64,000 nucleotides of DNA from Methanosalsum zhilinae DSM 4017 (GTDB lineage Archaea; Halobacteriota; Methanosarcinia; Methanosarcinales; Methanosarcinaceae). Numbering within the stretch: the first letter of the stretch is position 1; each line of letters opens with the position of its first letter. The position numbers and the translations under genes were made by a program. This document shows positions 1 through 64,000 of this stretch, piece by piece. The notes below the pieces were generated by a model. It had not been told where the DNA came from. It saw nothing but the letters and a program-made list of their open reading frames with translations, and did no database searches. The DNA lies in the NCBI RefSeq assembly GCF_000217995.1, contig NC_015676.1:536103-600102 (forward strand), read 5' to 3'.

Positions 1-129
1 GAATGGGTTCTTGATTCGGATGGCTCATCACGTAACCATGATATGGGAGTAGTTATTGAAAATCCTTCTGGAAAGTATTATTTTGAACTGGTTTTTACCA
101 ACAGGACATATACAATGGCACGGTTTTAA
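1..129 (+). CDS. C-terminal end of an unknown protein (5' truncated)
   Basis: Frame 1 is open from the window edge to a TAA at 127-129, giving the last 42 residues of a protein that begins outside the window. The tail is rich in aromatic and beta-prone residues (ENPSGKYYFELVFTN), as in the last strand of an extracellular beta-sandwich domain, but this is only an impression from composition. No family is recognised. It converges on the minus-strand cyclase gene with a 45-base gap. Confidence 0.5.
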   Translation, partial: EWVLDSDGSSRNHDMGVVIENPSGKYYFELVFTNRTYTMARF

Positions 130-174
130 TGATAAATAGGCTGAACTGCGATTCCTTCTACCTTATCAACACGA

Positions 175-792
175 TCAGTATTCCATCAAAATGGCTCGCA
201 CAGGAGCACCGTCACATCCACTTATCTTCATGGGCAGGGCAATAAAAAAATATATTCCTTCTTCTACTTCTGCCAAATTCAGAGATTCAATGATGTAAAT
301 ATTATTTTTTAGCAAAAGCTGGTGAACATCCATTGAATTTGAAATATCCACAGACATGCAGCTGGTGCCAATTATCCTGAAATCCTGATGTACTATCCAT
401 TCCCATGTATCTATGTCAATTGATATTGTTGGACAATTATTTCCCGAATTTAACAGGAGTATTTCAGGAGTTGAGGAGTGGTCAAAACCCTGCAGTTTTT
501 CATGAAGAATCCTGGAATTGACTGGTTTATTTTCATATGAGGATATGTCCAGTACTGCAGCTTCTCCAATAAGCTCTTCAAGCAATATGTCGTCAGTTGA
601 GCCTCCTTCAGGAAACACATGTGAGGGTACGTCAATGTGTGTTCCTGTGTGACTTCCAATAAATATACTGGATATTTTGAAACCATCTGATTCTATTGAA
701 GTGATGGGTTCAATAGCAGGTTCAGGATCACCCGGATATACAGGAGTGGAATTTGAAATTGGAGTGGAAATATCTATTATTTTTCTTTTCAT
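175..792 (-). CDS. cyclase-family metal-dependent hydrolase (kynurenine formamidase-like)
   Basis: A 205-residue protein of the cyclase/arylformamidase family (PF04199). The metal-binding signature GSHTGTHIDVPSH lies near residues 47-59, and the N-terminus (DISTPISNSTPVYPGDP) is the usual first strand and Pro-Gly loop of the family. These enzymes hydrolyse small amides or lactones with a divalent metal; the best known is N-formylkynurenine formamidase, but no tryptophan catabolism genes are nearby, so the substrate is unknown. Length is normal for the family. It lies 54 bases downstream of the PHP-domain gene on the same strand and may share its transcript. Confidence 0.85.
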   Translation of the reverse strand: MKRKIIDISTPISNSTPVYPGDPEPAIEPITSIESDGFKISSIFIGSHTGTHIDVPSHVFPEGGSTDDILLEELIGEAAVLDISSYENKPVNSRILHEKLQGFDHSSTPEILLLNSGNNCPTISIDIDTWEWIVHQDFRIIGTSCMSVDISNSMDVHQLLLKNNIYIIESLNLAEVEEGIYFFIALPMKISGCDGAPVRAILMEY

Positions 793-846
793 GAATTCAC
801 TTGTTATGTGTATTTTTGTGATCTACAATGTAAGCTCAGGTGCCTT

Positions 847-1491
847 TCATCTTTTCCTGATAAAGCGTTTTGAATTGGCAAGTACTTTTTCGGCTTCCCT
901 TTCTGTAAGGCCTGAACCCATAGCTATCATTTTCGCCTGATTGGATGTGATCAGGTCCCCGGGTGCATGTGCATCGGTGTTAACTACCAGCTCAGCTCCT
1001 GTTTCCTTACCAATTCTTGCAACATGTCCATTGGTTTTGTTATGTCCGTTCCTGGAAGTTATTTCCAGACATATCCCGTTATCTGCTGCTTTTTGTGCAT
1101 CTTCTGCAGTGATCAGTCCCGGGTGGGACAGGATATCAACGTCGGGGATATTAACGACTGCAGAGTTTGTTCCAGGTGCAACCGGTTCTGAAATAGTTTC
1201 ACCATGAACCACCACGATTTCAGCACCAAGTTGTCTGGCCATTCGTACCATTGGAGCAATTTTGGAGGGTGGGATGTGTGTCAGCTCAACGCCAACCAGT
1301 ATGTCAATGTCCATTACATCCTCCAGATAACGTGCTTTTTCTGCAGCTGATATTACCTGTTCAATATTGGAATAGTCCGTATGATCTGTTAATGCTATGG
1401 CAGTGTATCCTTTTATCTGGGCTCTTCTTATAAGTTCGCTTGGGATAAGCTCCCCGTCACTGAAAACTGTATGGGTGTGCAGATCTATCAT
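847..1491 (-). CDS. PHP-domain phosphoesterase
   Basis: A 214-residue protein of the polymerase-and-histidinol-phosphatase (PHP) superfamily. The metal-binding motifs are in order: HTHTVFSDGE at the N-terminus, ALTDHTD, GVELTHIP, VVVHGE, ILSHPG, and NTDAHAPGD near the C-terminus. The frame stays open upstream to 1596, but the ATG at 1491 is preferred: AAGGTGA lies just upstream and the protein then opens directly with MIDLHTH, as PHP proteins usually do. Family members hydrolyse phosphate esters (histidinol phosphate or nucleotides); the substrate here cannot be told from sequence. No fused polymerase or helicase domain is present. Confidence 0.85.
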   Translation of the reverse strand: MIDLHTHTVFSDGELIPSELIRRAQIKGYTAIALTDHTDYSNIEQVISAAEKARYLEDVMDIDILVGVELTHIPPSKIAPMVRMARQLGAEIVVVHGETISEPVAPGTNSAVVNIPDVDILSHPGLITAEDAQKAADNGICLEITSRNGHNKTNGHVARIGKETGAELVVNTDAHAPGDLITSNQAKMIAMGSGLTEREAEKVLANSKRFIRKR

Positions 1492-1842
1492 TGGTTCACC
1501 TTTATTGATTCTGTCTGATAAACAGAGCATATACTCTATTTCATACAATTGATTTGAATCTTTATATATAAAACTGGTAATTGTTTCATTATGCAACAGG
1601 TTTATGATTGAAAAATCAAATAGAAAAATACAAATGATAAAAAAATATTTTGGTTTAAATATCAGAGTATCTAAATTAATGTGAAAACCACAATTTTGAT
1701 AAGTTATTTGGAAATTACCGGACGTTTATTGAGAGGGAACCGGATCATAACTGTAATGCATTCTACTTAATTTACCGTGCTGTGATGTAGATTGGATCAA
1801 GAATGATTATAATTTTATAGGTGTTATAGTAAGGAGAATTGG
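1492..1842. other. divergent intergenic region, PHP gene / permease
   Basis: About 350 bases between divergent genes, AT-rich and without a convincing coding frame. It must hold promoters for both sides. An AT-rich tract at about 1806-1820 and a good ribosome binding site (AAGGAGAA, 1831-1838) precede the permease ATG at 1843. No tRNA, long inverted repeat or array is visible. Confidence 0.5.
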
Positions 1843-2343
1843 ATGGCAGATCTACAACCAAAAGAAAGGCTGGGTCGAAGCCTTGGCTTTTTCCCCACTT
1901 TTGCAATCGGCACAGGTACAATGATCGGTGCAGGAATATTTGTACTTCCCGGAATAGCGACCTCATCTGCAGGGCCTGCGGCTATCATTTCTTTTATATT
2001 TGGTGGGATAATTTCAATGGCAACAGCCATCAGTATGGCTGAACTCGCAACAGGAATGCCGCGTGCAGGTGGTAGCTATTATTTTATCAGTCGTGCCATG
2101 GGAGCGGTGTTTGGTTCCATTATAGGCTTGGGTGCATGGCTTGCTCTTGTATTTAAAGGCTCTTTTGCTCTGGTTGGATTGGGGGACTATCTGTTTGTAT
2201 TCCTGCCCATACCTGTATTAATAACAGCTTTCGTGGCGGGTCTCATTTTACTGCTTATAAACTACAGGGGTGCAAAAAGCAGCGGCTCTTTCCAGAATAT
2301 AATTGTCATCACTTTGTTTGTTATACTCATTCTGGCTCTGTAG
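1843..2343 (+). pseudogene. APC-family transporter with USP domains, N-terminal fragment (IS-interrupted)
   Basis: The first 163 codons of an amino acid/polyamine/organocation (APC) permease. The first helix carries the family signature GTGTMIGAGIFVLPG, followed by an amphipathic MAELATGMPRAGGSYYFISRAMG segment (quoted in two parts: MAELATGMPRAGG, SYYFISRAMG) typical of the helix 2-3 region. The insertion sequence enters after 2333 and its left terminal repeat supplies an in-frame TAG at 2341-2343, so the fragment ends after about four helices. The rest of the gene resumes at 3346. Removing the IS and one target copy restores one open frame of about 744 codons. The ATG at 1843 is preceded by AAGGAGAA. 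Confidence 0.85.
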
Positions 2344-2350
2344 AAATCCT
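2326..2350 (+). repeat. IS left end: 8-bp target duplication plus 17-bp terminal inverted repeat
   Basis: CTCATTCT at 2326-2333 is the left copy of the target site. It is followed by GGCTCTGTAGAAATCCT (2334-2350), which is the exact reverse complement of 3321-3337. Confidence 0.92.
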
Positions 2351-3337
2351 ATTTTCCATTACCACTTCAACCTAATATTATAAAAAGGATGAGTCCCCTG
2401 TGTTTTTTTGCTAAACAAACAAAAACAACAGGGGATGAATGTTTTTGTCAGGAAAATACTTAAACTTTATTGATACAGCCATTGCTGTCTCAGGAAGATC
2501 TCATCTTCCATTGTATAGCAGTAAGTATTCTAAGAGAAAATATACTCAGCACCAGTTAATGACACTGGTTTTACTAAAAGAATACTTAAATGAGGACTAT
2601 AGAAACTTCGTAGAACTCATTGAATTAATGGATAAGGTACAGAATAAAATTGGAATAAAGCAGGTACCACATTTTACAACATTACAGAAATTCATGAGTA
2701 GAATACCATCAGTATATTTTAACAGCATATTGAAACAAACTCTAAAACTCTTTTATTACCATGGTGAAAGAATATATCTTACTGCTATTGATTCAAGTGG
2801 ATTTACAGGTGGACATTGTAGTTACTATTATTCAATGAGGACTGGAAAGAAAAGGAGATCATATCTAAAAACAAGTATAGCAATTGATACTGAGAAATTT
2901 ATTGTTACTGGATTTAAGATCTCAAGTAAACCTGTACACGATACGAAACACGCACAAACATTGCTGAAGCAATGTCATAGACTTCGTCATTCAGAATACT
3001 ATGTCCTGGATAAGGGGTATGACTCTGAACAAATTCATGTTCTCATACGAGAGAACATGAATTCAAGTCCTCTTATCCCTGTAAGACAGAGGAAAAGAAA
3101 GAAAATAAACGGCAAATACCGTAGGAAAATGGTTGAAGAGTTTGATGAGAAACTCTACCATTCGAGAAACCTGGTAGAAACAATGTTCTCAGTTCTAAAA
3201 AGAAAATATGGTGAAGAAATTAAGTCAAGAAAGTACAGAAACCAGGTAAAGGAAGTGAAATGTAAGATGTTAATACATAACATCGAAAGATATAACTCAT
3301 TTACAATTATTATTTACATAAGGATTTCTACAGAGCC
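2334..3337 (+). mobile_element. IS5-superfamily insertion sequence, 1,004 bp, 8-bp target duplication
   Basis: The boundaries are defined by sequence. 17-bp perfect terminal inverted repeats begin GGCTCTG at both ends, and both ends are flanked by the direct repeat CTCATTCT (2326-2333 and 3338-3345). It carries one DDE transposase gene. An 8-bp duplication with an IS5-type transposase fits the ISH1-like group of the IS5 family; the group assignment is from memory and not checked. The intact repeats and duplication, and the absence of decay in the interrupted host gene, indicate a recent insertion. Confidence 0.92.
2395..2434 (+). promoter_or_regulatory. hairpin covering the transposase ribosome binding site
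   Basis: CCCCTGTGTTTTTTTG (2395-2410) can pair with the stretch ending AACAACAGGGG (to 2434), giving an imperfect stem whose 3' arm contains the GGGG just before the transposase ATG at 2439. In a transcript reading in from the permease promoter the ribosome binding site would be sequestered. This arrangement is known as read-in protection in other insertion sequences; its action here is inferred. Confidence 0.5.
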
Positions 3338-3356
3338 CTCATTCTTTTTATTTTAA
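2439..3356 (+). CDS. IS5-type DDE transposase
   Basis: A 305-residue transposase. The likely catalytic residues are D in LTAIDSSGF (near residue 117), D in YVLDKGYDSE (near 191) and E in NLVETMFSVLKRKYG (near 246), the last being the typical IS5 YREK-like region. The basic C-terminal part and the N-terminal helical region fit the family. The frame has no stop inside the element: it reads through the right terminal repeat and ends at a TAA (3354-3356) in host DNA, so the last five residues (SFFLF) come from the insertion site. The protein is otherwise intact and probably active. Confidence 0.88.
   Translation: MFLSGKYLNFIDTAIAVSGRSHLPLYSSKYSKRKYTQHQLMTLVLLKEYLNEDYRNFVELIELMDKVQNKIGIKQVPHFTTLQKFMSRIPSVYFNSILKQTLKLFYYHGERIYLTAIDSSGFTGGHCSYYYSMRTGKKRRSYLKTSIAIDTEKFIVTGFKISSKPVHDTKHAQTLLKQCHRLRHSEYYVLDKGYDSEQIHVLIRENMNSSPLIPVRQRKRKKINGKYRRKMVEEFDEKLYHSRNLVETMFSVLKRKYGEEIKSRKYRNQVKEVKCKMLIHNIERYNSFTIIIYIRISTEPSFFLF
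3321..3345 (+). repeat. IS right end: 17-bp terminal inverted repeat plus 8-bp target duplication
   Basis: AGGATTTCTACAGAGCC (3321-3337) is the exact inverse of the left end. It is followed by the second copy of the target site, CTCATTCT (3338-3345). Confidence 0.92.
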
Positions 3357-5089
3357 AAGGGGCTCTGATGCTTGATACTTCTAAATTTGATCCATTTATG
3401 CCCTATGGATATAGTTCTATACTTGCCACGACAGGCCTGATATTTATTTCATATCTGGGTATTACGCAGTTAGCAGCCATTTCTGAAGAGGTGAAAGATC
3501 CTTCCAAGAATTTGCCAAGGGCGTTTATTGCTTCAGTTGCATCAGTCACACTGCTGTATACTGGGGTAATGATCGTAATCAATGGAATGCTACCTTTGGA
3601 AAAAGCAATTGTTACCAGCACTCCTCTTGTGGACGTGGCCGATTTAATGGCAGGATCAAGCGGACAGATAATTATTGTATTTGCAGGCCTGCTTGCTACT
3701 ATATCAACTGCAAATGCAGCTATACTTGCATCTTCACGTTTTCCTTTTGCAATGGGAAGGGATGATCTGATGCCGAAATGGTTTGTTGAGATACATAGCA
3801 AGTATGATACTCCCTATAAGGCAATTCTGGTCACCGGCTTTGTTATGCTTCTGCTACTGTTGTTGTTCAATGTAGAGCAACTGGCAAAACTTGGCAGTAC
3901 TTTCAATATTCTCATATTCGTACTGATAAATCTGTCAGCAGTAATACTTAGAAGAAGTTCAATGGAATGGTATAAACCTACATTTAAGGATCCTTTTTAT
4001 CCACTAACACAGATAATCGGAATTTTAGGAAGCCTGATATTGCTTCCTTTGATTGGATTGATGCCGCTTGCATTTGCTCTTGCAGTTATAGCAGCGGGAA
4101 TTGCATGGTACATGGTATATGGAAAAGAAAAAGCTATACCAAAATACAATGTTCTTGACCTGATTGAAAATACCGTGGTACCTGTAGAAACAACCTATGA
4201 GAAAATAAAGGTCCTTGTGCCACTGGCAAATCCTGAGCATGAAAAAGATCTACTTAAACTTGCAGACAAACTTGGTGATGAAATAGTGGGTCTTCATGTA
4301 ATCCGGGTTCCAGGGCAGACCAGTCTTCTGGCTGCTCAGGAAGCATATCATGAGAATAAATTACAGATAAATAGCGAACTGGAAAGAAAGTTCCGGGAAT
4401 GTATAAGATTACCTGAACACAAGCATGAATATATTGTTGCTTTTGATCACAGTGTATCAAATTCAATCATGGAACAATCAGAGATTGAAAAAGTAACTCT
4501 GATCGTAATGGGCTGGCATGAGGTTGACAGATTCCATCCATCAGCAGGAAATGTTGCCAACAAGGTACTGACAAGTGCAAAGAAGCATATAGTTATCCTT
4601 AAAGGATACATGCCTCCAGAGATAAAAACAATACTTGTAGCCTTCAATGCAAAGGACAATTCAAAGTACTGTCTGTATCTGGCAAAAAGGCTTGCAATGA
4701 CTACCGGAGCACAGATCAAACTTCTTCGTATAATCAATCCGGATCTTAGTGCAGAGGAAAAACAGGAAAAAATAAAAGAGGCAAAGGAAGCGGCTCTGGA
4801 TGAAGAGGGCTTTAATGTGGTTTATGAAATACAGGAGAAATATTCCACAGAAGATGCCATACTTGAAGCCGCAAATGAGCATGATATAATCATGATTGGG
4901 GATTCCAGCCAGAGATTTAAACGTGCTTTCCTGGGTACACTGCCGCAGAGGATAGCAAGACATACCAGAAAACCTGTAATAATAGTCAAGAGGTATAAAC
5001 CCCTTTCAAAGGAAGGAATAAGTTCTATATTTGTGAAAATAAATTCGGTAAAAAACAGGTTCTTAAGAAAGCTTAAACTTAAGAATTAG
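3346..5089 (+). pseudogene. APC-family transporter with USP domains, C-terminal fragment (IS-interrupted)
   Basis: The continuation of the permease cut by the IS, in the same frame as 1843-2333 once the element and one target copy are removed. It holds the remaining transmembrane helices (about residues 1-260 of this part; the loop AAISEEVKDPSKNLPRAF is typical of APC carriers). A cytoplasmic tail of about 310 residues follows with two universal-stress-protein-like domains; the second ends with GDSSQRF...TRKPVIIVK. Such APC-USP fusions are common in archaea and are thought to couple transport to nucleotide or energy status. An ATG at 3368 preceded by AAAGGGG could restart translation of a 573-residue piece, which would lack the N-terminal substrate-binding helices. 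The gene ends just before the convergent FtsJ gene. Confidence 0.85.
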
Positions 5090-5101
5090 TTTTGAACAGA
5101 T

Positions 5102-5899
5102 TTATTTTCTCGACGGATCTGAAGGGTTATCCAATCTTTCAACCACGTCAGCGAAGGCAAAATTCGGTCTGACATCCCTTACTTTGACCCTGAGTTTTTC
5201 TCCTACCTCCGCATCTTTGACAAATACAACAAATCCATCAATAGAACCCACCCCGTCACCACTACTTCCCTTTGACTCGATCCTGACCTCGTATATATCT
5301 CCTCTCTTAACAGGGGTGGACAGCATCTTTTTACCTATTACATATATTTCTGCGCTCTGTGATCTTGAAGCTTCAGGATTATACGCCTTTGTATGAACAA
5401 ATTCACTTTTCACCCTGTCAATAAATTCCTTGAACATGTCCCCCTGAAACACCTTAACTACAAAATTGCCTCCAGGGCGCAGTATTTTCTGGGAACATTC
5501 AAAAGCAGAATTTGCAAGGTCTATAGATCGGGCATGGTCAAGGCTCCAGTTTCCGGACATATTGGGCGCAGCATCGCATATTACAACATCAGCTCCATGT
5601 TCGCCTACAAGATCCAGAATCTTATTAACGGTACTTTCAGATGTTATATCGCCCTTAATGGTATCCACACTTTCTATAGGCTTGATTCGTCTAAGATCAA
5701 CTCCCACAACCTTTCCGCCTGATAATTCTCTGGCAACCTGGAGCCAACCGCCAGGCGCAGCACCCAGATCTACGACTGTATCGTTTCTTTTTATTACATT
5801 GAACTTCTTATTTATTTGCTGAAGCTTATATGATGCACGTGACCTGTATCCATCGGATTTTGCAAGCCAGTAGTATCTATCTCTCTGATTTCGTGCCAT
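5102..5899 (-). CDS. rlmE: FtsJ/RlmE-type 23S rRNA 2'-O-methyltransferase with TRAM domain
   Basis: A 265-residue protein. Residues 1-195 are an FtsJ methyltransferase: SAM-binding motif VVDLGAAPGGW (about 42-52) and the catalytic K-D-K-E set visible as SYKLQQI, VICDAAPNMSG, FVVKVFQG and SAEIYVIGK. The family methylates a ribose in the A-loop of 23S rRNA. Residues of about 200-260 form a TRAM domain (RGDIYEVRIESKGSSGDGVG...), an RNA-binding beta barrel usual in the archaeal version. The ATG at 5899 has GGAGA upstream. It is the last gene of a minus-strand run with 26- and 41-base gaps behind two other genes, so it probably belongs to an operon with the VLRF1-like gene. Confidence 0.92.
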   Translation of the reverse strand: MARNQRDRYYWLAKSDGYRSRASYKLQQINKKFNVIKRNDTVVDLGAAPGGWLQVARELSGGKVVGVDLRRIKPIESVDTIKGDITSESTVNKILDLVGEHGADVVICDAAPNMSGNWSLDHARSIDLANSAFECSQKILRPGGNFVVKVFQGDMFKEFIDRVKSEFVHTKAYNPEASRSQSAEIYVIGKKMLSTPVKRGDIYEVRIESKGSSGDGVGSIDGFVVFVKDAEVGEKLRVKVRDVRPNFAFADVVERLDNPSDPSRK

Positions 5900-5925
5900 G
5901 AGTCTCCATTATTGTATGTTGATAT

Positions 5926-6519
5926 TTATATTGATTCTTTCAGACTTTCCAGTTTTGTACTTATGTTCATTAGCAGGGTTTCAATACTTTCAACTTCCTG
6001 GACATTTTCTATGTCTTCTATTAACCATGATTCGAAGTCATAGTACATATTCAGCAGTTCACTGTATTCATTTTCCAGATCTATTACATCTTTCTTTTCA
6101 TAGTTGGTATTGTTCATTGAATCTGCTTTTTTATCAAGGAAGAACACTTTTTTATTCAATTCATCCAGGTATCGTATGGATATTTTATGCATGTCTATTT
6201 CTCTTCTCTCGATCTCAAGAATGTCAATAACCTCGCTGAGTTCAGGGGGGACTACAGGAAATGAACATGGCCCGTTTATGTAATAGGTCTGTGGTACATC
6301 TGAACTATCCAGGTTTTCATGTTCGTCCTTTATTTCAAAGGGGAATATAGTTTCTACCAGATGTCTATCCTTTGCGATCTGACACATACTTTCAATGTCA
6401 AATGATTCTCCAGAATATTCTCTTACAGAAGCAATTTCATCTGCGATTTTCTGGATCTCATCAGGTTTCAATGCTCCCAGAGTGTCAATTATTCCGCATA
6501 ATTCTTCTTCTGAAATCAT
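5926..6519 (-). CDS. uncharacterised acidic protein between VLRF1-like and FtsJ genes
   Basis: A 197-residue soluble, acidic protein with no transmembrane segment. The N-terminal part (SEEELCGIIDTLGALKPDEI) and the segment YYINGPCSFPVVPPELSEVI near residue 85 recall the pattern of a haloarchaeal family that I remember as DUF7109 (a D-x-G-L-T start, then G-P-x-x-F-P and a D-I-L-D motif), but this is from memory and unverified. The C-terminal half (about residues 105-197) is predicted helical and likely coiled coil. It lies between a peptidyl-tRNA hydrolase-like gene and an rRNA methyltransferase in one tight operon, which suggests a job on ribosomes or nascent chains. No function can be assigned. 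Confidence 0.75.
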   Translation of the reverse strand: MISEEELCGIIDTLGALKPDEIQKIADEIASVREYSGESFDIESMCQIAKDRHLVETIFPFEIKDEHENLDSSDVPQTYYINGPCSFPVVPPELSEVIDILEIERREIDMHKISIRYLDELNKKVFFLDKKADSMNNTNYEKKDVIDLENEYSELLNMYYDFESWLIEDIENVQEVESIETLLMNISTKLESLKESI

Positions 6520-6560
6520 GGTATCTTACAATTTGTATAATTTAGCTATATGTCTATCAT

Positions 6561-7595
6561 TTAGATAATATATCGTCGTCCACCAAGGGCTTTATGCAGT
6601 ACCGAGTCAATATTGTGCTTTTCAATTTTGACTTCAATTCCTTTTTCCATAACTGGGATATCTGTATCCAGATTGGCTAAGGCATGCCTTATAAGCTGAT
6701 GATCTCCTCCTGTAATGATATAGTCTATATCCATCTTAAACTCTTCACGCAATTTTTCATAAGCTCCATAAACCTTGTTCATATGATTATCGATCTCCTC
6801 ATCTCTCAGGCGTTCAAACCTTCTCTGGCTGAATCCTCCTTTTGTATGCTTTGATTTTACACTGCTCCTGATGACCTGGTAACTGGCAAAATTTTCAGTA
6901 TCTCCAAATCCCACAAAGGATTCTCCTGCACTCAGTATAAGGACACATATATTATAATTTGCCTTCAGCATATCTTTGATGATAGTCACATCAAATTTCT
7001 CACCTATCGACCATATGTATCTGGAAACCGGAAATGGGGGTAATAGAACTTCACGTACCATGCCTCTGGTATCATAGAAGAGAACGTATCCTGTAGCTGA
7101 ATCAATTTTAGATAGCAGGCTCAAGCTTTTTTCGTCAATATAATGGAGGATCTCATCTGTTTCTTTTATATCTCCCGAAGACATTTCTGGCGGAAAATAA
7201 GCTGTCAGCAATGCCTGATTTCTGGATGAAACAGAACCTATCTGGTAGATATAATCATTGATCTGCTTTATTGTGAATGGTTCTACCTGTGAAAACCGTA
7301 TACTGGCTGACTCCTTTTCCTTCAATTTTTCGATTTCATGTGTAAGTGACTCTATTCTGGTATTTGCATTGTTCAATTTTTCCTCTGCACTCTGCTTTGC
7401 AGCAATTGCACGCCTTGCATCCTCCTCGCGCTTGGTAAGCTGGGTACGATAACCTTTCAGGTCGATTTCCAGTTCCATTATGTTGGATTCCAGCTTTTCA
7501 ATTACTCTTTCCAGTTCGTCCTTACCTGTAACCCTATCCATTACTGTGGTAAATTCGTTCTGAATATCTTCCAGCATTTTTCTATGGTAAGACAT
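6561..7595 (-). CDS. Vms1/ANKZF1-type (VLRF1) peptidyl-tRNA hydrolase, archaeal
   Basis: A 344-residue protein. Residues of about 20-95 form a long heptad-rich coiled coil. The rest resembles the VLRF1 domain, an eRF1-related fold found in Vms1/ANKZF1. The key segment is KGGFSQRRFERLR near residues 251-263, where the glutamine (about 256) occupies the place of the catalytic Gln of the Vms1 GxxQ loop, itself analogous to the GGQ of eRF1. The C-terminal ITGGDHQLIRHAL also fits the release-factor fold. In eukaryotes Vms1 frees nascent chains from stalled 60S subunits during ribosome quality control. The same role in archaea is inferred. It is the first gene of the minus-strand operon ending in the FtsJ methyltransferase. 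Confidence 0.75.
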   Translation of the reverse strand: MSYHRKMLEDIQNEFTTVMDRVTGKDELERVIEKLESNIMELEIDLKGYRTQLTKREEDARRAIAAKQSAEEKLNNANTRIESLTHEIEKLKEKESASIRFSQVEPFTIKQINDYIYQIGSVSSRNQALLTAYFPPEMSSGDIKETDEILHYIDEKSLSLLSKIDSATGYVLFYDTRGMVREVLLPPFPVSRYIWSIGEKFDVTIIKDMLKANYNICVLILSAGESFVGFGDTENFASYQVIRSSVKSKHTKGGFSQRRFERLRDEEIDNHMNKVYGAYEKLREEFKMDIDYIITGGDHQLIRHALANLDTDIPVMEKGIEVKIEKHNIDSVLHKALGGRRYII

Positions 7596-7708
7596 TGAAA
7601 TTAATTATATTTTAATTGATTAAAAATATTATGAGAATCTGTACAATTTTAATATCATGATATGAAAATAATGGACAGATATTTTTATCATGAAATAAGG
7701 TTCCTAAT

Positions 7709-8953
7709 ATGAATAAACACCCCACACTATGGATTAAGGAAAACAAAGGCATCAGCCTTAAAGGAAAAACAGTTGTTCTTGCAGTTACTGGCAGCATAGC
7801 TGCGGTGCGTACCATTGAACTTTCCAGGGAACTGATAAGGCGGGGTGCGGATGTTTATGCGGTAACCACACCTGCGGCTGAGAGGATAATTCATCCCGAT
7901 GCACTACATTATGCGACAGGCAACGAGGTAATTCGTGACATTACCGGAAAAGTGGAACATGTGCAATTTTGTGGGATGAATGGATGTGCCGATCTTCTGG
8001 TTATTGCTCCTGCGACCGCCAATACAATATCAAAGATTGCAGCTGGCATCGATGATACTCCAGTTACCACGTTTGCAACAACTGCAATTGGCTCCGGAAT
8101 CTCTGTGATGCTGGTACCCGCAATGCATGAATCAATGTACTGTCATCCAGCTATTGTTGATAATCTTGATAAGTTGAGACTATGGGGAGTAACAATAATT
8201 GGTCCGCAAATGGAAGAGGGTATTGCAAAGATAGTTTCCAATGAGATGATAGTTCTTAATGCTGAGAGGATACTTGGGCCTGATACACTGTCTGGAAAAA
8301 GAATACTTATAACCAGCGGAACCACTGCTGAATTTCTGGATCCCATAAGAATACTAACTACTTTCGCGTCAGGAAAAACCGGTATTGAAATTGCACTTGA
8401 GGCTTTTAGAAGAGGGGCAGATGTAACAATTGTCCACATGAATAGGCTTGGTTTTGAAGGAATCAAAGAAATTTTAGTACAGACATCTCAACAGATGACG
8501 GATGCTGTTATGGAAGAGCTGGACCGCGAAGAATATGATATGCTGATCAGTGCTGCTGCTATCTCGGATTTTACAGTTGATATGAGCCCGGAAAAGATCA
8601 AGTCTGCAGACAACATTATCATTAAAATGAAACCTGCTGTAAAACTGATTGATAGGGTAAGACAGTCATTTCCTGATCTGGCAATAGCAGGGTTCAAGGC
8701 AGAAACAGGTCTATCTGCAGAACAATTACTTTCCAGGGCATGGGATAGAATGGATCAATCAAAACTTGATCTCATCGTTGCAAATGATGTTCTGGAAAGA
8801 GGGATGGGCACAGAAGATAATGAAGTTTATATCATGAGTGATAAAAGAGATGTAAAAAAAGTATCTGGTCTAAAGAGAACAATAGCTTCATCTCTACTGG
8901 ATGAAGTGGAAAAATGCTTTCAGCAGAGGGATGATCTGAGTGAAGGAAATTAA
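7709..8953 (+). CDS. coaBC: bifunctional phosphopantothenoylcysteine decarboxylase / phosphopantothenate-cysteine ligase
   Basis: A 414-residue CoaBC (Dfp). The N-terminal flavoprotein half (about 15-190) decarboxylates phosphopantothenoylcysteine. It starts with AVTGSIAAVRTIELSREL and carries the LLVIAPATANTISKIAAGI segment and a PAMHESMY motif in place of the usual PxMNxxMW. The C-terminal half (about 195-410) is the ligase, beginning GKRILITSGTTAEFLDPIR and including KIKSADNIIIKMKP and LIVANDV. Both halves are full length. It overlaps the next gene by 14 bases, so the two are almost surely translationally coupled. With the following two genes it covers pantoate to phosphopantetheine in the archaeal CoA route. 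Confidence 0.95.
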   Translation: MNKHPTLWIKENKGISLKGKTVVLAVTGSIAAVRTIELSRELIRRGADVYAVTTPAAERIIHPDALHYATGNEVIRDITGKVEHVQFCGMNGCADLLVIAPATANTISKIAAGIDDTPVTTFATTAIGSGISVMLVPAMHESMYCHPAIVDNLDKLRLWGVTIIGPQMEEGIAKIVSNEMIVLNAERILGPDTLSGKRILITSGTTAEFLDPIRILTTFASGKTGIEIALEAFRRGADVTIVHMNRLGFEGIKEILVQTSQQMTDAVMEELDREEYDMLISAAAISDFTVDMSPEKIKSADNIIIKMKPAVKLIDRVRQSFPDLAIAGFKAETGLSAEQLLSRAWDRMDQSKLDLIVANDVLERGMGTEDNEVYIMSDKRDVKKVSGLKRTIASSLLDEVEKCFQQRDDLSEGN

Positions 8954-9827
8954 ACCACCCCGCTCCCGTGCATTTGCTCCCGGGCATATAACCGGTTTTT
9001 TCAAAGTCCATGAAAATGAGGACATCAGGTACAGGGGTTCTACAGGATGTGGAGTGGTTTTAAATGGCGGTATTGAAACCGAAGTGGTTCTGGATAATTC
9101 TATTGATAAGGTCCAGGTATGGTTGGATGGGGTGAAGGTTAAAGGAAAAACTATCCAATCAACAATAGAAATGCTTACAGATGAGGTTCTTCGAATTGAA
9201 TGTAGGGCAGATATACCCGTTGGATATGGCTTTGGTGCATCGGGTGCAGGTTCAATTGGAACTGCACTTGCACTAAATGATGTTCTTTCATTGAATCTGT
9301 GTTCACGTAAACTTATTGAGGTTGCACATTCTGCAGAAGTAAAGAACCAAAGCGGACTTGGGGATGTGATTGCCCAGTCCCATGGCGGAGTTGTGATACG
9401 GAATATGCCTGGAACTGCCGGTATTTGCAATATTGACCAAATCCCATCTGCGGACCTTAAAGTATTCTGCGTAACAATGGGTAAAATCTATACGGAAGAT
9501 GTTCTAAAAGACGCCGACCTTATAGGGATGATCAATTCTGAAGGCAAGAAGGCTTTTGATTCTCTATTAAAAGAGAGCACCATCAGTAACTTTATGAGGC
9601 AATCAGAGATATTTTCACGGGAGACCGGCCTGCTTGATACAAAAGCTCAGGATGTCATCGAGGCTGTCAGGGACGCAGGAGGTATGGCTTCCCAGGCAAT
9701 GCTTGGAAACACAGTATTTGCAATTGCAGAATCTGCAGAATCGGAACAGGCAATTGTTGGAGCTATGATGGATTATGGTGATGTCCTTGTATACCGGATC
9801 AATCACTGTGTACCTCGGCTATTATGA
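8940..9827 (+). CDS. archaeal pantoate kinase (GHMP family)
   Basis: A 295-residue GHMP kinase whose start matches archaeal pantoate kinase (SRAFAPGHITGFFKVHEN). The ATP-binding loop GYGFGASGAGSIGTALAL lies near residues 96-113, and the family's C-terminal glycine region is GGMASQAMLGNTVFAI. It phosphorylates pantoate to 4-phosphopantoate, the archaeal replacement for bacterial pantothenate kinase. Translation probably starts at the GTG at 8940, inside the end of coaBC, where the frames overlap. Neighbours coaBC upstream and phosphopantothenate synthetase downstream support the assignment. Confidence 0.92.
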   Translation: MKEIKPPRSRAFAPGHITGFFKVHENEDIRYRGSTGCGVVLNGGIETEVVLDNSIDKVQVWLDGVKVKGKTIQSTIEMLTDEVLRIECRADIPVGYGFGASGAGSIGTALALNDVLSLNLCSRKLIEVAHSAEVKNQSGLGDVIAQSHGGVVIRNMPGTAGICNIDQIPSADLKVFCVTMGKIYTEDVLKDADLIGMINSEGKKAFDSLLKESTISNFMRQSEIFSRETGLLDTKAQDVIEAVRDAGGMASQAMLGNTVFAIAESAESEQAIVGAMMDYGDVLVYRINHCVPRLL

Positions 9828-9953
9828 CACGGGTTTTCAGAGGTTTATGAATACTGGATTTAGAAGTGTATTAAATAATTATCTCTATATCGTTCAATAC
9901 TTATAAAACATCATTGATGTTACTCTTACAAAGATAAAATATGGTTGATTAAT

Positions 9954-10742
9954 ATGTCCAGAATTCCACCAGATCATCCCAGATACCTTTCATTGGTTAC
10001 AAGGGATAAAGTTGTTGAAGGAGTCAAAATTGGTATTACTGATATACATGGGCTGATAGCTCATGGCAGGGGCGAGACATTTGATTATCTGATAGGGGAA
10101 AAAACCACTGATATGGCTGCGTATGCCCAGAGGGCAGCTGTTGCCATGCTGTTGCTTGCTAAAAGACCTGTGATTTCAGTTAATGGGAATACTGCAGCCC
10201 TTGTACCGGACGAACTCGTTACACTTGCAGATATTACCCGGGCCAAACTTGAGGTAAATCTGTTTCACCGAAGTGAAGCACGTATCCATAAAATAATCCG
10301 GCATCTAAAATCCAGAGGGGCAGGTGTTGTTCTGGGGCATAAAGGAGATGCGCGCCTTGATCTTTCTCATGGAAGGGCAATTGTGGATAAGGATGGTATA
10401 TACAGTGCAGATGTAATGCTGGTGCCTCTGGAAGATGGTGACAGGTGCCAGACTCTTGTGAATATGGATAAAAAGGTCATTGCCATTGATTTGAATCCAT
10501 TATCAAGGACTTCTCTATCAGCTACAGTGTCCATTGTGGACAATATTATACGCTCAATTCCAAATATGATTCAGTTTGCCAGAGATATGAAAGAAGTTGA
10601 ACCTTATAGACTTCAGAAAGTTGTGGATCTATATGATAATAGGAAGGTACTCTCTTCAGCTATGTATGAAATAAATGAAACCCTCAAAAACGAAGCTGTT
10701 AGACAGGGAATACCCTGGAACAATTTCCCTGAAAATGAATAG
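9954..10742 (+). CDS. 4-phosphopantoate-beta-alanine ligase (phosphopantothenate synthetase)
   Basis: A 262-residue protein of PF02006, the archaeal enzyme that joins 4-phosphopantoate to beta-alanine with ATP. It opens with MSRIPPDHPRYLSL and shows the conserved FHRSEARI, SVNGNTAALVP and VIAIDLNPLSRTSLSA segments. The ATG at 9954 is chosen over an in-frame TTG three codons upstream; GGTTGAT just before it is a weak ribosome binding site. The gene ends in TAG. A 126-base gap separates it from pantoate kinase, but direction and pathway argue for one regulon. Confidence 0.93.
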   Translation: MSRIPPDHPRYLSLVTRDKVVEGVKIGITDIHGLIAHGRGETFDYLIGEKTTDMAAYAQRAAVAMLLLAKRPVISVNGNTAALVPDELVTLADITRAKLEVNLFHRSEARIHKIIRHLKSRGAGVVLGHKGDARLDLSHGRAIVDKDGIYSADVMLVPLEDGDRCQTLVNMDKKVIAIDLNPLSRTSLSATVSIVDNIIRSIPNMIQFARDMKEVEPYRLQKVVDLYDNRKVLSSAMYEINETLKNEAVRQGIPWNNFPENE

Positions 10743-10792
10743 AATTCTTTATAGGAATCATCTCTGGTTATAGACATAAAGGAGACTAACTA

Positions 10793-12103
10793 ATGGCAGA
10801 TATTATTATAGAGAACGGAACTGTTCTGACAATGGACCCTGCAAATGAACACACCCTCAAAGAAGGAACGGTTGTAATTGAAGATGGTCTGATAAAAGAT
10901 ATATCATTATCAACCAATGAAAGGGCAGATACTGTAATAGATGCTTCTGGATGTGTGGTAATGCCTGGACTTATAAATACTCACACACATGCAGGAATGA
11001 CATTACTAAGGGGCTATGCAGACGATATGGCGCTTAACCAGTGGCTTGAGGACAACATATGGCCTGTAGAGGCACAGATGAGCGATGATGATATCTATGC
11101 TGGTACACTTCTTGCCTGTGTGGAAATGATAAAGTCCGGTACTACTTCATTTGCAGATATGTATATTCATGTAGAAATGGTGGCAAAAGCAGTAGAAAGG
11201 TCTGGTATGCGTGCTGCACTTTCATACGGGATGATTGATTTTGGAGATTCCATCAGAGCAGATCGTGAACTTGAAGAAGGAAAACGATTTGTTAAGAAAT
11301 GGAATGGAAGTGCAGATGGAAGAATTACTACAATGTATGGTCCACATGCACCAAATACCTGTTCAGAGGAGCTTTTAATCAGGGTAAGAGAACAGGCTGA
11401 ACATGATAATGTGAAGGTCCATATCCATGTCCTTGAAACTGAAGATGAATTAAACCAGATGAAAGAACAATATGGGATGTGTTCTGTGAATATGCTTGAT
11501 AGGATCGGGTTCCTTGACAATAATATCCTTGCTGCCCATTGTATCTGGCTCTCAGGCGGAGATATTGAAATACTCAGGGAAAGAAAGGTCAATGTATCTC
11601 ATAATCCTGTCAGTAACATGAAACTAGGTTCTGGGATTGCTCCTGTAAAAGAGCTTATCGATAAAGGAATAAACGTTTCACTTGGAACGGATGGATGTGC
11701 TTCCAATAACAATCTTGATATGTTTGAAGAAATGAAAACCGCAACACTTATGCAGAAAGTAAGTAAACTGGATCCATCGTTAGTACCTGCAGACACTGTT
11801 CTTAAGATGGGAACTTCAAATGGTGGCAGAGCACTTGGAATTAAAAGCGGAATTCTTAAAAAAGGATACAATGCAGATGTAATTATTGTTGACATGAATA
11901 AACCGCATTTGACTCCTCTTTATGATCCGATATCACACATTGTGTACTCTGCCCGTGGAAGTGATGTGAGAACAACTATTGTTCAGGGGCAGATATTGAT
12001 GGATAATTATGAACTGAAATTCCTGGATGAGAATACAGTTATGGAAGATGCCCGCAAAGCTGCAGCAGATCTTATTGAAAGAGTAGATATTAAAAGAGAA
12101 TAA
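10793..12103 (+). CDS. dadD: 5'-deoxyadenosine / S-adenosylhomocysteine deaminase
   Basis: A 436-residue amidohydrolase of the MtaD/DadD family. The metal ligands appear as HTHAGMTLLRGYADDM (about residues 65-80), HIHVLETEDE, AHCIWL and SLGTDGCASNNNLD. In methanogens this enzyme deaminates 5'-deoxyadenosine, S-adenosylhomocysteine and methylthioadenosine, the by-products of SAM-dependent and radical-SAM reactions, to their inosine forms. The next gene, 30 bases on, is the hydrolase expected to act on S-inosylhomocysteine, so the pair makes a salvage operon. GGAGA lies 8 bases before the ATG. Confidence 0.92.
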   Translation: MADIIIENGTVLTMDPANEHTLKEGTVVIEDGLIKDISLSTNERADTVIDASGCVVMPGLINTHTHAGMTLLRGYADDMALNQWLEDNIWPVEAQMSDDDIYAGTLLACVEMIKSGTTSFADMYIHVEMVAKAVERSGMRAALSYGMIDFGDSIRADRELEEGKRFVKKWNGSADGRITTMYGPHAPNTCSEELLIRVREQAEHDNVKVHIHVLETEDELNQMKEQYGMCSVNMLDRIGFLDNNILAAHCIWLSGGDIEILRERKVNVSHNPVSNMKLGSGIAPVKELIDKGINVSLGTDGCASNNNLDMFEEMKTATLMQKVSKLDPSLVPADTVLKMGTSNGGRALGIKSGILKKGYNADVIIVDMNKPHLTPLYDPISHIVYSARGSDVRTTIVQGQILMDNYELKFLDENTVMEDARKAAADLIERVDIKRE

Positions 12104-12133
12104 TTCAGAATCATAACCCTTTGAGGAGATTTA

Positions 12134-13369
12134 ATGGTAGATAAGCAGTTAATTGAGTCAGGTAATCAGAAAATAGAATGGGCACGCAATCACATGCCTG
12201 TGCTTGAGATTGTCAGAAATGTGTTTGAAAAAGAAATGCCACTTGAAGGCTATACTATTGCAATGGCGCTACATGTAGAGGCAAAGACTGCAGTACTGGT
12301 AGATACACTTGTGGCAGGTGGTGCAGAAGTATCGATAACAGGATGCAATCCTTTAAGCACTCAGGATGATGTGGCACTTGCCCTTGACAGTAAAAAAAAC
12401 ATAAGGTGTTATGCAAGGTATGGTGCCAGTAATGAGGAATATTATCAGGCTATAGATAAGGTACTTGAAAGCAATCCTGATATAACGATAGATGATGGAG
12501 CTGATCTGATATTTAAGCTCCATACCGAGCGTACCGATCTGTTATCCTCGATAAAAGGAGGATGCGAGGAGACAACGACCGGTATCCATCGATTGAAAGC
12601 CATGGAGAGGGATAAAGCTCTTAAAATGCCGGTAATTGCAGTAAATGATGCCATGACAAAATTCCTTTTCGATAACCGGTACGGTACAGGCCAATCAGCA
12701 TGGGATGGTATAATCAGGACTACGAACCTTCTGGTGGCAGGAAAGAACGTTGTCGTTGGAGGTTATGGTTGGTGTGGTAAAGGTGCTGCCATGAGGGCTG
12801 TTGGACTTGGGGCCAATGTGATTGTTACTGAAGTTGATCCTATAAGGGCACTGGAGGCCAGGATGGATGGTAATCAGGTTATGACTATGAGGGAAGCTGC
12901 ACCACTTGGTGATATATTTGTTACCACAACTGGAAACCGTGATATACTTACCAGAGAACATTTTGAGCTGATGAAGGACGGGGCTATCCTGGCAAATTCA
13001 GGTCATTTTAATATAGAAATCAATCTTGAAGAACTTGAAGAGCTTTCCAGCTCTGTCAGGACAGTGAGAAAGAATATTAAAGAATATCTTGTAGATAACA
13101 GAAGAATTTATGTTCTTGCTGATGGAAGACTTGTAAATCTTGCAGCAGGGGATGGTCATCCGGCCGAAGTAATGGATATGAGCTTTTCCAACCAGGCTTT
13201 ATGTGTGCGCTATATTGCAGAAAATAAATTAGTAACTGGTGTCCATCCTGTTCCTGAAAAAATTGATAGGTATGTGGCAGAGTTAAAACTTAGCAGCCTG
13301 GATATAACTATTGATGAACTAAGTCCGCTTCAGAGTGAATATATGCATGGATGGGAGTCAGGAACATGA
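12134..13369 (+). CDS. S-inosyl-L-homocysteine hydrolase (adenosylhomocysteinase family)
   Basis: A 411-residue member of the adenosylhomocysteinase family. The NAD-binding Rossmann loop VVVGGYGWCGKGAAMRAVG lies near residue 205, and substrate-side motifs include DDGADLIFKLHT, GCEETTTGIHRLKAM and VTTTGNRDI. In methanogens that carry DadD the homologue has been shown to prefer S-inosylhomocysteine, giving homocysteine and inosine. The adjacent deaminase supports that specificity here, though it is inferred from context. GAGGAG lies 6 bases before the ATG. A weak stem (13379-13397) follows the stop. Confidence 0.88.
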   Translation: MVDKQLIESGNQKIEWARNHMPVLEIVRNVFEKEMPLEGYTIAMALHVEAKTAVLVDTLVAGGAEVSITGCNPLSTQDDVALALDSKKNIRCYARYGASNEEYYQAIDKVLESNPDITIDDGADLIFKLHTERTDLLSSIKGGCEETTTGIHRLKAMERDKALKMPVIAVNDAMTKFLFDNRYGTGQSAWDGIIRTTNLLVAGKNVVVGGYGWCGKGAAMRAVGLGANVIVTEVDPIRALEARMDGNQVMTMREAAPLGDIFVTTTGNRDILTREHFELMKDGAILANSGHFNIEINLEELEELSSSVRTVRKNIKEYLVDNRRIYVLADGRLVNLAAGDGHPAEVMDMSFSNQALCVRYIAENKLVTGVHPVPEKIDRYVAELKLSSLDITIDELSPLQSEYMHGWESGT

Positions 13370-13661
13370 ATCCACAATCCTACTATTTTTCTGTAGGGCT
13401 ATGTTAAGATCAGTAACATGAGTACAGTAGTATATAAGCAGATTTTCCTGAATATATAGATTTCGAATATTATTTCTATTTTTAAGTTCTGGATACTGTA
13501 CAACTTAGTTAAGGTGGACTATACAGACTAACAAACCTTTAAATTCCCTGGGAATAAGAAAAATATATATAATAGGAGCACCTTTTGAGTGCGCTATACA
13601 AAAGACATATCAAATTAACTGCTATCATATTACATGAGATGCAGTTACTGAATACCGTATT
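13370..13661 (+). other. intergenic region upstream of tRNA-Lys and rpoH
   Basis: About 290 bases with no coding frame. It starts with a short stem (CCTAC/GTAGG, 13379-13397) followed by T-poor sequence, a weak candidate terminator. It also holds a strong TATA element (13563-13574), and just downstream a GAGCAC/GTGCGCT imperfect stem at about 13576-13595. It may carry the main promoter of the RNA polymerase operon. Confidence 0.45.
13563..13574 (+). promoter_or_regulatory. TATA box, probable promoter for tRNA-Lys-rpoH operon
   Basis: ATATATATAATA preceded by an A-rich BRE-like stretch (GGAATAAGAAAA). A start site would be expected near 13595, giving a leader before tRNA-Lys at 13662. Confidence 0.45.
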
Positions 13662-13735
13662 GGGCTCGTAGCTCAGTCAGGCAGAGCGTCTGGCTTTTAA
13701 CCAGACGGCCTAGGGTTCAAATCCCTACGAGCCCG
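13662..13735 (+). tRNA. tRNA-Lys (UUU)
   Basis: A 74-base cloverleaf: acceptor arms GGGCTCG and CGAGCCC pair perfectly with discriminator G. The D arm is GCTC...GAGC, the anticodon stem TCTGG/CCAGA holds the loop CTTTTAA (anticodon TTT), and the T arm is AGGGTTCAAATCCCT-like. CCA is not encoded. It lies 47 bases upstream of rpoH on the same strand and is probably cotranscribed and processed out. Confidence 0.95.
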
Positions 13736-13782
13736 CTACATATACATCGTTTTCACAGTACATTTCCCAGGGAGGACTTAAC

Positions 13783-14019
13783 TTGAAGAAATTCAGCCTG
13801 CTCGACCACGAAAGAATCCCAAAGCATGAAATTATGGCTGAGGATGAAATCAAATCTGTTTTAAAAGAATATGATATAGAAAAGGAGCAATTGCCAAAAA
13901 TAAAGGCAAATGATCCTGTTGTGAAGGAAATAGACGCATCTGTGGGAGATGTAGTCAAAATTACCCGGATAAGTCCGACTGCGGGCAAAGCCTATTATTA
14001 CAGGCTTGTTATCGATTGA
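13783..14019 (+). CDS. rpoH: DNA-directed RNA polymerase subunit H (Rpb5 homologue)
   Basis: A 78-residue protein matching archaeal RpoH, the counterpart of the C-terminal domain of eukaryotic Rpb5. The conserved start LDHERIPKHEIM and end KITRISPTAGKAYYYRLV are present, and length is typical. Translation starts at TTG 13783, supported by the strong site GGGAGGA eight bases upstream. It opens the RNA polymerase cluster. Confidence 0.96.
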   Translation: MKKFSLLDHERIPKHEIMAEDEIKSVLKEYDIEKEQLPKIKANDPVVKEIDASVGDVVKITRISPTAGKAYYYRLVID

Positions 14020-14177
14020 ATTTCAGGGGGATTCTGCTTTAAAGAAACCTTTATTTTTATTTTCTATTGTGGCCAGATTAATTATGCACAGCAATTACCA
14101 ATTACTACTGTATCCAGAGAACCAATATCCAGTGTCTAGACCAAGAAATATAAAGGGGTGCTAACATAGCTTTAGAT

Positions 14178-15815
14178 TTGAGAGGATTATCAGAGGCATA
14201 TTTTAAAAGAGATATGATTGTACAGCATCATATAGACTCATATAATAAATTTGTACAGGTGGGTCTGCAAAAGATCATCGACGAACAGGGGATCATAGAA
14301 ACAGATCTTGAAGATATTTATTTAAAACTTGGAAAAATCCGGGTTGAGAAACCCATTGTAAAAGAAGCAGATGGTGCAATTGAAAGACTGTATCCCAACG
14401 AAGCAAGGTTGCGAAATCTATCCTACTCTGCACCATTATATCTTGAAATGAGTGTGGTCAAAGGGGAGACAGAAACCGAACCTCAGGAAACCAAGATCGG
14501 TCAGTTGCCGGTAATGATCAAATCTAACATCTGTAACCTGAAAGAACTCAATGATGAGGAAATGGTGCAAAGTGGTGAAGATCCACTTGATCCTGGAGGA
14601 TACTTTATTGTAAACGGAACTGAAAGGGTGGTCATGACCCTTGAAGACCTTGCACCAAATAAAATACTGGCTGAGTTTAGTGAAAGATATGGTGATTCCA
14701 TAGAGGTTGCAAAGGTTTTCTCCCAGAGACGTGGATATCGTGCGCTTGTGGTTGTTGAAAGGGGACGAAAAGCACTGCTTGAAGTTTCATTTCCTTCGAT
14801 ATCGGGACGAATCAATTTCATAACACTTATGCGAGCACTTGGCATTGAAACAGATGAAGATATAGTGAATATTGTTTCAACAGACCCTGAGATTATGAAA
14901 TTTATGCTTGAAAATCTGGAAGAAGCAGAGGTGGGTACCAGAGAGGAGGCCATTGAAAAAATCGGCTCCCGGGTAGCTTCAGGACAGGCAACTGATTATC
15001 AGATCAAGCGTGCTAACTATGTTATTGACAGATATCTCCTTCCACACCTTGGAAATGCTCCTACTGACCGGATACCAAAAGCTCATTTCCTGGGTAGAAT
15101 GGCAGAATCGTGCTTTGAACTTGCTCTTGCTAGAAGATCTGAGGATGATAAAGATCATTATTCCAATAAGCGTCTCAAACTCACAGGAGATCTCATGGAG
15201 GATCTGTTCAGGGTGGCCTTTAATAGACTTTCAAGGGACATCAAATACCAGCTTGAAAGAGCCAATATGAGGAATCGTGAGCTGAACGTAGGAACTCTTG
15301 TAAGGGCAGATGTTCTTACAGACCGTCTTCAGCATCCTCTGGCAACCGGGAACTGGGTTGGTGGAAGAACCGGGGTTTCACAGCTACTGGACAGGACTGA
15401 TTATATTTCCACCCTGTCTCACCTGAGGCGTGTGATCTCTCCACTATCAAGGGCACAGCCACATTTTGAAGCCCGTGATCTGCATCCGACCCAGTGGGGT
15501 CGATTATGTCCATCTGAAACACCAGAAGGCCCAAATTGTGGTCTGGTAAAGAATTTTGCGCAGATGGTTGAATTATCTACCGGTATTGAGGATATCACAT
15601 CTATCAAAAATATTCTTTATGATCTGGATGTAAAACCCACACAAATGAATATATCAGTGGATGATGTTCCTGAATATGAAGAGGAGCCTGGTAATTACAC
15701 CGAAGAACTTGAAAAGATCACACATCATGATGTTGATGAAAAAAAGCATATAGGCATTGAAGTTTATTCGGGTGAAAAATTAGATGATACTGACAGTATC
15801 GGGGGGGATTTGTAA
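14178..15815 (+). CDS. rpoB2: DNA-directed RNA polymerase subunit B'' (N-terminal half of beta)
   Basis: The N-terminal half of the split archaeal beta subunit, about 545-549 residues. It includes the lobe and protrusion regions and the conserved RLCPSETPEGPNCGLVKN segment near the end. The split B''/B' arrangement is typical of methanogens. The start is uncertain. The first canonical codon is TTG at 14178, but the site AAGGGGTG (14153-14160) is 17 bases away; it is ideally spaced for the in-frame ATA at 14166, which would add ALDL to the front, and an in-frame TAA at 14151 blocks anything earlier. The stop at 15813-15815 abuts the ATG of rpoB1. Confidence 0.95.
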   Translation: MRGLSEAYFKRDMIVQHHIDSYNKFVQVGLQKIIDEQGIIETDLEDIYLKLGKIRVEKPIVKEADGAIERLYPNEARLRNLSYSAPLYLEMSVVKGETETEPQETKIGQLPVMIKSNICNLKELNDEEMVQSGEDPLDPGGYFIVNGTERVVMTLEDLAPNKILAEFSERYGDSIEVAKVFSQRRGYRALVVVERGRKALLEVSFPSISGRINFITLMRALGIETDEDIVNIVSTDPEIMKFMLENLEEAEVGTREEAIEKIGSRVASGQATDYQIKRANYVIDRYLLPHLGNAPTDRIPKAHFLGRMAESCFELALARRSEDDKDHYSNKRLKLTGDLMEDLFRVAFNRLSRDIKYQLERANMRNRELNVGTLVRADVLTDRLQHPLATGNWVGGRTGVSQLLDRTDYISTLSHLRRVISPLSRAQPHFEARDLHPTQWGRLCPSETPEGPNCGLVKNFAQMVELSTGIEDITSIKNILYDLDVKPTQMNISVDDVPEYEEEPGNYTEELEKITHHDVDEKKHIGIEVYSGEKLDDTDSIGGDL

Positions 15816-17630
15816 ATGAATGAAGTTAAAGTATTCCTGAATGGTGAACTTGTAGGAAAACATGATAATCCAGTTGAACTGGTAAATAATATCCGCAAGC
15901 AAAGGCGTAAGGGTATTTTGTCCAGTCAGGTAAATGTTGCATTATTTGAGGATATACATGAGGTGGTAATAAATTCTGATATGGGCAGAGCCAGAAGACC
16001 ACTCATTGTTGTAGAAGACGGGAGAGCTGCGGTCACACCGGAAAATATTGAAGAGATAAAGGACGGTAAAATAACCACTTCAGATCTGCTAAAGATGGGA
16101 GCTATTGAGTTCCTCGATGCAGAAGAAGAGGAAAACGCATTTATTGCTTTAAATGAAACTGATATTACTCCAGACCATACACATCTGGAAATTGATCCGT
16201 CACTTATTCTGGGCATATGTACAGGAATGGTTCCCTATCCTGAACATAATGCATCTCCGAGAAATACCATGGGTGCTGCAATGGTTAAGCAGTGTATTGG
16301 TATGTCGACCTCTAATCAGAAACTGAGGCCTGACACAAGGGCTCATGTTCTTCATTATCCGCAAAAGGCTCTCACCACAACCCAGGTAGGGAATGCCATA
16401 GATTTTGATATGCGGCCTGCCGGTCAGAATTTTGTTGTTGCTGTATTGTCCTATGAAGGCCACAATATTGAAGATGCGCTGGTTTTTAACAAAGGATCAA
16501 TAGAAAGAGGTCTTGGAAGGAGTCATTTCCTCAGGACATTTGAAGGTGAGGAGAGAAGGTATCCAGGAGGCCAGGAAGATAAATTCGAGATTCCGGATTC
16601 GGAATACCGTGGTGCTCGCAGTCCTGAAGCATATGCGAACCTGGATGTTGATGGTCTTGTCAATCCCGAGACAGTGGTAGGTCCAAACGATGTGCTGATC
16701 GGCAAAACCAGTCCTCCTAGGTTCCTTGAAGAACAGTCGGATTTTGGAATAACTATTGAACAGAGGCGAGAAAGTGCAATTACCATGCGCTCAAATGAAA
16801 AGGGAATTGTGGACAATATTATTCTTACAGAATCCGTAAATGGCACTCGCCTTGCAAAAGTGAAAATAAGGGATCAGAGAATTCCCGAGATAGGGGATAA
16901 ATTTGCTTCAAGACATGGTCAAAAAGGAGTTATCGGACTGATAGTCCCCTATCAGGACATGCCGTTTACTGAAAATGGAATTGTACCCGATCTTGTGATC
17001 AATCCGCATGCGATTCCTTCCCGTATGACTGTGGGACATGTCCTTGAAATGATCGGTGGTAAGGTAGCTTCAATGGAAGGCAGACGCATAAATGCCACAG
17101 CTTTTTCAGGTGAAAATGAAGAAGATCTCAGAATGGGGCTAAAAAAGCATGGTTTTTCGCATTCAGGTAAAGAAGTGTTCTTTGACGGAGTAACTGGCAA
17201 AAAAATCCAGGCAGATATATTTGTAGGTGTGATTCTTTATCAGAAATTGCATCACATGGTTGCGTCCAAGATACATGCACGTTCAAGGGGTCCTGTACAG
17301 GTTCTGACCCGCCAGCCAACAGAAGGAAGAGCCCGTGAGGGTGGACTCAGGTTTGGTGAGATGGAAAGGGATGTTCTTATAGGACATGGTGCTGCTATGG
17401 CCCTGAAAGAGAGGCTTCTTGATGAGTCTGATAAGGTTGTTGAACTGGTATGTTCCAATTGTGGAATGATCGCAACGTTTGATAGAAAAAGAAACATACG
17501 CTACTGTTCCAATTGCGGATCAGAAACAGATATATATCCAGTGGAAATGAGCTATGCATTCAAATTGCTGCTTGATGAAATAAAGTCATTAGGTGTTGCA
17601 CCAAGAATGAGTCTGGAAGATGCTGCATAA
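15816..17630 (+). CDS. rpoB1: DNA-directed RNA polymerase subunit B' (C-terminal half of beta)
   Basis: A 604-residue C-terminal half of the beta subunit. Recognisable parts are the hybrid-binding region ([17 protein letters not shown]), the clamp-side segment [20 protein letters not shown], and a C-terminal zinc finger ([10 protein letters not shown]...CSNCGSE). It forms the catalytic core together with B'', A' and A''. The ATG follows the rpoB2 stop with no gap, so the two are translationally coupled. Confidence 0.97.
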
Positions 17631-17640
17631 GGTGATATAA

Positions 17641-20283
17641 ATGGATAAAATGTATTCAATGCCAAAAAGAATAGGTGCAATCAAATTTGGTCTGATATCG
17701 CCACGCGAAGTCAGGAAAATGAGTATCACTCCAATAATAACTGCTGATACATATGATGATGACGGGTATCCAATTGATATGGGACTGATGGATCTTCGTC
17801 TTGGTGTAATTGATCCCGGTCTTAAATGCAAGTCATGTGGCGGAAGGGCTGGTGAATGTCCGGGACACTTTGGACATATTGAGCTGGTTGCTCCTGTGAT
17901 ACATATCGGATTTAACAAGACAATAAGAAAAATATTGCGTTCTACCTGTAGGAAGTGTAGTCGCCTCCTTCTTGAGTTTTCAAAAAAGGAAGAATATCTT
18001 GCACATCTTGAAACCTTAAAAGAAATCGGGCATTTGCCTGAAAGCTATATAAATGAAATATTTAAGGAAGCAAGAAAATCAAAGACGTGCCCTTATTGTG
18101 GTGAAGAACAGCTTGAAATTAAGTTTGAGAAACCAAGTGATTATATTGAGAATGGAGAGAAACTGACTCCTACTGAAATAAGGGACCGTCTTGAAAATAT
18201 ACCTGACGATGATGTGAAGGTCATGGGTATGAACCCTGAGACTGCAAGACCGGAATGGATGATACTCACAGTTCTTCCGGTTCCTCCTGTAACAGTCAGA
18301 CCTTCGATCACTTTGGAATCAGGTCAGAGAAGTGAAGACGATCTTACACATAAACTGGTAGATATAATACGTATCAACCAGAGGTTTCAGGAAAACAGGG
18401 AAGCTGGAGCTCCGCAGCTTATTATAGAGGATCTATGGGAGTTACTTCAGTATCATGTAACTACATATTATGATAATGAAGTTTCTGGAGTACCCCCGGC
18501 CAGACACAGATCTGGAAGGCCTTTAAAAACACTTACTCAGAGATTAAAAGGCAAAGAAGGAAGATTCAGGGGAAGTCTTTCAGGTAAGCGTGTGAATTTC
18601 TCTGCACGTACTGTTGTGTCTCCCGACCCAAATCTTAGCATAAATGAAGTGGGCATTCCCTTTGAAATCGCAAAGCACATGACCATTCCACTAAAGGTAA
18701 TTCCTCGAAATATGGAGATCTTAAGGAAATATGTTGCAAATGGGAAAACGATCTACCCTGGTGCAAATTATGTTATAAGGGGAGATGGTCGCCGTGTTAA
18801 GATAACTGAGAACAATGCTGAAGAGATTGCAGAAAAACTTGAGGTTGGATGGACTGTTGAGAGGCAGTTGATAGATGGCGATATTGTGATATTTAACCGT
18901 CAGCCTTCTCTGCATAAGATGAGCATAATGGCCCATACTGTAAAGGTACTTCCATACAAGACTTTCAGATTGAACCCATCTGTATGTCCACCTTATAATG
19001 CTGACTTTGATGGTGATGAAATGAACCTGCATGTCCTCCAGAACTATGAGGCTATTGCTGAGGCAAAAATCCTTATGCAGGTTCAGGAGAATATACTTTC
19101 TCCAAGGTTTGGTGGGCCTTTTATAGGAGGAATACATGATCATATATCAGGAATGTTCCTGCTTACCAGGAATGAAAAGCAGATCAATAAACATGATGCA
19201 CTCGAACTTCTCAGAAAATCAGAAGTAAGAAGCCTACCGGAGCCTGCAGGATCAGGCGAGGGAGGTGAACCTTACTGGAATGGAAAGCAGATATTCAGTC
19301 AGATCCTTCCAGAAGGGCTTGATCTGGAATTCCCTGCTGAGGTCTGCATGAAATGCGATGTATGTAAAAAGTCCGAATGTGAACACGATGCCTATGTAGT
19401 AATCAAGAATGGCGAACTTCTGATAGGAACTATCGATGAAAGGGCAATTGGTGCATTCAAAGGCATTGTTGTGGATAAGATCGTAAAGGAATATGGTACC
19501 ACCAGAGGGGCACAGTTTATAGATGATGTCACAAAGCTTGCAATTAGGGGAATAATGAGGACCGGTTTGAGCTTTGGAATAAGTGATGAGGATATTCCCA
19601 AAGAAGCTCAGGTACAGATAACAAGAAGTCTGATAACTGCTGAAGAAGAGGTTGGGAAGCTTATCCAGGCATATGAGGCAAAGGAGCTTGATCCATTCCC
19701 TGGAAGGACACTGGATGAGACCATTGAACTGAGTATTATGCAGAAACTGGGTAAGGCCAGAGATCAGGCAGGTAACATAGCAGGTAATTATCTAGGGCTT
19801 GAGAACTCTGCTGTGATAATGGCACGTTCCGGTGCGAGAGGTTCAATGCTAAACCTTACGCAGATGGCTGCATGTGTCGGCCAGCAGGCAGTTCGTGGAG
19901 AACGTATAAGAAGAGGATATTCTGGAAGAACCCTCCCCCACTTTGATAAAGGGGATCTTGGTGCCCATGCACATGGTTTTGTAAAATCAAGTTACAAGAG
20001 TGGACTAAACCCTACAGAATATTTCTTCCATGCAATTGGTGGAAGAGAAGGTCTTGTGGATACTGCGGTGCGTACATCACAGTCCGGCTATCTCCAGCGC
20101 CGTCTTGTAAATGCATTGCAGGACCTTGAAGTGCAGTATGATAGGACTGTAAGAGAGACACGTGGTGTAATTGTGCAGTTTAAGTATGGAGAGGATGGTA
20201 TTGATAGCACTAAAAGTGACTACAGTAAGCCTGAATTTGTACACAGGGTCGTTAAGTCAGTAACCGGTAAAGAGGTGGTATAA
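17641..20283 (+). CDS. rpoA1: DNA-directed RNA polymerase subunit A' (largest subunit, N-terminal part)
   Basis: An 880-residue A' subunit. It carries the clamp zinc site CKSCGGRAGECPGHFGH (about 61-77), a second CPYCGEEQ cluster and the absolutely conserved catalytic loop NADFDGDEMNLHV (about 455-467), whose aspartates hold the active-site magnesium. Further on come a CMKCDVCKKSECEH metal-like cluster and the bridge-helix region. It sits 10 bases after rpoB1 and abuts rpoA2. Length is normal. Confidence 0.97.
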   Translation: MDKMYSMPKRIGAIKFGLISPREVRKMSITPIITADTYDDDGYPIDMGLMDLRLGVIDPGLKCKSCGGRAGECPGHFGHIELVAPVIHIGFNKTIRKILRSTCRKCSRLLLEFSKKEEYLAHLETLKEIGHLPESYINEIFKEARKSKTCPYCGEEQLEIKFEKPSDYIENGEKLTPTEIRDRLENIPDDDVKVMGMNPETARPEWMILTVLPVPPVTVRPSITLESGQRSEDDLTHKLVDIIRINQRFQENREAGAPQLIIEDLWELLQYHVTTYYDNEVSGVPPARHRSGRPLKTLTQRLKGKEGRFRGSLSGKRVNFSARTVVSPDPNLSINEVGIPFEIAKHMTIPLKVIPRNMEILRKYVANGKTIYPGANYVIRGDGRRVKITENNAEEIAEKLEVGWTVERQLIDGDIVIFNRQPSLHKMSIMAHTVKVLPYKTFRLNPSVCPPYNADFDGDEMNLHVLQNYEAIAEAKILMQVQENILSPRFGGPFIGGIHDHISGMFLLTRNEKQINKHDALELLRKSEVRSLPEPAGSGEGGEPYWNGKQIFSQILPEGLDLEFPAEVCMKCDVCKKSECEHDAYVVIKNGELLIGTIDERAIGAFKGIVVDKIVKEYGTTRGAQFIDDVTKLAIRGIMRTGLSFGISDEDIPKEAQVQITRSLITAEEEVGKLIQAYEAKELDPFPGRTLDETIELSIMQKLGKARDQAGNIAGNYLGLENSAVIMARSGARGSMLNLTQMAACVGQQAVRGERIRRGYSGRTLPHFDKGDLGAHAHGFVKSSYKSGLNPTEYFFHAIGGREGLVDTAVRTSQSGYLQRRLVNALQDLEVQYDRTVRETRGVIVQFKYGEDGIDSTKSDYSKPEFVHRVVKSVTGKEVV

Positions 20284-21441
20284 ATGGCCATAAACGAAGC
20301 TACAATTGATTCTATGATAAGTGGTCTCCCACTTCCTGATACTATGATATCAGTTCTCAGAGAGGATGCTATCAAAGCAGGTGTGACCAAAAAGGAACTT
20401 GAAGAGATCATCGAACGTCTTCTGGAAAACTATGACTATGCCTGTGTTGAGCCGTGTGAGGCTGTAGGAGTGGTATCTGCGCAATCCATAGGTGAACCTG
20501 GTACCCAGATGACAATGCGTACTTTCCACTATGCAGGTGTTGCTGAAATTAATGTCACTCTCGGTCTTCCTCGATTAATTGAGATCGTGGATGCAAGAAA
20601 GGAACCTAGCACACCAATGATGACAATTGCACTTGAACAAGAATATGCAACTGATCGGGACAAGGCCCGAAAGCTTGCCTGGGATATCCAGTCAACTCAT
20701 ATCGAACATCTGGCTGATGTAACAACAGATATGGCAAATATGCAACTTGTTATAGACCTTCATGAGAAGACCATGATTCACAGGGAAATCAATATTGAGG
20801 ATATTGCAGACCGTCTTCGTGATGGCCTTGGGGTAAATGTTCAGATACCGGAAGTTCCTGATAACCAGATCATTGTAAAACCTAAAGAACCATCTTATAG
20901 AGAACTTCTCCAGCTTGCCAAAAAGGTTCATGGTATAACCCTGAAAGGAATAGAGGGTATTAAGAGAGTGGTTATTCGAAAGGAAGGAGATGAATACACT
21001 CTTTATACTGAAGGATCCATGCTAAAGGATGTCATTAAGATAGAAGGTGTCGATGCCTCTAGAATATATACTAACAATATAGGTGAGATATATTCTGTTT
21101 TTGGAGTTGAAGCTGCAAGGAATGCTATTATCCATGAAGCATCAGAGACACTGCGTGAACAGGGATTAACCGTAGATGACCGACACATAATGCTTGTTGC
21201 AGATATCATGACATGTGATGGCGAAGTTAAACAGATCGGTCGTCATGGTATTTCTGGTGAAAAGGCAAGTGTTTTTGCAAGGGCTGCATTTGAGGTCACA
21301 GTAAATCATTTACTGGATGCAGGTATGCGCGGAGACATTGATAAACTAAGTGGTGTAACTGAAAATATCATCGTGGGACAGCCAATAAAGCTGGGTACAG
21401 GTAATGTACACCTGGTTGCAAAAGGATATGGTTCTGAATAA
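20284..21441 (+). CDS. rpoA2: DNA-directed RNA polymerase subunit A'' (largest subunit, C-terminal part)
   Basis: A 385-residue A'' subunit. It shows the trigger-loop region ([20 protein letters not shown]), [21 protein letters not shown] (given in two runs: [21 protein letters not shown]) and the C-terminal jaw and cleft motifs up to [14 protein letters not shown]. It begins one base after the rpoA1 stop. The two-gene split of the largest subunit is the archaeal norm. Confidence 0.97.
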
Positions 21442-21542
21442 CCTGATTACAACCAGAAAGTAGATATAATGAATTGCTTATTAGAAATCAGACATATTAA
21501 ACATTTAAGTTAACAGTTTAGCTATAAATAGAGTTGATATAT

Positions 21543-21830
21543 ATGGAAATCAATGTTGATAAATCACTGATTAAAGCCATTAGAACAGGCTCAGTCATTA
21601 TTGGATCAACCCGTACTGTTGAAGCTGCTGAAAAATCAGAGGCTAAAATGGTGGTGCTTGCTTCTAACTGTCCTGAAGATATAAGAGAGAAGATTGAAAA
21701 TACAGATGTTCCGGTGCTTAATTATTATGGAACAAGTGTAGAACTTGGACCAGTTTGTGGTAAACCGTTCACGATTGCAGCAATGGCTATAATGGATCCC
21801 GGAGAATCGGATATCTTAGCAGCAAAATAA
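21543..21830 (+). CDS. rpl30e: ribosomal protein L30e
   Basis: A 95-residue protein of the L7Ae/L30e/S12e fold. It starts [19 protein letters not shown] and carries the [17 protein letters not shown] and [14 protein letters not shown] segments. Position after rpoA2 and before nusA is conserved in archaea. ATG 21543 is preferred to the in-frame TTG three codons earlier, since the protein then has the family's usual N-terminus. Confidence 0.93.
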
Positions 21831-21843
21831 GGAGTTGGGTTAA

Positions 21844-22269
21844 TTGAGCGAGATCAAACTCACAACGGAAGGAATCAGGTATATTGCATTATTTGAAAAG
21901 GAAACAGGTGCTTCTATAAGGGACTGTATTGTAGATAATGATCGTATTATTTATGTTGTAAATGCCGGGGATATGGGAGCAGCCATTGGCAGAAACGGCG
22001 ATCATATAAATAAAATAAAAAGAGCCGTTGATAAGCATATAGAACTGGTGGAATACTCGGATGATCCGGTTACATTCATTAAAAATGCCTTTGGCAATGT
22101 TTCTATCAAATCTGTAAAGATTCTTCCCAAAAAGGAGAAACAACTCGCTTATGTAGAAACATCCAATGTGGATAAGGGAATTGCTATTGGCCGTGAAGGC
22201 CGAAACATTGAAAAGGTTAAAATACTTGCAAACAGGCATCATGGAATCGATGATGTGGTATTGCAATAA
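21844..22269 (+). CDS. nusA: NusA-like transcription elongation/termination factor (KH domains)
   Basis: A 141-residue archaeal NusA, which has only the two KH RNA-binding domains of bacterial NusA. The KH GxxG loops are visible as GAAIGRNGDHINKIK and GIAIGREGRNIEKVK. It begins at TTG 21844, six bases after GGAGTTGGG. It is placed between L30e and S12, as in other archaea. Confidence 0.93.
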   Translation: MSEIKLTTEGIRYIALFEKETGASIRDCIVDNDRIIYVVNAGDMGAAIGRNGDHINKIKRAVDKHIELVEYSDDPVTFIKNAFGNVSIKSVKILPKKEKQLAYVETSNVDKGIAIGREGRNIEKVKILANRHHGIDDVVLQ

Positions 22270-22319
22270 ATATGGATAATTTCATCTATCATGGATATTA
22301 TTATTGGAGGAAATCATAA

Positions 22320-22748
22320 ATGCCAACAGGAAAATATGCAGCAAGAAGATTAAAACAGATACGCAAGGATGCACGATGGAAAGATCGACGTTTCAGCAGG
22401 CGTACTCTCGGACTGGACGTTAAAGCCGATCCTCTTGGAGGAGCTCCCCAGGGCCGTGGTATTGTTCTGGAAAAGGTCGGAGTTGAAGCAAAACAGCCCA
22501 ACTCTGCAATCAGAAAATGTGTAAGAATACAGCTGATCAAAAATGGTCGTCAGGCAACTGCATTTTGTCCAGGTGACGGTGCAATCAATTATATTGATGA
22601 ACACGATGAAGTGACTGTTGAAAGAATTGGTGGTCGAATGGGTGGTGCAATGGGAGATATTCCTGGTGTACGCTTTAAGGTGACAGCTGTAAACAATGTC
22701 TCATTGCATGAGATGGTTATAGGCAGAAAAGAGAAACCAAGGAGATAA
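22320..22748 (+). CDS. rps12: ribosomal protein uS12
   Basis: A 142-residue S12, with the conserved [19 protein letters not shown] and [16 protein letters not shown] blocks of the decoding-centre protein. GGAGG lies just upstream of the ATG. The order S12-S7-EF2-EF1a-S10 is the archaeal form of the str operon. Confidence 0.97.
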
Positions 22749-22750
22749 TT

Positions 22751-23311
22751 ATGTATAAACTGTTCGGAAAATGGGATATGGAAGAAGTGGAGATTACCGA
22801 TCCTGGGATCAAAAGGTATGTGAATATCGATCCTATAATCATTCCTCACACGAGTGGAAAGCATGCCAGGCAGCAGTTCAATAAATCAGAGATCTCGATA
22901 ATTGAAAGGCTTATCAATAATATGATGAGAAAAGAAATCAATACTGGCAAAAAACAGCTTACAATGCGTACTGTCGAAGAAGCTTTTGATATAATCCATG
23001 CAAAGACCAAGAAAAACCCGATACAGATCCTGGTTGAAGCTATTGCAAACGCAGGACCCAGGGAAGAAGTAGTTAGGCTCAAGTATGGTGGGATATCTGT
23101 ACCCAAAGCAGTTGATACCGCTCCTCAGAGAAGGGTTGACAGTGCATTAAGATATATATCAATGGGTGCAAATCAGGCAGCTTTCAAATCCAGGCGATCC
23201 CTTGCAGAGTGTCTTGCAACAGAACTGATATCTGCTGCAAACCATGATGCAAAATGCTTCTCTATAAACAGAAAAGATTCAAAAGAAAGAGTAGCAAAGG
23301 CTGCACGCTGA
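22751..23311 (+). CDS. rps7: ribosomal protein uS7
   Basis: A 186-residue S7, starting two bases after rps12. The core includes [20 protein letters not shown] and [19 protein letters not shown]. It nucleates assembly of the 30S head. Length is normal for archaea, with the usual N-terminal extension. Confidence 0.97.
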
Positions 23312-23350
23312 TATATCTATAATTAACAATAACGAATTAAAGGTATTAAA

Positions 23351-25543
23351 ATGGGACGAAGAAAAAAAATGGTCGAGCGGGTAAAAACGCTCATGAGAAA
23401 TCCGGAGAATGTCAGGAATATTGGTATAGTTGCACATATTGATCATGGTAAAACCACCCTATCCGATAATCTGCTGGCGGGTGCCGGTATGATATCCACT
23501 GAACTGGCAGGAAAACAGCTGTTCATGGACTCTGATGAAGAAGAACAGGCAAGAGGAATTACAATTGATTCTTCCAATGTTTCAATGGTGCACGAATATG
23601 ATAATGAAGAATACCTGATCAACCTCATAGATACTCCCGGCCATGTGGATTTCGGTGGAGATGTAACACGTGCAATGCGTGCTGTTGATGGTGCAGTGGT
23701 TGTTATTGACGCTGTTGAAGGGACAATGCCCCAGACAGAGACTGTTCTCAGACAGGCATTAAAGGAACATGTAAAGCCTGTGCTTTTCATAAATAAGGTG
23801 GACCGGCTTATAAACGAACTGCAGGTAGATTCTCAGGAAATGCAGATAAGGCTTGGAAAACTTATTGATCATGTAAACAAGCTTATCAAAGGGATGAATG
23901 AAGAAAAATACAAAGCAGGCTGGAAAGTAGATGCCGCAGCAGGAACTGTTGCCTTTGGATCTGCTCTGTATAACTGGGCCATAAGTGTTCCAATGATGAA
24001 GAAGACAAGTGTCAGTTTCAATGATGTTTATGAATACTGTAAGGAGGGTGATATGAAAACACTTGCAGAAAAATGCCCCCTTCATGAAGCTGTCAATGAT
24101 ATGGTCATTCGATACCTTCCAAGCCCGATAGATGCACAGGAAGACAGGGTCAGTGCAATATGGCATGGAGATGTAAGCTCTGAGATCGGACAGGCCATGA
24201 AAAAGGCAGATGCAGATGCGCCACTTTCATTTATGGTCACGGATATTTCGATGGACCCTCATGCAGGTGAAGTAGCAACCGGCAGGATATTTAGTGGATC
24301 ACTTTCAAGAGGTATGGAGACATATATTTCCGGAATTGCCCAGAAGAACAGGATTCAGCAGGTTGGTGTTTTTATGGGTCCTGAAAGGATTGAAGTGGAG
24401 AACATTCCGGCAGGAAACATTGCTGCTGTGACTGGACTTAAGGATGCTATTGTAGGTTCAACGGTAACTACCCTGGAAGGTATGACTCCTTTTGAAACTA
24501 TCCGACATGCAAGCGAGCCTGTTGTTACAGTTGCAGTTGAAGCAAAACATATGAGAGACCTTCCTAAACTTGTCGAGGTTCTCAGACAGGTCTCAAAAGA
24601 GGATCCTACTCTCCAGATCACATTGAATGAAGAAACCGGGGAACATTTGATGGCTGGTATGGGTGAACTCCACCTGGAAGTAATTGCCCACCGGATTCAG
24701 AGAGATAAAGGCGTTGAAATCTCGACCACGCCTCCTATAGTTGTATACAGAGAGACTATACAGGGCAAAGCAGGCCCGGTCGAAGGTAAATCTCCCAACA
24801 GGCATAATAGATTCTACATTGAGGTTGAACCTCTTGATCCTGAAATAAGGAAAGCCATAAAGGAAGGCGAAATCTCAATGGACCTGCCGGAACTTGAGAG
24901 GCGAGAAAAACTGATGGCTCTTGGCATGGATAAAGATGAAGCTAAGGGAATTACCGAAATATATGAGAGTAATGTATTCATAGATGTCACTAAAGGTATT
25001 CAGCATTTGAATGAAACAATGGAGCTGATCCTTGAAGGATTTGAAGAGGTCATGAAGGGCGGTCCCCTCTCCAGAGAACCATGTATGGGCGTTAAGGTAA
25101 GGCTTGTGGATGCAAAACTTCACGAAGATGCAGTCCACCGTGGACCTGCACAGGTAATACCTGCTGCAAGACAGGCTGTTCAGGCCGCAATGCTTATGGC
25201 AAATGACACTCTCATGGAACCTTATCAGAAACTGTTCATTCAGGTCCCACAGGCCCAGATGGGCGGTGCTACCAAAGAAATTCAGGGCAGAAGAGGAGTC
25301 ATTCTGGATATGGTCAGTGAAGGGGATATGACAACTATTTCATCAAAAGTCCCAGTCTCTGAAATGTTTGGATTTGCTGGTGATATCAGGTCGGCCACAG
25401 AGGGAAGATCAATGTGGAGCACTGAGTTTATGGGATTTGAACCACTTCCGACAAATATGATCAAGGATGTTGTCAGCTCTATCAGAGAAAGAAAGGGACT
25501 GAAGAAAGAGTTGCCACAACCGTCTGACTTTATAAGTGCCTGA
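23351..25543 (+). CDS. fusA: translation elongation factor aEF-2
   Basis: A 730-residue aEF-2, the translocation GTPase. G1 is [16 protein letters not shown] (about 28-43), the switch region [13 protein letters not shown]3 [12 protein letters not shown] and G4 NKVDRL. The domain IV tip [12 protein letters not shown] contains the histidine that archaea convert to diphthamide. Full length and ungapped. Confidence 0.98.
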
Positions 25544-25559
25544 AATATCTAATGACAGG

Positions 25560-25570
25560 TTTATATATAT
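25560..25570 (+). promoter_or_regulatory. TATA box upstream of aEF-1alpha
   Basis: TTTATATATAT sits about 100 bases before the tuf ATG. A second AT element (TTTAAACGTATAAAG, about 25590-25604) lies closer. Both could give EF-1alpha its own promoter inside the cluster. Confidence 0.4.
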
Positions 25571-25662
25571 TGAACAGAATTTCAGAAAGGTTTAAACGTA
25601 TAAAGAACAATTAGGCTCAAAACACATAGTTTGTTAATAGTAAGTATGGAGGATTAAGAAAT

Positions 25663-26931
25663 ATGGCACAGAAACCCCACATGAATTTAGCGGTTATTGG
25701 TCACATTGACCATGGTAAGTCAACACTTGTTGGTAGATTGATGTTCGAAACAGGTGCGGTTCCATCCCACCTTATAGAAAAGTACAAAGCTGAAGCACGA
25801 GAAAAAGGGAAAGAAAGTTTTGCATTTGCATGGGTCATGGACTCCCTGAAAGAGGAAAGGGAGAGAGGTATTACTATCGATATTGCTCACAAGAGATTCG
25901 ATACCGATAAATATTACTTCACCATTGTAGACTGTCCCGGACACCGTGACTTTGTCAAAAACATGATCACAGGTGCTTCACAGGCCGATGCAGCTATTCT
26001 TGTAGTCGCTGCTCCAGATGGTGTAATGGCACAGACCAAAGAGCATGTATTCCTTTCAAGGACCCTTGGTATAAACCAGCTTATTATAGCTGTTAACAAG
26101 ATGGACGATACAAAATACAGTGAAGACAGATACAACCAGGTCAAAAAGGATGTATCAAACCTTCTGGGAATGGTAGGGTTCAAGGCATCTGAGATTCCGT
26201 TTATTCCGGTATCTGCCTATGTTGGTGATAATATTGGCAAGAAGAGTGAGAACACACCATGGTATGATGGCCCTACAATTCTGCAGGCACTGGATGATCT
26301 GAAAGAACCGGAAAAAGCTGACAACTTGCCTCTCAGGGTCCCTGTACAGGACGCCTACACCATCTCAGGAATTGGTACAGTACCTGTTGGAAGAGTTGAA
26401 ACCGGTGTTATGAAGAAAGGTGACAATGTTATATTCATGCCAACAGGTGCCAGTGGTGAGGTAAAATCAATTGAAATGCACCACGAGGAAGCACCTGAAG
26501 CACGTCCAGGTGACAATATTGGATGGAATGTTAGAGGTGTTGGTAAGACCGATGTAAGAAGAGGAGATGTTTGTGGTCACTCCAAGAATCCACCAACAGT
26601 TGCAGAAGAATTTACAGCACAGATCGTAGTTCTGCAGCATCCTTCAGCAATTACAGTTGGCTATACACCTGTATTCCACTGCCACACCACACAGACAGCC
26701 TGTACATTTATGTCACTGGATAAGAAACTTGATCCAAAATCCGGTCAGGTTAAGGAAGAGAATCCAACATTTATCAAGGCTGGAGACGCAGCAATCATCA
26801 CTGTTAGACCCACAAGGCCGATGGTGATCGAACCTGTAAAGGAAATTCCACATTTAGGTAGATTTGCCATCCGAGACATGGGTATGACAATTGCTGCCGG
26901 TATGTGTATGAGTGTTAAGAAGAAAGAATAA
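25663..26931 (+). CDS. tuf: translation elongation factor aEF-1alpha
   Basis: A 422-residue aEF-1alpha, which delivers aminoacyl-tRNA to the ribosome. G1 [14 protein letters not shown] lies near residues 13-26, the switch [13 protein letters not shown] near 65, G3 [13 protein letters not shown] and G4 NKMD. Domains II and III are complete. GGAGGA precedes the ATG. The 119-base gap upstream has promoter-like elements, consistent with very high expression. Confidence 0.98.
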
Positions 26932-26946
26932 ACACTCCTCCTTTAA

Positions 26947-27276
<330 letters not shown>

Positions 27277-27284
27277 ATTGGTGA

Positions 27285-27312
27285 TCTATAGTTATTGAAT
27301 AATAACTATAGA
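27285..27312 (+). terminator. hairpin after rps10
   Basis: TCTATAGTTATT and AATAACTATAGA (12 bp, perfect) flank the 4-base loop GAAT. Its place right after the last gene of the str cluster suggests a terminator or a 3' end stabiliser. There is no U tract directly after it; T-rich sequence begins about 30-45 bases later. Confidence 0.55.
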
Positions 27313-27515
27313 AACACTAATACCAGTGTGTTGCAGTATTTATTTCTGTATAGTGCACTCTTTTTAATTTTACTATTTAATTCATTATAAATTTAAAAAA
27401 TATATATCATTTTAGCAACTATTATACTTTTAGCTTTTAAAACTGTTACTGGTTTTATTTAAAAAAGAATACAGGTTTTAGCTGTACAATTTTGATTGTT
27501 ATATATAGCATTGGA

Positions 27516-27604
27516 TTGCGCAGCGCGATTGGAGGTAAAATATGGCTTTTGCGACAAAAATTTGGAACAAAAGGTAGGAAAAAATGGGTGATGTCGCGCT
27601 GCAA
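27516..27604 (+). repeat. GC-rich inverted repeat around a micro-ORF
   Basis: TTGCGCAGCGCGA (27516-27528) and TCGCGCTGCAA (27594-27604) pair over 11 bp with a two-base bulge. They stand out in an intergenic region that is otherwise over 75% AT. The right arm lies inside the downstream half of the micro-ORF. Confidence 0.55.
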
Positions 27605-27643
27605 TTAGTAGAATATGGTTATTATATAAAAAAGTTATTATAA
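27542..27643 (+). CDS. candidate amber-containing micro-ORF (33 codons if TAG is read)
   Basis: ATG 27542 follows GGAGGT by five bases. The frame codes for MAFATKIWNKR, meets TAG at 27575-27577, and then stays open through EKMGDVALQLVEYG and a short hydrophobic tail to TAA at 27641-27643. The second half also has its own ATG (27584) in the same frame, with AGGTAGG upstream. It could therefore be one 33-residue peptide with pyrrolysine at position 12, two separate peptides, or chance. A TATA element 40 bases upstream supports transcription. No similarity is recognised. Low confidence. Confidence 0.25.
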
Positions 27644-27685
27644 ATTATAAAATATCTGTCTCGTTAAGATGTTTAATATCCTGAT

Positions 27686-27757
27686 GGGCCTGTAGTGTAG
27701 TGGACAGCACATAAGCCTCCGGAGCTTATATCCTGGGTTCAAATCCCAGCAGGCCCG
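27686..27757 (+). tRNA. tRNA-Arg (CCG)
   Basis: A 72-base cloverleaf: acceptor GGGCCTG pairs with CAGGCCC, discriminator G. The anticodon stem is TAAGC/GCTTA with loop CTCCGGA (anticodon CCG, reading CGG), and the T arm CTGGGTTCAAATCCCAG is perfect. CCA is not encoded. It lies between the str cluster and the geranylgeranyl reductase gene. Confidence 0.93.
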
Positions 27758-27803
27758 TAAACTCACATCTATATGCTCAGAATCAATCAAGGTGGCTGGT
27801 TTA

Positions 27804-29003
27804 GTGGAATATGATATGGTAGTAGCTGGTGCCGGACCGGCAGGAAGCATTGCTGCAAAATATGCAGCTCTAAACGGGGCAAATGTCCTTCTAATAGAAG
27901 AACATGCAGCAATTGGTTCTCCTGTAGAATGTACCGGCCTGCTGGGTACACGTGCCATTTCTGAGTGTGATCTTGACCCATGCAATGATTTTATTCTCAA
28001 TGAAATCAGTGGTACTTTTGTTTATTCTCCATCAGGTCAATGCTTTGATATTGATGGCAAAAGTGCAAAGGCCTATGTAGTTTCAAGAAAAGCACTCGAT
28101 AAAAAACTGTTTTCTGATGCTATTGATGCAGGCGTTGACGTTTCTTTGAGAACAAAACTGGTAAACATTATCTGGTGTAATGATCACCAGGAACTGATAG
28201 TACTTCATAATGGGATAAAAAAGAAAATAAAAACACGTATGGTTATTGGAGCAGATGGAATCAAATCAAAGGTTGCTAAAATAGCAGGCCTTGGCAATGT
28301 AAAAGAGATCATTTCAGGGATTCAGATAGAAACGCCTTATAGATCAAAAAACAGCAATTTTGTAGAAGTATTTCCCGGTTCTGTGGCTCCTGGTTTTTTT
28401 GCATGGACCGTTCCAGTAAACCAAAACATATCCCGAATAGGTCTTGGTGTAAACGGCATCGAATCACCAAATGCACTTGAATATCTGAGATCTTTTCTAA
28501 ATTCAAATCCCAATGTCATTGGCAGGCATGGTGATTCTTTACTGGATGTTGCAATTGGGGGAATACCTTTGGGTCCTCTCAAAAGAACCGTATCGGATGG
28601 GGTTCTTGTTGTAGGTGATGCAGCAGGGCAGGTAAAACCCACATCAGGTGGAGGTATTTATCCCGGTGCTATATGTGCAAAAATTGCAGGAAAGGTTGCA
28701 GCTGATTCTGTTTCAGATGAAGATACCAGCTCGGACTATCTTTGTCAGTATGAACAAAAATGGCGCAAAAAAATTGGCCCGGAACTTGAGATGGGAATGA
28801 AATTACATGAACTGGCAGAAAAATTCTCAGATGATGATTGGAATAATCTACTCCGGTCAATGGATAATGTACATATGAAAAAAATGATATCACAATATGG
28901 AGATATTGATAAACCTTCTATACTTGTTAAAGAAATGCTTACCCTGCGTAATTCATTTCATTTGATGGGTCCTTTAAAGTCAGTTATTCGTGCTGTTCTT
29001 TAA
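27804..29003 (+). CDS. geranylgeranyl reductase family FAD protein (archaeal lipid saturation)
   Basis: A flavoprotein of about 399 residues. The FAD-binding dinucleotide loop VVAGAGPAGSIAAKYAA is at the N-terminus, and the second FAD motif VVGDAAGQVKPTSGGGIYPG is near residue 275. The family reduces the geranylgeranyl chains of archaeal phospholipids (digeranylgeranylglycerophospholipid reductase); paralogues act on other prenyl compounds, so the exact substrate is open. The GTG at 27804 is favoured, 8 bases after GGTGG; a GTG at 27792 in the same frame is the alternative. It is 46 bases past tRNA-Arg. Confidence 0.88.
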   Translation: MEYDMVVAGAGPAGSIAAKYAALNGANVLLIEEHAAIGSPVECTGLLGTRAISECDLDPCNDFILNEISGTFVYSPSGQCFDIDGKSAKAYVVSRKALDKKLFSDAIDAGVDVSLRTKLVNIIWCNDHQELIVLHNGIKKKIKTRMVIGADGIKSKVAKIAGLGNVKEIISGIQIETPYRSKNSNFVEVFPGSVAPGFFAWTVPVNQNISRIGLGVNGIESPNALEYLRSFLNSNPNVIGRHGDSLLDVAIGGIPLGPLKRTVSDGVLVVGDAAGQVKPTSGGGIYPGAICAKIAGKVAADSVSDEDTSSDYLCQYEQKWRKKIGPELEMGMKLHELAEKFSDDDWNNLLRSMDNVHMKKMISQYGDIDKPSILVKEMLTLRNSFHLMGPLKSVIRAVL

Positions 29004-29061
29004 GTGTCCATGGCCTAACAATGATAATCTGGAATTGTGTTCTCTCTAAATACTCTATATA

Positions 29062-29120
29062 TCTCTATAGAGAATATAATGAAAATAATTAAATACAACT
29101 CTTTATGTTAGAAGTCTAAC
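29062..29120 (+). promoter_or_regulatory. two palindromes upstream of the pst operon
   Basis: TCTCTATAGAGA (29062-29073) is a perfect 12-base palindrome lying next to further CTCTATA copies (29053-29066). GTTAGA-AG-TCTAAC (29107-29120) is a 14-base dyad 28 bases before the pstS start. AT-rich promoter sequence lies between them. They are candidate operator sites for phosphate control; the binding protein is unknown. Confidence 0.4.
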
Positions 29121-29147
29121 TGATCCGTGACTTATGTTTCAGGTTTG

Positions 29148-30005
29148 ATGTTAATGATAAAGCCACAAAAATTACCTGTATTGATAATTATTCTTGTTAT
29201 GTTGACTACCTTTTTCCTCCCTGGCTGCCTGGAACGCCCGGATGATGATACCCGGATGATGATAAAAGGATCAGACACTGTTCTGCCACTTACTCAATTT
29301 GCAGCTGAAGAATTCATGCTAAAAAATCCGGACCTGACAGTTTCTGTAGCTGGAGGCGGGTCTGGTGTTGGAATTGCAGCACTTATTGATGGTGAGATTC
29401 AGGTGGCCATGTCATCAAGAGAAATGAGGGAATCAGAGATCGAAGAAGCAAAAAATAAAGGAGTAACCCCTGTAGAACACATTGTTGCTCTGGATGGTAT
29501 TGTAGTTATTGTAAATCCGGAGAACGAAGTATCTCATTTAAGCCTTGAAGAACTCCGTGGAATATATAATGGTTCCATCAGCAACTGGAAAGATGTAGGA
29601 GGCGAGGACCGCAGAATCAGTGCAATAACCCGTGACAGCAGCTCAGGAACCTATCAGTACTTCAGGAGTGAAGTGCTAAAAAACGATAATTTCCGTCCAG
29701 ATGCATTATCCATGTCTGCGACCGGAGGTGTTGTACAGGAAGTATCTCAGAACAGAGGATCCATAGGATATATTGGTTTTGCATATGCAACCGACAGAGT
29801 CAAAACTCTGGCTCTAGATACAGGTAATGGCCCTGTTGCTCCCACCCCTGCTACAATTGAGGATCGGGAATACCCTCTTGCAAGACCTCTTTACTATTAT
29901 AGTCGTGATGATGCATCGGGAGTTACAGTGCAGTTTATAGATTTTCTCCTGAGTGATGAAGGTCAGGACCTGGTGTCAGAAATTGGGTATTTTCGTGTAG
30001 AATAA
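29148..30005 (+). CDS. pstS: phosphate ABC transporter substrate-binding lipoprotein
   Basis: About 285 residues. An N-terminal hydrophobic stretch ends in a lipobox-like FFLPGCLE (about residue 25), so the protein is likely anchored outside the membrane. The phosphate-binding segments are IKGSDTVLPLTQFAAEEF, VAGGGSGVGIAALIDGE, and ITRDSSSGTYQYF, the last matching the conserved RxxSSGT loop. It captures phosphate for the PstCAB permease. The ATG at 29148 is chosen, with 29154 an alternative; the open frame reaches a GTG at 29127. pstC follows 47 bases later. Confidence 0.93.
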   Translation: MLMIKPQKLPVLIIILVMLTTFFLPGCLERPDDDTRMMIKGSDTVLPLTQFAAEEFMLKNPDLTVSVAGGGSGVGIAALIDGEIQVAMSSREMRESEIEEAKNKGVTPVEHIVALDGIVVIVNPENEVSHLSLEELRGIYNGSISNWKDVGGEDRRISAITRDSSSGTYQYFRSEVLKNDNFRPDALSMSATGGVVQEVSQNRGSIGYIGFAYATDRVKTLALDTGNGPVAPTPATIEDREYPLARPLYYYSRDDASGVTVQFIDFLLSDEGQDLVSEIGYFRVE

Positions 30006-30052
30006 GGTTGATTATGATTTAAACCGTAACAAGTCTGTTAAAAGGAGATAAC

Positions 30053-30951
30053 ATGGTTTTTAAAAGGCAGCATAAAGAAAGATTACTTGAATCAACACTT
30101 TTTATTGTAGGTTCCATTACTATTATTATCCTTTTCCTGATATGTCTATTCCTTTTCAGGGACGCACTTATTCTTTTCAGAACCGAATCCTTAATTGACT
30201 TTATTTCTGGATCATTCTGGTATCCGACATCTGAACCACCCCTTTATGGACTTCTTCCGCTTCTTCTTGGATCACTGGTGGTAACTTTTGGAGCTATCTG
30301 CATATCGGTTCCTCTTGGAATTACATCGGCGATCTACATTTCAGAGATTGCGAATCCAAAAATTGCCGATTTTTTAAAACCTTTTGTTGAAATTCTGGCC
30401 GGAATACCTTCTGTGGTATATGGTTTTTTGGTCTTGTAGTACTTGCACCATATATTCAGAACCTGCTGGATCTTCCGACTGGCCAGGTGGCCCTTACAGG
30501 TTCCATCATGCTTGCAATAATGGCACTTCCTACAATCATCTCAATATCTGAGGATGCGATAAGTTCCATCCCCACATCTATGAGAGAAGGATCTCTTGCT
30601 ATGGGAGCTACCAGATGGCAGACAATATATAAAGTAGTACTGCCTGCAGCACTTTCAGGTATTTCTGCAGCTGTGATGCTTGGAATGGGCAGGGCAATCG
30701 GAGAGACAATGACAGTGATGATGGTCACAGGCAATGCTGCAGTAATTCCGGGTATGCCTGAGGGTATCGTTGAGTCGGTCAGAACAATGACTGCGACAAT
30801 CGCTCTTGAGATGGGAGAGGTGCCAATGGGAAGTGAGCATTATCATGCATTATTTGCAGTGGGTTCAGTACTGTTTATAATGACATTTCTGATCAACCTT
30901 ATTGCAGACCTGATAAAACAAAAATACCGGTTTAAACTGGAGGGTTCCTGA
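30053..30951 (+). pseudogene. pstC: phosphate ABC transporter permease, frameshifted
   Basis: Two frames together make one normal PstC of about 300 residues. The first runs from ATG 30053 (AAGGAGA upstream) through three helices to EILAGIPSVVYGF, then goes out of frame and stops at 30437-30439. The second carries LVVLAPYIQNLLDLPTGQVA and all remaining helices, including the permease loop SLAMGATRWQTIYKVVLPAA, to the TGA at 30949-30951. The break lies in a run of six T (30424-30429). One more T would restore YGFFGLVVLAPYI, matching VFGLFGLALF in PstA. Either the gene is inactivated or the base is a sequencing error. The stop overlaps the pstA ATG. Confidence 0.9.
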
Positions 30952-31808
30952 TGCGTTTGGATCCAAGAATCTCTGAAAAAATTGCATTTGCTCTCATAGG
31001 AATTTCCATCAGTGTCGTGATTTTTGCTGTAACTGTTATTCTTTATTATATTATATCCAATGGTTACACTGCACTCAGCTGGAGCTTTTTGACTGAAATG
31101 CCCAGAAGCAGGATGACCGAAGGTGGAATTTTTCCTGCGATTGTAGGTACCATTGCACTTATAATCGGCTCAATGCTGGCGGCTTTGCCCCTGGGAATCC
31201 TGGCTGCAGTGTATCTTAATGAATATTCGAAACCAGGCAGATTTAAATGGACAGTAGAGATGGCAATAAATAATCTAGCAGGTACACCTTCTGTAGTTTT
31301 TGGATTATTTGGACTGGCTTTGTTTGTAAGGTATTTTGGTTTTGGTCCGTCGGTGATTGCGGCATCATTGACATTGGCCATACTTGTGATACCTGTAATT
31401 ATACGTTCGAGCCAGGAAGCATTGCTAGCAGTTCCAATGGAATACAGGCAAGCATCCCTTGCTCTTGGTATCACTCAATGGCAAACTGTTAAGAACATAG
31501 TTTTACCTGCGGCGCTGCCTGGTATAGTTACTGGATCAATATTGAGCATAGGAAGGGTTGCAGGAGAAACAGCTCCTATCCTGTTTACAGGTGCAGCCTA
31601 TTTCCTTCCCCGTGTACCCAATTCAATATTTGATCAATTCATGGCACTTCCCTATCACTTATATGTACTGGCAACATCCGGCCTTGATATAACCGGAACA
31701 AGACATATCCAGTATGGCACAGCAATGGTCCTGTTGCTTATAGTTCTTGGAGTGAATTCCATTGCTATCCTTATTAGAAGACATTACAGGAAGAAATTGA
31801 GATTATAA
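30951..31808 (+). CDS. pstA: phosphate ABC transporter permease
   Basis: A 285-residue inner-membrane permease with about six helices. It carries the typical AGTPSVVFGLFGLALF segment and the cytoplasmic coupling loop SLALGITQWQTVKNIVLPAA, followed by GRVAGETAPILFTGAA. It pairs with PstC to form the phosphate channel. Its ATG overlaps the pstC stop (TGATG), so it is translationally coupled; with pstC frameshifted, expression of PstA may be lowered. Confidence 0.95.
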   Translation: MRLDPRISEKIAFALIGISISVVIFAVTVILYYIISNGYTALSWSFLTEMPRSRMTEGGIFPAIVGTIALIIGSMLAALPLGILAAVYLNEYSKPGRFKWTVEMAINNLAGTPSVVFGLFGLALFVRYFGFGPSVIAASLTLAILVIPVIIRSSQEALLAVPMEYRQASLALGITQWQTVKNIVLPAALPGIVTGSILSIGRVAGETAPILFTGAAYFLPRVPNSIFDQFMALPYHLYVLATSGLDITGTRHIQYGTAMVLLLIVLGVNSIAILIRRHYRKKLRL

Positions 31809-31844
31809 ATAGCTAAAAACAGGCGTTTTATCTGAGGTAAAGTA

Positions 31845-32624
31845 ATGACTGAAAGACTGATTAAAGATTCTGATATAGCAATTCAGATAAGTGATTTGAA
31901 TCTCTGGTATGGTACCAGCCATGCACTAAAAGATATTTCAATTGATATTCCCAGAAACAAAGTAACTTCTCTGATTGGTCCGTCAGGATGTGGTAAATCC
32001 ACATTCATCAGGTGCCTGAACAGGATGAATGATCTGATACGCTCATGTAGGATTGAGGGTGAAGTGCTTGTTGATGGCGAGAACATATATGATGATAACG
32101 TTGATGTTGTAGAACTTAGAAAGAGAGTCGGGATGGTATTTCAAAAGCCCAATCCTTTTCCTATGTCGATTGGTGACAACATATCTTATGGTCCCCGGAT
32201 ACACGGAGAAAAAAATAAAAAGAGACTGGAATCTATTACTGAAGAAGCGCTCAAATCGGCAGCTCTGTGGGATGAGGTATCTGATCGCTTAAATAAATCA
32301 GCTCTGGATTTAAGTGGTGGCCAGCAGCAGAGATTATGTATAGCCCGTACACTTGCGGTAAAACCTGAAATAATACTCTTCGATGAACCATGCAGTGCTC
32401 TTGACCCGATATCAACAGCCAAGATCGAAGAATTGATAATGGATTTAAAAAATGAGTATACTATAGTTATAGTGACTCATAACATGCAGCAAGCTGCAAG
32501 GATATCTGATTACACTGCTTACTTCCTGCTGGGAGAATTGGTCGAGTACGGAGATACTGAACAGATTTTTGAAAATCCGCAGGAAAAGAGTACAGAAGAT
32601 TATATTACCGGAAGATTTGGGTGA
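31845..32624 (+). CDS. pstB: phosphate ABC transporter ATPase
   Basis: A 259-residue ATPase. Walker [20 protein letters not shown] (about 45-63) has the PstB-specific RCLNRMND, the signature is [13 protein letters not shown] and Walker [16 protein letters not shown]. It powers phosphate import. It is 36 bases downstream of pstA and 4 bases before phoU. Confidence 0.97.
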
Positions 32625-32628
32625 TTGA

Positions 32629-33279
32629 ATGGTGAGAGAAAGATATGAAAAAGAACTTTTTTATTTGAAACAGAATATTGTTGATATGGGGGATATTTCA
32701 AGCCAGCTCATTCAGAATGGAATGAAGGCCTTTATAGATCTTGATTCTGAGCTTGCCAGGTACACCATTGAAATGGATGATCTGGTTGATGAAAAAGAGG
32801 TTGAGGTTGAAAGCTCAGCTTTTAGATTAATTGCTCTGCAGCAACCAATGGCTGGTGACCTGAGACTGATAACTTCATGTATCAAGATATCTCTGGATCT
32901 TGAAAGAATGAGTGATCTTGCAGTCAATATAGCACAGCTTGTTGAAAGAATTGAGAATGGTCACATTAAGCCACTGGTCGATACGAAAAAGATGGGAGAT
33001 ATAGCTGTTTCTATGCTCAGGGATTCAATGAGGGCATTTGAAACCTCAGATATTGAACTTGCAAGAAGAACTGCAAAAGAAGATGATAAGATCGATAGAT
33101 TGTTCTACTCGGTATGGATGGAACTTATAGAGATGATGGCAGAAGATCAGAGCATAATCATCAATGCATCCAATCTTCTTTTTGTTATAAGGTACCTTGA
33201 AAGAATCGGGGATCATGCATGTAATATATGTCAGAGTGTTATATACATGGTCAATGGTGAAAGAGTGGAACTTAACTGA
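32629..33279 (+). CDS. phoU: phosphate transport regulator PhoU
   Basis: A 216-residue all-helical PhoU, two repeats of a three-helix bundle. The metal-binding ExxxD-type segments are visible in DLRLITSCIKISLDLERMSDL and YLERIGDHACNICQ (the first is given here as DLRLITSCIK, ISLDLERMSDL). PhoU restrains PstSCAB activity when phosphate is plentiful. In archaea without a PhoR/PhoB pair its signalling partner is uncertain. It closes the pst operon. Confidence 0.94.
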   Translation: MVRERYEKELFYLKQNIVDMGDISSQLIQNGMKAFIDLDSELARYTIEMDDLVDEKEVEVESSAFRLIALQQPMAGDLRLITSCIKISLDLERMSDLAVNIAQLVERIENGHIKPLVDTKKMGDIAVSMLRDSMRAFETSDIELARRTAKEDDKIDRLFYSVWMELIEMMAEDQSIIINASNLLFVIRYLERIGDHACNICQSVIYMVNGERVELN

Positions 33280-33322
33280 ATCCACTTTTTATAAATGAGA
33301 TGAGAAGGTAACATACATTAAG

Positions 33323-34036
33323 ATGAATTCGATCGTATCCGTAAAAGGGTTGTATAAGACCTTTGGTGGAAGCCCCGTCTTAAGTAACATCAATATGGAA
33401 GTGTCCAGCGGAGAGTTTGTTGTTATATTTGGTCCAAATGGTGCTGGAAAGACCACTCTGATCAAGACAATAGCAACACTCACAGAACCCACAAAAGGCA
33501 CTGTTTCTATAGAAGGGCGTGAAGTACATAAGCATTCAGTGGATGTGCGAAGATCAATTGGTCTTGTATCTCATGATACATTTCTTTATGATAGCCTTAC
33601 AGCTGAGGAGAATCTACTGTTTTATGGTAGAATGTTTGAAGTTGATGAAGATTTACTCAAGAGCAGGGTTAATCAGCTTATAAGTGATTCAGGCCTTGAT
33701 ATGCGTATGCGGGATAGAGTGGCAACCTTCTCAAAGGGAATGAAACAGAGACTTTCAATTGCAAGGGCACTTATTCACAGTCCCCCAGTTCTTCTTCTTG
33801 ATGAACCATATTCTGGTCTTGACCCTGAAGCTACAGAAATATTCAATGATCTTGTAATAAGAGATGAGAATATCAAGGTAAAGGTCATGGCATCCCATAA
33901 TATTGAGAATGGTTTTAAATTATGCACCAGAGCTGTAATAATTCAAAACGGGAAAATAGTATTTGACCGCCAGAAAGCGGATATCTGCGATGTTGAAGAG
34001 TTTGAACTGATATACAGAGAAATTTTAGGTTTTTGA
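33323..34036 (+). CDS. ccmA: heme exporter ATPase CcmA-like
   Basis: A 237-residue ABC ATPase: Walker A FGPNGAGKTTLIKTIA (about 37-52), signature FSKGMKQRLSIARAL, Walker B LLLDEPYSGLDPEA. The sequence alone fits several ABC classes. The following CcmB-like permease and CcmC-like WWD protein identify it as the ATPase of the cytochrome c maturation system. It starts 43 bases after phoU and may have its own promoter. Confidence 0.85.
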   Translation: MNSIVSVKGLYKTFGGSPVLSNINMEVSSGEFVVIFGPNGAGKTTLIKTIATLTEPTKGTVSIEGREVHKHSVDVRRSIGLVSHDTFLYDSLTAEENLLFYGRMFEVDEDLLKSRVNQLISDSGLDMRMRDRVATFSKGMKQRLSIARALIHSPPVLLLDEPYSGLDPEATEIFNDLVIRDENIKVKVMASHNIENGFKLCTRAVIIQNGKIVFDRQKADICDVEEFELIYREILGF

Positions 34037-34069
34037 TTGTGATACTGAATATATTCTGGAGTAGCTTTT

Positions 34070-34744
34070 ATGCTAAAAAGTTTTCATATTGCCATTAAAG
34101 ATCTGAGGTCTGAATTTCGCACAAAACAGATGCTCAATTCGATGATCGTATTTTCACTGATTGTCATTGTAATATTTGGTATTTCATTTAGTGACCTTAT
34201 AGGAAACATGGAAATTATTGAACAGCTGGCACCTGGAGTTTTGTGGATATCATTTGCATTCATTGCAGTTATTGCAATATCTCGCTCTTTTTCAGATGAG
34301 ATTAAAAACAGGTGTATTGATGGACTGAGAATGTGCCCTGTAGATACAGGTGCAATTTATACAGGCAAAATGCTCTCTACAATAATACTTCTTTTTCTTG
34401 TTGAGATGATTGTCATTCCCCTGTTTTCAATAATGTTTAACTATACTATACAGGGAGTGCCTGAGCTTGCTTTGATCATTTTTCTGGGAACGGCCGGTAT
34501 TGTCTGTGTTGGCCTCCTTCTCTCTGCTATTACGATCAACAGTAGAAGTGGTGAATTGTTGCTACCTGTGTTACTATTTCCCCTCATAATTCCTGTGATA
34601 ATCCCTGCTGTTATATCTACTGGTAAAATACTTGCAGGTGGTTCAATATCAGATATTATTGATGAATTGAGGCTGCTTGGGGTATATGTAATAATATTCT
34701 ATGTAATATCTAGAATTCTGTTTGAATATACTATTCAGGAATGA
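34070..34744 (+). CDS. ccmB: heme exporter permease CcmB-like
   Basis: A 224-residue membrane protein with about six helices. The N-terminus (AIKDLRSEFRTKQMLNSMI) and the segment RSFSDEIKNRCIDGLRMCPV match the cytoplasmic start and first loop of CcmB proteins. It forms with CcmA the ABC complex that releases holo-CcmE. It lies between ccmA and ccmC. Confidence 0.87.
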   Translation: MLKSFHIAIKDLRSEFRTKQMLNSMIVFSLIVIVIFGISFSDLIGNMEIIEQLAPGVLWISFAFIAVIAISRSFSDEIKNRCIDGLRMCPVDTGAIYTGKMLSTIILLFLVEMIVIPLFSIMFNYTIQGVPELALIIFLGTAGIVCVGLLLSAITINSRSGELLLPVLLFPLIIPVIIPAVISTGKILAGGSISDIIDELRLLGVYVIIFYVISRILFEYTIQE

Positions 34745-34819
34745 CCGATTAGCAGAAGGCTTATTAATCAATATGACCGTGATAGCACAAAATTATATAA
34801 ACCAAAGGTCCACTATCAA

Positions 34820-35539
34820 ATGAGTTCTATGAAGTCAAATATCCAGAGAATACTGCTGCCTTTAATCCTATTATCAATGATCAGCTTAATTGCTATGATT
34901 TTTTATTATTCTCCTACAATGTATGATGATACAGGTCAGCTGCTGGATAAAAGTTTTAATATTTTTTTCATTCATCTACCTATTGCAATAATTTCTTATA
35001 TTTCATTTCTGGTTGTGTTTATTTCAAGCATACTGTATCTGTCGACTTCCTGTAAAAAATGGGATCATCTGGCAGTATCTGCAGCTGAAGTGGGTGTACT
35101 GTTCGCTTTCCTGGTACTTGTTACAGGGTCTATATGGGCCAGAGCCGCGTGGGGATGGTACTGGGTATGGGAACCGAGGCTCACCACATCACTTGTATTG
35201 TTTTTAGTTTATGTTGCATATCTTACTGTCAGACAATCCATAGATGAAAGTGCTAAAAGTGCACGCCTATCTGCTATTTTTGGCATCGTTGGGTTTATAT
35301 CAGTGCCACTCAGCTTCCTTTCAATTAGATTATGGAGATCTGTTCATCCTGTAATGTTTGGTGATACATTTTATGGGACATCTGGTGGAGGCCTTGAGGG
35401 TACTTCAATCATAATTACACTTCTGATCAGTTTTGCTGCTTTTTTGCTGTTATTTGCAGGTATTTTGCTGTACAGATATGAAATTGAAAAAATCAAGGAT
35501 GAGATATACGATCTCAAGTACGATCTTAAAATGGCATAA
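34820..35539 (+). CDS. ccmC: heme-handling protein CcmC-like
   Basis: A 239-residue membrane protein with six helices. The tryptophan-rich WWD-type segment WARAAWGWYWVWEPRLT lies near residues 112-128 and is the heme-binding signature of CcmC; the conserved histidines are in FFIHLPIAII (helix 2) and LWRSVHPVMFG. It loads heme for delivery to c-type cytochromes. No ccmE or ccmF follows: the next gene is topA. Confidence 0.92.
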   Translation: MSSMKSNIQRILLPLILLSMISLIAMIFYYSPTMYDDTGQLLDKSFNIFFIHLPIAIISYISFLVVFISSILYLSTSCKKWDHLAVSAAEVGVLFAFLVLVTGSIWARAAWGWYWVWEPRLTTSLVLFLVYVAYLTVRQSIDESAKSARLSAIFGIVGFISVPLSFLSIRLWRSVHPVMFGDTFYGTSGGGLEGTSIIITLLISFAAFLLLFAGILLYRYEIEKIKDEIYDLKYDLKMA

Positions 35540-35600
35540 TCCCGGGTTTTGAAGAAGTGTTGATTGACATATTCGAATTAATATATATTTGCGTGTACAT

Positions 35601-37919
35601 ATGACAACGGTTGTAATCACTGAGAAGAACAGGGCTGCTGAGCAGATAGCCCGGATACTAAGTAATGGAAAATATAAGCGTATCAGGATTGAGAGTATTC
35701 CTGTTTATGAATTTAGTTCCGGAAACCAATCATGGAAGATCATGGGGTTGGCAGGACATATTATGGGCTATGATTACCCTTCTGCCTACAAAGACTGGAG
35801 AGCTGTTGATCCTGGAACTTTACTGGATATAGAACCTGAAAAAAAGGTATTAAAGGAGGAATATGCTAGTGTTATCAGAAAGCTTGCAAACGAAGCTTCA
35901 GAAATAATCCTTGCGTGTGACTATGATAGGGAAGGTGAAAACATAGGTTTTGAAGCTAAGGATATTGCCTCAAAGGTGTCAGATGTTTCTTTTAAAAGGG
36001 CAAAATTTTCTTCACTTTCTCCGGAAGAGATTAACAGGGCCTTCAATTCACTTGTTGAACCGGATGTAAATATGGCAATGGCTGCTGAAGCACGCCAGAT
36101 TCTGGATTTGAAAATGGGAGTTGCATTTACCCGTTTTATAACACTTTCTGTCAGGGAATATGTAAGGACAAAAAAGATACTTTCTGTTGGTCCCTGTCAG
36201 AGTCCAACATGTGGCTTTGTTTATGAAAGGGAGCGCACCATCAGAGATTTCAAACCCACTGATTTCTGGAAGATAGAAGCTCTCTTTAATTCAGGAGAAA
36301 CCAATTTTCCAGGGTCCCACAGGAAAGGAAAGATCTTTAACAAAGATGAAGCAATGAGCGTTTATAGGAAGATCAAAGACTGTAGCAGTGGATCAATATG
36401 TGAGAGGAATGTAAAGGAATCCTCTGTTAATCCCCCAAACCCGCTTAATACAAATGAACTTCTCAAAAGAGGATCTAATTTTCTGGGAATCAGTCCTGAA
36501 AATACACTGAAGATAGCTGAAGACCTTTATCTTGCAGGATTTATCAGTTATCCCAGGACAGAAACAAATAAGTACAGCAAGGAATTTAAATTCGCAGAAA
36601 TTATTGATGAGTTCAGGAATGGACATTACAATGATTGTGTATCACTTCTCCCGGGTGATATCCATCCAAAAAACGGAAAAAAAGATTCTCATGACCATCC
36701 TCCGATATATCCAATAAAGTCCGCATCAAAGAAGGATGTCATGAAACTATCTGAGAATCCTGATTACTGGAATATATATGATCTTATTGTGCGCCATTTT
36801 TTTGCAAATCTCATGCCTCCGGCAATTTTTGAAAAAACCCATCTAGCTGTTCTTGTAAAAGATGAGATATTTGATTCAAAGGGTTCTGTTATGAAGGATG
36901 CCGGATGGATGCAGGTATATCCTTTTGAGAAAAGCAGTGATAAACTACTACCCCGCCTTCAAATGGGTGATGGTGTAAATATTGAGGAAATATCATGCAA
37001 TATGTCCCAGACCACTCCTCCAAAAAAGCTGACCGAAGCTGAACTTCTGACATTGATGGAACATAATGGAATTGGAACCAAGGCAACAGCTTCTGGACAT
37101 ATAGAAACAAATAAAAAAAGAGGCTATTTTGAAAACAGGGGTAAGACCGTATCTATTATGGACCGGGGTTTTGTTTTAATGGATGCATTAAATGAATCCG
37201 TTCCCTCTGTCATTAAACCGGAAGTACGTGCACGTATTGAATCACTCATACAGGATGTTGAATCCGGGAATATGGATATTGATTCTGCTGTTCTTGAAGG
37301 GACAGATCTGATTAAAAAGATGTACTCTTGTCTTAGTGAAGGTAAAGACAGGCTGGCAAGCAAGGTAGTTGCAGCCATATCTGATGAAGCTGCACAGGAA
37401 GACAAAAAAAATTTCATAGGATATTGTTCCCAGTGCAACAGAATATTGAAAATAATAAAGACAGATAATGGGAGGTTTGTAGGGTGTACTGGCTATCCCC
37501 AATGCAAAAATACATACCCTCTTCCTAGAAAGGGTGCATTGTCAATTCTTAGAAGCAGTGAATGCAGGAGGGGTGGCGCTGCAGTCATAAAGGTTGGTAA
37601 AAAATACCACTGGGCAGTTGGTATTGGACCATGTTTTACATGTGAGTTTGAAAAAGAGTGCTTTCCTCCTGAAATTATAGGGGATTGTCCTGAATGTGAT
37701 GGGAGTATGTTTGTGATACAGACGGAAAAATCACGTTTTCTTGGGTGTACTAAGAGATGTGGCTATACTCAATCTCTGCCGGATAAAGGCAGGCTTACCA
37801 TAAATGAGGATAAGTGTGAGAACTGTGGATGGAATATCCTCAGAGTTAAAGAAATGAAAAAGGACGCACTTGTTATTTGTATTAACAGGAAATGTAAAAA
37901 AAGATACAATAAATGTTAA
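35601..37919 (+). CDS. topA: DNA topoisomerase I (type IA)
   Basis: A 772-residue type IA topoisomerase. An N-terminal Toprim domain carries ACDYDREGENIGFEAKDI, and the active-site tyrosine is in FISYPRTETNKY (about Tyr317). Three or four C-terminal zinc ribbons follow (CSQCNRILKI...CTGYPQCKN, CFTCEFEKEC, CPECDGSMFV, CENCGWNI). It relaxes negative supercoils by single-strand passage. ATG 35601 gives the standard archaeal start MTTVVITEKNRAAEQIARIL; a TTG 12 bases earlier is less likely. Confidence 0.96.
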   Translation: MTTVVITEKNRAAEQIARILSNGKYKRIRIESIPVYEFSSGNQSWKIMGLAGHIMGYDYPSAYKDWRAVDPGTLLDIEPEKKVLKEEYASVIRKLANEASEIILACDYDREGENIGFEAKDIASKVSDVSFKRAKFSSLSPEEINRAFNSLVEPDVNMAMAAEARQILDLKMGVAFTRFITLSVREYVRTKKILSVGPCQSPTCGFVYERERTIRDFKPTDFWKIEALFNSGETNFPGSHRKGKIFNKDEAMSVYRKIKDCSSGSICERNVKESSVNPPNPLNTNELLKRGSNFLGISPENTLKIAEDLYLAGFISYPRTETNKYSKEFKFAEIIDEFRNGHYNDCVSLLPGDIHPKNGKKDSHDHPPIYPIKSASKKDVMKLSENPDYWNIYDLIVRHFFANLMPPAIFEKTHLAVLVKDEIFDSKGSVMKDAGWMQVYPFEKSSDKLLPRLQMGDGVNIEEISCNMSQTTPPKKLTEAELLTLMEHNGIGTKATASGHIETNKKRGYFENRGKTVSIMDRGFVLMDALNESVPSVIKPEVRARIESLIQDVESGNMDIDSAVLEGTDLIKKMYSCLSEGKDRLASKVVAAISDEAAQEDKKNFIGYCSQCNRILKIIKTDNGRFVGCTGYPQCKNTYPLPRKGALSILRSSECRRGGAAVIKVGKKYHWAVGIGPCFTCEFEKECFPPEIIGDCPECDGSMFVIQTEKSRFLGCTKRCGYTQSLPDKGRLTINEDKCENCGWNILRVKEMKKDALVICINRKCKKRYNKC

Positions 37920-37981
37920 AATATGTTTTATCAGTTATATTAGCGATGGATTTATATATTTATACGTCATAATATTGTTCG

Positions 37982-38090
37982 TATAAAGACGAAGGGACTT
38001 ATGAGTCTGATAAGCCTTTTTTACACCCATAAAAGAGCAAAATCCCTTCTTTACCTCCTACACCCAACCCATCATTGTCTCTTCGTCTTA
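37982..38090 (+). ncRNA. candidate structured small RNA
   Basis: Behind a TATA element (TTTATATAT, 37951-37959) the expected start near 37981 is followed at once by AAGACGAAGGGAC (37986-37998). This pairs over 13 bp (one G-U) with GTCTCTTCGTCTT (38077-38089), closing a domain of about 104 bases. Inside, CTTAT/ATAAG (37998-38002/38010-38014) makes a hairpin, and GAAGGGA can alternatively pair with TCCCTTC at 38043-38049. No plausible gene uses the region and no plus-strand gene follows for several kb. It could instead be a processed topA 3' end or a convergent terminator. Confidence 0.35.
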
Positions 38091-38108
38091 AATACATATT
38101 ACAAGAAT

Positions 38109-38645
38109 TCATTCATTCTTTTTCAGAGAATATTTTTCATAGTAAACCAGCTCCTCAAGAGGCTTTCTTGCAGAGGTACGGTCTTTTTCAACTGGATAAC
38201 CTATGGCAATTATAGCCATCAATTCCAGTGATGAAGGAGCATCCAGAACCTCATTGACCTTCTCCTTCTGGTTAAGTATTTCACCAAGCCAGACTGAGCC
38301 TGTTCCCAGTTCAACAGAAGCAAGGAGCATATTCTGGATAGCAGCACCTATTGCCTGCACATCTTTCACATAATTATAGCTTGAATCCTGATCAAGGAAA
38401 ATGGCTATTAAAAGAGGTGCATTCTTTACAACATCAGTATAATGTGTTAACTTTGAAAGCTTTTCGATCGTATTATTGCTTTTTATTACCATGAATCTCC
38501 AGGGCTGATTGTTCAGCCCTGAAGGTGCCCACCTGCCAGCTTCAAGTATCTGCTCTACGACTACATCATCTATTTCTTTTTCCTTGAATTCTCTGACACT
38601 TCTTCTTGACAGGATTGTATCAATTGTTCCGGTCAATTTCAGCAC
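38109..38645 (-). CDS. nitroreductase family FMN protein
   Basis: A 178-residue nitroreductase-fold protein. The FMN-binding start RRSVREFKEKEIDD, AGRWAPSGLNNQPWRFMVI and the C-terminal AIIAIGYPVEKD match the family. It probably works as a dimeric NAD(P)H-dependent reductase, but the physiological acceptor is unknown. Translation starts at GTG 38645, with AGAGGAT upstream. It is the last gene downstream of ilvC on the minus strand, 27 bases away, and may be cotranscribed with the branched-chain amino acid genes. Confidence 0.9.
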   Translation of the reverse strand: MLKLTGTIDTILSRRSVREFKEKEIDDVVVEQILEAGRWAPSGLNNQPWRFMVIKSNNTIEKLSKLTHYTDVVKNAPLLIAIFLDQDSSYNYVKDVQAIGAAIQNMLLASVELGTGSVWLGEILNQKEKVNEVLDAPSSLELMAIIAIGYPVEKDRTSARKPLEELVYYEKYSLKKNE

Positions 38646-38672
38646 ATCCTCTAGGTTATAGCAGATATCCCA

Positions 38673-39680
38673 TCAGTCTTCATTAAGTTCACTGTTAAGC
38701 CACGGCATTTTAGCCCGCAGGTCTTTTCCAACCAGTTCAATTGGATGTTCGCGTTCCTGTCTCTCCATTGAAGTTAATACCGGGTTGTTAACCTTTCCTT
38801 CAAGAACGAATTCTCTGGCAAATTCTCCATTCTGGATTCTTTCCAGTGCCTCATACATAGCTTCACGGGATAGTTCATTGATCACCTTTGGACCAACTGT
38901 AAGGCCGCCGTATTCTGCTGTGTTGGATACTGAGTACCACATTTTTTCGAGCCCGCCTTCATGAATCAGGTCCACAATAAGCTTTAATTCGTGGAGGGTT
39001 TCAAAATATGCCATTTCCGGTTTATAACCAGCTTCCACAAGTACCTCAAATGACATCTTGATAAGAGACGCAACTCCACCACACAGATCAACCTGCTCTC
39101 CAAACAGATCAGTTTCAGTTTCTTCACGGAAGGTTGTTTCAAACACACCTGCTCTTGTACATCCGACTCCTTTTGCATGAGCAAGGGCCAGTTTATGGGC
39201 ATCACCAGTTGCATCCTGGTAGATTGCTATCAGGCCAGGAACTCCGGTTCCTTCCTTGAAAGTACGCCTTACAAGATGTCCGGGACTTTTTGGGGCCACC
39301 ATATATACATCTACATCTTCTGGAGGTATGATCTGATTGTAATGAATATTGAAGCCGTGGGAGAAGACAATTGCATTTCCTGATTCCAGATATGGCATGA
39401 TATCATTTTCATACACTCTGGACTGGACTTCGTCAGGCAGCAATATCTGAATAATATCTGCACTTTTGACGGCTTCAGGAACAGTCTTTACAGTAAGTCC
39501 ATCCTTTTCAGCCTGCTTCCAGCGTGCACTTCCCTTTCTAAGACCCACAATAACATTTATTCCTGAATCATGCAGGTTCTGTGCCTGTGCATGCCCCTGA
39601 CTACCATAACCCAGTACGGTTACCGTCTTATCCTTCAATACATCAAGATCTGCATCTTCATTATAATACATTTTGACCAT
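38673..39680 (-). CDS. ilvC: ketol-acid reductoisomerase
   Basis: A 335-residue class I KARI. The NADPH-binding loop is [19 protein letters not shown], followed by [13 protein letters not shown]. Downstream are the metal-binding [15 protein letters not shown] and [17 protein letters not shown]. It converts acetolactate and acetohydroxybutyrate to the dihydroxy acids in valine, leucine and isoleucine synthesis. GGAGG lies before the ATG. Confidence 0.97.
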
Positions 39681-39726
39681 ATGTTTTTACCTCCTTATAA
39701 AAAATAAAATTATAAATTAAATCAAT

Positions 39727-40212
39727 TCACACTTTTTTTGAACCTCTTGTAAGAGCTATTTTGCCTGTTCTTGCAAGCTCTTTAATTCCAAAAGGCCTTA
39801 ATAGCTTTTCAATTGCCTTTATTTTCTCTTCATCACCTGTAACTTCTATGATCAGGGATTTTGCTGATACATCTACTATTCTTGCTCTGAATATATCTAC
39901 GATCTGAATTATTTCCGATCTGCTATTTACATCAGCTGCTACCTTGATCAATGCAAGTTCACGACCAACGGATTCCCCGGATTCGATATCTGTGACACGA
40001 ATAACATCAATGAGCTTATTGAGCTGCTTGACCACCTGTTCAAGAACCTGATCATCACCTCTTACTACAATTGTCATTCTGGATATACTTGGATCCTCAG
40101 TAATTCCAACTGCAAGACTGTCTATATTATATCCTCTTCTTGAAAACAAACCTGCAACTCTTGTAAGTACCCCGTGCTTGTTTTCTACCAGAACTGCCAG
40201 TGTATGCTTCAT
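39727..40212 (-). CDS. ilvN: acetolactate synthase small (regulatory) subunit
   Basis: A 161-residue regulatory subunit. The N-terminal ACT domain ([19 protein letters not shown]) binds valine, and the C-terminal half ([18 protein letters not shown]) contacts the catalytic subunit. Its ATG overlaps the end of ilvB by four bases, so the two subunits are translationally coupled. Confidence 0.96.
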
Positions 40213-41897
40213 TTTTTTACCTCAAGGTCCAGTATTTCATTGATTGCTGCTCCAGCAGGTACCATTGGAGATACATTTTCTTCACACTCTACAATAAAAT
40301 CAATCAAGGTGGGTCTCTTAGAAGCGATTGCTTTTTCTATTGCAGGGCGTACGTCTTCTGGTTTATCTACCCGGATACCAAGAGCCCCATATGCTTCTGC
40401 AAGTTTGACAAAATCCACGCTGTCTCTTATACATGTGGATGAATATCTTCTTCCAAAGAAGAGTTCCTGCCACTGTCTGACCATCCCAAGATAGCCATTG
40501 TTCAGGATTGCTATTATGACAGGAATATTATGGGAGACCACTGTTGCCAGCTCATGTGAGTTCATCTGGAATGACCCGTCACCTGCAATGTCAAACACGG
40601 TTTTATTCGGCATTCCAACCTTGGCACCAATAGCTGCAGGAAAACCGTATCCCATTGTACCAAGTCCTCCTGATGTCAGAAAAGTCCTTGGTTGGTTGTA
40701 TTTATAATACTGTGCAGCCCACATCTGGTGCTGACCTACCTCTGTTACGATGATTGCATCATTGCATGCTTCATGTATCTGCTCTATTATATATTGCGGC
40801 TTTAGAGACATATCTGTCATGTAATGAAGTGGATATTTTCTCTTCCATTCATCGATCTTATTTATCCAGTTCTGGGTACTGTTCTGTTCCATTACTTTTG
40901 TAAGTGCCTTCAGAACCCACTTTGCATCGCCTACAATAGGAATATTTACTTTCAGATTCTTTGATATTTCTGCAGGATCGATATCAATATGGATTATTTT
41001 CGCGTTTGGTGCAAATGATTCTATTTTACCTGTGACCCTGTCATCAAATCTTACACCTACCGCTATAAGCAGATCTGCTTCCTGTATTGCATAATTGGCG
41101 TATTTTGTTCCATGCATTCCAAGCATACCCAGGTATAGAGGGTGATCTCCAGGGAATGCTCCCATACCGGTCAGTGTGGTGGTGACCGGAATACTCCCCT
41201 TTTCTGCAAATTCCAGAAGCTCATCACTTGCATTTGAACATATAATGCCTCCTCCAGCATATATTACAGGCTGGGATGATTTGTTTATTTCATCTGCAGC
41301 TTTCCTGATCTGCTGGATATTACCTTTGTAGGTTGGCTTATAGCTTCTAAGCTCCACCTTTTCAGGATAGTAGAACTCAATTTCATCAGTAGTGATATCT
41401 TTTGGCAGGTCTATAAGCACCGGTCCGGGCCTTCCTGTTGAAGCTATATGAAATGCTTCTTTGACTATCCTTGGAAGATCTGCTACGTCCTGTACCAGGT
41501 AATTGTGCTTTGTTATTGGAAGGGTGATTCCGGTAATATTTGCTTCCTGAAACGCATCGTTTCCTATCATGGGGCTTGGGACCTGTCCTGTGATAGCAAC
41601 AATAGGCACTGAATCCATGTATGCTGTAGCGATTCCTGTAACCAGGTTTGTGGCTCCCGGACCTGATGTTGCAATACATACTCCAGTTTTTCCTGTTGCT
41701 CTGGCATATCCGTCTGCAGCATGTGCAGCGGACTGCTCGTGACGCACAAGTATATGTTTTATACTTGAATTGTACAACTCATCATATATTGGGAGTACTG
41801 CACCACCGGGATAACCGAATATGGTATCAACACCTTCTCTATACAGGCATTCTATAAGAGCACGAGCACCTGACATTTTATTATTTGAATCTCCCAT
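40209..41897 (-). CDS. ilvB: acetolactate synthase large subunit
   Basis: A 562-residue thiamine diphosphate enzyme. The catalytic glutamate is in [19 protein letters not shown] (near residue 47), the ThDP-metal motif is [18 protein letters not shown] with [13 protein letters not shown], and the central FAD-binding domain has YAGGGIIC and [11 protein letters not shown]. It makes acetolactate from pyruvate. It is about 75 bases downstream of the isopropylmalate/citramalate synthase gene. Confidence 0.97.
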
Positions 41898-41971
41898 GCT
41901 AATCTTCCCTTGAATTTATCTATAATTATCCTATCTAATTAACTTAAAGCTCATTTGTTCCAGACTAATGA

Positions 41972-43453
41972 TCATTCCTGCATCAGCTGATTTATTCCGT
42001 TCAAGACAGCTTCAACAGAAGCCATGATTATATCTGTTCGTGCACCTCTGGAAGTTACCATCCTGCCATCTTTTGACAATTTGACAATCACTTCCACCAG
42101 AGCATCAGTGCCACCGGTTATAGCATCTACATGATACTCTTCCAGTTGAATATCTGCAACCCCTGCAATTGCTTTTTTGATGGCATTAATTGCAGCATCC
42201 ACAGGTCCGTCACCAATTCCTGCTTCAACGACATTATCACCATTAAGCCTGAGCTTTACAGATGCTGTAGGGGTTATCTTATTTCCGGAAACCACTGTAA
42301 ATTCTTCAAGATTTACTTTCGATTCACGATATATTTCCAGAACAGTTTCTGCAATGGACTGTAGATCTGAATCTGTTATTTTTTTACCGTGGTCTCCCAG
42401 TTCTTTGACTCTGGATACAATCTCATTAAGTTGTGATGCATCTGCTTCAAGTCCAAGCTCCTTCAGGGCAAGTGTCACGGAGCTTTTACCTGCATGTTTG
42501 CCAAGGACTACTTTTCTCTGCCTGCCGATCATTTCGGGTTTCATAGGTTCGTATGTAGAAGTGTCTGCAATGAGTCCATGAACATGTATCCCTGCTTCAT
42601 GTGTGAATGCATTTGCACCGACCAGTGACTTGTTGACTGCAACTGCAATACCTGTCAGGCGGCTTACCAATCTTGATACTTTGTATATCTCATCACACTT
42701 TATACCTGTATTGTACCTGTAAAGCCATTCAAGAGCCATTACAACTTCCTCAAAAGATGTATTTCCAGCTCTCTCACCAATTCCGTTTATTGTCATATGG
42801 GCTTCCTGTGCACCGTTTCTTAGTGCAGAGAGTGTGTTGGATACTGCCAGACCGAAATCATCATGGCAGTGTATAGCTACAGGTACACTGAGGGAGGATG
42901 AAAGATCCTTAAATATCGTCCCTGTTTTTTCAGGAACCAGCAGACCTACAGTATCACAGAAGCATATTCTGTCCGCTCCTGCATCAATTCCACTGGTATA
43001 GAGGGATTTGAGAAAATCAAGATCTGCTCTGGATGCATCTTCCCCGCTTAACTCCACAATCAGTCCGTGATCCTTTGCATACTCTGTGACATCCATTGCC
43101 ATCCGGCGCACAGTTTCACGGTCCTTTCTAAGCTTTACATTTATATGGAGATCGGATACAGGTACGACCAGATGTATTGAATCCACATCACATTCCAGTG
43201 CGTAATCTACATCAGGTTTCATGACCCTGCAGTAACTACATATCTCCGCATTCAGACCTTCAGCAGTTATTGCTTTAATTGATTCTCTTTCTCCTGCGGA
43301 AGTAATGGCTGATCCGGCTTCAATAGTAGATATCCCCAGATCATCCAGCTTTTGTGCGATCAGAAGCTTTTCCTCAGTTGAGAGTGCAACACCAGGTGTT
43401 TGCTCACCATCTCTTAGTGTAGTATCCAGAAAACGTATATTTTGGAATAATAT
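41972..43453 (-). CDS. 2-isopropylmalate / (R)-citramalate synthase family enzyme, non-canonical start
   Basis: About 493 residues. The DRE-TIM barrel opens with IRFLDTTLRDGEQTPGVAL, the family's acyl-binding and metal site. It continues with CDTVGLLVPE, HCHDDFGLAVSNT, NGIGERAGNTS and the HEAGIHVHG metal ligands, and a C-terminal regulatory LeuA-type domain (PTASVKLRLNG, EYHVDAITGGTDALVEV). The family makes isopropylmalate or citramalate; sequence does not settle which. The catalytic N-terminus has no ATG, GTG or TTG. The frame opens just after TGA (43460-43462), GTGAGGG overlaps it, and the nearest start-like codons are ATT 43456 and ATA 43453. The first ATG (43222) would remove the active site. 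Confidence 0.88.
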   Translation of the reverse strand: MLFQNIRFLDTTLRDGEQTPGVALSTEEKLLIAQKLDDLGISTIEAGSAITSAGERESIKAITAEGLNAEICSYCRVMKPDVDYALECDVDSIHLVVPVSDLHINVKLRKDRETVRRMAMDVTEYAKDHGLIVELSGEDASRADLDFLKSLYTSGIDAGADRICFCDTVGLLVPEKTGTIFKDLSSSLSVPVAIHCHDDFGLAVSNTLSALRNGAQEAHMTINGIGERAGNTSFEEVVMALEWLYRYNTGIKCDEIYKVSRLVSRLTGIAVAVNKSLVGANAFTHEAGIHVHGLIADTSTYEPMKPEMIGRQRKVVLGKHAGKSSVTLALKELGLEADASQLNEIVSRVKELGDHGKKITDSDLQSIAETVLEIYRESKVNLEEFTVVSGNKITPTASVKLRLNGDNVVEAGIGDGPVDAAINAIKKAIAGVADIQLEEYHVDAITGGTDALVEVIVKLSKDGRMVTSRGARTDIIMASVEAVLNGINQLMQE

Positions 43454-43568
43454 AATCCCTCACATTTTTTTTATTGATATAGAATGTACTATCTCTGACA
43501 CAACTATATTAGATATATGTAACGATACATACCGCTGGATACATCATGCCATTATTGCATTGATAGTT

Positions 43569-43616
43569 GACTGTTCGGATACTTCCTTTTTAGTGCTGTT
43601 TATATCACGAACAGTC
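43569..43616 (-). promoter_or_regulatory. inverted repeat in the leader of the branched-chain amino acid operon
   Basis: Read on the minus strand, GACTGTTCG (43616-43608) and CGAACAGTC (43577-43569) form a perfect 9-bp inverted repeat, 30 bases apart. A TATA-like CATATAAAT lies just upstream at about 43627-43636, so one arm falls near the expected start site. It may be a pair of operator half-sites or a leader stem. Confidence 0.45.
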
Positions 43617-43650
43617 TATTTTCCAATTTATATGATACACTGCTGTAAAT

Positions 43651-44706
43651 TCAAAGGTAAGTGTCAATATTTTCAATTGCTTTTACTACAAGTTCCACAC
43701 ATGAGCTGAGATCTTCCATGCTGATAACTTCAACAGGTGAATGGATGTATCTTGTAGGTACGCTTACAACACCAGAAGGGATCCCTTCTTTTGTAAGGTG
43801 TATGGCTGTGGCATCGGTTGTTCCTCCATCTGCTACATCGAGCTGGTAAGGAATATTGTGCTGTCGGGCAGTCTCTTTTAACCACTTTATTACTCCCTGG
43901 TCTGCAATAAGGCCTCTTCCTGCTGCGTCCACAATGGTGATGGCAGGTCCCTTCCCTACCTCAATTGCAGAGTCCTTTTTATCAATCCCTGGATAATCTC
44001 CTGAAATTGTTGTTTCAGTTATAATGGCAACATCCGGATTCAGGCCAAAAGCAGATACTTTTGCACCTTTTAAGCCGACTTCTTCCTGTACCGTACCCAC
44101 GGCATGGACCGTAACATTCAGTTCCATTCTCGAGATTTCTTTCATTACCTGAATTACCATTGCTACACCAGCCCTGTCGTCAAAGGCCTTACCTGTTACA
44201 CGGTTGTTTTCAAGGGCTGCAAATTCTCTGTCAACTGAAATTGGTGAACCGACCTCTACTCCAAGCTTTTCTGCTTCTTCTTTGCTTGTCACTCCAATAT
44301 CAATAAACATGTCTTCAGCTTTTGGAGGTTTTTTTCTCTCTTCCTCTTTCATTACATGAGGTGGTTTGCATCCCACCACGCCTTTGACAGGTCCGTTAAC
44401 CGTGTGGACAATCACTCTCTGACTGTGGATAGTGGGATCAAACCATCCTCCGATTTTAACGAATCTCAAAAATCCGTTTTCATCTATGTACTTGACCATA
44501 AGACCAATCTCATCCATATGTGCTGCAATCATTACCGATGGACCGGAACCATAGCTTGTTGCTATGAGATTTCCCATTTTGTCTGTACGTATCTCATCTG
44601 CATATTCGCGCAGTTCATCTTCCATAACCGTTCTGACATTGCCTTCATACCCTGATATACCATGGGTGTTGGATAGTTTCTCTAATAATTTCTGAAGATC
44701 TTTCAT
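43651..44706 (-). CDS. M42 family metallopeptidase (TET aminopeptidase-like)
   Basis: A 351-residue M42 peptidase. The metal ligands and catalytic residues are visible as AAHMDEIGLMV, GKAFDDRAGVAM, VQEEVGLKGAK and the C-terminal PTRYIHSPVEVI. M42 enzymes of archaea form dodecameric tetrahedral (TET) aminopeptidases that trim peptides from the proteasome. Specificity cannot be read from sequence. It lies upstream of the isopropylmalate-synthase-family gene on the same strand, but 190 bases with promoter-like sequence separate them. Confidence 0.93.
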   Translation of the reverse strand: MKDLQKLLEKLSNTHGISGYEGNVRTVMEDELREYADEIRTDKMGNLIATSYGSGPSVMIAAHMDEIGLMVKYIDENGFLRFVKIGGWFDPTIHSQRVIVHTVNGPVKGVVGCKPPHVMKEEERKKPPKAEDMFIDIGVTSKEEAEKLGVEVGSPISVDREFAALENNRVTGKAFDDRAGVAMVIQVMKEISRMELNVTVHAVGTVQEEVGLKGAKVSAFGLNPDVAIITETTISGDYPGIDKKDSAIEVGKGPAITIVDAAGRGLIADQGVIKWLKETARQHNIPYQLDVADGGTTDATAIHLTKEGIPSGVVSVPTRYIHSPVEVISMEDLSSCVELVVKAIENIDTYL

Positions 44707-44919
44707 TATTTATCAACTCATGTATGTTCAGTGGTGTTGTATTGGGCTGGTTGTTAATAAATAATACGTAAAACAGTCTACTAATAAAAGATCTGATCTA
44801 TTTGCCAGTAACTAATCTGGAAATGTATATGTATAAATAAATGATAATCTTCCACTTAACATAATGCATTATTAAATGTGCGGTAAAAACCTGCAATAAC
44901 TAAAAACGGTTGGTTGTAT

Positions 44920-45282
44920 ATGGATCATTTTGCACAAAGAACCAAATCAAACATATATGGTATTAAAGGGAGAAACAATATATTTTCCTGGAAAGGACTT
45001 GGCATCCATCTAAAATACCGGGATCGTGTTGGAAAATGTGTAAGATATGATAGCTGCCAGAGTGGCAGAAAATCATTTCAATGCATGTATTCAATAAAAA
45101 AACACGATGCTATGTATCTTCTTGAATCTGAATTCAGCATCAATGCGGATATTTCTGAAAAGATAATCTATACCCTGATTGAATATGGATGGGCGCATGT
45201 ACTTAGATGCAGCCTTCAAAAAGGTGGAGAGGATGTCTTCAGTGAAGATTCTGTGATGCTGCTTTTTGATGAATATCTCTAA
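44920..45282 (+). CDS. uncharacterised small protein
   Basis: A 120-residue soluble protein with no recognised family. The first part is basic and aromatic (GLGIHLKYRDRVGKCVRYD) with three cysteines (CVRYDSC, SFQC). The second part is acidic and helical (FSINADISEKIIYTLIEYGW). The ATG at 44920 is preferred over TTG 44914. It stands alone, divergent from the M42 peptidase and 62 bases before purA. Coding is supported by length and codon pattern only. Confidence 0.55.
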   Translation: MDHFAQRTKSNIYGIKGRNNIFSWKGLGIHLKYRDRVGKCVRYDSCQSGRKSFQCMYSIKKHDAMYLLESEFSINADISEKIIYTLIEYGWAHVLRCSLQKGGEDVFSEDSVMLLFDEYL

Positions 45283-45314
45283 AAGCATTTGTTCCGTTTT
45301 CTAAAACAAAAAAT

Positions 45315-45327
45315 TATTAAATATAAA
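45315..45327 (+). promoter_or_regulatory. TATA box of purA, probable leaderless transcript
   Basis: TATTAAATATAAA lies about 24 bases before the purA ATG (45345), the normal distance from TATA to the start site. There is no ribosome binding site before the ATG, which fits a leaderless or nearly leaderless mRNA. Confidence 0.5.
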
Positions 45328-45344
45328 GGTTAATCCATTCTTCC

Positions 45345-46616
45345 ATGTTCACAATTCTAACAGGCGCCCAATTTGGAGATGAGGGCAAAGGAAAAATTGT
45401 TGACCTCATGTCGGAAAGATTTGATGTTGTGGTTCGTTTTCAGGGGGGAGACAATGCCGGACATACCGTTAAAGTAGGTGAGGACGTCTATAAATTGCAT
45501 TTGATTCCATCTGGATTTCTGTTCAATTCCAGAGTTCTTATAGGTCCTGGTACTGTACTGAATCCTGAAGTTTTGCTGGATGAAATATCAATGCTTAAGA
45601 AATCCGGGATTGAGATCACGCCAGATAAACTGGGTATAGATGCTAAGACCAGTGTTATAATGCCCTATCATATAGAACTTGATGGCCTGCAAGAGAGCCG
45701 TCGCACTGAAAAGATAGGAACCACCAGGAGAGGAATTGGTTTTGCATATATCGATAAAATAGCAAGAGATGAGATTCAGATATCCGATATTGTGGATGCA
45801 GACAGGTTCATGTCACGGATAAATGAACTGGCGACCCAGAAAGAGGATGCTATATCAGGTTATGGCGGTGATCCATCTATTGTAACTGATGAAGCGGTCA
45901 TCCATAGATATCTTGAAGCTGGAAAAAAACTTGAGTCCTATATTACAGATGTTTCTTTTGAGGTCAATAATGCGATTGATGAGGGAAAGAACGTTCTTGC
46001 AGAAGGTGCTCAGGGCACACATCTTGATGTGATTCACGGAACTCAGAAATTTGTTACATCCTCCAGTACTATAGCTGGCTCTGCATGTTCCAACATAGGT
46101 GTTGGCCCATCAAAGGTGGATGAAGTGATCGGTATAGTCAAAGCTTACATAACACGTGTTGGAGAAGGACCACTTCCGACTGAACTCAAAGATGATATAG
46201 GTACACAGATACAAACCGTGGGTGGCGAGTTTGGTACAACCACTGGAAGATCCCGCAGATGCGGATGGTTTGATTTGCCGCTGGTTAAAAAAGCAATACA
46301 TCTTAATGGTTATACCAGTATGGCACTTACTAAACTGGATGTACTGTCTGACATAGATCCTATCAGGATATGTACTGGATATGAATATAATGATTCCGTA
46401 TTTGATTATCCTCCAGAACTTACATCACAGCTTTTAGAATGTACTCCTCTATATGAGGATCTTCCTGGATGGAATGGTGATCTGACAAATGTACGCAATT
46501 ATGAAGATCTACCTGAAGCTGCCAGAAAATATGTTAACAGGCTGGAACAGATGATGGGTGTGCCGATAGAATACATTTCCGTTGGACCAGGCAGAGATCA
46601 GACTTTCAGAAAATAA
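45345..46616 (+). CDS. purA: adenylosuccinate synthetase
   Basis: A 423-residue enzyme that joins IMP and aspartate with GTP on the way to AMP. The N-terminal P-loop-like GAQFGDEGKGKIVDLMSE, the GGDNAGHTV segment, the IMP-binding TTRRGIGFAYIDK, and the C-terminal TTTGRSRRCGWFDLPL and ISVGPGRDQTF are all present. Length is normal. The start codon has no upstream ribosome binding site. Confidence 0.97.
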   Translation: MFTILTGAQFGDEGKGKIVDLMSERFDVVVRFQGGDNAGHTVKVGEDVYKLHLIPSGFLFNSRVLIGPGTVLNPEVLLDEISMLKKSGIEITPDKLGIDAKTSVIMPYHIELDGLQESRRTEKIGTTRRGIGFAYIDKIARDEIQISDIVDADRFMSRINELATQKEDAISGYGGDPSIVTDEAVIHRYLEAGKKLESYITDVSFEVNNAIDEGKNVLAEGAQGTHLDVIHGTQKFVTSSSTIAGSACSNIGVGPSKVDEVIGIVKAYITRVGEGPLPTELKDDIGTQIQTVGGEFGTTTGRSRRCGWFDLPLVKKAIHLNGYTSMALTKLDVLSDIDPIRICTGYEYNDSVFDYPPELTSQLLECTPLYEDLPGWNGDLTNVRNYEDLPEAARKYVNRLEQMMGVPIEYISVGPGRDQTFRK

Positions 46617-46651
46617 GCACTGGACTTAAGGTTAGATTTTTGTGTGTTGTG

Positions 46652-46670
46652 CGAAAAGAGTATATATTAA
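46652..46670 (+). promoter_or_regulatory. BRE/TATA promoter of the S19e cluster
   Basis: CGAAAAG followed directly by AGTATATATTAA is a textbook archaeal BRE-TATA pair. A start near 46690 would give a leader of about 105 bases before rps19e. Confidence 0.6.
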
Positions 46671-46797
46671 CCGATAGATTAATCAATCTTATTCCATATG
46701 CATATTAGCTGAATTTTACCACTTATACAAAAAAACATTTGAAAAAGGCTATATTGATTGGCCAGCTTAAATTCGCACTTATAACAGGAGGAATAAA

Positions 46798-47247
46798 ATG
46801 ACAACAGCATATGATGTTCCTGCAGCAGATCTGATACAGAAAGTTGCAGAAAAATTAAAAGAAAATGAAAAGATCAACTCCCCAGAATGGGCAGGTTATG
46901 TCAAGACAGGAGTACATAAAGAATTACCCCCTGCTGATGAAGATTGGTGGTATACACGGTGTGCTGCTGTATTAAGAAAAGTCTACATGGATGGACCTAT
47001 CGGCGTTGAAAGGCTCAGATCGGTCTATGGCGGGAAGAAGGACAGAGGTGCAAACCCCTATAAAAAAATGAAAGGTAGCGGATCAGTATTAAGAAAATCT
47101 GTTCAGCAACTTGAAGATGCAGGATATATACGTAAACTGAAAACTGGTCGTATTATATCTCCGGCAGGTCAGTCTCTGCTAGATAATGCAGCCTATGAAA
47201 CCAGGGTTGAATTATCAAAGGATATGCCAGAGCTGGCAAAATATTAA
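46798..47247 (+). CDS. rps19e: ribosomal protein S19e
   Basis: A 149-residue S19e, with the conserved [19 protein letters not shown] start, [20 protein letters not shown] and [19 protein letters not shown]. It is an archaeal/eukaryotic small-subunit protein of winged-helix fold. AGGAGGAA precedes the ATG. It leads the conserved S19e-PDCD5-L39e-L31e cluster. Confidence 0.97.
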
Positions 47248-47298
47248 ATTCAGTTCAGGTTATAATTAGATTCTAATGATGATTGGTTTGGTGCCTGA

Positions 47299-47317
47299 TG
47301 TCCGGGACTCCCGGACA
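47299..47317 (+). repeat. perfect 19-bp GC-rich palindrome
   Basis: TGTCCGGGACTCCCGGACA: two 9-base arms around one C. It is far richer in GC than its surroundings and lies midway between rps19e and the PDCD5 gene. A one-base loop does not suit an RNA hairpin, so a DNA-binding site is likelier; a processing or attenuation element remains possible. Confidence 0.6.
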
Positions 47318-47360
47318 AAGGGCAAAATGAAACACATAATATTACTATGTGGTGAGACTA

Positions 47361-47714
47361 ATGGAAGATGATCTCGAGGAAATTCGAAAGAAGCGGCTTC
47401 AACAGCTTCAACAACAGCAAGATTCTCAGTATTCAGATACAGATATGCAATCTGCGTATCAGCAGGAGCAGGCAAAGGCTGAAATGGAGGCCCAAAAACA
47501 GGCAATCCTTCGCCAGATATTGACTCCTGAAGCGCGTGAGCGTCTCACAAGATTGAAGATGTCAAGGTCAGAAATGGCAGAACACCTAGAATCACAGCTT
47601 ATTATGCTGGCTCAGAGTGGAAGGCTGCAATCGAAGATCGATGATGCAAAATTGAAACAGCTTCTGCAAAAAATGATGCCAAAAAAAAGGGATCAAAAGA
47701 TAACACATCTTTGA
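47361..47714 (+). CDS. PDCD5-like DNA-binding protein
   Basis: A 117-residue PDCD5/TFAR19 homologue (PF01984). It begins MEDDLEEIRKKRLQQLQQQQ, then a Gln/Glu-rich helix, then the core ILTPEARERLTRLKMSRSEM and a basic tail. Archaeal members bind double-stranded DNA; the cellular role is unclear. ATG 47361 is preferred (GGTGA seven bases upstream) over a GTG at 47349. Position after S19e is conserved in archaea. Confidence 0.93.
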   Translation: MEDDLEEIRKKRLQQLQQQQDSQYSDTDMQSAYQQEQAKAEMEAQKQAILRQILTPEARERLTRLKMSRSEMAEHLESQLIMLAQSGRLQSKIDDAKLKQLLQKMMPKKRDQKITHL

Positions 47715-47732
47715 GCATTTTAATTTAGAGCT

Positions 47733-48329
47733 ATGAAAGTCTCGGTTCTGTTCAGTGGTGGAAAAGACAGCTCAATGGCAGCTATTCTTCTGGAACCCTT
47801 TTTCGAGGTAGAACTGGTTACGTGTAACTTTTCATTACTTCCTACAGGTGAGATCGCGGCAGAAGTGGCATCCAGACTGGAGTTGCCACACAGAATTTTC
47901 AATATGGATTCTGGAATTCTTGAAAGCGCATATGAAATGATCATGAGAGATGGTTTTCCAAAGAATGCTATTAACTATATACATCAGAAGGCAATAGAAT
48001 CTCTTGCTCTGGAGGATGGAATGAAATTCATTGCAGATGGGACACGAAGGGACGATAGAGTGCCTGTACTTACAGCTTCACAGATACAGAGCATTGAGGA
48101 TCGCTTCTCTGTGAGCTATTTATGTCCTCTGCAGGGATATGGACGAAATGCTGTAAATCAAATGGTGAAAAATCATTTGATGATCCGGGAAGCTTTAAGT
48201 GATGATATCTCCAAAGCTGATTACGAAGCAGAACTGAGGGAACTTATAAAGCTCAGGCATGGGGTTGATTCTATTGAAAAATTATTTCCTCCCCATGTTC
48301 AGTCAAAAGTTATAGAAAGAATCAAATAG
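47733..48329 (+). CDS. PP-loop ATP pyrophosphatase family protein
   Basis: A 198-residue protein of the PP-loop (N-type ATPase) superfamily. The signature VLFSGGKDSSMAA is at residues 5-17. Later segments FIADGTRRDDRVPVLT and SYLCPLQGYGRNAVNQM resemble enzymes that adenylate a substrate carbonyl, as in tRNA thiolation, GMP synthesis or asparagine synthesis. The exact substrate is unknown. Conserved placement among ribosomal genes suggests tRNA or rRNA modification, which is inference. It ends in TAG. Confidence 0.82.
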   Translation: MKVSVLFSGGKDSSMAAILLEPFFEVELVTCNFSLLPTGEIAAEVASRLELPHRIFNMDSGILESAYEMIMRDGFPKNAINYIHQKAIESLALEDGMKFIADGTRRDDRVPVLTASQIQSIEDRFSVSYLCPLQGYGRNAVNQMVKNHLMIREALSDDISKADYEAELRELIKLRHGVDSIEKLFPPHVQSKVIERIK

Positions 48330-48453
48330 TTCTTATGCTGTAGAAAACTGCAACATCTGAATTAATAGCATAGATTAAAGATTTATAATAGAATTTAGTT
48401 ATTAGAGATACCTCTTAATTGCAATTACACATATTATTGACAGGTGATCTTTT

Positions 48454-48609
48454 ATGAGCCGTAATACCAAAGGACAGAAAACCAGACTTGCAAAAGCACA
48501 TATGCAGAACCAGAGGGTTCCAATGTGGGTTATTGTGAAGACAAACAGAAGTGTAGTAACTCATCCAAAGAGAAGACACTGGAGAAGAAGCAGCCTCAGG
48601 CTGAAATGA
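48454..48609 (+). CDS. rpl39e: ribosomal protein L39e
   Basis: A 51-residue, very basic protein: [20 protein letters not shown] at the start, [13 protein letters not shown] in the middle and [15 protein letters not shown] at the end. This matches L39e, which lines the peptide exit tunnel. AGGTGAT precedes the ATG at 48454. It is followed 24 bases on by L31e, the usual archaeal order. Confidence 0.96.
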
Positions 48610-48633
48610 AGATGATACAGAAGGTGATGATGT

Positions 48634-48906
48634 ATGGCAGAAATAGGTGCAGCAGTTACAGAACAGATATATACGATTCCTCTTCGTGCTGTGAAAGGAA
48701 CCTCAAAACCCAACAGGGCCAACAGGGCAATAAGTGAGATCAAAAAATATCTTGTGCGGCATATGAAAAGTGAACCTTCCCAGATTAAGATCGATAAATC
48801 CCTCAATGAAAAGATGTGGGAAAGGGGACGGGAGAATCCGCCCTCTTCTGTAAGGGTAAGGGCTGCAAAGTTCGAAGATGGAGAAATTCAGGTAGAACTT
48901 GCATAA
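48634..48906 (+). CDS. rpl31e: ribosomal protein L31e
   Basis: A 90-residue L31e with [20 protein letters not shown] and [20 protein letters not shown]. It sits at the tunnel exit near the SRP docking site. The upstream GAAGGTGATG provides the ribosome binding site. Confidence 0.96.
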
Positions 48907-48977
48907 ACAGGTATTTACAGTCTGGAAATGAAGGGCAGTATACACCTAAAACAAAAAGTGACCTAAAACTGAGTACA

Positions 48978-49631
48978 ATGATACGAACAATGGACATATA
49001 TGACAGCCCGTTGATCGGGGTATTTGCCACCTGTACAGAAGATATAGCTATTGTTCCTGCCGGAACAAAGCCTGAAGACTGTAAGCTTCTGGAAGAAATG
49101 CTTGATGTACAGGTGATATCAACACTTGCAAACGGCTGTACTGTAGTAGGTGCACTGATACGTGGAAACTCAAATGGTTTTCTTATTCCGGGAAATATGG
49201 GGGAGAATATTCTAAAGGATGTTGACCTTCCTGTTAAGCCTCTCCCTCATAAATTAAATGCAATAGGAAATATAGTACTTTCAAACGATCACGCTGCACT
49301 TGTCCACCCTGATCTGTCGGATAAAGCAGTTGAATTTGTATCAGGTACACTTGGTGTTGATGTCTCAAGGGGAACCATTGCAGGGATCAAGACAGTAGGT
49401 ATGGCTGGTGTTGTTACAAACAAAGGACTGATTGTAAACCCCAGAGTTTCTGATTCAGAAATAGCACATCTTGAAAAAGTCTTTGACCTTCCGGTGGGAA
49501 CCGGAACTGTGAATTATGGTACACATATGGTTGGATCAGGGATACTGGCAAATTCCAACGGATATGTGACAGGTTCCCAGACCACAGGTCATGAACTGGG
49601 AAGGGTCGACGATCTTTTAGGGTTTGTCTGA
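48978..49631 (+). CDS. eif6: translation initiation factor aIF-6
   Basis: A 217-residue aIF-6, the anti-association factor that binds the large subunit and keeps free 50S from joining 30S. The five-fold alpha-beta repeat is visible ([74 protein letters not shown]). ATG 48978 gives the expected start [11 protein letters not shown]. The same frame is open well upstream, across L31e, but that part is a shadow. The 71-base gap after L31e holds nothing recognisable. Confidence 0.96.
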
Positions 49632-49711
49632 ATCAGGAAACATGTCCGGATATAATTAATCAAACTTACATTATCGATCTATTAAAAATTCAATCCTACA
49701 GGTGATTATTC

Positions 49712-49888
49712 GTGAAGAGCTTTGTTATCAAAGGAACATTTAAAGCTGGCAAAAACTGGGAAAGATTTACCAAATCAATTGAAAGCCAGAATGAAAAGAA
49801 CGCCCGTGAAAAAGTTTATTCATTAATTGGGAGCAAACATGGCCTAAAAAGGAATCTGATAAAAATTGAGACTATAGAAGAGGCCTGA
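49712..49888 (+). CDS. rpl18a: ribosomal protein L18Ae (LX)
   Basis: A 58-residue protein starting at GTG 49712, with AGGTGAT upstream. The sequence [20 protein letters not shown] followed by [20 protein letters not shown] and IKIETIEE matches archaeal LX/L18a (L20a). It lies five bases before the prefoldin gene. Confidence 0.94.
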
Positions 49889-49893
49889 TACTC

Positions 49894-50346
49894 ATGTCAC
49901 AACTGAGTGAACAGGAGGCTCGCAATCTTTTAATGCAGCACCGGGAATATAAAGCCCGCTTAGATACACTCCAGCAGCAGATAGGTGCTGTACAGATGCA
50001 CATGGATGACTGTGTTCGTGCTATCAATACAATAAATGAACTGAAGGATTCAGATGAAGATGTAAATACAATGATTCCTATTGGATCTGAATCATTTCTT
50101 CATGCCAGGCTCACAAAACCAGATACAGTTGTTGTAAATATTGGTGCTGGAATAAGTGTGGAAAAATCACTGGATGAGGCTATTGAATCACTGAATCTGC
50201 GAAAAAAGGAATTTGAAAAAACCCTTGAACAGCTGCAAGGTTCACTGGAACAGATCACAAAGAAAGTACAGGAAATCGAATCCGAATTTGAGAAGTATTC
50301 TCAACAACAGCAGCAGCAACAGGCTGGGTACTATTCCGGTAATTGA
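49894..50346 (+). CDS. pfdA: prefoldin alpha subunit
   Basis: A 150-residue prefoldin alpha. Two long coiled-coil helices (about 1-55 and 95-140) are joined by the beta-hairpin region with MIPIGSESFLHARLT and VVNIGAGISVEKS. With beta subunits it forms the jellyfish-shaped hexamer that hands unfolded chains to the thermosome. The tail is Gln-rich. It overlaps nothing, and ftsY starts 41 bases later. Confidence 0.95.
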   Translation: MSQLSEQEARNLLMQHREYKARLDTLQQQIGAVQMHMDDCVRAINTINELKDSDEDVNTMIPIGSESFLHARLTKPDTVVVNIGAGISVEKSLDEAIESLNLRKKEFEKTLEQLQGSLEQITKKVQEIESEFEKYSQQQQQQQAGYYSGN

Positions 50347-50387
50347 TTAATTATCGCTATTTCAGTATTTCAGCTTATTTTAGAGGA

Positions 50388-51449
50388 ATGAGTCAAGTGT
50401 TCAACAAACTTAAGGATAAACTTAAAGGATTTAAAAGCAGCCTTGGAAATAAGATCGATGAAAAGGCTGTACCTCTGGAACATGAAGAGGAGTTACTCAA
50501 AGAAGATACTTCGCAGCATACTATAGATAAATCCAGACCTGATTCATCCGGAACAAAAAAAAGTGCCGGTATAACTCAGAAGGCTAAGGCTCTGGTATTT
50601 GAACGAGAGGTCATTCTCGATGAAAATGACCTTGAAGACCCTCTCTGGGAACTGGAGATTGCACTTCTTGAGAGTGATATTGCGATGTCAGTCTCTGAGG
50701 CAATCATTGACTCTGTAAAACAGGAGCTTGTAGGGACACGAAAACGTATAGGCAAAAATACAGATGAACTGGTAGAGCAGGCTCTGAGAAACGCTCTTCT
50801 AAAAATAATGTCTGCCAACATATTTGATTTTGATGAATTCATTGAAAATGCAGACAAACCTGTAAATATTGTCTTTGTAGGTATAAATGGTACTGGTAAG
50901 ACCACAACCATTGCAAAGATGGCAAATTATCTGAAGAAGAGGGGATATACTCCTGTCCTTGCAGCAGGGGATACCTTCAGGGCAGGAGCCATTGATCAAC
51001 TTGATATTCATTCAAAAAAAGTTGAAGTGAAAATAATTAAACATAAGGAAGGCGGAGACCCTGCAGCAGTTATCTACGATGCGCTTGAATATGCAAAGGC
51101 AAACAAGGCAGATGTCATACTTTCAGATACTGCCGGCAGACTTCACACAAATGTTAATCTGATGTCGCAGCTAAAAAAAATATGCAGGATAAGCTCTCCT
51201 GACCTGGTTATCTTTGTAGATGAAGCTGTTGCAGGAAATGATGCTGTGGAACGTGCTTCTCAGTTCAATGAAGCAGTTCCCATAGATGGCTCAATACTGA
51301 CCAAGATAGACGCTGATGCAAAAGGTGGAGCTGCAATATCCATCGCCTATATCACGAATAAGCCTATCCTGTTTCTGGGAATTGGTCAGGGTTATGATGA
51401 CCTGAAAAAATTTGATCCAGAATGGTTTGTCAATAAACTGTTTGAATGA
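50388..51449 (+). CDS. ftsY: signal recognition particle receptor FtsY
   Basis: A 353-residue FtsY. Residues 1-60 are a charged A-domain beginning MSQVFNKLKDKLKGFKSSLG. The NG GTPase domain follows, with G1 GINGTGKTTTIAKMA, GDTFRAGAIDQL, G3 DTAGRLHTN and G4 LTKIDADAKGGA. It docks ribosome-SRP complexes at the membrane. ATG 50388, with AGAGGA upstream, is chosen; the frame extends to a TTG at 50343 that would add a hydrophobic, unlikely extension. It converges on trpA. Confidence 0.96.
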   Translation: MSQVFNKLKDKLKGFKSSLGNKIDEKAVPLEHEEELLKEDTSQHTIDKSRPDSSGTKKSAGITQKAKALVFEREVILDENDLEDPLWELEIALLESDIAMSVSEAIIDSVKQELVGTRKRIGKNTDELVEQALRNALLKIMSANIFDFDEFIENADKPVNIVFVGINGTGKTTTIAKMANYLKKRGYTPVLAAGDTFRAGAIDQLDIHSKKVEVKIIKHKEGGDPAAVIYDALEYAKANKADVILSDTAGRLHTNVNLMSQLKKICRISSPDLVIFVDEAVAGNDAVERASQFNEAVPIDGSILTKIDADAKGGAAISIAYITNKPILFLGIGQGYDDLKKFDPEWFVNKLFE

Positions 51450-51533
51450 TCTCCTCAGAAATTGTGCTTTTTTTAGGAAATTAATTTTTTATATTTTTCA
51501 TAAAAATCAACATGATCCTGAAAAGGATGCTTA

Positions 51534-52316
51534 TTACTCTTTGCATCCACTTTTCAGATCAAATACCAGTGACTCAAGACGGTGTTCAACATTTTTTCCT
51601 GATGCAATAATATCTACAAATGCAGATCCCGCAATAACTCCATCGGCTCCGTATGAAATAATATCCACTACTTGATTGCGGTTTGATATGCCAAACCCGA
51701 CTGCAATGGGGATATTTGCGCACTTTTTGATATCTGTAAGCAGATCTGCTATACCAGTATTGATATCAGTACTTCCACCTGTGACGCCTGTCCGGGATAC
51801 CATATATAGAAAGCCTGTGCTCTTAGAAAGTATTTTCTGAAGCCTTTTCTTATTTGTTGTTGGTGCTATAAGGAATATCAGGTCCACTTCATTCTTTTCA
51901 CACGCGAGCCCGAGTTCATCAGATTCCTCAACAGGCAGATCTGGGACAATAAGACCTGTTATACCGGAAGAAGAACAGTCTTCTATAAATTTTTCAATAC
52001 CGCGTTTGTATATTATATTGTAGTATGTCATACAGACAAGTGGAATATCAACCTGAAGGGTAGACACAAGTTCAAAATATCTGTCAGGTGTCATTCCTGC
52101 TGATATTGCTCTATCTGTTGCTGACTGTATTACAGGCCCGTCGGCACAGGGATCGGAAAATGGAAGCCCGAGTTCAATGATATCTGCTCCACCCCTTACC
52201 AATGCTTCAACTGCAGATTTTGTCAATTCAGTAGATGGATCTCCTGCACAGATATAGGATATCAGGGCACCTTCATTTCTTGATTTTAGCTCTTCGAATT
52301 TATCAGATATTCTCAT
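51534..52316 (-). CDS. trpA: tryptophan synthase alpha subunit
   Basis: A 260-residue TrpA. The catalytic glutamate and aspartate regions are IIELGLPFSDPCADGPVIQ and the GLIVPDLPVEESDEL loop, with the phosphate-binding GVTGGSTDI and GFGISNRNQV. It cleaves indole-glycerol phosphate and passes indole to TrpB. ATG 52316 with AGGTGGG upstream is chosen over GTG 52325. It is the last gene of the trp run, 13 bases after trpB. Confidence 0.96.
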   Translation of the reverse strand: MRISDKFEELKSRNEGALISYICAGDPSTELTKSAVEALVRGGADIIELGLPFSDPCADGPVIQSATDRAISAGMTPDRYFELVSTLQVDIPLVCMTYYNIIYKRGIEKFIEDCSSSGITGLIVPDLPVEESDELGLACEKNEVDLIFLIAPTTNKKRLQKILSKSTGFLYMVSRTGVTGGSTDINTGIADLLTDIKKCANIPIAVGFGISNRNQVVDIISYGADGVIAGSAFVDIIASGKNVEHRLESLVFDLKSGCKE

Positions 52317-52329
52317 ATGTCCCACCTTT

Positions 52330-53508
52330 TTATTTTCCTGCTTTGATCACGGTTTCAAGATCCTTATCCCCTCGCCCTGAAAGGTTTACGACGACAAGAT
52401 CTCCGAGTTCCCCGGATTCGGCTTTTTTCATAACATACGCCATTGCATGTGATGATTCAAGTGCTGGTATTATTCCTTCCAATCGGCTCATTTCATGGAA
52501 TGCATTAAGGGCCTCTTCATCACCTGCATGGCACGGATTTATTCTCCCGGAGTCTGCAAGATATGCAAGTTCAGGTCCAACTCCTGAATAATCAAGCCCT
52601 GCAGATATAGAATGTGATTCCAGAATCTGACCGTCCTTATTTTGCAGAACTTTGGTACATGCGCCGTGCAGAACTCCTACCTCACCGGTGCACATAGATG
52701 CAGAGTGAAGTGCAGCTTTTGATGTAAGTTCCATTCCGCTTCCACCGGCTTCGACTGCAAACATTTTGATATCTTTATTTTCAATAAACGGATAAAAGAT
52801 ACCCATTGCATTGCTTCCGCCACCTGCACAGGCTACAATGGAATCAGGATACCTTCCTTCTTTCTGCATGATTTGTTCCTTTACTTCCCTGCCTATTATA
52901 CTCTGGAAGTCTCTTACGATCATAGGGTATGGATGAGGCCCAACAACTGAACCTATCAGGTAATGAGTTGTGTCTACATTGGTAACCCAGTCCCTCAGTG
53001 CTTCATTTATGGCGTCCTTTAATGTTTTAGATCCAGATTCTACAGCCTTTACTCTGGCACCAAGTATTTCCATTCTGTAAACATTCATTCTCTGACGTAC
53101 AACATCTTTTGCACCCATATATATCAGTGTGTCAAGGTTCAGATTTGCACCTGCCATTGATGTTGCTGTTCCATGCTGTCCGGCACCGGTTTCAGCAATA
53201 ATTCTTTTTTTGCCCATGTATTTTGCAAGTAATGCCTGTCCCAGGGTATTGTTGAGTTTGTGAGCACCACCATGGACCAGATCTTCTCGTTTTAGATATA
53301 TTTTAGTTTTATATTTTCTGCTCAAATTTCTTGCATAGTAAAGAGGTGTTTCCCTTCCTGCAAAGTCTCTAAGATAGTAATTGAGATCCTGTTGAAATTG
53401 TGGATCATTACGGTACCTGCTGTACTCTTCTTCCAGCTCCTGGAGTGCAGGCATAAGGATTTCTGGTACATACTGGCCGCCGTATATTCCATATTTTGAA
53501 TTATTCAT
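52330..53508 (-). CDS. trpB: tryptophan synthase beta subunit
   Basis: A 392-residue TrpB1-type beta chain. The PLP lysine is in [19 protein letters not shown], the phosphate loop is [12 protein letters not shown], and [10 protein letters not shown]-like [15 protein letters not shown] ends the protein. ATG 53508 is used: GAGGAAG lies upstream, and the protein then begins [18 protein letters not shown] like its homologues. The longer frame to 53559 adds nothing conserved. Confidence 0.97.
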
Positions 53509-53583
53509 TTTTGCTTCCTCATTTATTTGATGCATGTAGACTTTTGAACTGTTGTGCATCTGAGTTATCTTATGTCAGGTGAT

Positions 53584-53781
53584 TTAGGGTATTTTCATTG
53601 TTTGCTCCGGAATAATGATCCAGGCAATGATATAAACGATTATTCCACTTCCTCCAAGAAGAGTGAATAGGATCCAGAGCAATCTTATCAGAGTAGGGTC
53701 TGCATTCAGGTATTCTCCTATCCCTGCACATACTCCTCCAAGAATCCGGTCATTTCGGGATCTGTATAATTTTTTAGTCAT
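53584..53781 (-). CDS. PspC-domain membrane protein
   Basis: A 65-residue protein consisting of one PspC domain. It has a basic amphipathic start (KKLYRSRNDRILGGVCAGIG), then LNADPTLIRLLWILFTLLGG and a hydrophobic helix ending in IIPE. Small PspC proteins are membrane stress or envelope proteins of poorly known action. Its ATG overlaps the trpC stop by four bases, so it is translated with the tryptophan genes, although no link to tryptophan is known. Confidence 0.88.
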   Translation of the reverse strand: MTKKLYRSRNDRILGGVCAGIGEYLNADPTLIRLLWILFTLLGGSGIIVYIIAWIIIPEQTMKIP

Positions 53782-54602
53782 TTCAGACAGTCCACCATTT
53801 CTTTTGTTTTGCTATAGATGTCATCGCTTTTGATAATTGATGTACCTACAAGAATAGCATCTGCACCTATAGAACTTACTCTTTTTATGTCATTTTCTGT
53901 AACGATTCCACTTTCACTTATTATTATGTGCTCAGTTCTGTTTATTTGATCGTATCTGTGAATTAGGGGGACCAGTCTTTCAGTTGTTCCAAGGTCAATT
54001 TCCAGTGTTGAAAGGTTACGGTTATTGATGCCAATAATTTTTGCATCACTTTCAAGAGCAATTTCAAGCTCATCTTCATTGTGTACTTCAACCAGTGGCT
54101 CAAATCCTCTCAGCCTTGATTCAAAAATGAATCTGTTGAGGCGGTTTCCAAGAATACCTGTGATCAGCAGGATTAGATCACATTCAGCTTCATCCATCTG
54201 CAAAATGTCAATAATGAAATCTTTTCTGAGTACAGGCAATGATACTGTATTTTTGACACTTTTCAGGTTTTCAATAGATCCATGAAAAAATTCTGGTTCT
54301 GTCAGTACAGATATAGCACATGCGCCTGCTTTTTCCATATCTTTTGATATTCTTCCCGCTTCTTCTGGAAGTATGGTTCTGTAATTTGAATTTGGTGAGG
54401 CAGGTTTTACTTCTGATATTACTGCAACCCTGTTATCTTTTTTTGCAGACCTTAGATGGATTTCGAATTTATTGTTTTGATCATATTTGGCTGGCACAAC
54501 TTTCCCATAAGGGTTTTTGATCAGGCGTCCCCTGGTCTCCTCTGGAAGAGATTTGTTTCTTTTCTCTGTTGATGCTATTATATCATCAATGACCTGATGC
54601 AT
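53778..54602 (-). CDS. trpC: indole-3-glycerol phosphate synthase
   Basis: A 274-residue TrpC. The barrel motifs VISEVKPASPNSNYR, SVLTEPEFFHGS, LRKDFIIDILQM, IIGINNRNLSTLEIDL, ISESGI and ADAILVGTSI are all present. It converts carboxyphenylaminodeoxyribulose phosphate to indole-glycerol phosphate. ATG 54602 (GGAGA upstream) is chosen over the longer frame to 54638. The run trpC-pspC-trpB-trpA lacks trpE, G, D and F, which must lie elsewhere. Confidence 0.94.
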   Translation of the reverse strand: MHQVIDDIIASTEKRNKSLPEETRGRLIKNPYGKVVPAKYDQNNKFEIHLRSAKKDNRVAVISEVKPASPNSNYRTILPEEAGRISKDMEKAGACAISVLTEPEFFHGSIENLKSVKNTVSLPVLRKDFIIDILQMDEAECDLILLITGILGNRLNRFIFESRLRGFEPLVEVHNEDELEIALESDAKIIGINNRNLSTLEIDLGTTERLVPLIHRYDQINRTEHIIISESGIVTENDIKRVSSIGADAILVGTSIIKSDDIYSKTKEMVDCLK

Positions 54603-54631
54603 TTGAGATCTCCATAAAATATATTTAATGA

Positions 54632-54668
54632 TATACAATTGAACATTATAGTATAATATTGTACATCA
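54632..54668 (-). promoter_or_regulatory. dyad-rich promoter region of trpC
   Basis: The 13-base palindrome ATTATA-G-TATAAT (54645-54657) lies within outer half-sites TACAAT (54634-54639) and ATTGTA (54658-54663). A TGTACA hexamer (54660-54665) overlaps the edge. It sits about 45-60 bases before the trpC ATG, where a promoter and operator are expected. TGTACA is the core of the TRP box bound by TrpY in Methanothermobacter, but one hexamer is weak evidence. Confidence 0.3.
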
Positions 54669-54697
54669 ATGTCATATAATATATATCTTACGCAACC

Positions 54698-55063
54698 TCA
54701 GGGTATACGCTCCATGATCGCATCCATTCGGTTTGTTTCTTTATAAAAAAGAGTGGATAGCTTAAGAAAATTTGCCGCAATCAGTCCTTTGTTCGTTATT
54801 CTATATCCACCGTGCTTTACCTTGACCACAAGATCATTTCTCTGGAACACTACTTTCATTTTACTACCGATACTGCCCCTGTCCGCAAACTGATCAGTAT
54901 ATTTCCTGATATCAGAAAATTCTGTTATTTTGTCTTTATTTGATTCTAAGACTCTCAATATCAGCCTGTACTGGATGTCTCCCGGCCCCTGTCCTATTCC
55001 AAGAGACTGGTAATAATCAGCGACCTCTTTTTCAAACTGGGCATCAACTTTACCTGTCATCAT
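54698..55063 (-). CDS. small winged-helix-like protein upstream of trp genes
   Basis: A protein of about 121 residues with the look of a winged helix: helix-rich start (FEKEVADYYQSLG), then QYRLILRVLESNKDKITEF, a basic wing (VVKVKHGGYRITNKGL) and a C-terminal helix. A transcription factor is likely, but the family is not recognised. ATG 55063 (GGGGGG just upstream) or 55060 is the probable start rather than the longer frame to 55102. It lies 95 bases before trpC on the same strand, so it could regulate the trp genes; this is inferred only from position. Confidence 0.65.
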   Translation of the reverse strand: MMTGKVDAQFEKEVADYYQSLGIGQGPGDIQYRLILRVLESNKDKITEFSDIRKYTDQFADRGSIGSKMKVVFQRNDLVVKVKHGGYRITNKGLIAANFLKLSTLFYKETNRMDAIMERIP

Positions 55064-55448
55064 TAACCCCCCTGTGAGAACTGAACAATCTCTATTCTTC
55101 ACAGTCCCCGCTTTAATATTCTATTTCTTTTTCACATATTTCAAGGCTACTGTTTGCAACGATGCTTTTCATAGTTTAGAAGGCTGAGATCATAATTTTT
55201 TTCGAAGCAATAGTGTCATCTGATTGATATTTGCAAATAAACCGATACTTCATGAAAAAATACTTCATTTATAAAAACAGATATAAAGTAATCTTTTAAA
55301 ATAAAATTTAGATACATTTATATTGTAGTCTGTTTTATTTGTTGCATACTGTTAATAATTTCAAACCACAACCACATTTACACATGTTATAAAAAATGCT
55401 AATTCAATTAAATCGATTACATTTTTGAATTTAGGGAGATATTTTATA
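55064..55448. other. divergent promoter region, regulator / archaellin
   Basis: About 385 bases, very AT-rich, with no coding frame. For the archaellin side there are TATA-like elements at 55316-55324 (ATTTATATT) and 55387-55396 (TTATAAAAAA), and a GGGAGAT ribosome binding site at 55434-55440. The nearer TATA would give a leader of about 30 bases. Confidence 0.45.
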
Positions 55449-56492
55449 ATGAAAGCAAATCAGAAACTACAACTCAAAGGAGATGAACGTGCCCAGATTG
55501 GTATTGGCACCCTTATTATTTTCATCTCAATGGTTCTGGTAGCAGCAGTAGCGTCTGCTCTGCTGATAAAAACGTCAGGTATATTACAGCAAACGGCCTC
55601 ACAGACCGGCCAGGAAGCTACAAGAGAAGTATCATCTAATCTTCGAGTGGATCGGATTGAGGGTGAACGTGCTGCTTATCAAACTATTAGAATAAAATAT
55701 GATGAAGGTGAACAGATTGTTTTTGTTAATGAAACTACTGGAACAGAACAGGATAAGCCCAATATTAATTTAACAATTCCACGGGCCGGAATGGTTGAAT
55801 GGATATCCGAAATAGATAAAGACCTTAATATAACTTTTAATAATGTTCAGGGAATAACAGTAGATGCCTGGTATACTGATGGATTAGATGGTGGGATTCA
55901 AAATCTCCATGAAGATGAAGGCGGACTGATCATTCCTGCAGGATCTCATTTTGAATGTAGATTTGACAGGTCAACAAAAAACGATAGCTCTGATGGACAT
56001 GATCTATATGAGTTCTATATTGGAGGTAAGGGTCCAGGCCATATTAAGGTTGATGAAAAAACTGCGTTTGGGGATATCACTAAACTTCGTGTGTCTGTAT
56101 CATTGGGGCCAGGTAGTCAGGATGTAGATCTTTCCCAATTAATCATTTATCTCTCAGACGGCGCTAGAATGACCAGTGTTAGATATGATCATCTTGATGG
56201 TGGAGAATATTTCCACATACCAGACGGTGATTATTTCTCTGTGAGTCCGATAAGGATTAGAGATCGGAGTGAATTTAAGGCAACACAACCTGTTTTAAGG
56301 ACTGGTGATATAATGGAACTTGTAATTGACATGAGACATGTATTCCAAACACAGGATCCAGATTATCAGGGTATAGAACCCCGGTCTCAACTCTCATTCC
56401 AGATCAGACCAGAGGCTGGTTCTGTTGTGCCGTTTGAGATAAGTACTCCAGGTGCATATTTCGATAACAGGTATATTCTGTTGATGTACTGA
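55449..56492 (+). CDS. flaB: archaellin (archaeal flagellin)
   Basis: A 347-residue major filament protein. The N-terminus is a class III signal: a short charged leader ([15 protein letters not shown]) followed by the conserved hydrophobic helix [20 protein letters not shown], with prepilin-peptidase cleavage expected just before QIGIG. A coiled region [16 protein letters not shown]-like ([19 protein letters not shown]) follows, then a large beta-rich outer domain with several N-glycosylation sequons (NETTG, NLTIP, NITFN). At 347 residues it is longer than many archaellins. ATG 55449 has GGGAGAT upstream. A perfect 13-bp hairpin follows the stop. Confidence 0.94.
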
Positions 56493-56838
56493 ACTGCTTT
56501 ATTTTAGTTCGTATTTCCAATATACGAACTAAAAAAATATCTCCTTTTTTTAATATTCCTCATCTAAAATACACTTACATATTGCTCCAGAAAAATGTAA
56601 TTTCTTTTGATCCATTTGCATGTGGAAATAAGTTTCTGTTTATCTATGGTTATTTAATGAAAGCTTAAATGGAGATGTCAGGAAAGAGGTTCAAACTTAA
56701 TGAAGTAAATTAAATTAGTCTCTTTGATTACTAAGCTGGACTACAGTAATATTGCTACTTTCGGGTCATTTCAACGTTTCCAGACCACTTATTTAATATT
56801 TCAGAAGGTATCTATTATAGAGGAAGGAAGATTGTGCC
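56493..56838 (+). other. gap between archaellin and the first secreted gene
   Basis: About 345 bases. It holds the archaellin hairpin (56502-56534), then about 220 bases with no visible structure or frame, then a TATA-like TTATTTAATATT (about 56788-56799) and GAGGAAGG (56819-56826) before the next ATG. It implies separate transcription of archaellin and the downstream genes. Confidence 0.5.
56502..56534 (+). terminator. archaellin terminator hairpin
   Basis: TTTTAGTTCGTAT and ATACGAACTAAAA are perfect 13-base arms around the loop TTCCAAT, starting 10 bases after the stop and followed by a T tract (56545-56551). It would uncouple the abundant filament transcript from the genes behind it. Confidence 0.7.
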
Positions 56839-58080
56839 ATGACTTATAAAAAGCATATACTCTTGTTGATCCTTGTTGTTTACCTATTTATTATCTTTAT
56901 ATCAAATCCTGTATATGCAGATGAGACTGAATCTGAATGGGTTAAAGTTGATGATTTCAGGTTATACTGGGGAGACAGTATCAAATTAAATAATCATACA
57001 ATAGAAGCCATTGAGTTTTCTGAACCCAGAAAAAGATATTCTAATGAAGATTATGTTATGATCTACATAACAGATAATTCCAGGCAATGGAATGCAATTT
57101 TGTCCAGAAACAATACACAGATGGATAACAATATTGTACTGGATGAACGATTTAAAGTCAATGTAACTGAAATAGTCACAGGTTTTAATATTACCACGCC
57201 ATATGCTGAATTTGAATTCTATGAAAAGGAAGAAGATGAAGAAGATATTGAATTTATCATGGATTCCTGGATTAATTCAACTATAGATTTTGATGCATCA
57301 GCAGGCCATTCGGTACATTTAGATGAGCGAATTTATATCAATGTTGATGTTAATAACTTGAAGGACATCCACTTTGAAGATGTTAAGGTAATCTCTTCCT
57401 ATCCGGATAATTTTATTTATGATCCAGATAAGGATATTGAATGGAATTTTGAACTAAAACCCAATGGTAAGAATACATTCAGTTATTCTTTAAAGTCTCT
57501 GAAGCCAGGAGAATTTACTATTCCCGGCTTTGAATTGAGATTAACTCATCTGGGAGTGACCTATCGTAAATACACTGATGATTTTGATATTGAAATCTAT
57601 GGTCCTTATCTGGAAATTGATAAATCTTTATCTTCAGATAGTGCAGAAAAAGGAGATATCCTTGATGTCAGTGTCAGTATCAGAAATAAAGGAAATCGTG
57701 CAGCAAATGTGAAATTTAAAGACGAGATCCCTGACTTTTTCAAATATGTAGATGGAGATACCAGAATAAATAAAGTTCTTCAACCATCCGGTGAACACTC
57801 CATTCAATATTCAGTAGAAGTCATTGAGAGTGGTTCATTGGTTATCCCCTCAGCTGAGGTTTTGGCAACTGATACCCGAGGCATTGAATATTTGTTTATA
57901 TCCGAACGAATTGGACTTGAAGTATCTAATGGGGATAGGCCCTATATAGAGGATGATAATGGCGAATATGGACATTCAGATGTTCCTGATGAACCGACAG
58001 TTGCTTATCCGGATGAGGCTGAAAAATCCGGGTTTTTGAAAGAGTTTATTAGAATAATTAAAAGCAGGTTAAATCTTTAA
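56839..58080 (+). CDS. secreted beta-sandwich protein in the archaellum locus (paralogue 1)
   Basis: A 413-residue protein with a signal peptide (ILLLILVVYLFIIFISNPVYA). An N-terminal domain follows (WVKVDDFRLYWGDSIKLNNH...), then two repeats resembling COG1361/DUF11 beta sandwiches, about residues 150-250 (SAGHSVHLDERIYINVDVNN) and 255-365 (YLEIDKSLSSDSAEKGDIL). The tail is acidic and ends in a short basic helix without a membrane anchor. It contains several N-glycosylation sequons. It resembles the later gene at 60880 in domain order and motifs. Placement among archaellum genes suggests a cell-surface role with the archaellum or S-layer; this is inferred. Confidence 0.8.
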   Translation: MTYKKHILLLILVVYLFIIFISNPVYADETESEWVKVDDFRLYWGDSIKLNNHTIEAIEFSEPRKRYSNEDYVMIYITDNSRQWNAILSRNNTQMDNNIVLDERFKVNVTEIVTGFNITTPYAEFEFYEKEEDEEDIEFIMDSWINSTIDFDASAGHSVHLDERIYINVDVNNLKDIHFEDVKVISSYPDNFIYDPDKDIEWNFELKPNGKNTFSYSLKSLKPGEFTIPGFELRLTHLGVTYRKYTDDFDIEIYGPYLEIDKSLSSDSAEKGDILDVSVSIRNKGNRAANVKFKDEIPDFFKYVDGDTRINKVLQPSGEHSIQYSVEVIESGSLVIPSAEVLATDTRGIEYLFISERIGLEVSNGDRPYIEDDNGEYGHSDVPDEPTVAYPDEAEKSGFLKEFIRIIKSRLNL

Positions 58081-58194
58081 ATATTGCATCTATCAACATA
58101 ACATTTATATTAATCAAACATAGTTTTAAAATAATTAATATTAATTAAATTAAGATGTTCTCCCTATTTAATCAATAGTAGAGGTTTGTTTCCA

Positions 58195-60840
58195 ATGGTT
58201 AATTCATCAAACAATAATCACAAAAAAGGTTCATACGAAGACTATGATCAAAATCCAGATGAAGGACTACCCTGGGAGAATAAAGTTAATAAGGATCAAA
58301 GAAACGATAAGGCTATTTCATTAACAAATGCATTTGATGATATACCATTAGAGGAAGCACCACTGGAGTTTGGATCAAAAACAGTAGATAATTCAACTGA
58401 TGAAGATGTAGAATTGCCATCACCACCATTTTTAGATGATATACCTGACCTTTCCCAGATAAATGCAGAGGTCGAACCTGATATTCTGGAAAAGAAAGTT
58501 AAGGAAAGCGAATTTCAGCACTTTGAACATATAAGGTCTGATGCAGAATCTGCTATGATTTCTGAACTGGACAAAAATAAGTTCCCTGAGATTGATCCTG
58601 AAACTGCTCAATGGGCTGATAACCCGGGAGCAAAAGATGAGTTTGAGAATGTTTTCCAAATTGCCGATAATAATCCAGCGATGATCAATAAAAATGCTAA
58701 TTTTGAGGGCTTATCTGAGAATTCGGCTTTATCAGCTGGAAGGAAAGCAACTGATAAAGTTGATCCAAATGAGACCATTGCAAAAATCAAAGACAGATTA
58801 CTGAAAAATCATGAAAAATTACAGAGTCTCGATTATAATTATTCTCTGGATGAATCAGATGATGAATTAAAACCTGATACTGACAGGAATGAAGAGGCTG
58901 ATGATATTCTGGATATGGATTCTCCTAAACAGTATCATGAATCATTTAATAAGACATCAGAACAGGAAAGCAAGATGTTAAATAAGTCCAATGACTCTCT
59001 GGCCGGGAACGAAAAGGATGACATTTCTTTTCATAAAGTTCCAGATTCTGGAAGTATCAATCCGGAAAAATTGCCTGAAGATCCTGCTGATCAATATAAT
59101 AAGGCATTCATTGAAGCTATTGACTCATCTGGAAATAATCTGGACCAGAACCAATCTGAAACTAATAATAGTGCTACCAGGGGAACTTCAACATCACCTA
59201 ACCTGTTTCCAGGTGAACATTTTTCGGGTAATTTTAATGAAAAAAAGTCCCAATTCAATGAAGATAACCTTTTTCAACAGGACAGTAAGCAAAGTGGAGT
59301 AGCTGCTGGTTCAGCCGGAAAAATAGGTTCATTTTTCAAAAAGATTGTTAAGAGCATAAAAGGTGGGGGTAATCTTATTGAAAGAATGGATGAAATAAGC
59401 CTGGACCTGGCTTCAACCCGCAAGGATGATGATAAGCAGGATAGAGATCTGTCTGAATCTCTATTTGATGATGAACCTGATTTTTTCAACAGTCCATTCA
59501 GTCAGAAAAAGCCGGATAATAATGTGGCTGAAAATGTGGATTCTTATGTTCAAGCATCTGAAAAAACCGAGAATAGGCCAAAAAAAAGTCTCCTTGATGC
59601 TTCTTTAGATGATATCAGAAATGTGTACAATATTCCAGAAGAATCGATTTCAGATACTCAAATCCAGGCTTTTATCCAGGGAGCTAAGGAATTGATACCT
59701 GATATTGCCACAGAAGATATAAAACACGATAATATTTCGGAATCTGTTTCATCAATAAAATCTTGTAATTCTGATATATTTTCCAGTCCAGAGGGGTCCG
59801 TGGCTTTTGAGAATAAGTCATCTCTTGATGAAACGTCAGAAAGAAAGATGTCAGAAAGAGAGATTGATGAAATTAAACGGGAGATACAGGCTCTGTCTTC
59901 ATCCATATCATCCTTTGAAAATTTACCTGATAATCTTCGATCCTTCCAGGAAGATCTGATTTCAACAGTTGCCAGTGAAGTTGAGATTGCTAATAATAGA
60001 ACCGAAGAACTTGAAAATCAGCTGAGAAACCTGGTGAAAATGATAGAATCTTTTTCTATTGATCATAATAACACACAACAAAATATTTTGAATATGAAAA
60101 AAGAACTGGCTGATTATACTAATTCTTATAATGAGCTGGAGGGGGTAGTACACAACATAGAACTGGAAAATAAATCTAATTATGAAATGCTGAATGAAAA
60201 AGTATCAAAGATAGATCAACTTGACGGGATTGAATCAATTGTTCATGGTCTGGAGGCTAGTCAGGAAAATGTAAATGAGTCTCTGGAAGCAATCGGAACG
60301 AGCATATCTACATTACTCAATGACCTATCTGAAGTCCATAGCTTGAATGAACAACTCAGGTCCCAGGTTGAGAATGATATAACCACGGTTTACCAGGAAA
60401 TGGGGCAGCTAACCAGATATTTTGAAACTGAAATAAAAAAAATACGGGCAAGAAACTTATCTTCAGGTTCATCTTCAATGGAGCAGAATGTATATTTAAG
60501 TCATATCGAAAAAAATTCTGTAAATATCAAACTGTGCATGGAATGGCTTGAATTCTTGCTGGAAATTGTGGGGAAAAACAATATTCCGGACATATTATCC
60601 TATTATGTTGAATTGGGATGGATAAGTGAAGAAGTTCGCCTTGAACTTTTAAGATATGCAGATGGAATTAACTATTTTGCAGATGGAGTGACCTGGAAGC
60701 TTTCACCGGATGACCATGTAAAATCAATATGGTTCATTGAAAGACTGGCAGGATTGAATATCGACAAAAATATGCTTACCATCATTGACAGAGACGTTGC
60801 AAATATAAAGCAAGGTATAAGAATGCACAACTCATTTTGA
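58195..60840 (+). CDS. giant FlaD/FlaE-domain archaellum accessory protein
   Basis: An 881-residue protein. The first 560 or so residues are acidic, Asn/Asp/Ser-rich and probably disordered, with repeated short acidic-aromatic motifs (DDIPLEEAPLEFG, FLDDIPDLS, LFDDEPDFFNSPF) and one basic patch (GSFFKKIVKSIKGGGNLIER, near 380). Residues of about 560-760 form a coiled coil. The last 100 residues are a FlaD/E domain (PF04659): LEFLLEIVGKNNIPDILSYY, VELGWISEEVRLELLRYADG and DHVKSIWFIERLAGLNID. FlaD/E proteins are cytosolic parts of the motor that link to the chemotaxis adaptor. Usual members have about 150-500 residues. ATG 58195 follows AGAGG. Confidence 0.88.
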   Translation: MVNSSNNNHKKGSYEDYDQNPDEGLPWENKVNKDQRNDKAISLTNAFDDIPLEEAPLEFGSKTVDNSTDEDVELPSPPFLDDIPDLSQINAEVEPDILEKKVKESEFQHFEHIRSDAESAMISELDKNKFPEIDPETAQWADNPGAKDEFENVFQIADNNPAMINKNANFEGLSENSALSAGRKATDKVDPNETIAKIKDRLLKNHEKLQSLDYNYSLDESDDELKPDTDRNEEADDILDMDSPKQYHESFNKTSEQESKMLNKSNDSLAGNEKDDISFHKVPDSGSINPEKLPEDPADQYNKAFIEAIDSSGNNLDQNQSETNNSATRGTSTSPNLFPGEHFSGNFNEKKSQFNEDNLFQQDSKQSGVAAGSAGKIGSFFKKIVKSIKGGGNLIERMDEISLDLASTRKDDDKQDRDLSESLFDDEPDFFNSPFSQKKPDNNVAENVDSYVQASEKTENRPKKSLLDASLDDIRNVYNIPEESISDTQIQAFIQGAKELIPDIATEDIKHDNISESVSSIKSCNSDIFSSPEGSVAFENKSSLDETSERKMSEREIDEIKREIQALSSSISSFENLPDNLRSFQEDLISTVASEVEIANNRTEELENQLRNLVKMIESFSIDHNNTQQNILNMKKELADYTNSYNELEGVVHNIELENKSNYEMLNEKVSKIDQLDGIESIVHGLEASQENVNESLEAIGTSISTLLNDLSEVHSLNEQLRSQVENDITTVYQEMGQLTRYFETEIKKIRARNLSSGSSSMEQNVYLSHIEKNSVNIKLCMEWLEFLLEIVGKNNIPDILSYYVELGWISEEVRLELLRYADGINYFADGVTWKLSPDDHVKSIWFIERLAGLNIDKNMLTIIDRDVANIKQGIRMHNSF

Positions 60841-60879
60841 TGATAACATTTAAAACCTTTGTATACATTAATTCTCCTG

Positions 60880-62634
60880 ATGCATCTTAAATATGGGTTA
60901 ATCTTATTTTTGTTCATCATTATTGTGGCCGGTGTTACATCAACTGCTACGGCTAAAGACCACAAGTATGAAGAGATGTGGGTCTATTATGGGAATTTTG
61001 ATATAAATGTCAATGATAAAGTGAAGATTGAGGAGCACACTATAAGGGTTCATAGTATTGATGAAGATTCACCCTCCTCAATCCTGCTTCATTATAAAAA
61101 CGATATTTTTAAACAGGCTTATGTTGTTGATACTGAGCTAAACAATTATATTGTAATTGAAGGGGACTTAAAGGTTAAAATTGAAAGTATATCAAAGGAT
61201 TACCTATCAGTTGAGACTTCTGTGCGTACATTGGAACCTACATGGGTCCTACTGGATGAAAAAGATATGCGAATATCTGATAAAATGCAGCTAAATGACT
61301 TTTCAATAACACTTGATGATTCAACCGGTGATTCCTATCAATTTATAGTAGAATACCAGGACTCTTCTGAATATATTGATCTGAACTCCAATGATTCAAA
61401 AACCCTGTATAACGATTTTTTGATTGAAATCAGTAAAAAAGATTCTGAAAAAACAGTGAATGTAAAATTATATCAAAATCCCATCCCATCAATTGATCTG
61501 TATTTTGAAGGCCTAGAAAGATCCTATTCTCCAGGTGAAAATATTTTTTATGAACTTATCATTGAAAATACAGGTGATGTTCCACTAAGGAATATATGTG
61601 CCCAGATCAAAACGAATGGGGGTGATGAAAAATCCATTATGATTTCAACTCTGTTGCCATCTGAATCTTTTAAAGAAAAATTAAACATTGAAGCATCTTT
61701 TGAACCAGAAGGATATACAATAGATATTGAAGGTGAAGTTTTAGCTTATACTCATGATAGAAAGGAGCACCACAGTTCAGATTCTGTTTCTATAAATGTT
61801 CCTGGGTATATGAGTATTGCTAAGAGAGTTCAGCCATCAGAGACTACACTAGAGAATTCTGAATTTGAGGTAACTCTTGATATTAGTAATATGGCAAGTG
61901 ATGCAAAAAAGATTACTGTCATTGACCAGATACCTAACGGGTTCATACAAATGGATAATAGCGAAATGAAGTGGGATGTTGAAGTTGGTCCAGGGACCAC
62001 TAAAAACATAACTTATACTATATTATCCATGAATCCCGGTGATTATGATATGGGATCTGCTGCTATTGAATGGAGAGATGGTAATACAGATTATAGAGTA
62101 AAATCGAATAATCCAGGTGTAACGATCTACGGTGCAGATCTGGATGTTGACAGATATTTAAGTAAGGATGATATACACCTGGACGAATACCTAGATGTTA
62201 ACTTCAATATAATGAATAAAGGAAACGAAAATGCGTACGTCAAGATAAATGATACCGTTCCTGAGGACATGGAGCTGGTGTATGGAGATACTTCCTGGAA
62301 TGGTACTGTATCTGCAGGTGAAGAATATAAGTTTTCATATGTTCTAAAGCCTCTTAGTGCCGGTAAATTTGATATTTCATCACTGGAAATTCGCTATTCA
62401 GATGCCAGTGGCCATGAAAATACTATTTATTTACAGGAACTTGAGTTCAATGTAAATGATTATCAAAAAGAAGGCCAGATAAAATCTCCGGAGTCAGATC
62501 ATCCTGAATCTTTAGCATCTATTGGCCGATGGAATACAATAAGTTTTTTAACTTTATCGTTTATATTTCTTTTAGCTCTGATATCGATGGTACCGATTTG
62601 TGGATATATATTCATCAATGAAAGGAAAAAATAA
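60880..62634 (+). CDS. membrane-anchored beta-sandwich protein in the archaellum locus (paralogue 2)
   Basis: A 584-residue protein. It has a signal peptide (YGLILFLFIIIVAGVTSTATA), an N-terminal domain like that of the 56839 gene (MWVYYGNFDINVNDKVKIEE), then three or more beta-sandwich repeats, the last reading DLDVDRYLSKDDIHLDEYLD. One C-terminal membrane helix (FLTLSFIFLLALISMVPICG) ends in a short basic tail, so the bulk lies outside the cell. The repeats closely match its paralogue. No ribosome binding site is visible before ATG 60880, and a TATA-like CATTTAAAA lies 30 bases upstream, so the mRNA may be leaderless. Function unknown. Confidence 0.8.
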   Translation: MHLKYGLILFLFIIIVAGVTSTATAKDHKYEEMWVYYGNFDINVNDKVKIEEHTIRVHSIDEDSPSSILLHYKNDIFKQAYVVDTELNNYIVIEGDLKVKIESISKDYLSVETSVRTLEPTWVLLDEKDMRISDKMQLNDFSITLDDSTGDSYQFIVEYQDSSEYIDLNSNDSKTLYNDFLIEISKKDSEKTVNVKLYQNPIPSIDLYFEGLERSYSPGENIFYELIIENTGDVPLRNICAQIKTNGGDEKSIMISTLLPSESFKEKLNIEASFEPEGYTIDIEGEVLAYTHDRKEHHSSDSVSINVPGYMSIAKRVQPSETTLENSEFEVTLDISNMASDAKKITVIDQIPNGFIQMDNSEMKWDVEVGPGTTKNITYTILSMNPGDYDMGSAAIEWRDGNTDYRVKSNNPGVTIYGADLDVDRYLSKDDIHLDEYLDVNFNIMNKGNENAYVKINDTVPEDMELVYGDTSWNGTVSAGEEYKFSYVLKPLSAGKFDISSLEIRYSDASGHENTIYLQELEFNVNDYQKEGQIKSPESDHPESLASIGRWNTISFLTLSFIFLLALISMVPICGYIFINERKK

Positions 62635-62654
62635 AACCTCGCGGATTTGGAATC

Positions 62655-63077
62655 ATGGAAGCAATACTGGCATCAATTTTGATATTTGTTCTTTTTATTG
62701 CAGTTACACTACTGGTACTTATTAAGGTATCAACCATTTCAGCACTAATTGTCCTGTTCATTATACCAGTTATTATGGTTTTGATTTTTCCGGATACAAC
62801 ACTCAGTTTTCTCTCACATGAACTTATATTATTGCTAAGCGATCAGGTGCAATTAACCAATTTCCATATCCTGCTGTTTATATGGGCAGCGCTGATTTCA
62901 GTTATAACTTACACAGAGTTCATTACGTGGTACCTGAAAAGACAGGTGGCTGGATCAAAGCAGAAAGGCAGTGATAATCAGGGCTCTAAAAATTCCAGTG
63001 ATCATCTATCATTCAATTTAAATATAGACAGTGTCACTGATAGAATTAAAACTACCTATGAAAAGTATGTAAAATAA
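62655..63077 (+). CDS. small membrane protein in the archaellum locus
   Basis: A 140-residue protein with three predicted membrane helices (about 3-27, 30-48 and 66-92) and a hydrophilic, Ser/Asn-rich C-terminal tail (about 95-140) ending in an amphipathic segment (SVTDRIKTTYEKYVK). No family is recognised. It starts 20 bases after the anchored paralogue, so the two are likely cotranscribed and may form one complex. It does not look like FlaF, FlaG or FlaJ. Confidence 0.72.
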   Translation: MEAILASILIFVLFIAVTLLVLIKVSTISALIVLFIIPVIMVLIFPDTTLSFLSHELILLLSDQVQLTNFHILLFIWAALISVITYTEFITWYLKRQVAGSKQKGSDNQGSKNSSDHLSFNLNIDSVTDRIKTTYEKYVK

Positions 63078-63186
63078 TTTATTTAAATCAAATGAAAATA
63101 TATTTAACTGATATTTGTATAATCAGTATTTATCATAATTATAATTCTTATTTAATATATTACAACAATATTTTTGCAGTGGGACC

Positions 63187-64000
63187 ATGGTTAATCTGAA
63201 AGATAAATTAAGTTCATTGAAATCAATTGTCAGCAAAGACGATGCCTCATCATCACCATCACAATCTGCAAACAATGATCCATTTGGATCAGACACAGAT
63301 CCTTTTGCTTCAGGTCCTCCAGGATTTGATTCTGTGCCAGATCTAACAAATGGAGGTGGGGGTGCTCCAGATTTTGAAGGCTTACCGGACTTTAATCAAT
63401 TCCCACCATCAGCTCCTGGTGCTAATGGTTTTGGTGCTGAATCTTCAGGCACACCGGGTCAGCAGGCAAATAGTTCAAACCCCAAACAGGTTGAGGAAAA
63501 TAAGGATCGTATCAATTCTCTTGAAAAGAAGCTTTCCAAATTTGAAATGAGCTTCAATATGATGGAAAGGGAAAATAAGGAAATTAAAGAGACTGTAACC
63601 AAAATAGATCAGAGTGTAATTGAACTATTATCCCTATATGAGATTGTATCCAATCAGGTAAATCCGTTTGTTGGTGAAAATGAAAGTGGAAGAGACACTA
63701 TTGAGAGATTTGACAAGGCTGAGAAAAGAATAAATGAAGTTGGTGATATGACCGTCTCTCTTAAGAATGATGTAGCTTCTCTTCAAAACCAGCTGGAAAA
63801 TATGGGAATGACTCAGGATACTGAGGACAAAATTTCTGAGATAGAGGAAAAACTGGATGCCTTCTCTCAGGCTCTGGAAATGCTGAATGAGAATTTTGAA
63901 AACATCTCTTCCCAGCTGGACAGTTTCAATGAAAGGACTGAACAGAATGAAATAATCATTTCAGATCTCCAGGATGCCAATTCTGTTATCATCGAAAGAC
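63187..64000 (+). CDS. flaC: FlaC-like archaellum accessory protein (3' truncated)
   Basis: 271 codons before the window ends. A short amphipathic start (MVNLKDKLSSLKSIVSKDD) leads into a Pro/Gly/Phe-rich low-complexity segment with repeated acidic-aromatic motifs (NDPFGSDTDPFASG, PDFEGLPDFNQFP). A coiled coil comes next, then the FlaC signature DQSVIELLSLYEIVSNQVNP followed by FVG, then more coiled coil. FlaC works with FlaD/E at the cytosolic motor and joins it to chemotaxis signalling. ATG 63187 is preceded by GTGGG. The low-complexity part resembles that of the giant FlaD/E protein. Confidence 0.85.
   Translation, partial: MVNLKDKLSSLKSIVSKDDASSSPSQSANNDPFGSDTDPFASGPPGFDSVPDLTNGGGGAPDFEGLPDFNQFPPSAPGANGFGAESSGTPGQQANSSNPKQVEENKDRINSLEKKLSKFEMSFNMMERENKEIKETVTKIDQSVIELLSLYEIVSNQVNPFVGENESGRDTIERFDKAEKRINEVGDMTVSLKNDVASLQNQLENMGMTQDTEDKISEIEEKLDAFSQALEMLNENFENISSQLDSFNERTEQNEIIISDLQDANSVIIER

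Follow-up and report, generated by a model that had tools for sequence, protein, structure and literature searches.

The locus described here occupies the end of a 64,000-nucleotide window, the whole stretch that was analysed, from the chromosome of Methanosalsum zhilinae DSM 4017 (G000:C1:536103-600102; complete genome, 2,138,444 bases). Six genes follow one another in the order archaellin, P1, E884 (a giant FlaD/E protein), P2, TM140 and ArlCDE, and a small open-reading frame lies ahead of them on the other strand:

54698..55102, minus strand: wH134, a small winged-helix-like protein (ORF)
55449..56492, plus strand: large archaellin, 347 aa from the ATG, with a class III signal (PF01917, E 3.6e-27)
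56839..58080, plus strand: P1, a secreted protein of 413 aa with a Sec-type signal and BatD/DUF11 domains
58186..60840, plus strand: E884, 884 aa, a long coiled coil with a C-terminal Arch_fla_DE domain (PF04659, E 2.4e-27)
60880..62634, plus strand: P2, 591 aa, with a signal peptide, BatD/DUF11 domains and a C-terminal TM helix
62655..63077, plus strand: TM140, a three-helix membrane protein absent from Pfam and NCBIfam
63187..64000, plus strand, running on to about 64452 beyond the window: fused ArlC-D/E, 421 aa (PF05377, E 7.5e-24)

All six genes bear out the preliminary description of an archaellum locus that combines two secreted proteins with a new membrane protein. The large archaellin is the first gene of the locus, and its orthologue in M. 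natronophilum is 59 % identical. The genes from P1 onward are separated by about 20 to 109 bases, close enough for a single transcript to cover P1 to ArlCDE. E884 has a paralogue in the same genome, a second giant E-type protein at G000:C1:1591667 (327 bits). wH134 has no match in Pfam, and its relatives adjoin P2 in two ANME-2 arl loci that also carry P2-TM140 (L137, L138). Past the window end lie three genes on the opposite strand, four more archaellins and two secreted proteins. The thought that flaF and flaG might have been replaced does not hold, as a canonical arlCDE-G-F-H-I-J core is found at 1.78 Mb on the same chromosome; the ArlCDE of our locus is 61 % identical to the core-locus copy.

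Comparison shows P1 and P2 to be of one design, as first described, with the same type of signal, N-terminal domains that resemble each other (91 and 95 % in hhalign) and BatD/DUF11 sandwiches. P1 consists of a Sec-type signal, an N-terminal S-layer-like domain and two BatD/DUF11 sandwiches (BatD 37 bits, above the Pfam cut-off). P2 has a Sec-type signal, two S-layer-like N-terminal domains, three Ig-like domains and a C-terminal TM helix (BatD 45 bits and DUF11 30.9 bits, both above the Pfam cut-off). One paralogue was said to be anchored and the other free, which agrees with a C-terminal helix in the AlphaFold2 model of P2 and with our reading of the P1 sequence, which ends without a C-terminal membrane anchor. 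The P2 model (mean pLDDT 88.9) starts with a signal helix, continues as a row of beta domains and ends in a 34-residue C-terminal helix; P2 is predicted to be rod-shaped. Neither P1 nor P2 has an archaellin-like match to PF01917 or to the ArlG model in Pfam and NCBIfam.

The N-terminal domains of P2 point to the S-layer. Residues 34-129 superpose on the DUF1608 structure 3u2g, from the S-layer protein MA0829 of Methanosarcina acetivorans, with a Z of 11.1 and a high rmsd of 4.7 over 96 aligned residues (VIA-align); the last Ig domain superposes on TRAP-beta with a Z of 14.7. When profiles were compared, S-layer domains matched the first N-terminal domain of P2 at 66 % and the N-terminal domain of C540, a COG1361-type protein encoded beside P1 in relatives, at 83 %; the Ig parts gave 0.1-0.2 %, and the P1 domain gave 16 %, which is weak alone. 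Against the S-layer domain, hhalign scores exceeded the maxima of 60 column shuffles for P2 (33.0, E 5.5e-5; maximum 19.5), C540 (39.3; maximum 24.5) and P1 (27.1; maximum 19.3). The two N-terminal domains of P2 also resemble each other (98.7 %, hhalign). We thus find both a shared fold and remote homology with the second DUF1608 subdomain for P2, and weak evidence of this kind for P1. Neither protein could be assigned to PF07752 itself, as a Pfam scan gave no match above the curated cut-off for P1 or P2; the genome holds 17 PF07752 matches elsewhere. A search of PDB sequences with the P2 profile returned nothing better than weak Ig matches of a generic kind (best E 0.011), and Foldseek returned integrin and macroglobulin rods, likewise generic. 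Ig rods are a generic architecture.

P2 therefore shares the 3u2g fold and a remote sequence match with MA0829. It differs from MA0829-type S-layer proteins, which carry tandem full DUF1608 domains, in having two short copies followed by an Ig rod. The multihaem cytochromes of ANME-2/3, which are proposed to cross the S-layer, likewise combine a DUF1608-related domain with a different part (PMC9012536); their cargo, haem domains, and their function are not those of P2. Judged from sequence and model, the S-layer-like N-terminal domain of P2 lends some weight to the earlier suggestion that these proteins may hold the filament in the S-layer.

The predicted TM140 structure has three helices, the second and third of them separated by a beta-hairpin on the outer side. 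That the C-terminus lies inside is suggested by basic residues following helix 3. A family of 43 members gave stray weak matches and no family in Pfam and NCBIfam, and Foldseek found no matching PDB fold. In a sample of 393 genomes from the phylum, strong TM140 matches are confined to the order of Methanosalsum and the Syntrophoarchaeum lineage. Comparison pairs TM140 with P2: it adjoins P2, on the downstream side, in nearly all loci that have both.

The surroundings of these genes vary among relatives. In M. natronophilum (L044, L187) the order of the six genes is conserved, with protein identities of 34-66 %. The core locus of this species has no ArlCDE beside ArlG, and the only ArlCDE of normal size that we found is the copy in the P1/P2/TM140 locus, which makes it likely that the locus serves a working archaellum and is not a spare. 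In ANME-2, contigs L137 and L138 have P2 and TM140 together with complete arl clusters and the 7TM-like and winged-helix-like genes; L137 additionally holds a P1-like gene. On at least eight Methanoperedenaceae contigs P2-TM140 lies within ten kilobases of arlCDE, often adjoining it. In one further genome (G039) P2 is placed end to end with ArlJ, with TM140 at another place, and in Syntrophoarchaeum, outside the order, TM140 adjoins ArlI-ArlJ. P2 or TM140 thus adjoins arl genes in Methanosalsum, ANME-2, a fourth family, Methanoperedenaceae and Syntrophoarchaeum. P2-TM140 is not beside arl genes in Methanolobus, Methanococcoides, Methanohalobium, Methanohalophilus and ANME-2c; in Methanolobus and its relatives it follows two ABC-2 permeases in an operon-like order, permease-permease-P2-TM140. 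The preliminary description had held that finding the paralogues mostly away from archaellum genes would refute its proposal. In most Methanosarcinaceae they are indeed away from arl genes, but the link to the archaellum is not refuted, because it stands on co-occurrence across the order, parallel decay and arl adjacency in several lineages.

P1 has a home site of its own. Its orthologues are present in archaellate Methanosarcinaceae, where C540 and a DHH protein are encoded on either side of P1; Methanolobus additionally has genes for a KaiC-like ATPase and the small protein K166 close by. Relatives of this ATPase (KaiC247) and of K166 adjoin arlCDE in Methanoperedenaceae and ANME-2 loci, which gives even the home site of P1 an arl connection. 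In Methanosalsum, P1 is absent from the place between C540 and DHH (L074, L076), consistent with P1 having moved to the arl locus.

Co-occurrence was scored among the matches listed, at E below 1e-30 for TM140 and E below 1e-15 for Arch_fla_DE, in a set that includes some incomplete MAGs. Among 186 genomes of the order Methanosarcinales, 92 have both, 2 have TM140 only, 13 have Arch_fla_DE only and 79 have neither (Fisher's P 9e-36, kinship not corrected for). The two genomes with TM140 only are 57 % and 84 % complete; no genome at least 90 % complete has TM140 without Arch_fla_DE. P1 follows the same pattern within the family, with both present in 57 genomes, P1 only in 1 and Arch_fla_DE only in 3. 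An ArlJ of the ArlCDE-linked type was found in 33 of 60 relatives, and TM140 in none of those that lack it. The agreement is not perfect, as four genomes (G046, G059, G029, G018) have ArlJ and ArlCDE but no TM140.

Methanosarcina-type genomes mark the limit of this association. P1, P2 and TM140 are all missing there (no strong match to TM140 or P1 was found, one 5.8-Mb genome included), strong Arch_fla_DE matches are missing too, and the relatives of ArlJ are distant only. M. acetivorans nevertheless makes archaella (PMC8546582), so that the set goes with the ArlCDE/ArlJ type and not with archaella in general. The preliminary description, which spoke of Methanosarcinales as a whole, has to be corrected on this point. 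The recorded phenotype does not separate the genomes in this way: all Methanohalophilus strains reviewed are described as non-motile, including RSK, which has kept P2-TM140.

Gene remnants, which we use solely as evidence of shared loss, tell of parallel decay. Methanococcoides seepicolus (G118) has no Arch_fla_DE, and pieces of P2 and TM140 persist at the ancestral place; another genome (G126) retains a TM140 remnant. In G124 a 150-codon Arch_fla_DE frame and a 96-residue ArlJ piece accompany a P1 split by a frameshift, and in G009, where C540 and DHH are intact, P1 survives between them as two pieces, and ArlJ as a piece of 80 residues. P1 is gone exactly between C540 and DHH, both retained, in five Methanosarcina-type genomes. 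One genome is discordant, with an intact TM140 and an ArlJ remnant (G125).

From these comparisons of sequence and gene content, P1, P2 and TM140 very probably belong with the archaellum, as accessory parts of the Methanosarcinales ArlCDE type. Our comparisons strongly support the archaellum link itself; what the proteins do there has to be inferred. One accepted model has an ArlFG stator anchored in the S-layer; reviews locate ArlF/G in the space from the membrane to the S-layer and regard ArlCDE or ArlX as a ring that does not turn, while treating the question of what is static as unsettled (PMC12024892, PMC8667602). Which parts are static and which rotate is, in the words of a 2025 review, perhaps the biggest question for rotation (PMC12024892). 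A 2016 census of the archaellum counted seven components (PMC4858521), and P1, P2 and TM140 are not named as archaellum parts in the literature that we searched. Like ArlF and ArlG, the presumed connection between archaellum and S-layer (PMC12024892, PMC8667602), P1 and P2 would be envelope proteins outside the membrane. Unlike them, P1 and P2 have Sec-type signals, several Ig domains and no archaellin domain, whereas ArlF and ArlG are archaellin-derived and pilin-like; both kinds co-exist in the M. zhilinae genome.

We propose that P1, P2 and TM140 are most likely the static link of the archaellum to the envelope. Where the filament goes through the S-layer, the S-layer-like N-terminal domains of P2, and of P1, would be embedded in that layer or lie against it. 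Below them the three Ig domains of P2 would bridge the intervening space; P2's C-terminal helix would partner TM140, and TM140 would in turn make contact, on its cytoplasmic side, with either the ArlCDE ring or the platform of the motor. Working alongside ArlF/ArlG, the set would steady the motor or hold it in position. A membrane-anchored rod tipped with S-layer-like domains, together with a TM140 gene often found beside arlCDE, fits such a link from S-layer to motor. TM140 could tether the motor ring to the membrane as ArlX does in Crenarchaeota, although it is a separate three-helix protein with no known sequence relation to ArlX. In its general form, an archaellum-specific S-layer and membrane anchor serving as an accessory stator or collar, we consider this reading about evenly balanced between right and wrong, its mechanism being deduced. 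The narrower version, in which P2-TM140 with P1 forms a second stator that uses its S-layer-like domains to join the S-layer to the cytoplasmic ArlCDE ring, is less likely than not.

Alternatively, P2-TM140 and P1 may place, assemble or protect the motor, or open the S-layer for the filament, and bear no load as a stator. This explanation is possible though doubtful: the co-occurrence and decay data fit it equally, as does the S-layer-like domain, and the ABC-2 permeases that precede P2-TM140 in Methanolobus could be read in its favour, but no permease was found in the M. zhilinae genome or in several archaellate genera, and a membrane-anchored rod better fits a lasting structural part. The permeases also raise the idea that the proteins are exporter subunits, given the operon-like order in Methanolobus and its relatives. 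We regard this as highly improbable, since M. zhilinae, Methanococcoides, Methanohalobium and Methanohalophilus have no permease orthologue (E 1e-20); as P2-TM140 is kept in genera without one, a general role as an ABC exporter subunit was rejected.

That the genes lie away from arl in most Methanosarcinaceae, and that COG1361-type domains are generic, would agree with proteins of general S-layer or envelope function whose regulation coincides with that of arl genes in Methanosalsum alone. Order-wide co-occurrence, parallel decay and arl adjacency in several lineages make this unlikely, and the COG1361-type neighbour C540 persists where archaellum and P1 have been lost. An extracellular sensor for chemotaxis input to ArlCDE would account for a presence that follows ArlCDE, including the joint lack of the set and of strong Arch_fla_DE in Methanosarcina-type genomes; Pfam shows no signalling or ligand-binding domain in P1, P2 or TM140, and we rate a sensor as quite unlikely.

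Regardless of which role applies, a set of three proteins, one of them without a Pfam or NCBIfam family, tracks the ArlCDE-type motor across the whole order, ANME archaea included, and named genes are now on offer for deletion, tagging and tomogram search. If the anchor proposed here does act as a second stator, it would fill the place of the static anchor, which reviews list among the unknowns, and it would be a lineage-specific solution absent from the Methanosarcina-type archaellum.

Beyond the archaellins, P1 and P2 (secreted S-layer-like proteins) and TM140 (a three-helix membrane protein), several further features stand out in M. zhilinae and its relatives (L, loci; G000:C1, the M. zhilinae chromosome):

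L009:16592-18400, plus strand: two further secreted proteins, 265 aa and 328 aa
L107:4838-12319 (G000:C1:1586837-1594318), minus strand: second giant Arch_fla_DE protein and its operon
L009:11729-12890 and window 54698-55102, both minus strand: winged-helix-like protein and seven-helix membrane protein, a pair
G000:C1:1782737-1786234 (L010:7738-11235), minus strand: ArlI of the core arl locus, 1165 aa
L224, L073, L137, L144 and L152: neighbourhoods with a KaiC-like ATPase, some also with the small protein K166

The two secreted proteins follow the four archaellins; the second is lipoprotein-like, and the pair is kept in M. natronophilum. The second giant Arch_fla_DE protein (911 aa) is the first gene of an operon with six pilin-like membrane proteins (DUF7287, DUF7288, DUF7266, DUF7289 and others), and Methanococcoides has a gene order resembling it. 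Core-locus ArlI carries an intein-like insertion within its ATPase and is ~600 aa longer than in most relatives; two other Methanosalsum genomes, as well as one additional MAG, encode an ArlI of comparable length.

The winged-helix-like and seven-helix pair, for which Pfam gave no match, adjoins arl genes in M. zhilinae and also in ANME-2 contigs. We consider these proteins candidate archaellum regulators. In Methanolobus, P1 has a KaiC-like ATPase and K166 nearby; ANME-2 and Methanoperedenaceae loci have KaiC close to arlCDE, in Methanoperedenaceae together with K166.

In G125, a Methanohalophilus-like genome, TM140 is intact, ArlJ is reduced to a 50-residue scrap and P1 is absent. This is an archaellum caught mid-decay.

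Follow-up and report, generated by a model that had tools for sequence, protein, structure and literature searches.

Methanosalsum zhilinae encodes a giant ArlD/E-type (FlaD/E) protein that is ordinary in its domain but unusual in its architecture, comprising a conserved, modular and predicted disordered arm on an ArlD/E subunit. The gene lies at 58195..60840 on the forward strand of the window (the whole 64,000-nucleotide stretch that was analysed) and forms a single intact reading frame of 881 aa from an ATG at 58195, or 884 aa from a TTG at 58186. We propose, with about an even chance of being right, that this protein is a switch or cytosolic-ring subunit of the archaellum, that its long arm is a motif-bearing tether with a basic helix on the membrane and motifs that dock partners, and that the window copy provides an alternative ring module for a single motor.

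Pfam places Arch_fla_DE (PF04659) at residues 767-856 (60484..60753, + strand) with an E value of 2.4e-27 and 95.1 bits against a curated cut-off of 21. In an AlphaFold2 model based on a 29-row alignment of the window copy and loci of relatives, the residue numbers of which start at window position 58198 (ORF numbering is four higher), pLDDT is below 50 for 506 of 880 residues, all except approximately 22 of which precede residue 553; such low values are not proof of disorder because the alignment is shallow. Long helices at model residues 553-749 connect this arm to FlaD/E and correspond to a long coiled coil (59854..60444, +; aa 557-753), while the FlaD/E blocks at 771-850 reach pLDDT 82-92 and the last helix 62-64. 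The first 554 residues comprise 21.5% D+E with a net charge of -0.106 per residue. Pfam, model and composition together thus confirm the original prediction of a long disordered acidic region followed by a coiled coil and FlaD/E, with the first ∼550 residues predicted to be disordered. Within the arm, a short helix is predicted with a pLDDT of about 80 at DPNETIAKIKDRLLKN (58762..58809, +; aa 193-208), and a similar stretch is present in the paralogous giant of the same genome (L006). FlaC (PF05377) is not among the Pfam matches of the window giant, and the coiled coils of several orthologues match it only weakly (for example, 3.5e-8 in G065), several below the cut-off; in G000 there is a third PF05377 match. 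The giant has no PDB sequence match at 0.01, and a re-examination of Foldseek's own list recovered no chain with Z of at least 5 among the 558 aligned to the model.

Length is a family trait. PF04659 matches occur in 66 of 111 family genomes, usually as one long frame and one of ∼370-490 aa, and the 35 Methanosarcinaceae giants that we collected span 463-1056 aa (median 884). This set comprises 28 proteins from 39 loci and seven from the window and family genomes; loci with a cut 5' end (L084, L088, L095, L101, L102), fragments (L109, L111, L112) and Natronococcus proteins (L113-L115) were left out, and L077, L079 and L093 were retained despite one end being cut. The suspicion attached to the original prediction, that orthologues of normal length without a low-complexity region would expose a local expansion, is therefore ruled out by giant orthologues across these relatives. 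Arm length, counted by leaving off the last 330 residues, ranges from 133 to 726, and the Methanohalophilus arm has only 133-148 residues, indicating that most of the length is dispensable in that genus. Conserved acidity was also considered as a functional feature and rejected, since mean arm D+E differs between genera, being lowest in Methanomethylovorans (12%) and highest in Methanohalobium (25%), two genera that differ in salt demand.

These variable properties are what would be expected of a passive spacer, an entropic linker or brush for which length matters and motifs do not, and which is acidic because its host lives in brine. A comparison of the window copy with a copy from a metagenome-assembled genome (L077) points the same way, with dN/dS of 0.50 in the arm, 0.29 in the coiled coil and 0.03 in FlaD/E. 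We nevertheless consider a spacer unlikely given the ordered recurring modules and the two near-invariant helix positions described below; the PDL module, with dN/dS of 0.05 measured over only 18 codons, also speaks against it (the basic helix gives 0.25 over 35 codons). Neutral drift, in which a disordered extension without function is tolerated in the lineage, could likewise account for the low arm identity between genera and the arm dN/dS of 0.50. It is scarcely credible, however, given that dN/dS is still below 1 and that the arm is found in all six named genera and a further group sampled, with its modules mostly in order.

The modules that we see in the arm usually run in the order LPWE near the N-terminus, AFxDIPxEE, FxD[VL]PDL, PLFEP and a basic helix ending in LI[ED]RM. 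In the window copy they include LPWENK (58267..58284, +; aa 28-33), which is found as an MSELPWENKK-like N-terminus in most orthologues and has P29 and W30 near-invariant across the 29 alignment rows, the aligned module NAFDDIPLEEAP with the AF.[DE].P pattern (58327..58362, +; aa 48-59), and PFLDDIPDLSQI with a motif common to the giant and FlaC/E (58426..58461, +; aa 81-92). This copy also carries the motif FDDEPDFF (59464..59487, +; aa 427-434). Comparing each of the 35 arms with shuffles of itself, PW[EDG] occurs in 30 giants (1.3 after shuffling), PLFE in 23 (0.4), the helix signature in 30 (1.0), AF.[DE].P in 13 (1.0) and F.{1,3}[VLI]PD[LI], an F-anchored PDL motif, in 13 (0.4), and the modules present keep the stated order in 30 against 5.3 expected; these counts describe rather than test because the patterns were written after the alignment was read. 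[DNSE]PF is found 200 times across the arms against 33.4 in shuffles, and V.P.E is hardly enriched (82 vs. 60.9).

The FlaC/E partner shares part of this vocabulary. The gene at 63187, originally described as FlaC-like, does have a FlaC part but encodes a FlaC-FlaD/E fusion of 421 aa that extends beyond the window end, with its 5' part at 63187..63999 (+). It carries an N-terminal basic helix, MVNLKDKLSSLKSIVSK (63187..63237, +), and the motif GFDSVPDL (63322..63345, +). Among 23 FlaC/E proteins, a count that includes L123, a mis-sorted short giant that we removed for helix scores and lengths, [VLIA]PD[LI] is present in 13 (0.3 expected from shuffles) and [DNSE]PF in 21 (4.3 expected); the remaining 22 proteins are 374-472 aa in size. 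The predicted sharing of short acidic-aromatic motifs by two partner proteins accordingly stands, in the form of PDL and xPF motifs that exceed shuffled expectation in both. Every Methanohalobium giant has three F-anchored PDL motifs and every FlaC/E of that genus has two, and Methanohalophilus and Methanococcoides have none in either protein (none in 2/2 and 7/7 giants, respectively; 1/4 giant rows outside the six named genera has one). This joint absence is suggestive only as a sign of coevolution, and may be a single event because the giants of Methanococcoides and Methanohalophilus fall into one group of the tree (support 82/88).

A tree of the last 125 residues separates the giants from the FlaC/E proteins (support 100/100). 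In it, the three Methanosalsum copies of the window type cluster together; the tree fixes neither their position within the giants nor whether the window copy arose by duplication within Methanosalsum or in another way. Giants resemble FlaC/E (ArlCE) fusions in having a coiled coil and FlaD/E domain, a basic helix and the PDL and xPF motifs, and differ in belonging to a separate clade and in the position of the helix, which in FlaC/E is at the extreme N-terminus. Given the weak FlaC matches in the coiled coils of several giants, the two types probably derive from one ancestral plan.

Motifs present in both partners invite a further explanation, developed from the condensate-like platform of the original prediction, in which multivalent contacts made by the giant and FlaC/E would create a phase-separated cytosolic platform at the pole that gathers motors and chemotaxis proteins. 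The xPF-rich giants of Methanolobus (9-16 copies of [DNSE]PF each) and Methanomethylovorans (5-10) would suit such a condensate, as would Haloferax FlaD-GFP foci, which are dynamic and move within the polar region (PMC6509185). The window copy has [DNSE]PF once, however, and its motifs are few and distinct. The repeats first described as DDxPxF-like are indeed in excess over shuffles, by patterns drawn up after the sequence was inspected (F.?DD.P, 3 vs. 0.04 expected; plain DD.P, 3 vs. 0.39, P=0.007), but number only three and continue differently (DDIPLE, DDIPDL, DDEPDF). In addition, the haloarchaea-like FlaC/E proteins examined have another layout, and titles and abstract openings among the literature matches listed do not link archaella to disorder or phase separation. 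We therefore regard a condensate as unlikely; the sequence of the window copy suggests a tether whose docking sites are separate rather than a polymer of repeated stickers. Eukaryotic endocytic adaptors likewise have a disordered arm with DPF/NPF repeats near a membrane, a likeness in short P-F motifs that we draw by analogy only.

The arm contains a candidate membrane-binding element absent from the original prediction, a basic amphipathic helix, KIGSFFKKIVKSIKGGGNLIERM (59320..59388, +; aa 379-401), modelled as a helix at low confidence (block pLDDT 48-64) and with L397 and M401 near-invariant in alignments. By a lipid-binding score with a cut-off of D>1.34, the window helix has a D of 2.24, matched by 2 of 100 shuffles. 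The cut-off is exceeded in 34/35 giants, although the score is weak in several (shuffles match it 34 times in 100 for L094, 22 for L087 and L096, and 18 for L110), and in L006 and L094 the highest score falls on an 18-mer other than the aligned helix. The N-termini of 19/22 FlaC/E proteins also exceed it, the window's own FlaC/E falling below with a D of 0.99. No 19-mer with KD of at least 1.5, our measure of a transmembrane helix, is found in the giants (0/35) or the Methanosarcinaceae FlaC/E (0/22). Because FlaC/E usually combines PDL/xPF motifs with a basic helix at its N-terminus, the giant and FlaC/E might both attach to the membrane and recognise one or more common partners.

FlaC/E proteins of other families differ in this respect, with 15 of 29 having a hydrophobic, transmembrane-like 19-mer (KD of at least 1.5) near the N-terminus, upstream of FlaC; in at least one of the 15 (L148) the hydrophobic stretch perhaps precedes the true start. 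The 29 FlaC-bearing frames come from 33 loci, four of which gave none, and represent the best PF05377 matches plus six hand-picked loci rather than a random sample; all are from outside the Methanosarcinaceae and nearly all are haloarchaea-like by composition, with related strains that are not independent. Many haloarchaea-like FlaC/E proteins (L141-L170, L057-L072) have a hydrophobic stretch or a short N-terminus like MLLSIIGNILG followed by an acidic stretch. The haloarchaea-like proteins examined place FlaC first, then the acidic stretch and then FlaD/E, unlike the giant. A review describes ArlCDE as having no transmembrane stretch, and the titles, abstract openings and some passages of the literature matches listed contain nothing on such membrane anchors or on disorder in ArlCDE.

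The M. zhilinae genome (one contig of 2,138,444 bases) has four PF04659 genes, namely the window giant and the FlaC-FlaD/E fusion downstream of it, a second giant of 911 aa (L006) located next to genes for an A-type ATPase and pilin-like proteins, and another FlaC/E within the operon FlaC/E-F-G-H-I-J, in which we take the genes to be FlaF-J from their order and sequence. A search of the genome with FlaH recovered itself at 1e-148 and all other matches at 4e-13 or weaker. With one strong FlaH for two giants and two FlaC/E proteins, the genome seemingly encodes one motor and two ring modules. In a sister genome (G072, a 98% complete draft) the arl operon goes from FlaF directly to the next conserved gene without FlaC/E, and the sole PF05377 match lies in a window-type locus, suggesting that the window-type module can probably serve the motor alone. 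Among 20 loci compared, the window arrangement was found only in Methanosalsum (L037; partly L039). An archaellin-like protein of 355 aa (55425..56492, +; PF01917, E 3.6e-27) is encoded upstream in the same cluster.

Other genes in these regions were also noted. On either side of the giant is a gene for an apparently secreted protein with BatD/DUF11 domains (56839-58080 and 60859-62634), both of which are kept in G072, and a ComEC-like protein of 304 aa with a metallo-beta-lactamase fold is encoded within the archaellin cluster (L005 10732-11646, -). FlaI, the archaellum ATPase, is a 1165-aa ORF with a long intein-looking insertion (L007 2738-6235, -), and G072 has a relative that matches along the whole length (59% identity over 1182 columns). 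By eye, an MCM-like ORF seemingly starts inside an intein remnant (L176 9902-11059, -).

In several genera the giant gene heads six pilin-like genes, so that it could instead be a subunit of a type IV pilus-like system. This synteny, with DUF7287/7288/7261-like/7266/7289 genes, is found in Methanosalsum, Methanococcoides, Methanohalobium, Methanohalophilus and further groups; the paralogous L006 giant overlaps the first pilin-like gene by 11 bases, and DUF7288 occurs in 61/111 family genomes, largely of the same genera as the giant. The six genes following that paralogue (L006 3838-8594, -) encode DUF7287, DUF7288, DUF7261-like, DUF7266, DUF7289 and DUF7289/7308 proteins. Genomes without FlaH decide against the pilus. 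Six of 16 chosen genomes have no FlaH match at 1e-20 (G022, G031, G034, G036, G037, G038), and in these the giant is reduced to C-terminal remnants of 34-55 residues (G022, G034, G038), broken into three pieces in different frames (G036) or undetected (G031), while the atp and pilin-like genes beside broken or undetected giants still match at nearly full length. The exception is G037, which retains an intact giant of 478 aa. Conversely, strong FlaH matches (E below 1e-80) occur in eight genomes, seven of which have a giant-type gene; in the eighth, G003, PF04659 is represented by a single gene of 441 aa. Two further genomes, G074 and G006, show nothing closer to FlaH than matches of 27-30% identity, with no PF04659 match in the former and two weak ones in the latter. 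Loss or decay of the giant in five of six FlaH-less genomes while its neighbours survive argues that it serves the archaellum, by few independent events as the losses are confined to two genera. None of these pilin-like genes is present in the flanking sequence examined for five loci of Methanolobus, two of Methanomethylovorans (another is cut off by a contig edge) and two of Methanococcoides (L055 and L056). A pilus function is thus largely refuted and very improbable.

In Haloferax, ArlCDE interacts with CheF and ArlH, as stated in a review (PMC8978795). CheA, CheW and MCP genes are located at 621-626 kb, ∼21 kb beyond the window end, and Pfam searches did not find the CheF family in this genome. 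CheF matches occur in 20 of 111 family genomes. Ten of these belong to g13, and within those ten PF04659 is limited to a weak match in a 222-aa frame of G095. The idea that the giant stands in for a missing CheF was not adopted, and is weakened by a 197-aa ORF close to the che genes that resembles CheF weakly (E 0.037) and by the co-occurrence of CheF and a giant in G017 and G033; Methanolobus and Methanomethylovorans also have weak CheF matches. Upstream of the che genes (L175 2854-9080) this ORF is accompanied by genes for a V4R protein that includes PPPFEDI and VPWNE, a KaiC-like ATPase with IDIDDLSELEEIVK at its end and an acidic coiled-coil protein of 558 aa; certain stretches among these proteins look like the giant's motifs, by likeness only.

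Like ArlD/ArlE (PF04659) of other Euryarchaeota, such as Haloferax volcanii ArlD, the giant has a FlaD/E domain and a FlaC/E partner and is mostly lost with the archaellum, and it differs in its N-terminal disordered arm of ∼550 residues, ordered modules and basic helix. In Haloferax, FlaD-GFP localises to foci at the pole, and archaella are generally missing from cells that have no flaD (PMC6509185). For the tether that we favour, we predict that the C-terminal FlaD/E domain and coiled coil would assemble with FlaC/E around the FlaH-FlaI motor, that the disordered arm would act as a tether with its basic amphipathic helix touching the inner membrane face, and that the separate motifs LPWE, AFxDIPxEE, FxDxPDL and PLFEP would dock other cytosolic partners. 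The giant and FlaC/E would together hold and position the ring, and in Methanosalsum, the only genus in which it is seen, the window copy and its own FlaC/E would form an alternative ring module for the single FlaF-J motor.

By analogy, such a ring would resemble that of ArlX (FlaX) in Crenarchaeota, which surrounds FlaH/FlaI and is attached to the membrane. ArlX has a transmembrane helix, and FlaC/E proteins from outside the Methanosarcinaceae frequently have a hydrophobic stretch at the N-terminus; none of the 35 giants has a 19-mer with KD of at least 1.5. We tentatively extend our proposal, though we doubt that it will hold in full, to a euryarchaeal ArlCDE ring with its own overlooked membrane anchors, namely an N-terminal helix resembling a transmembrane segment in many of the haloarchaea-like FlaC/E proteins, and basic amphipathic helices in Methanosarcinaceae FlaC/E and giant FlaD. 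The giant arm would then be a membrane-pinned, motif-bearing organiser with the role for the motor that has been proposed for the polar cap, and Methanosalsum would be able to swap two ring modules on one motor. The arm may in this way help to keep the inner ring of the motor in place, and the conserved helices and motifs supply specific candidates, open to deletion, for the ring's membrane anchor and partner docking sites.
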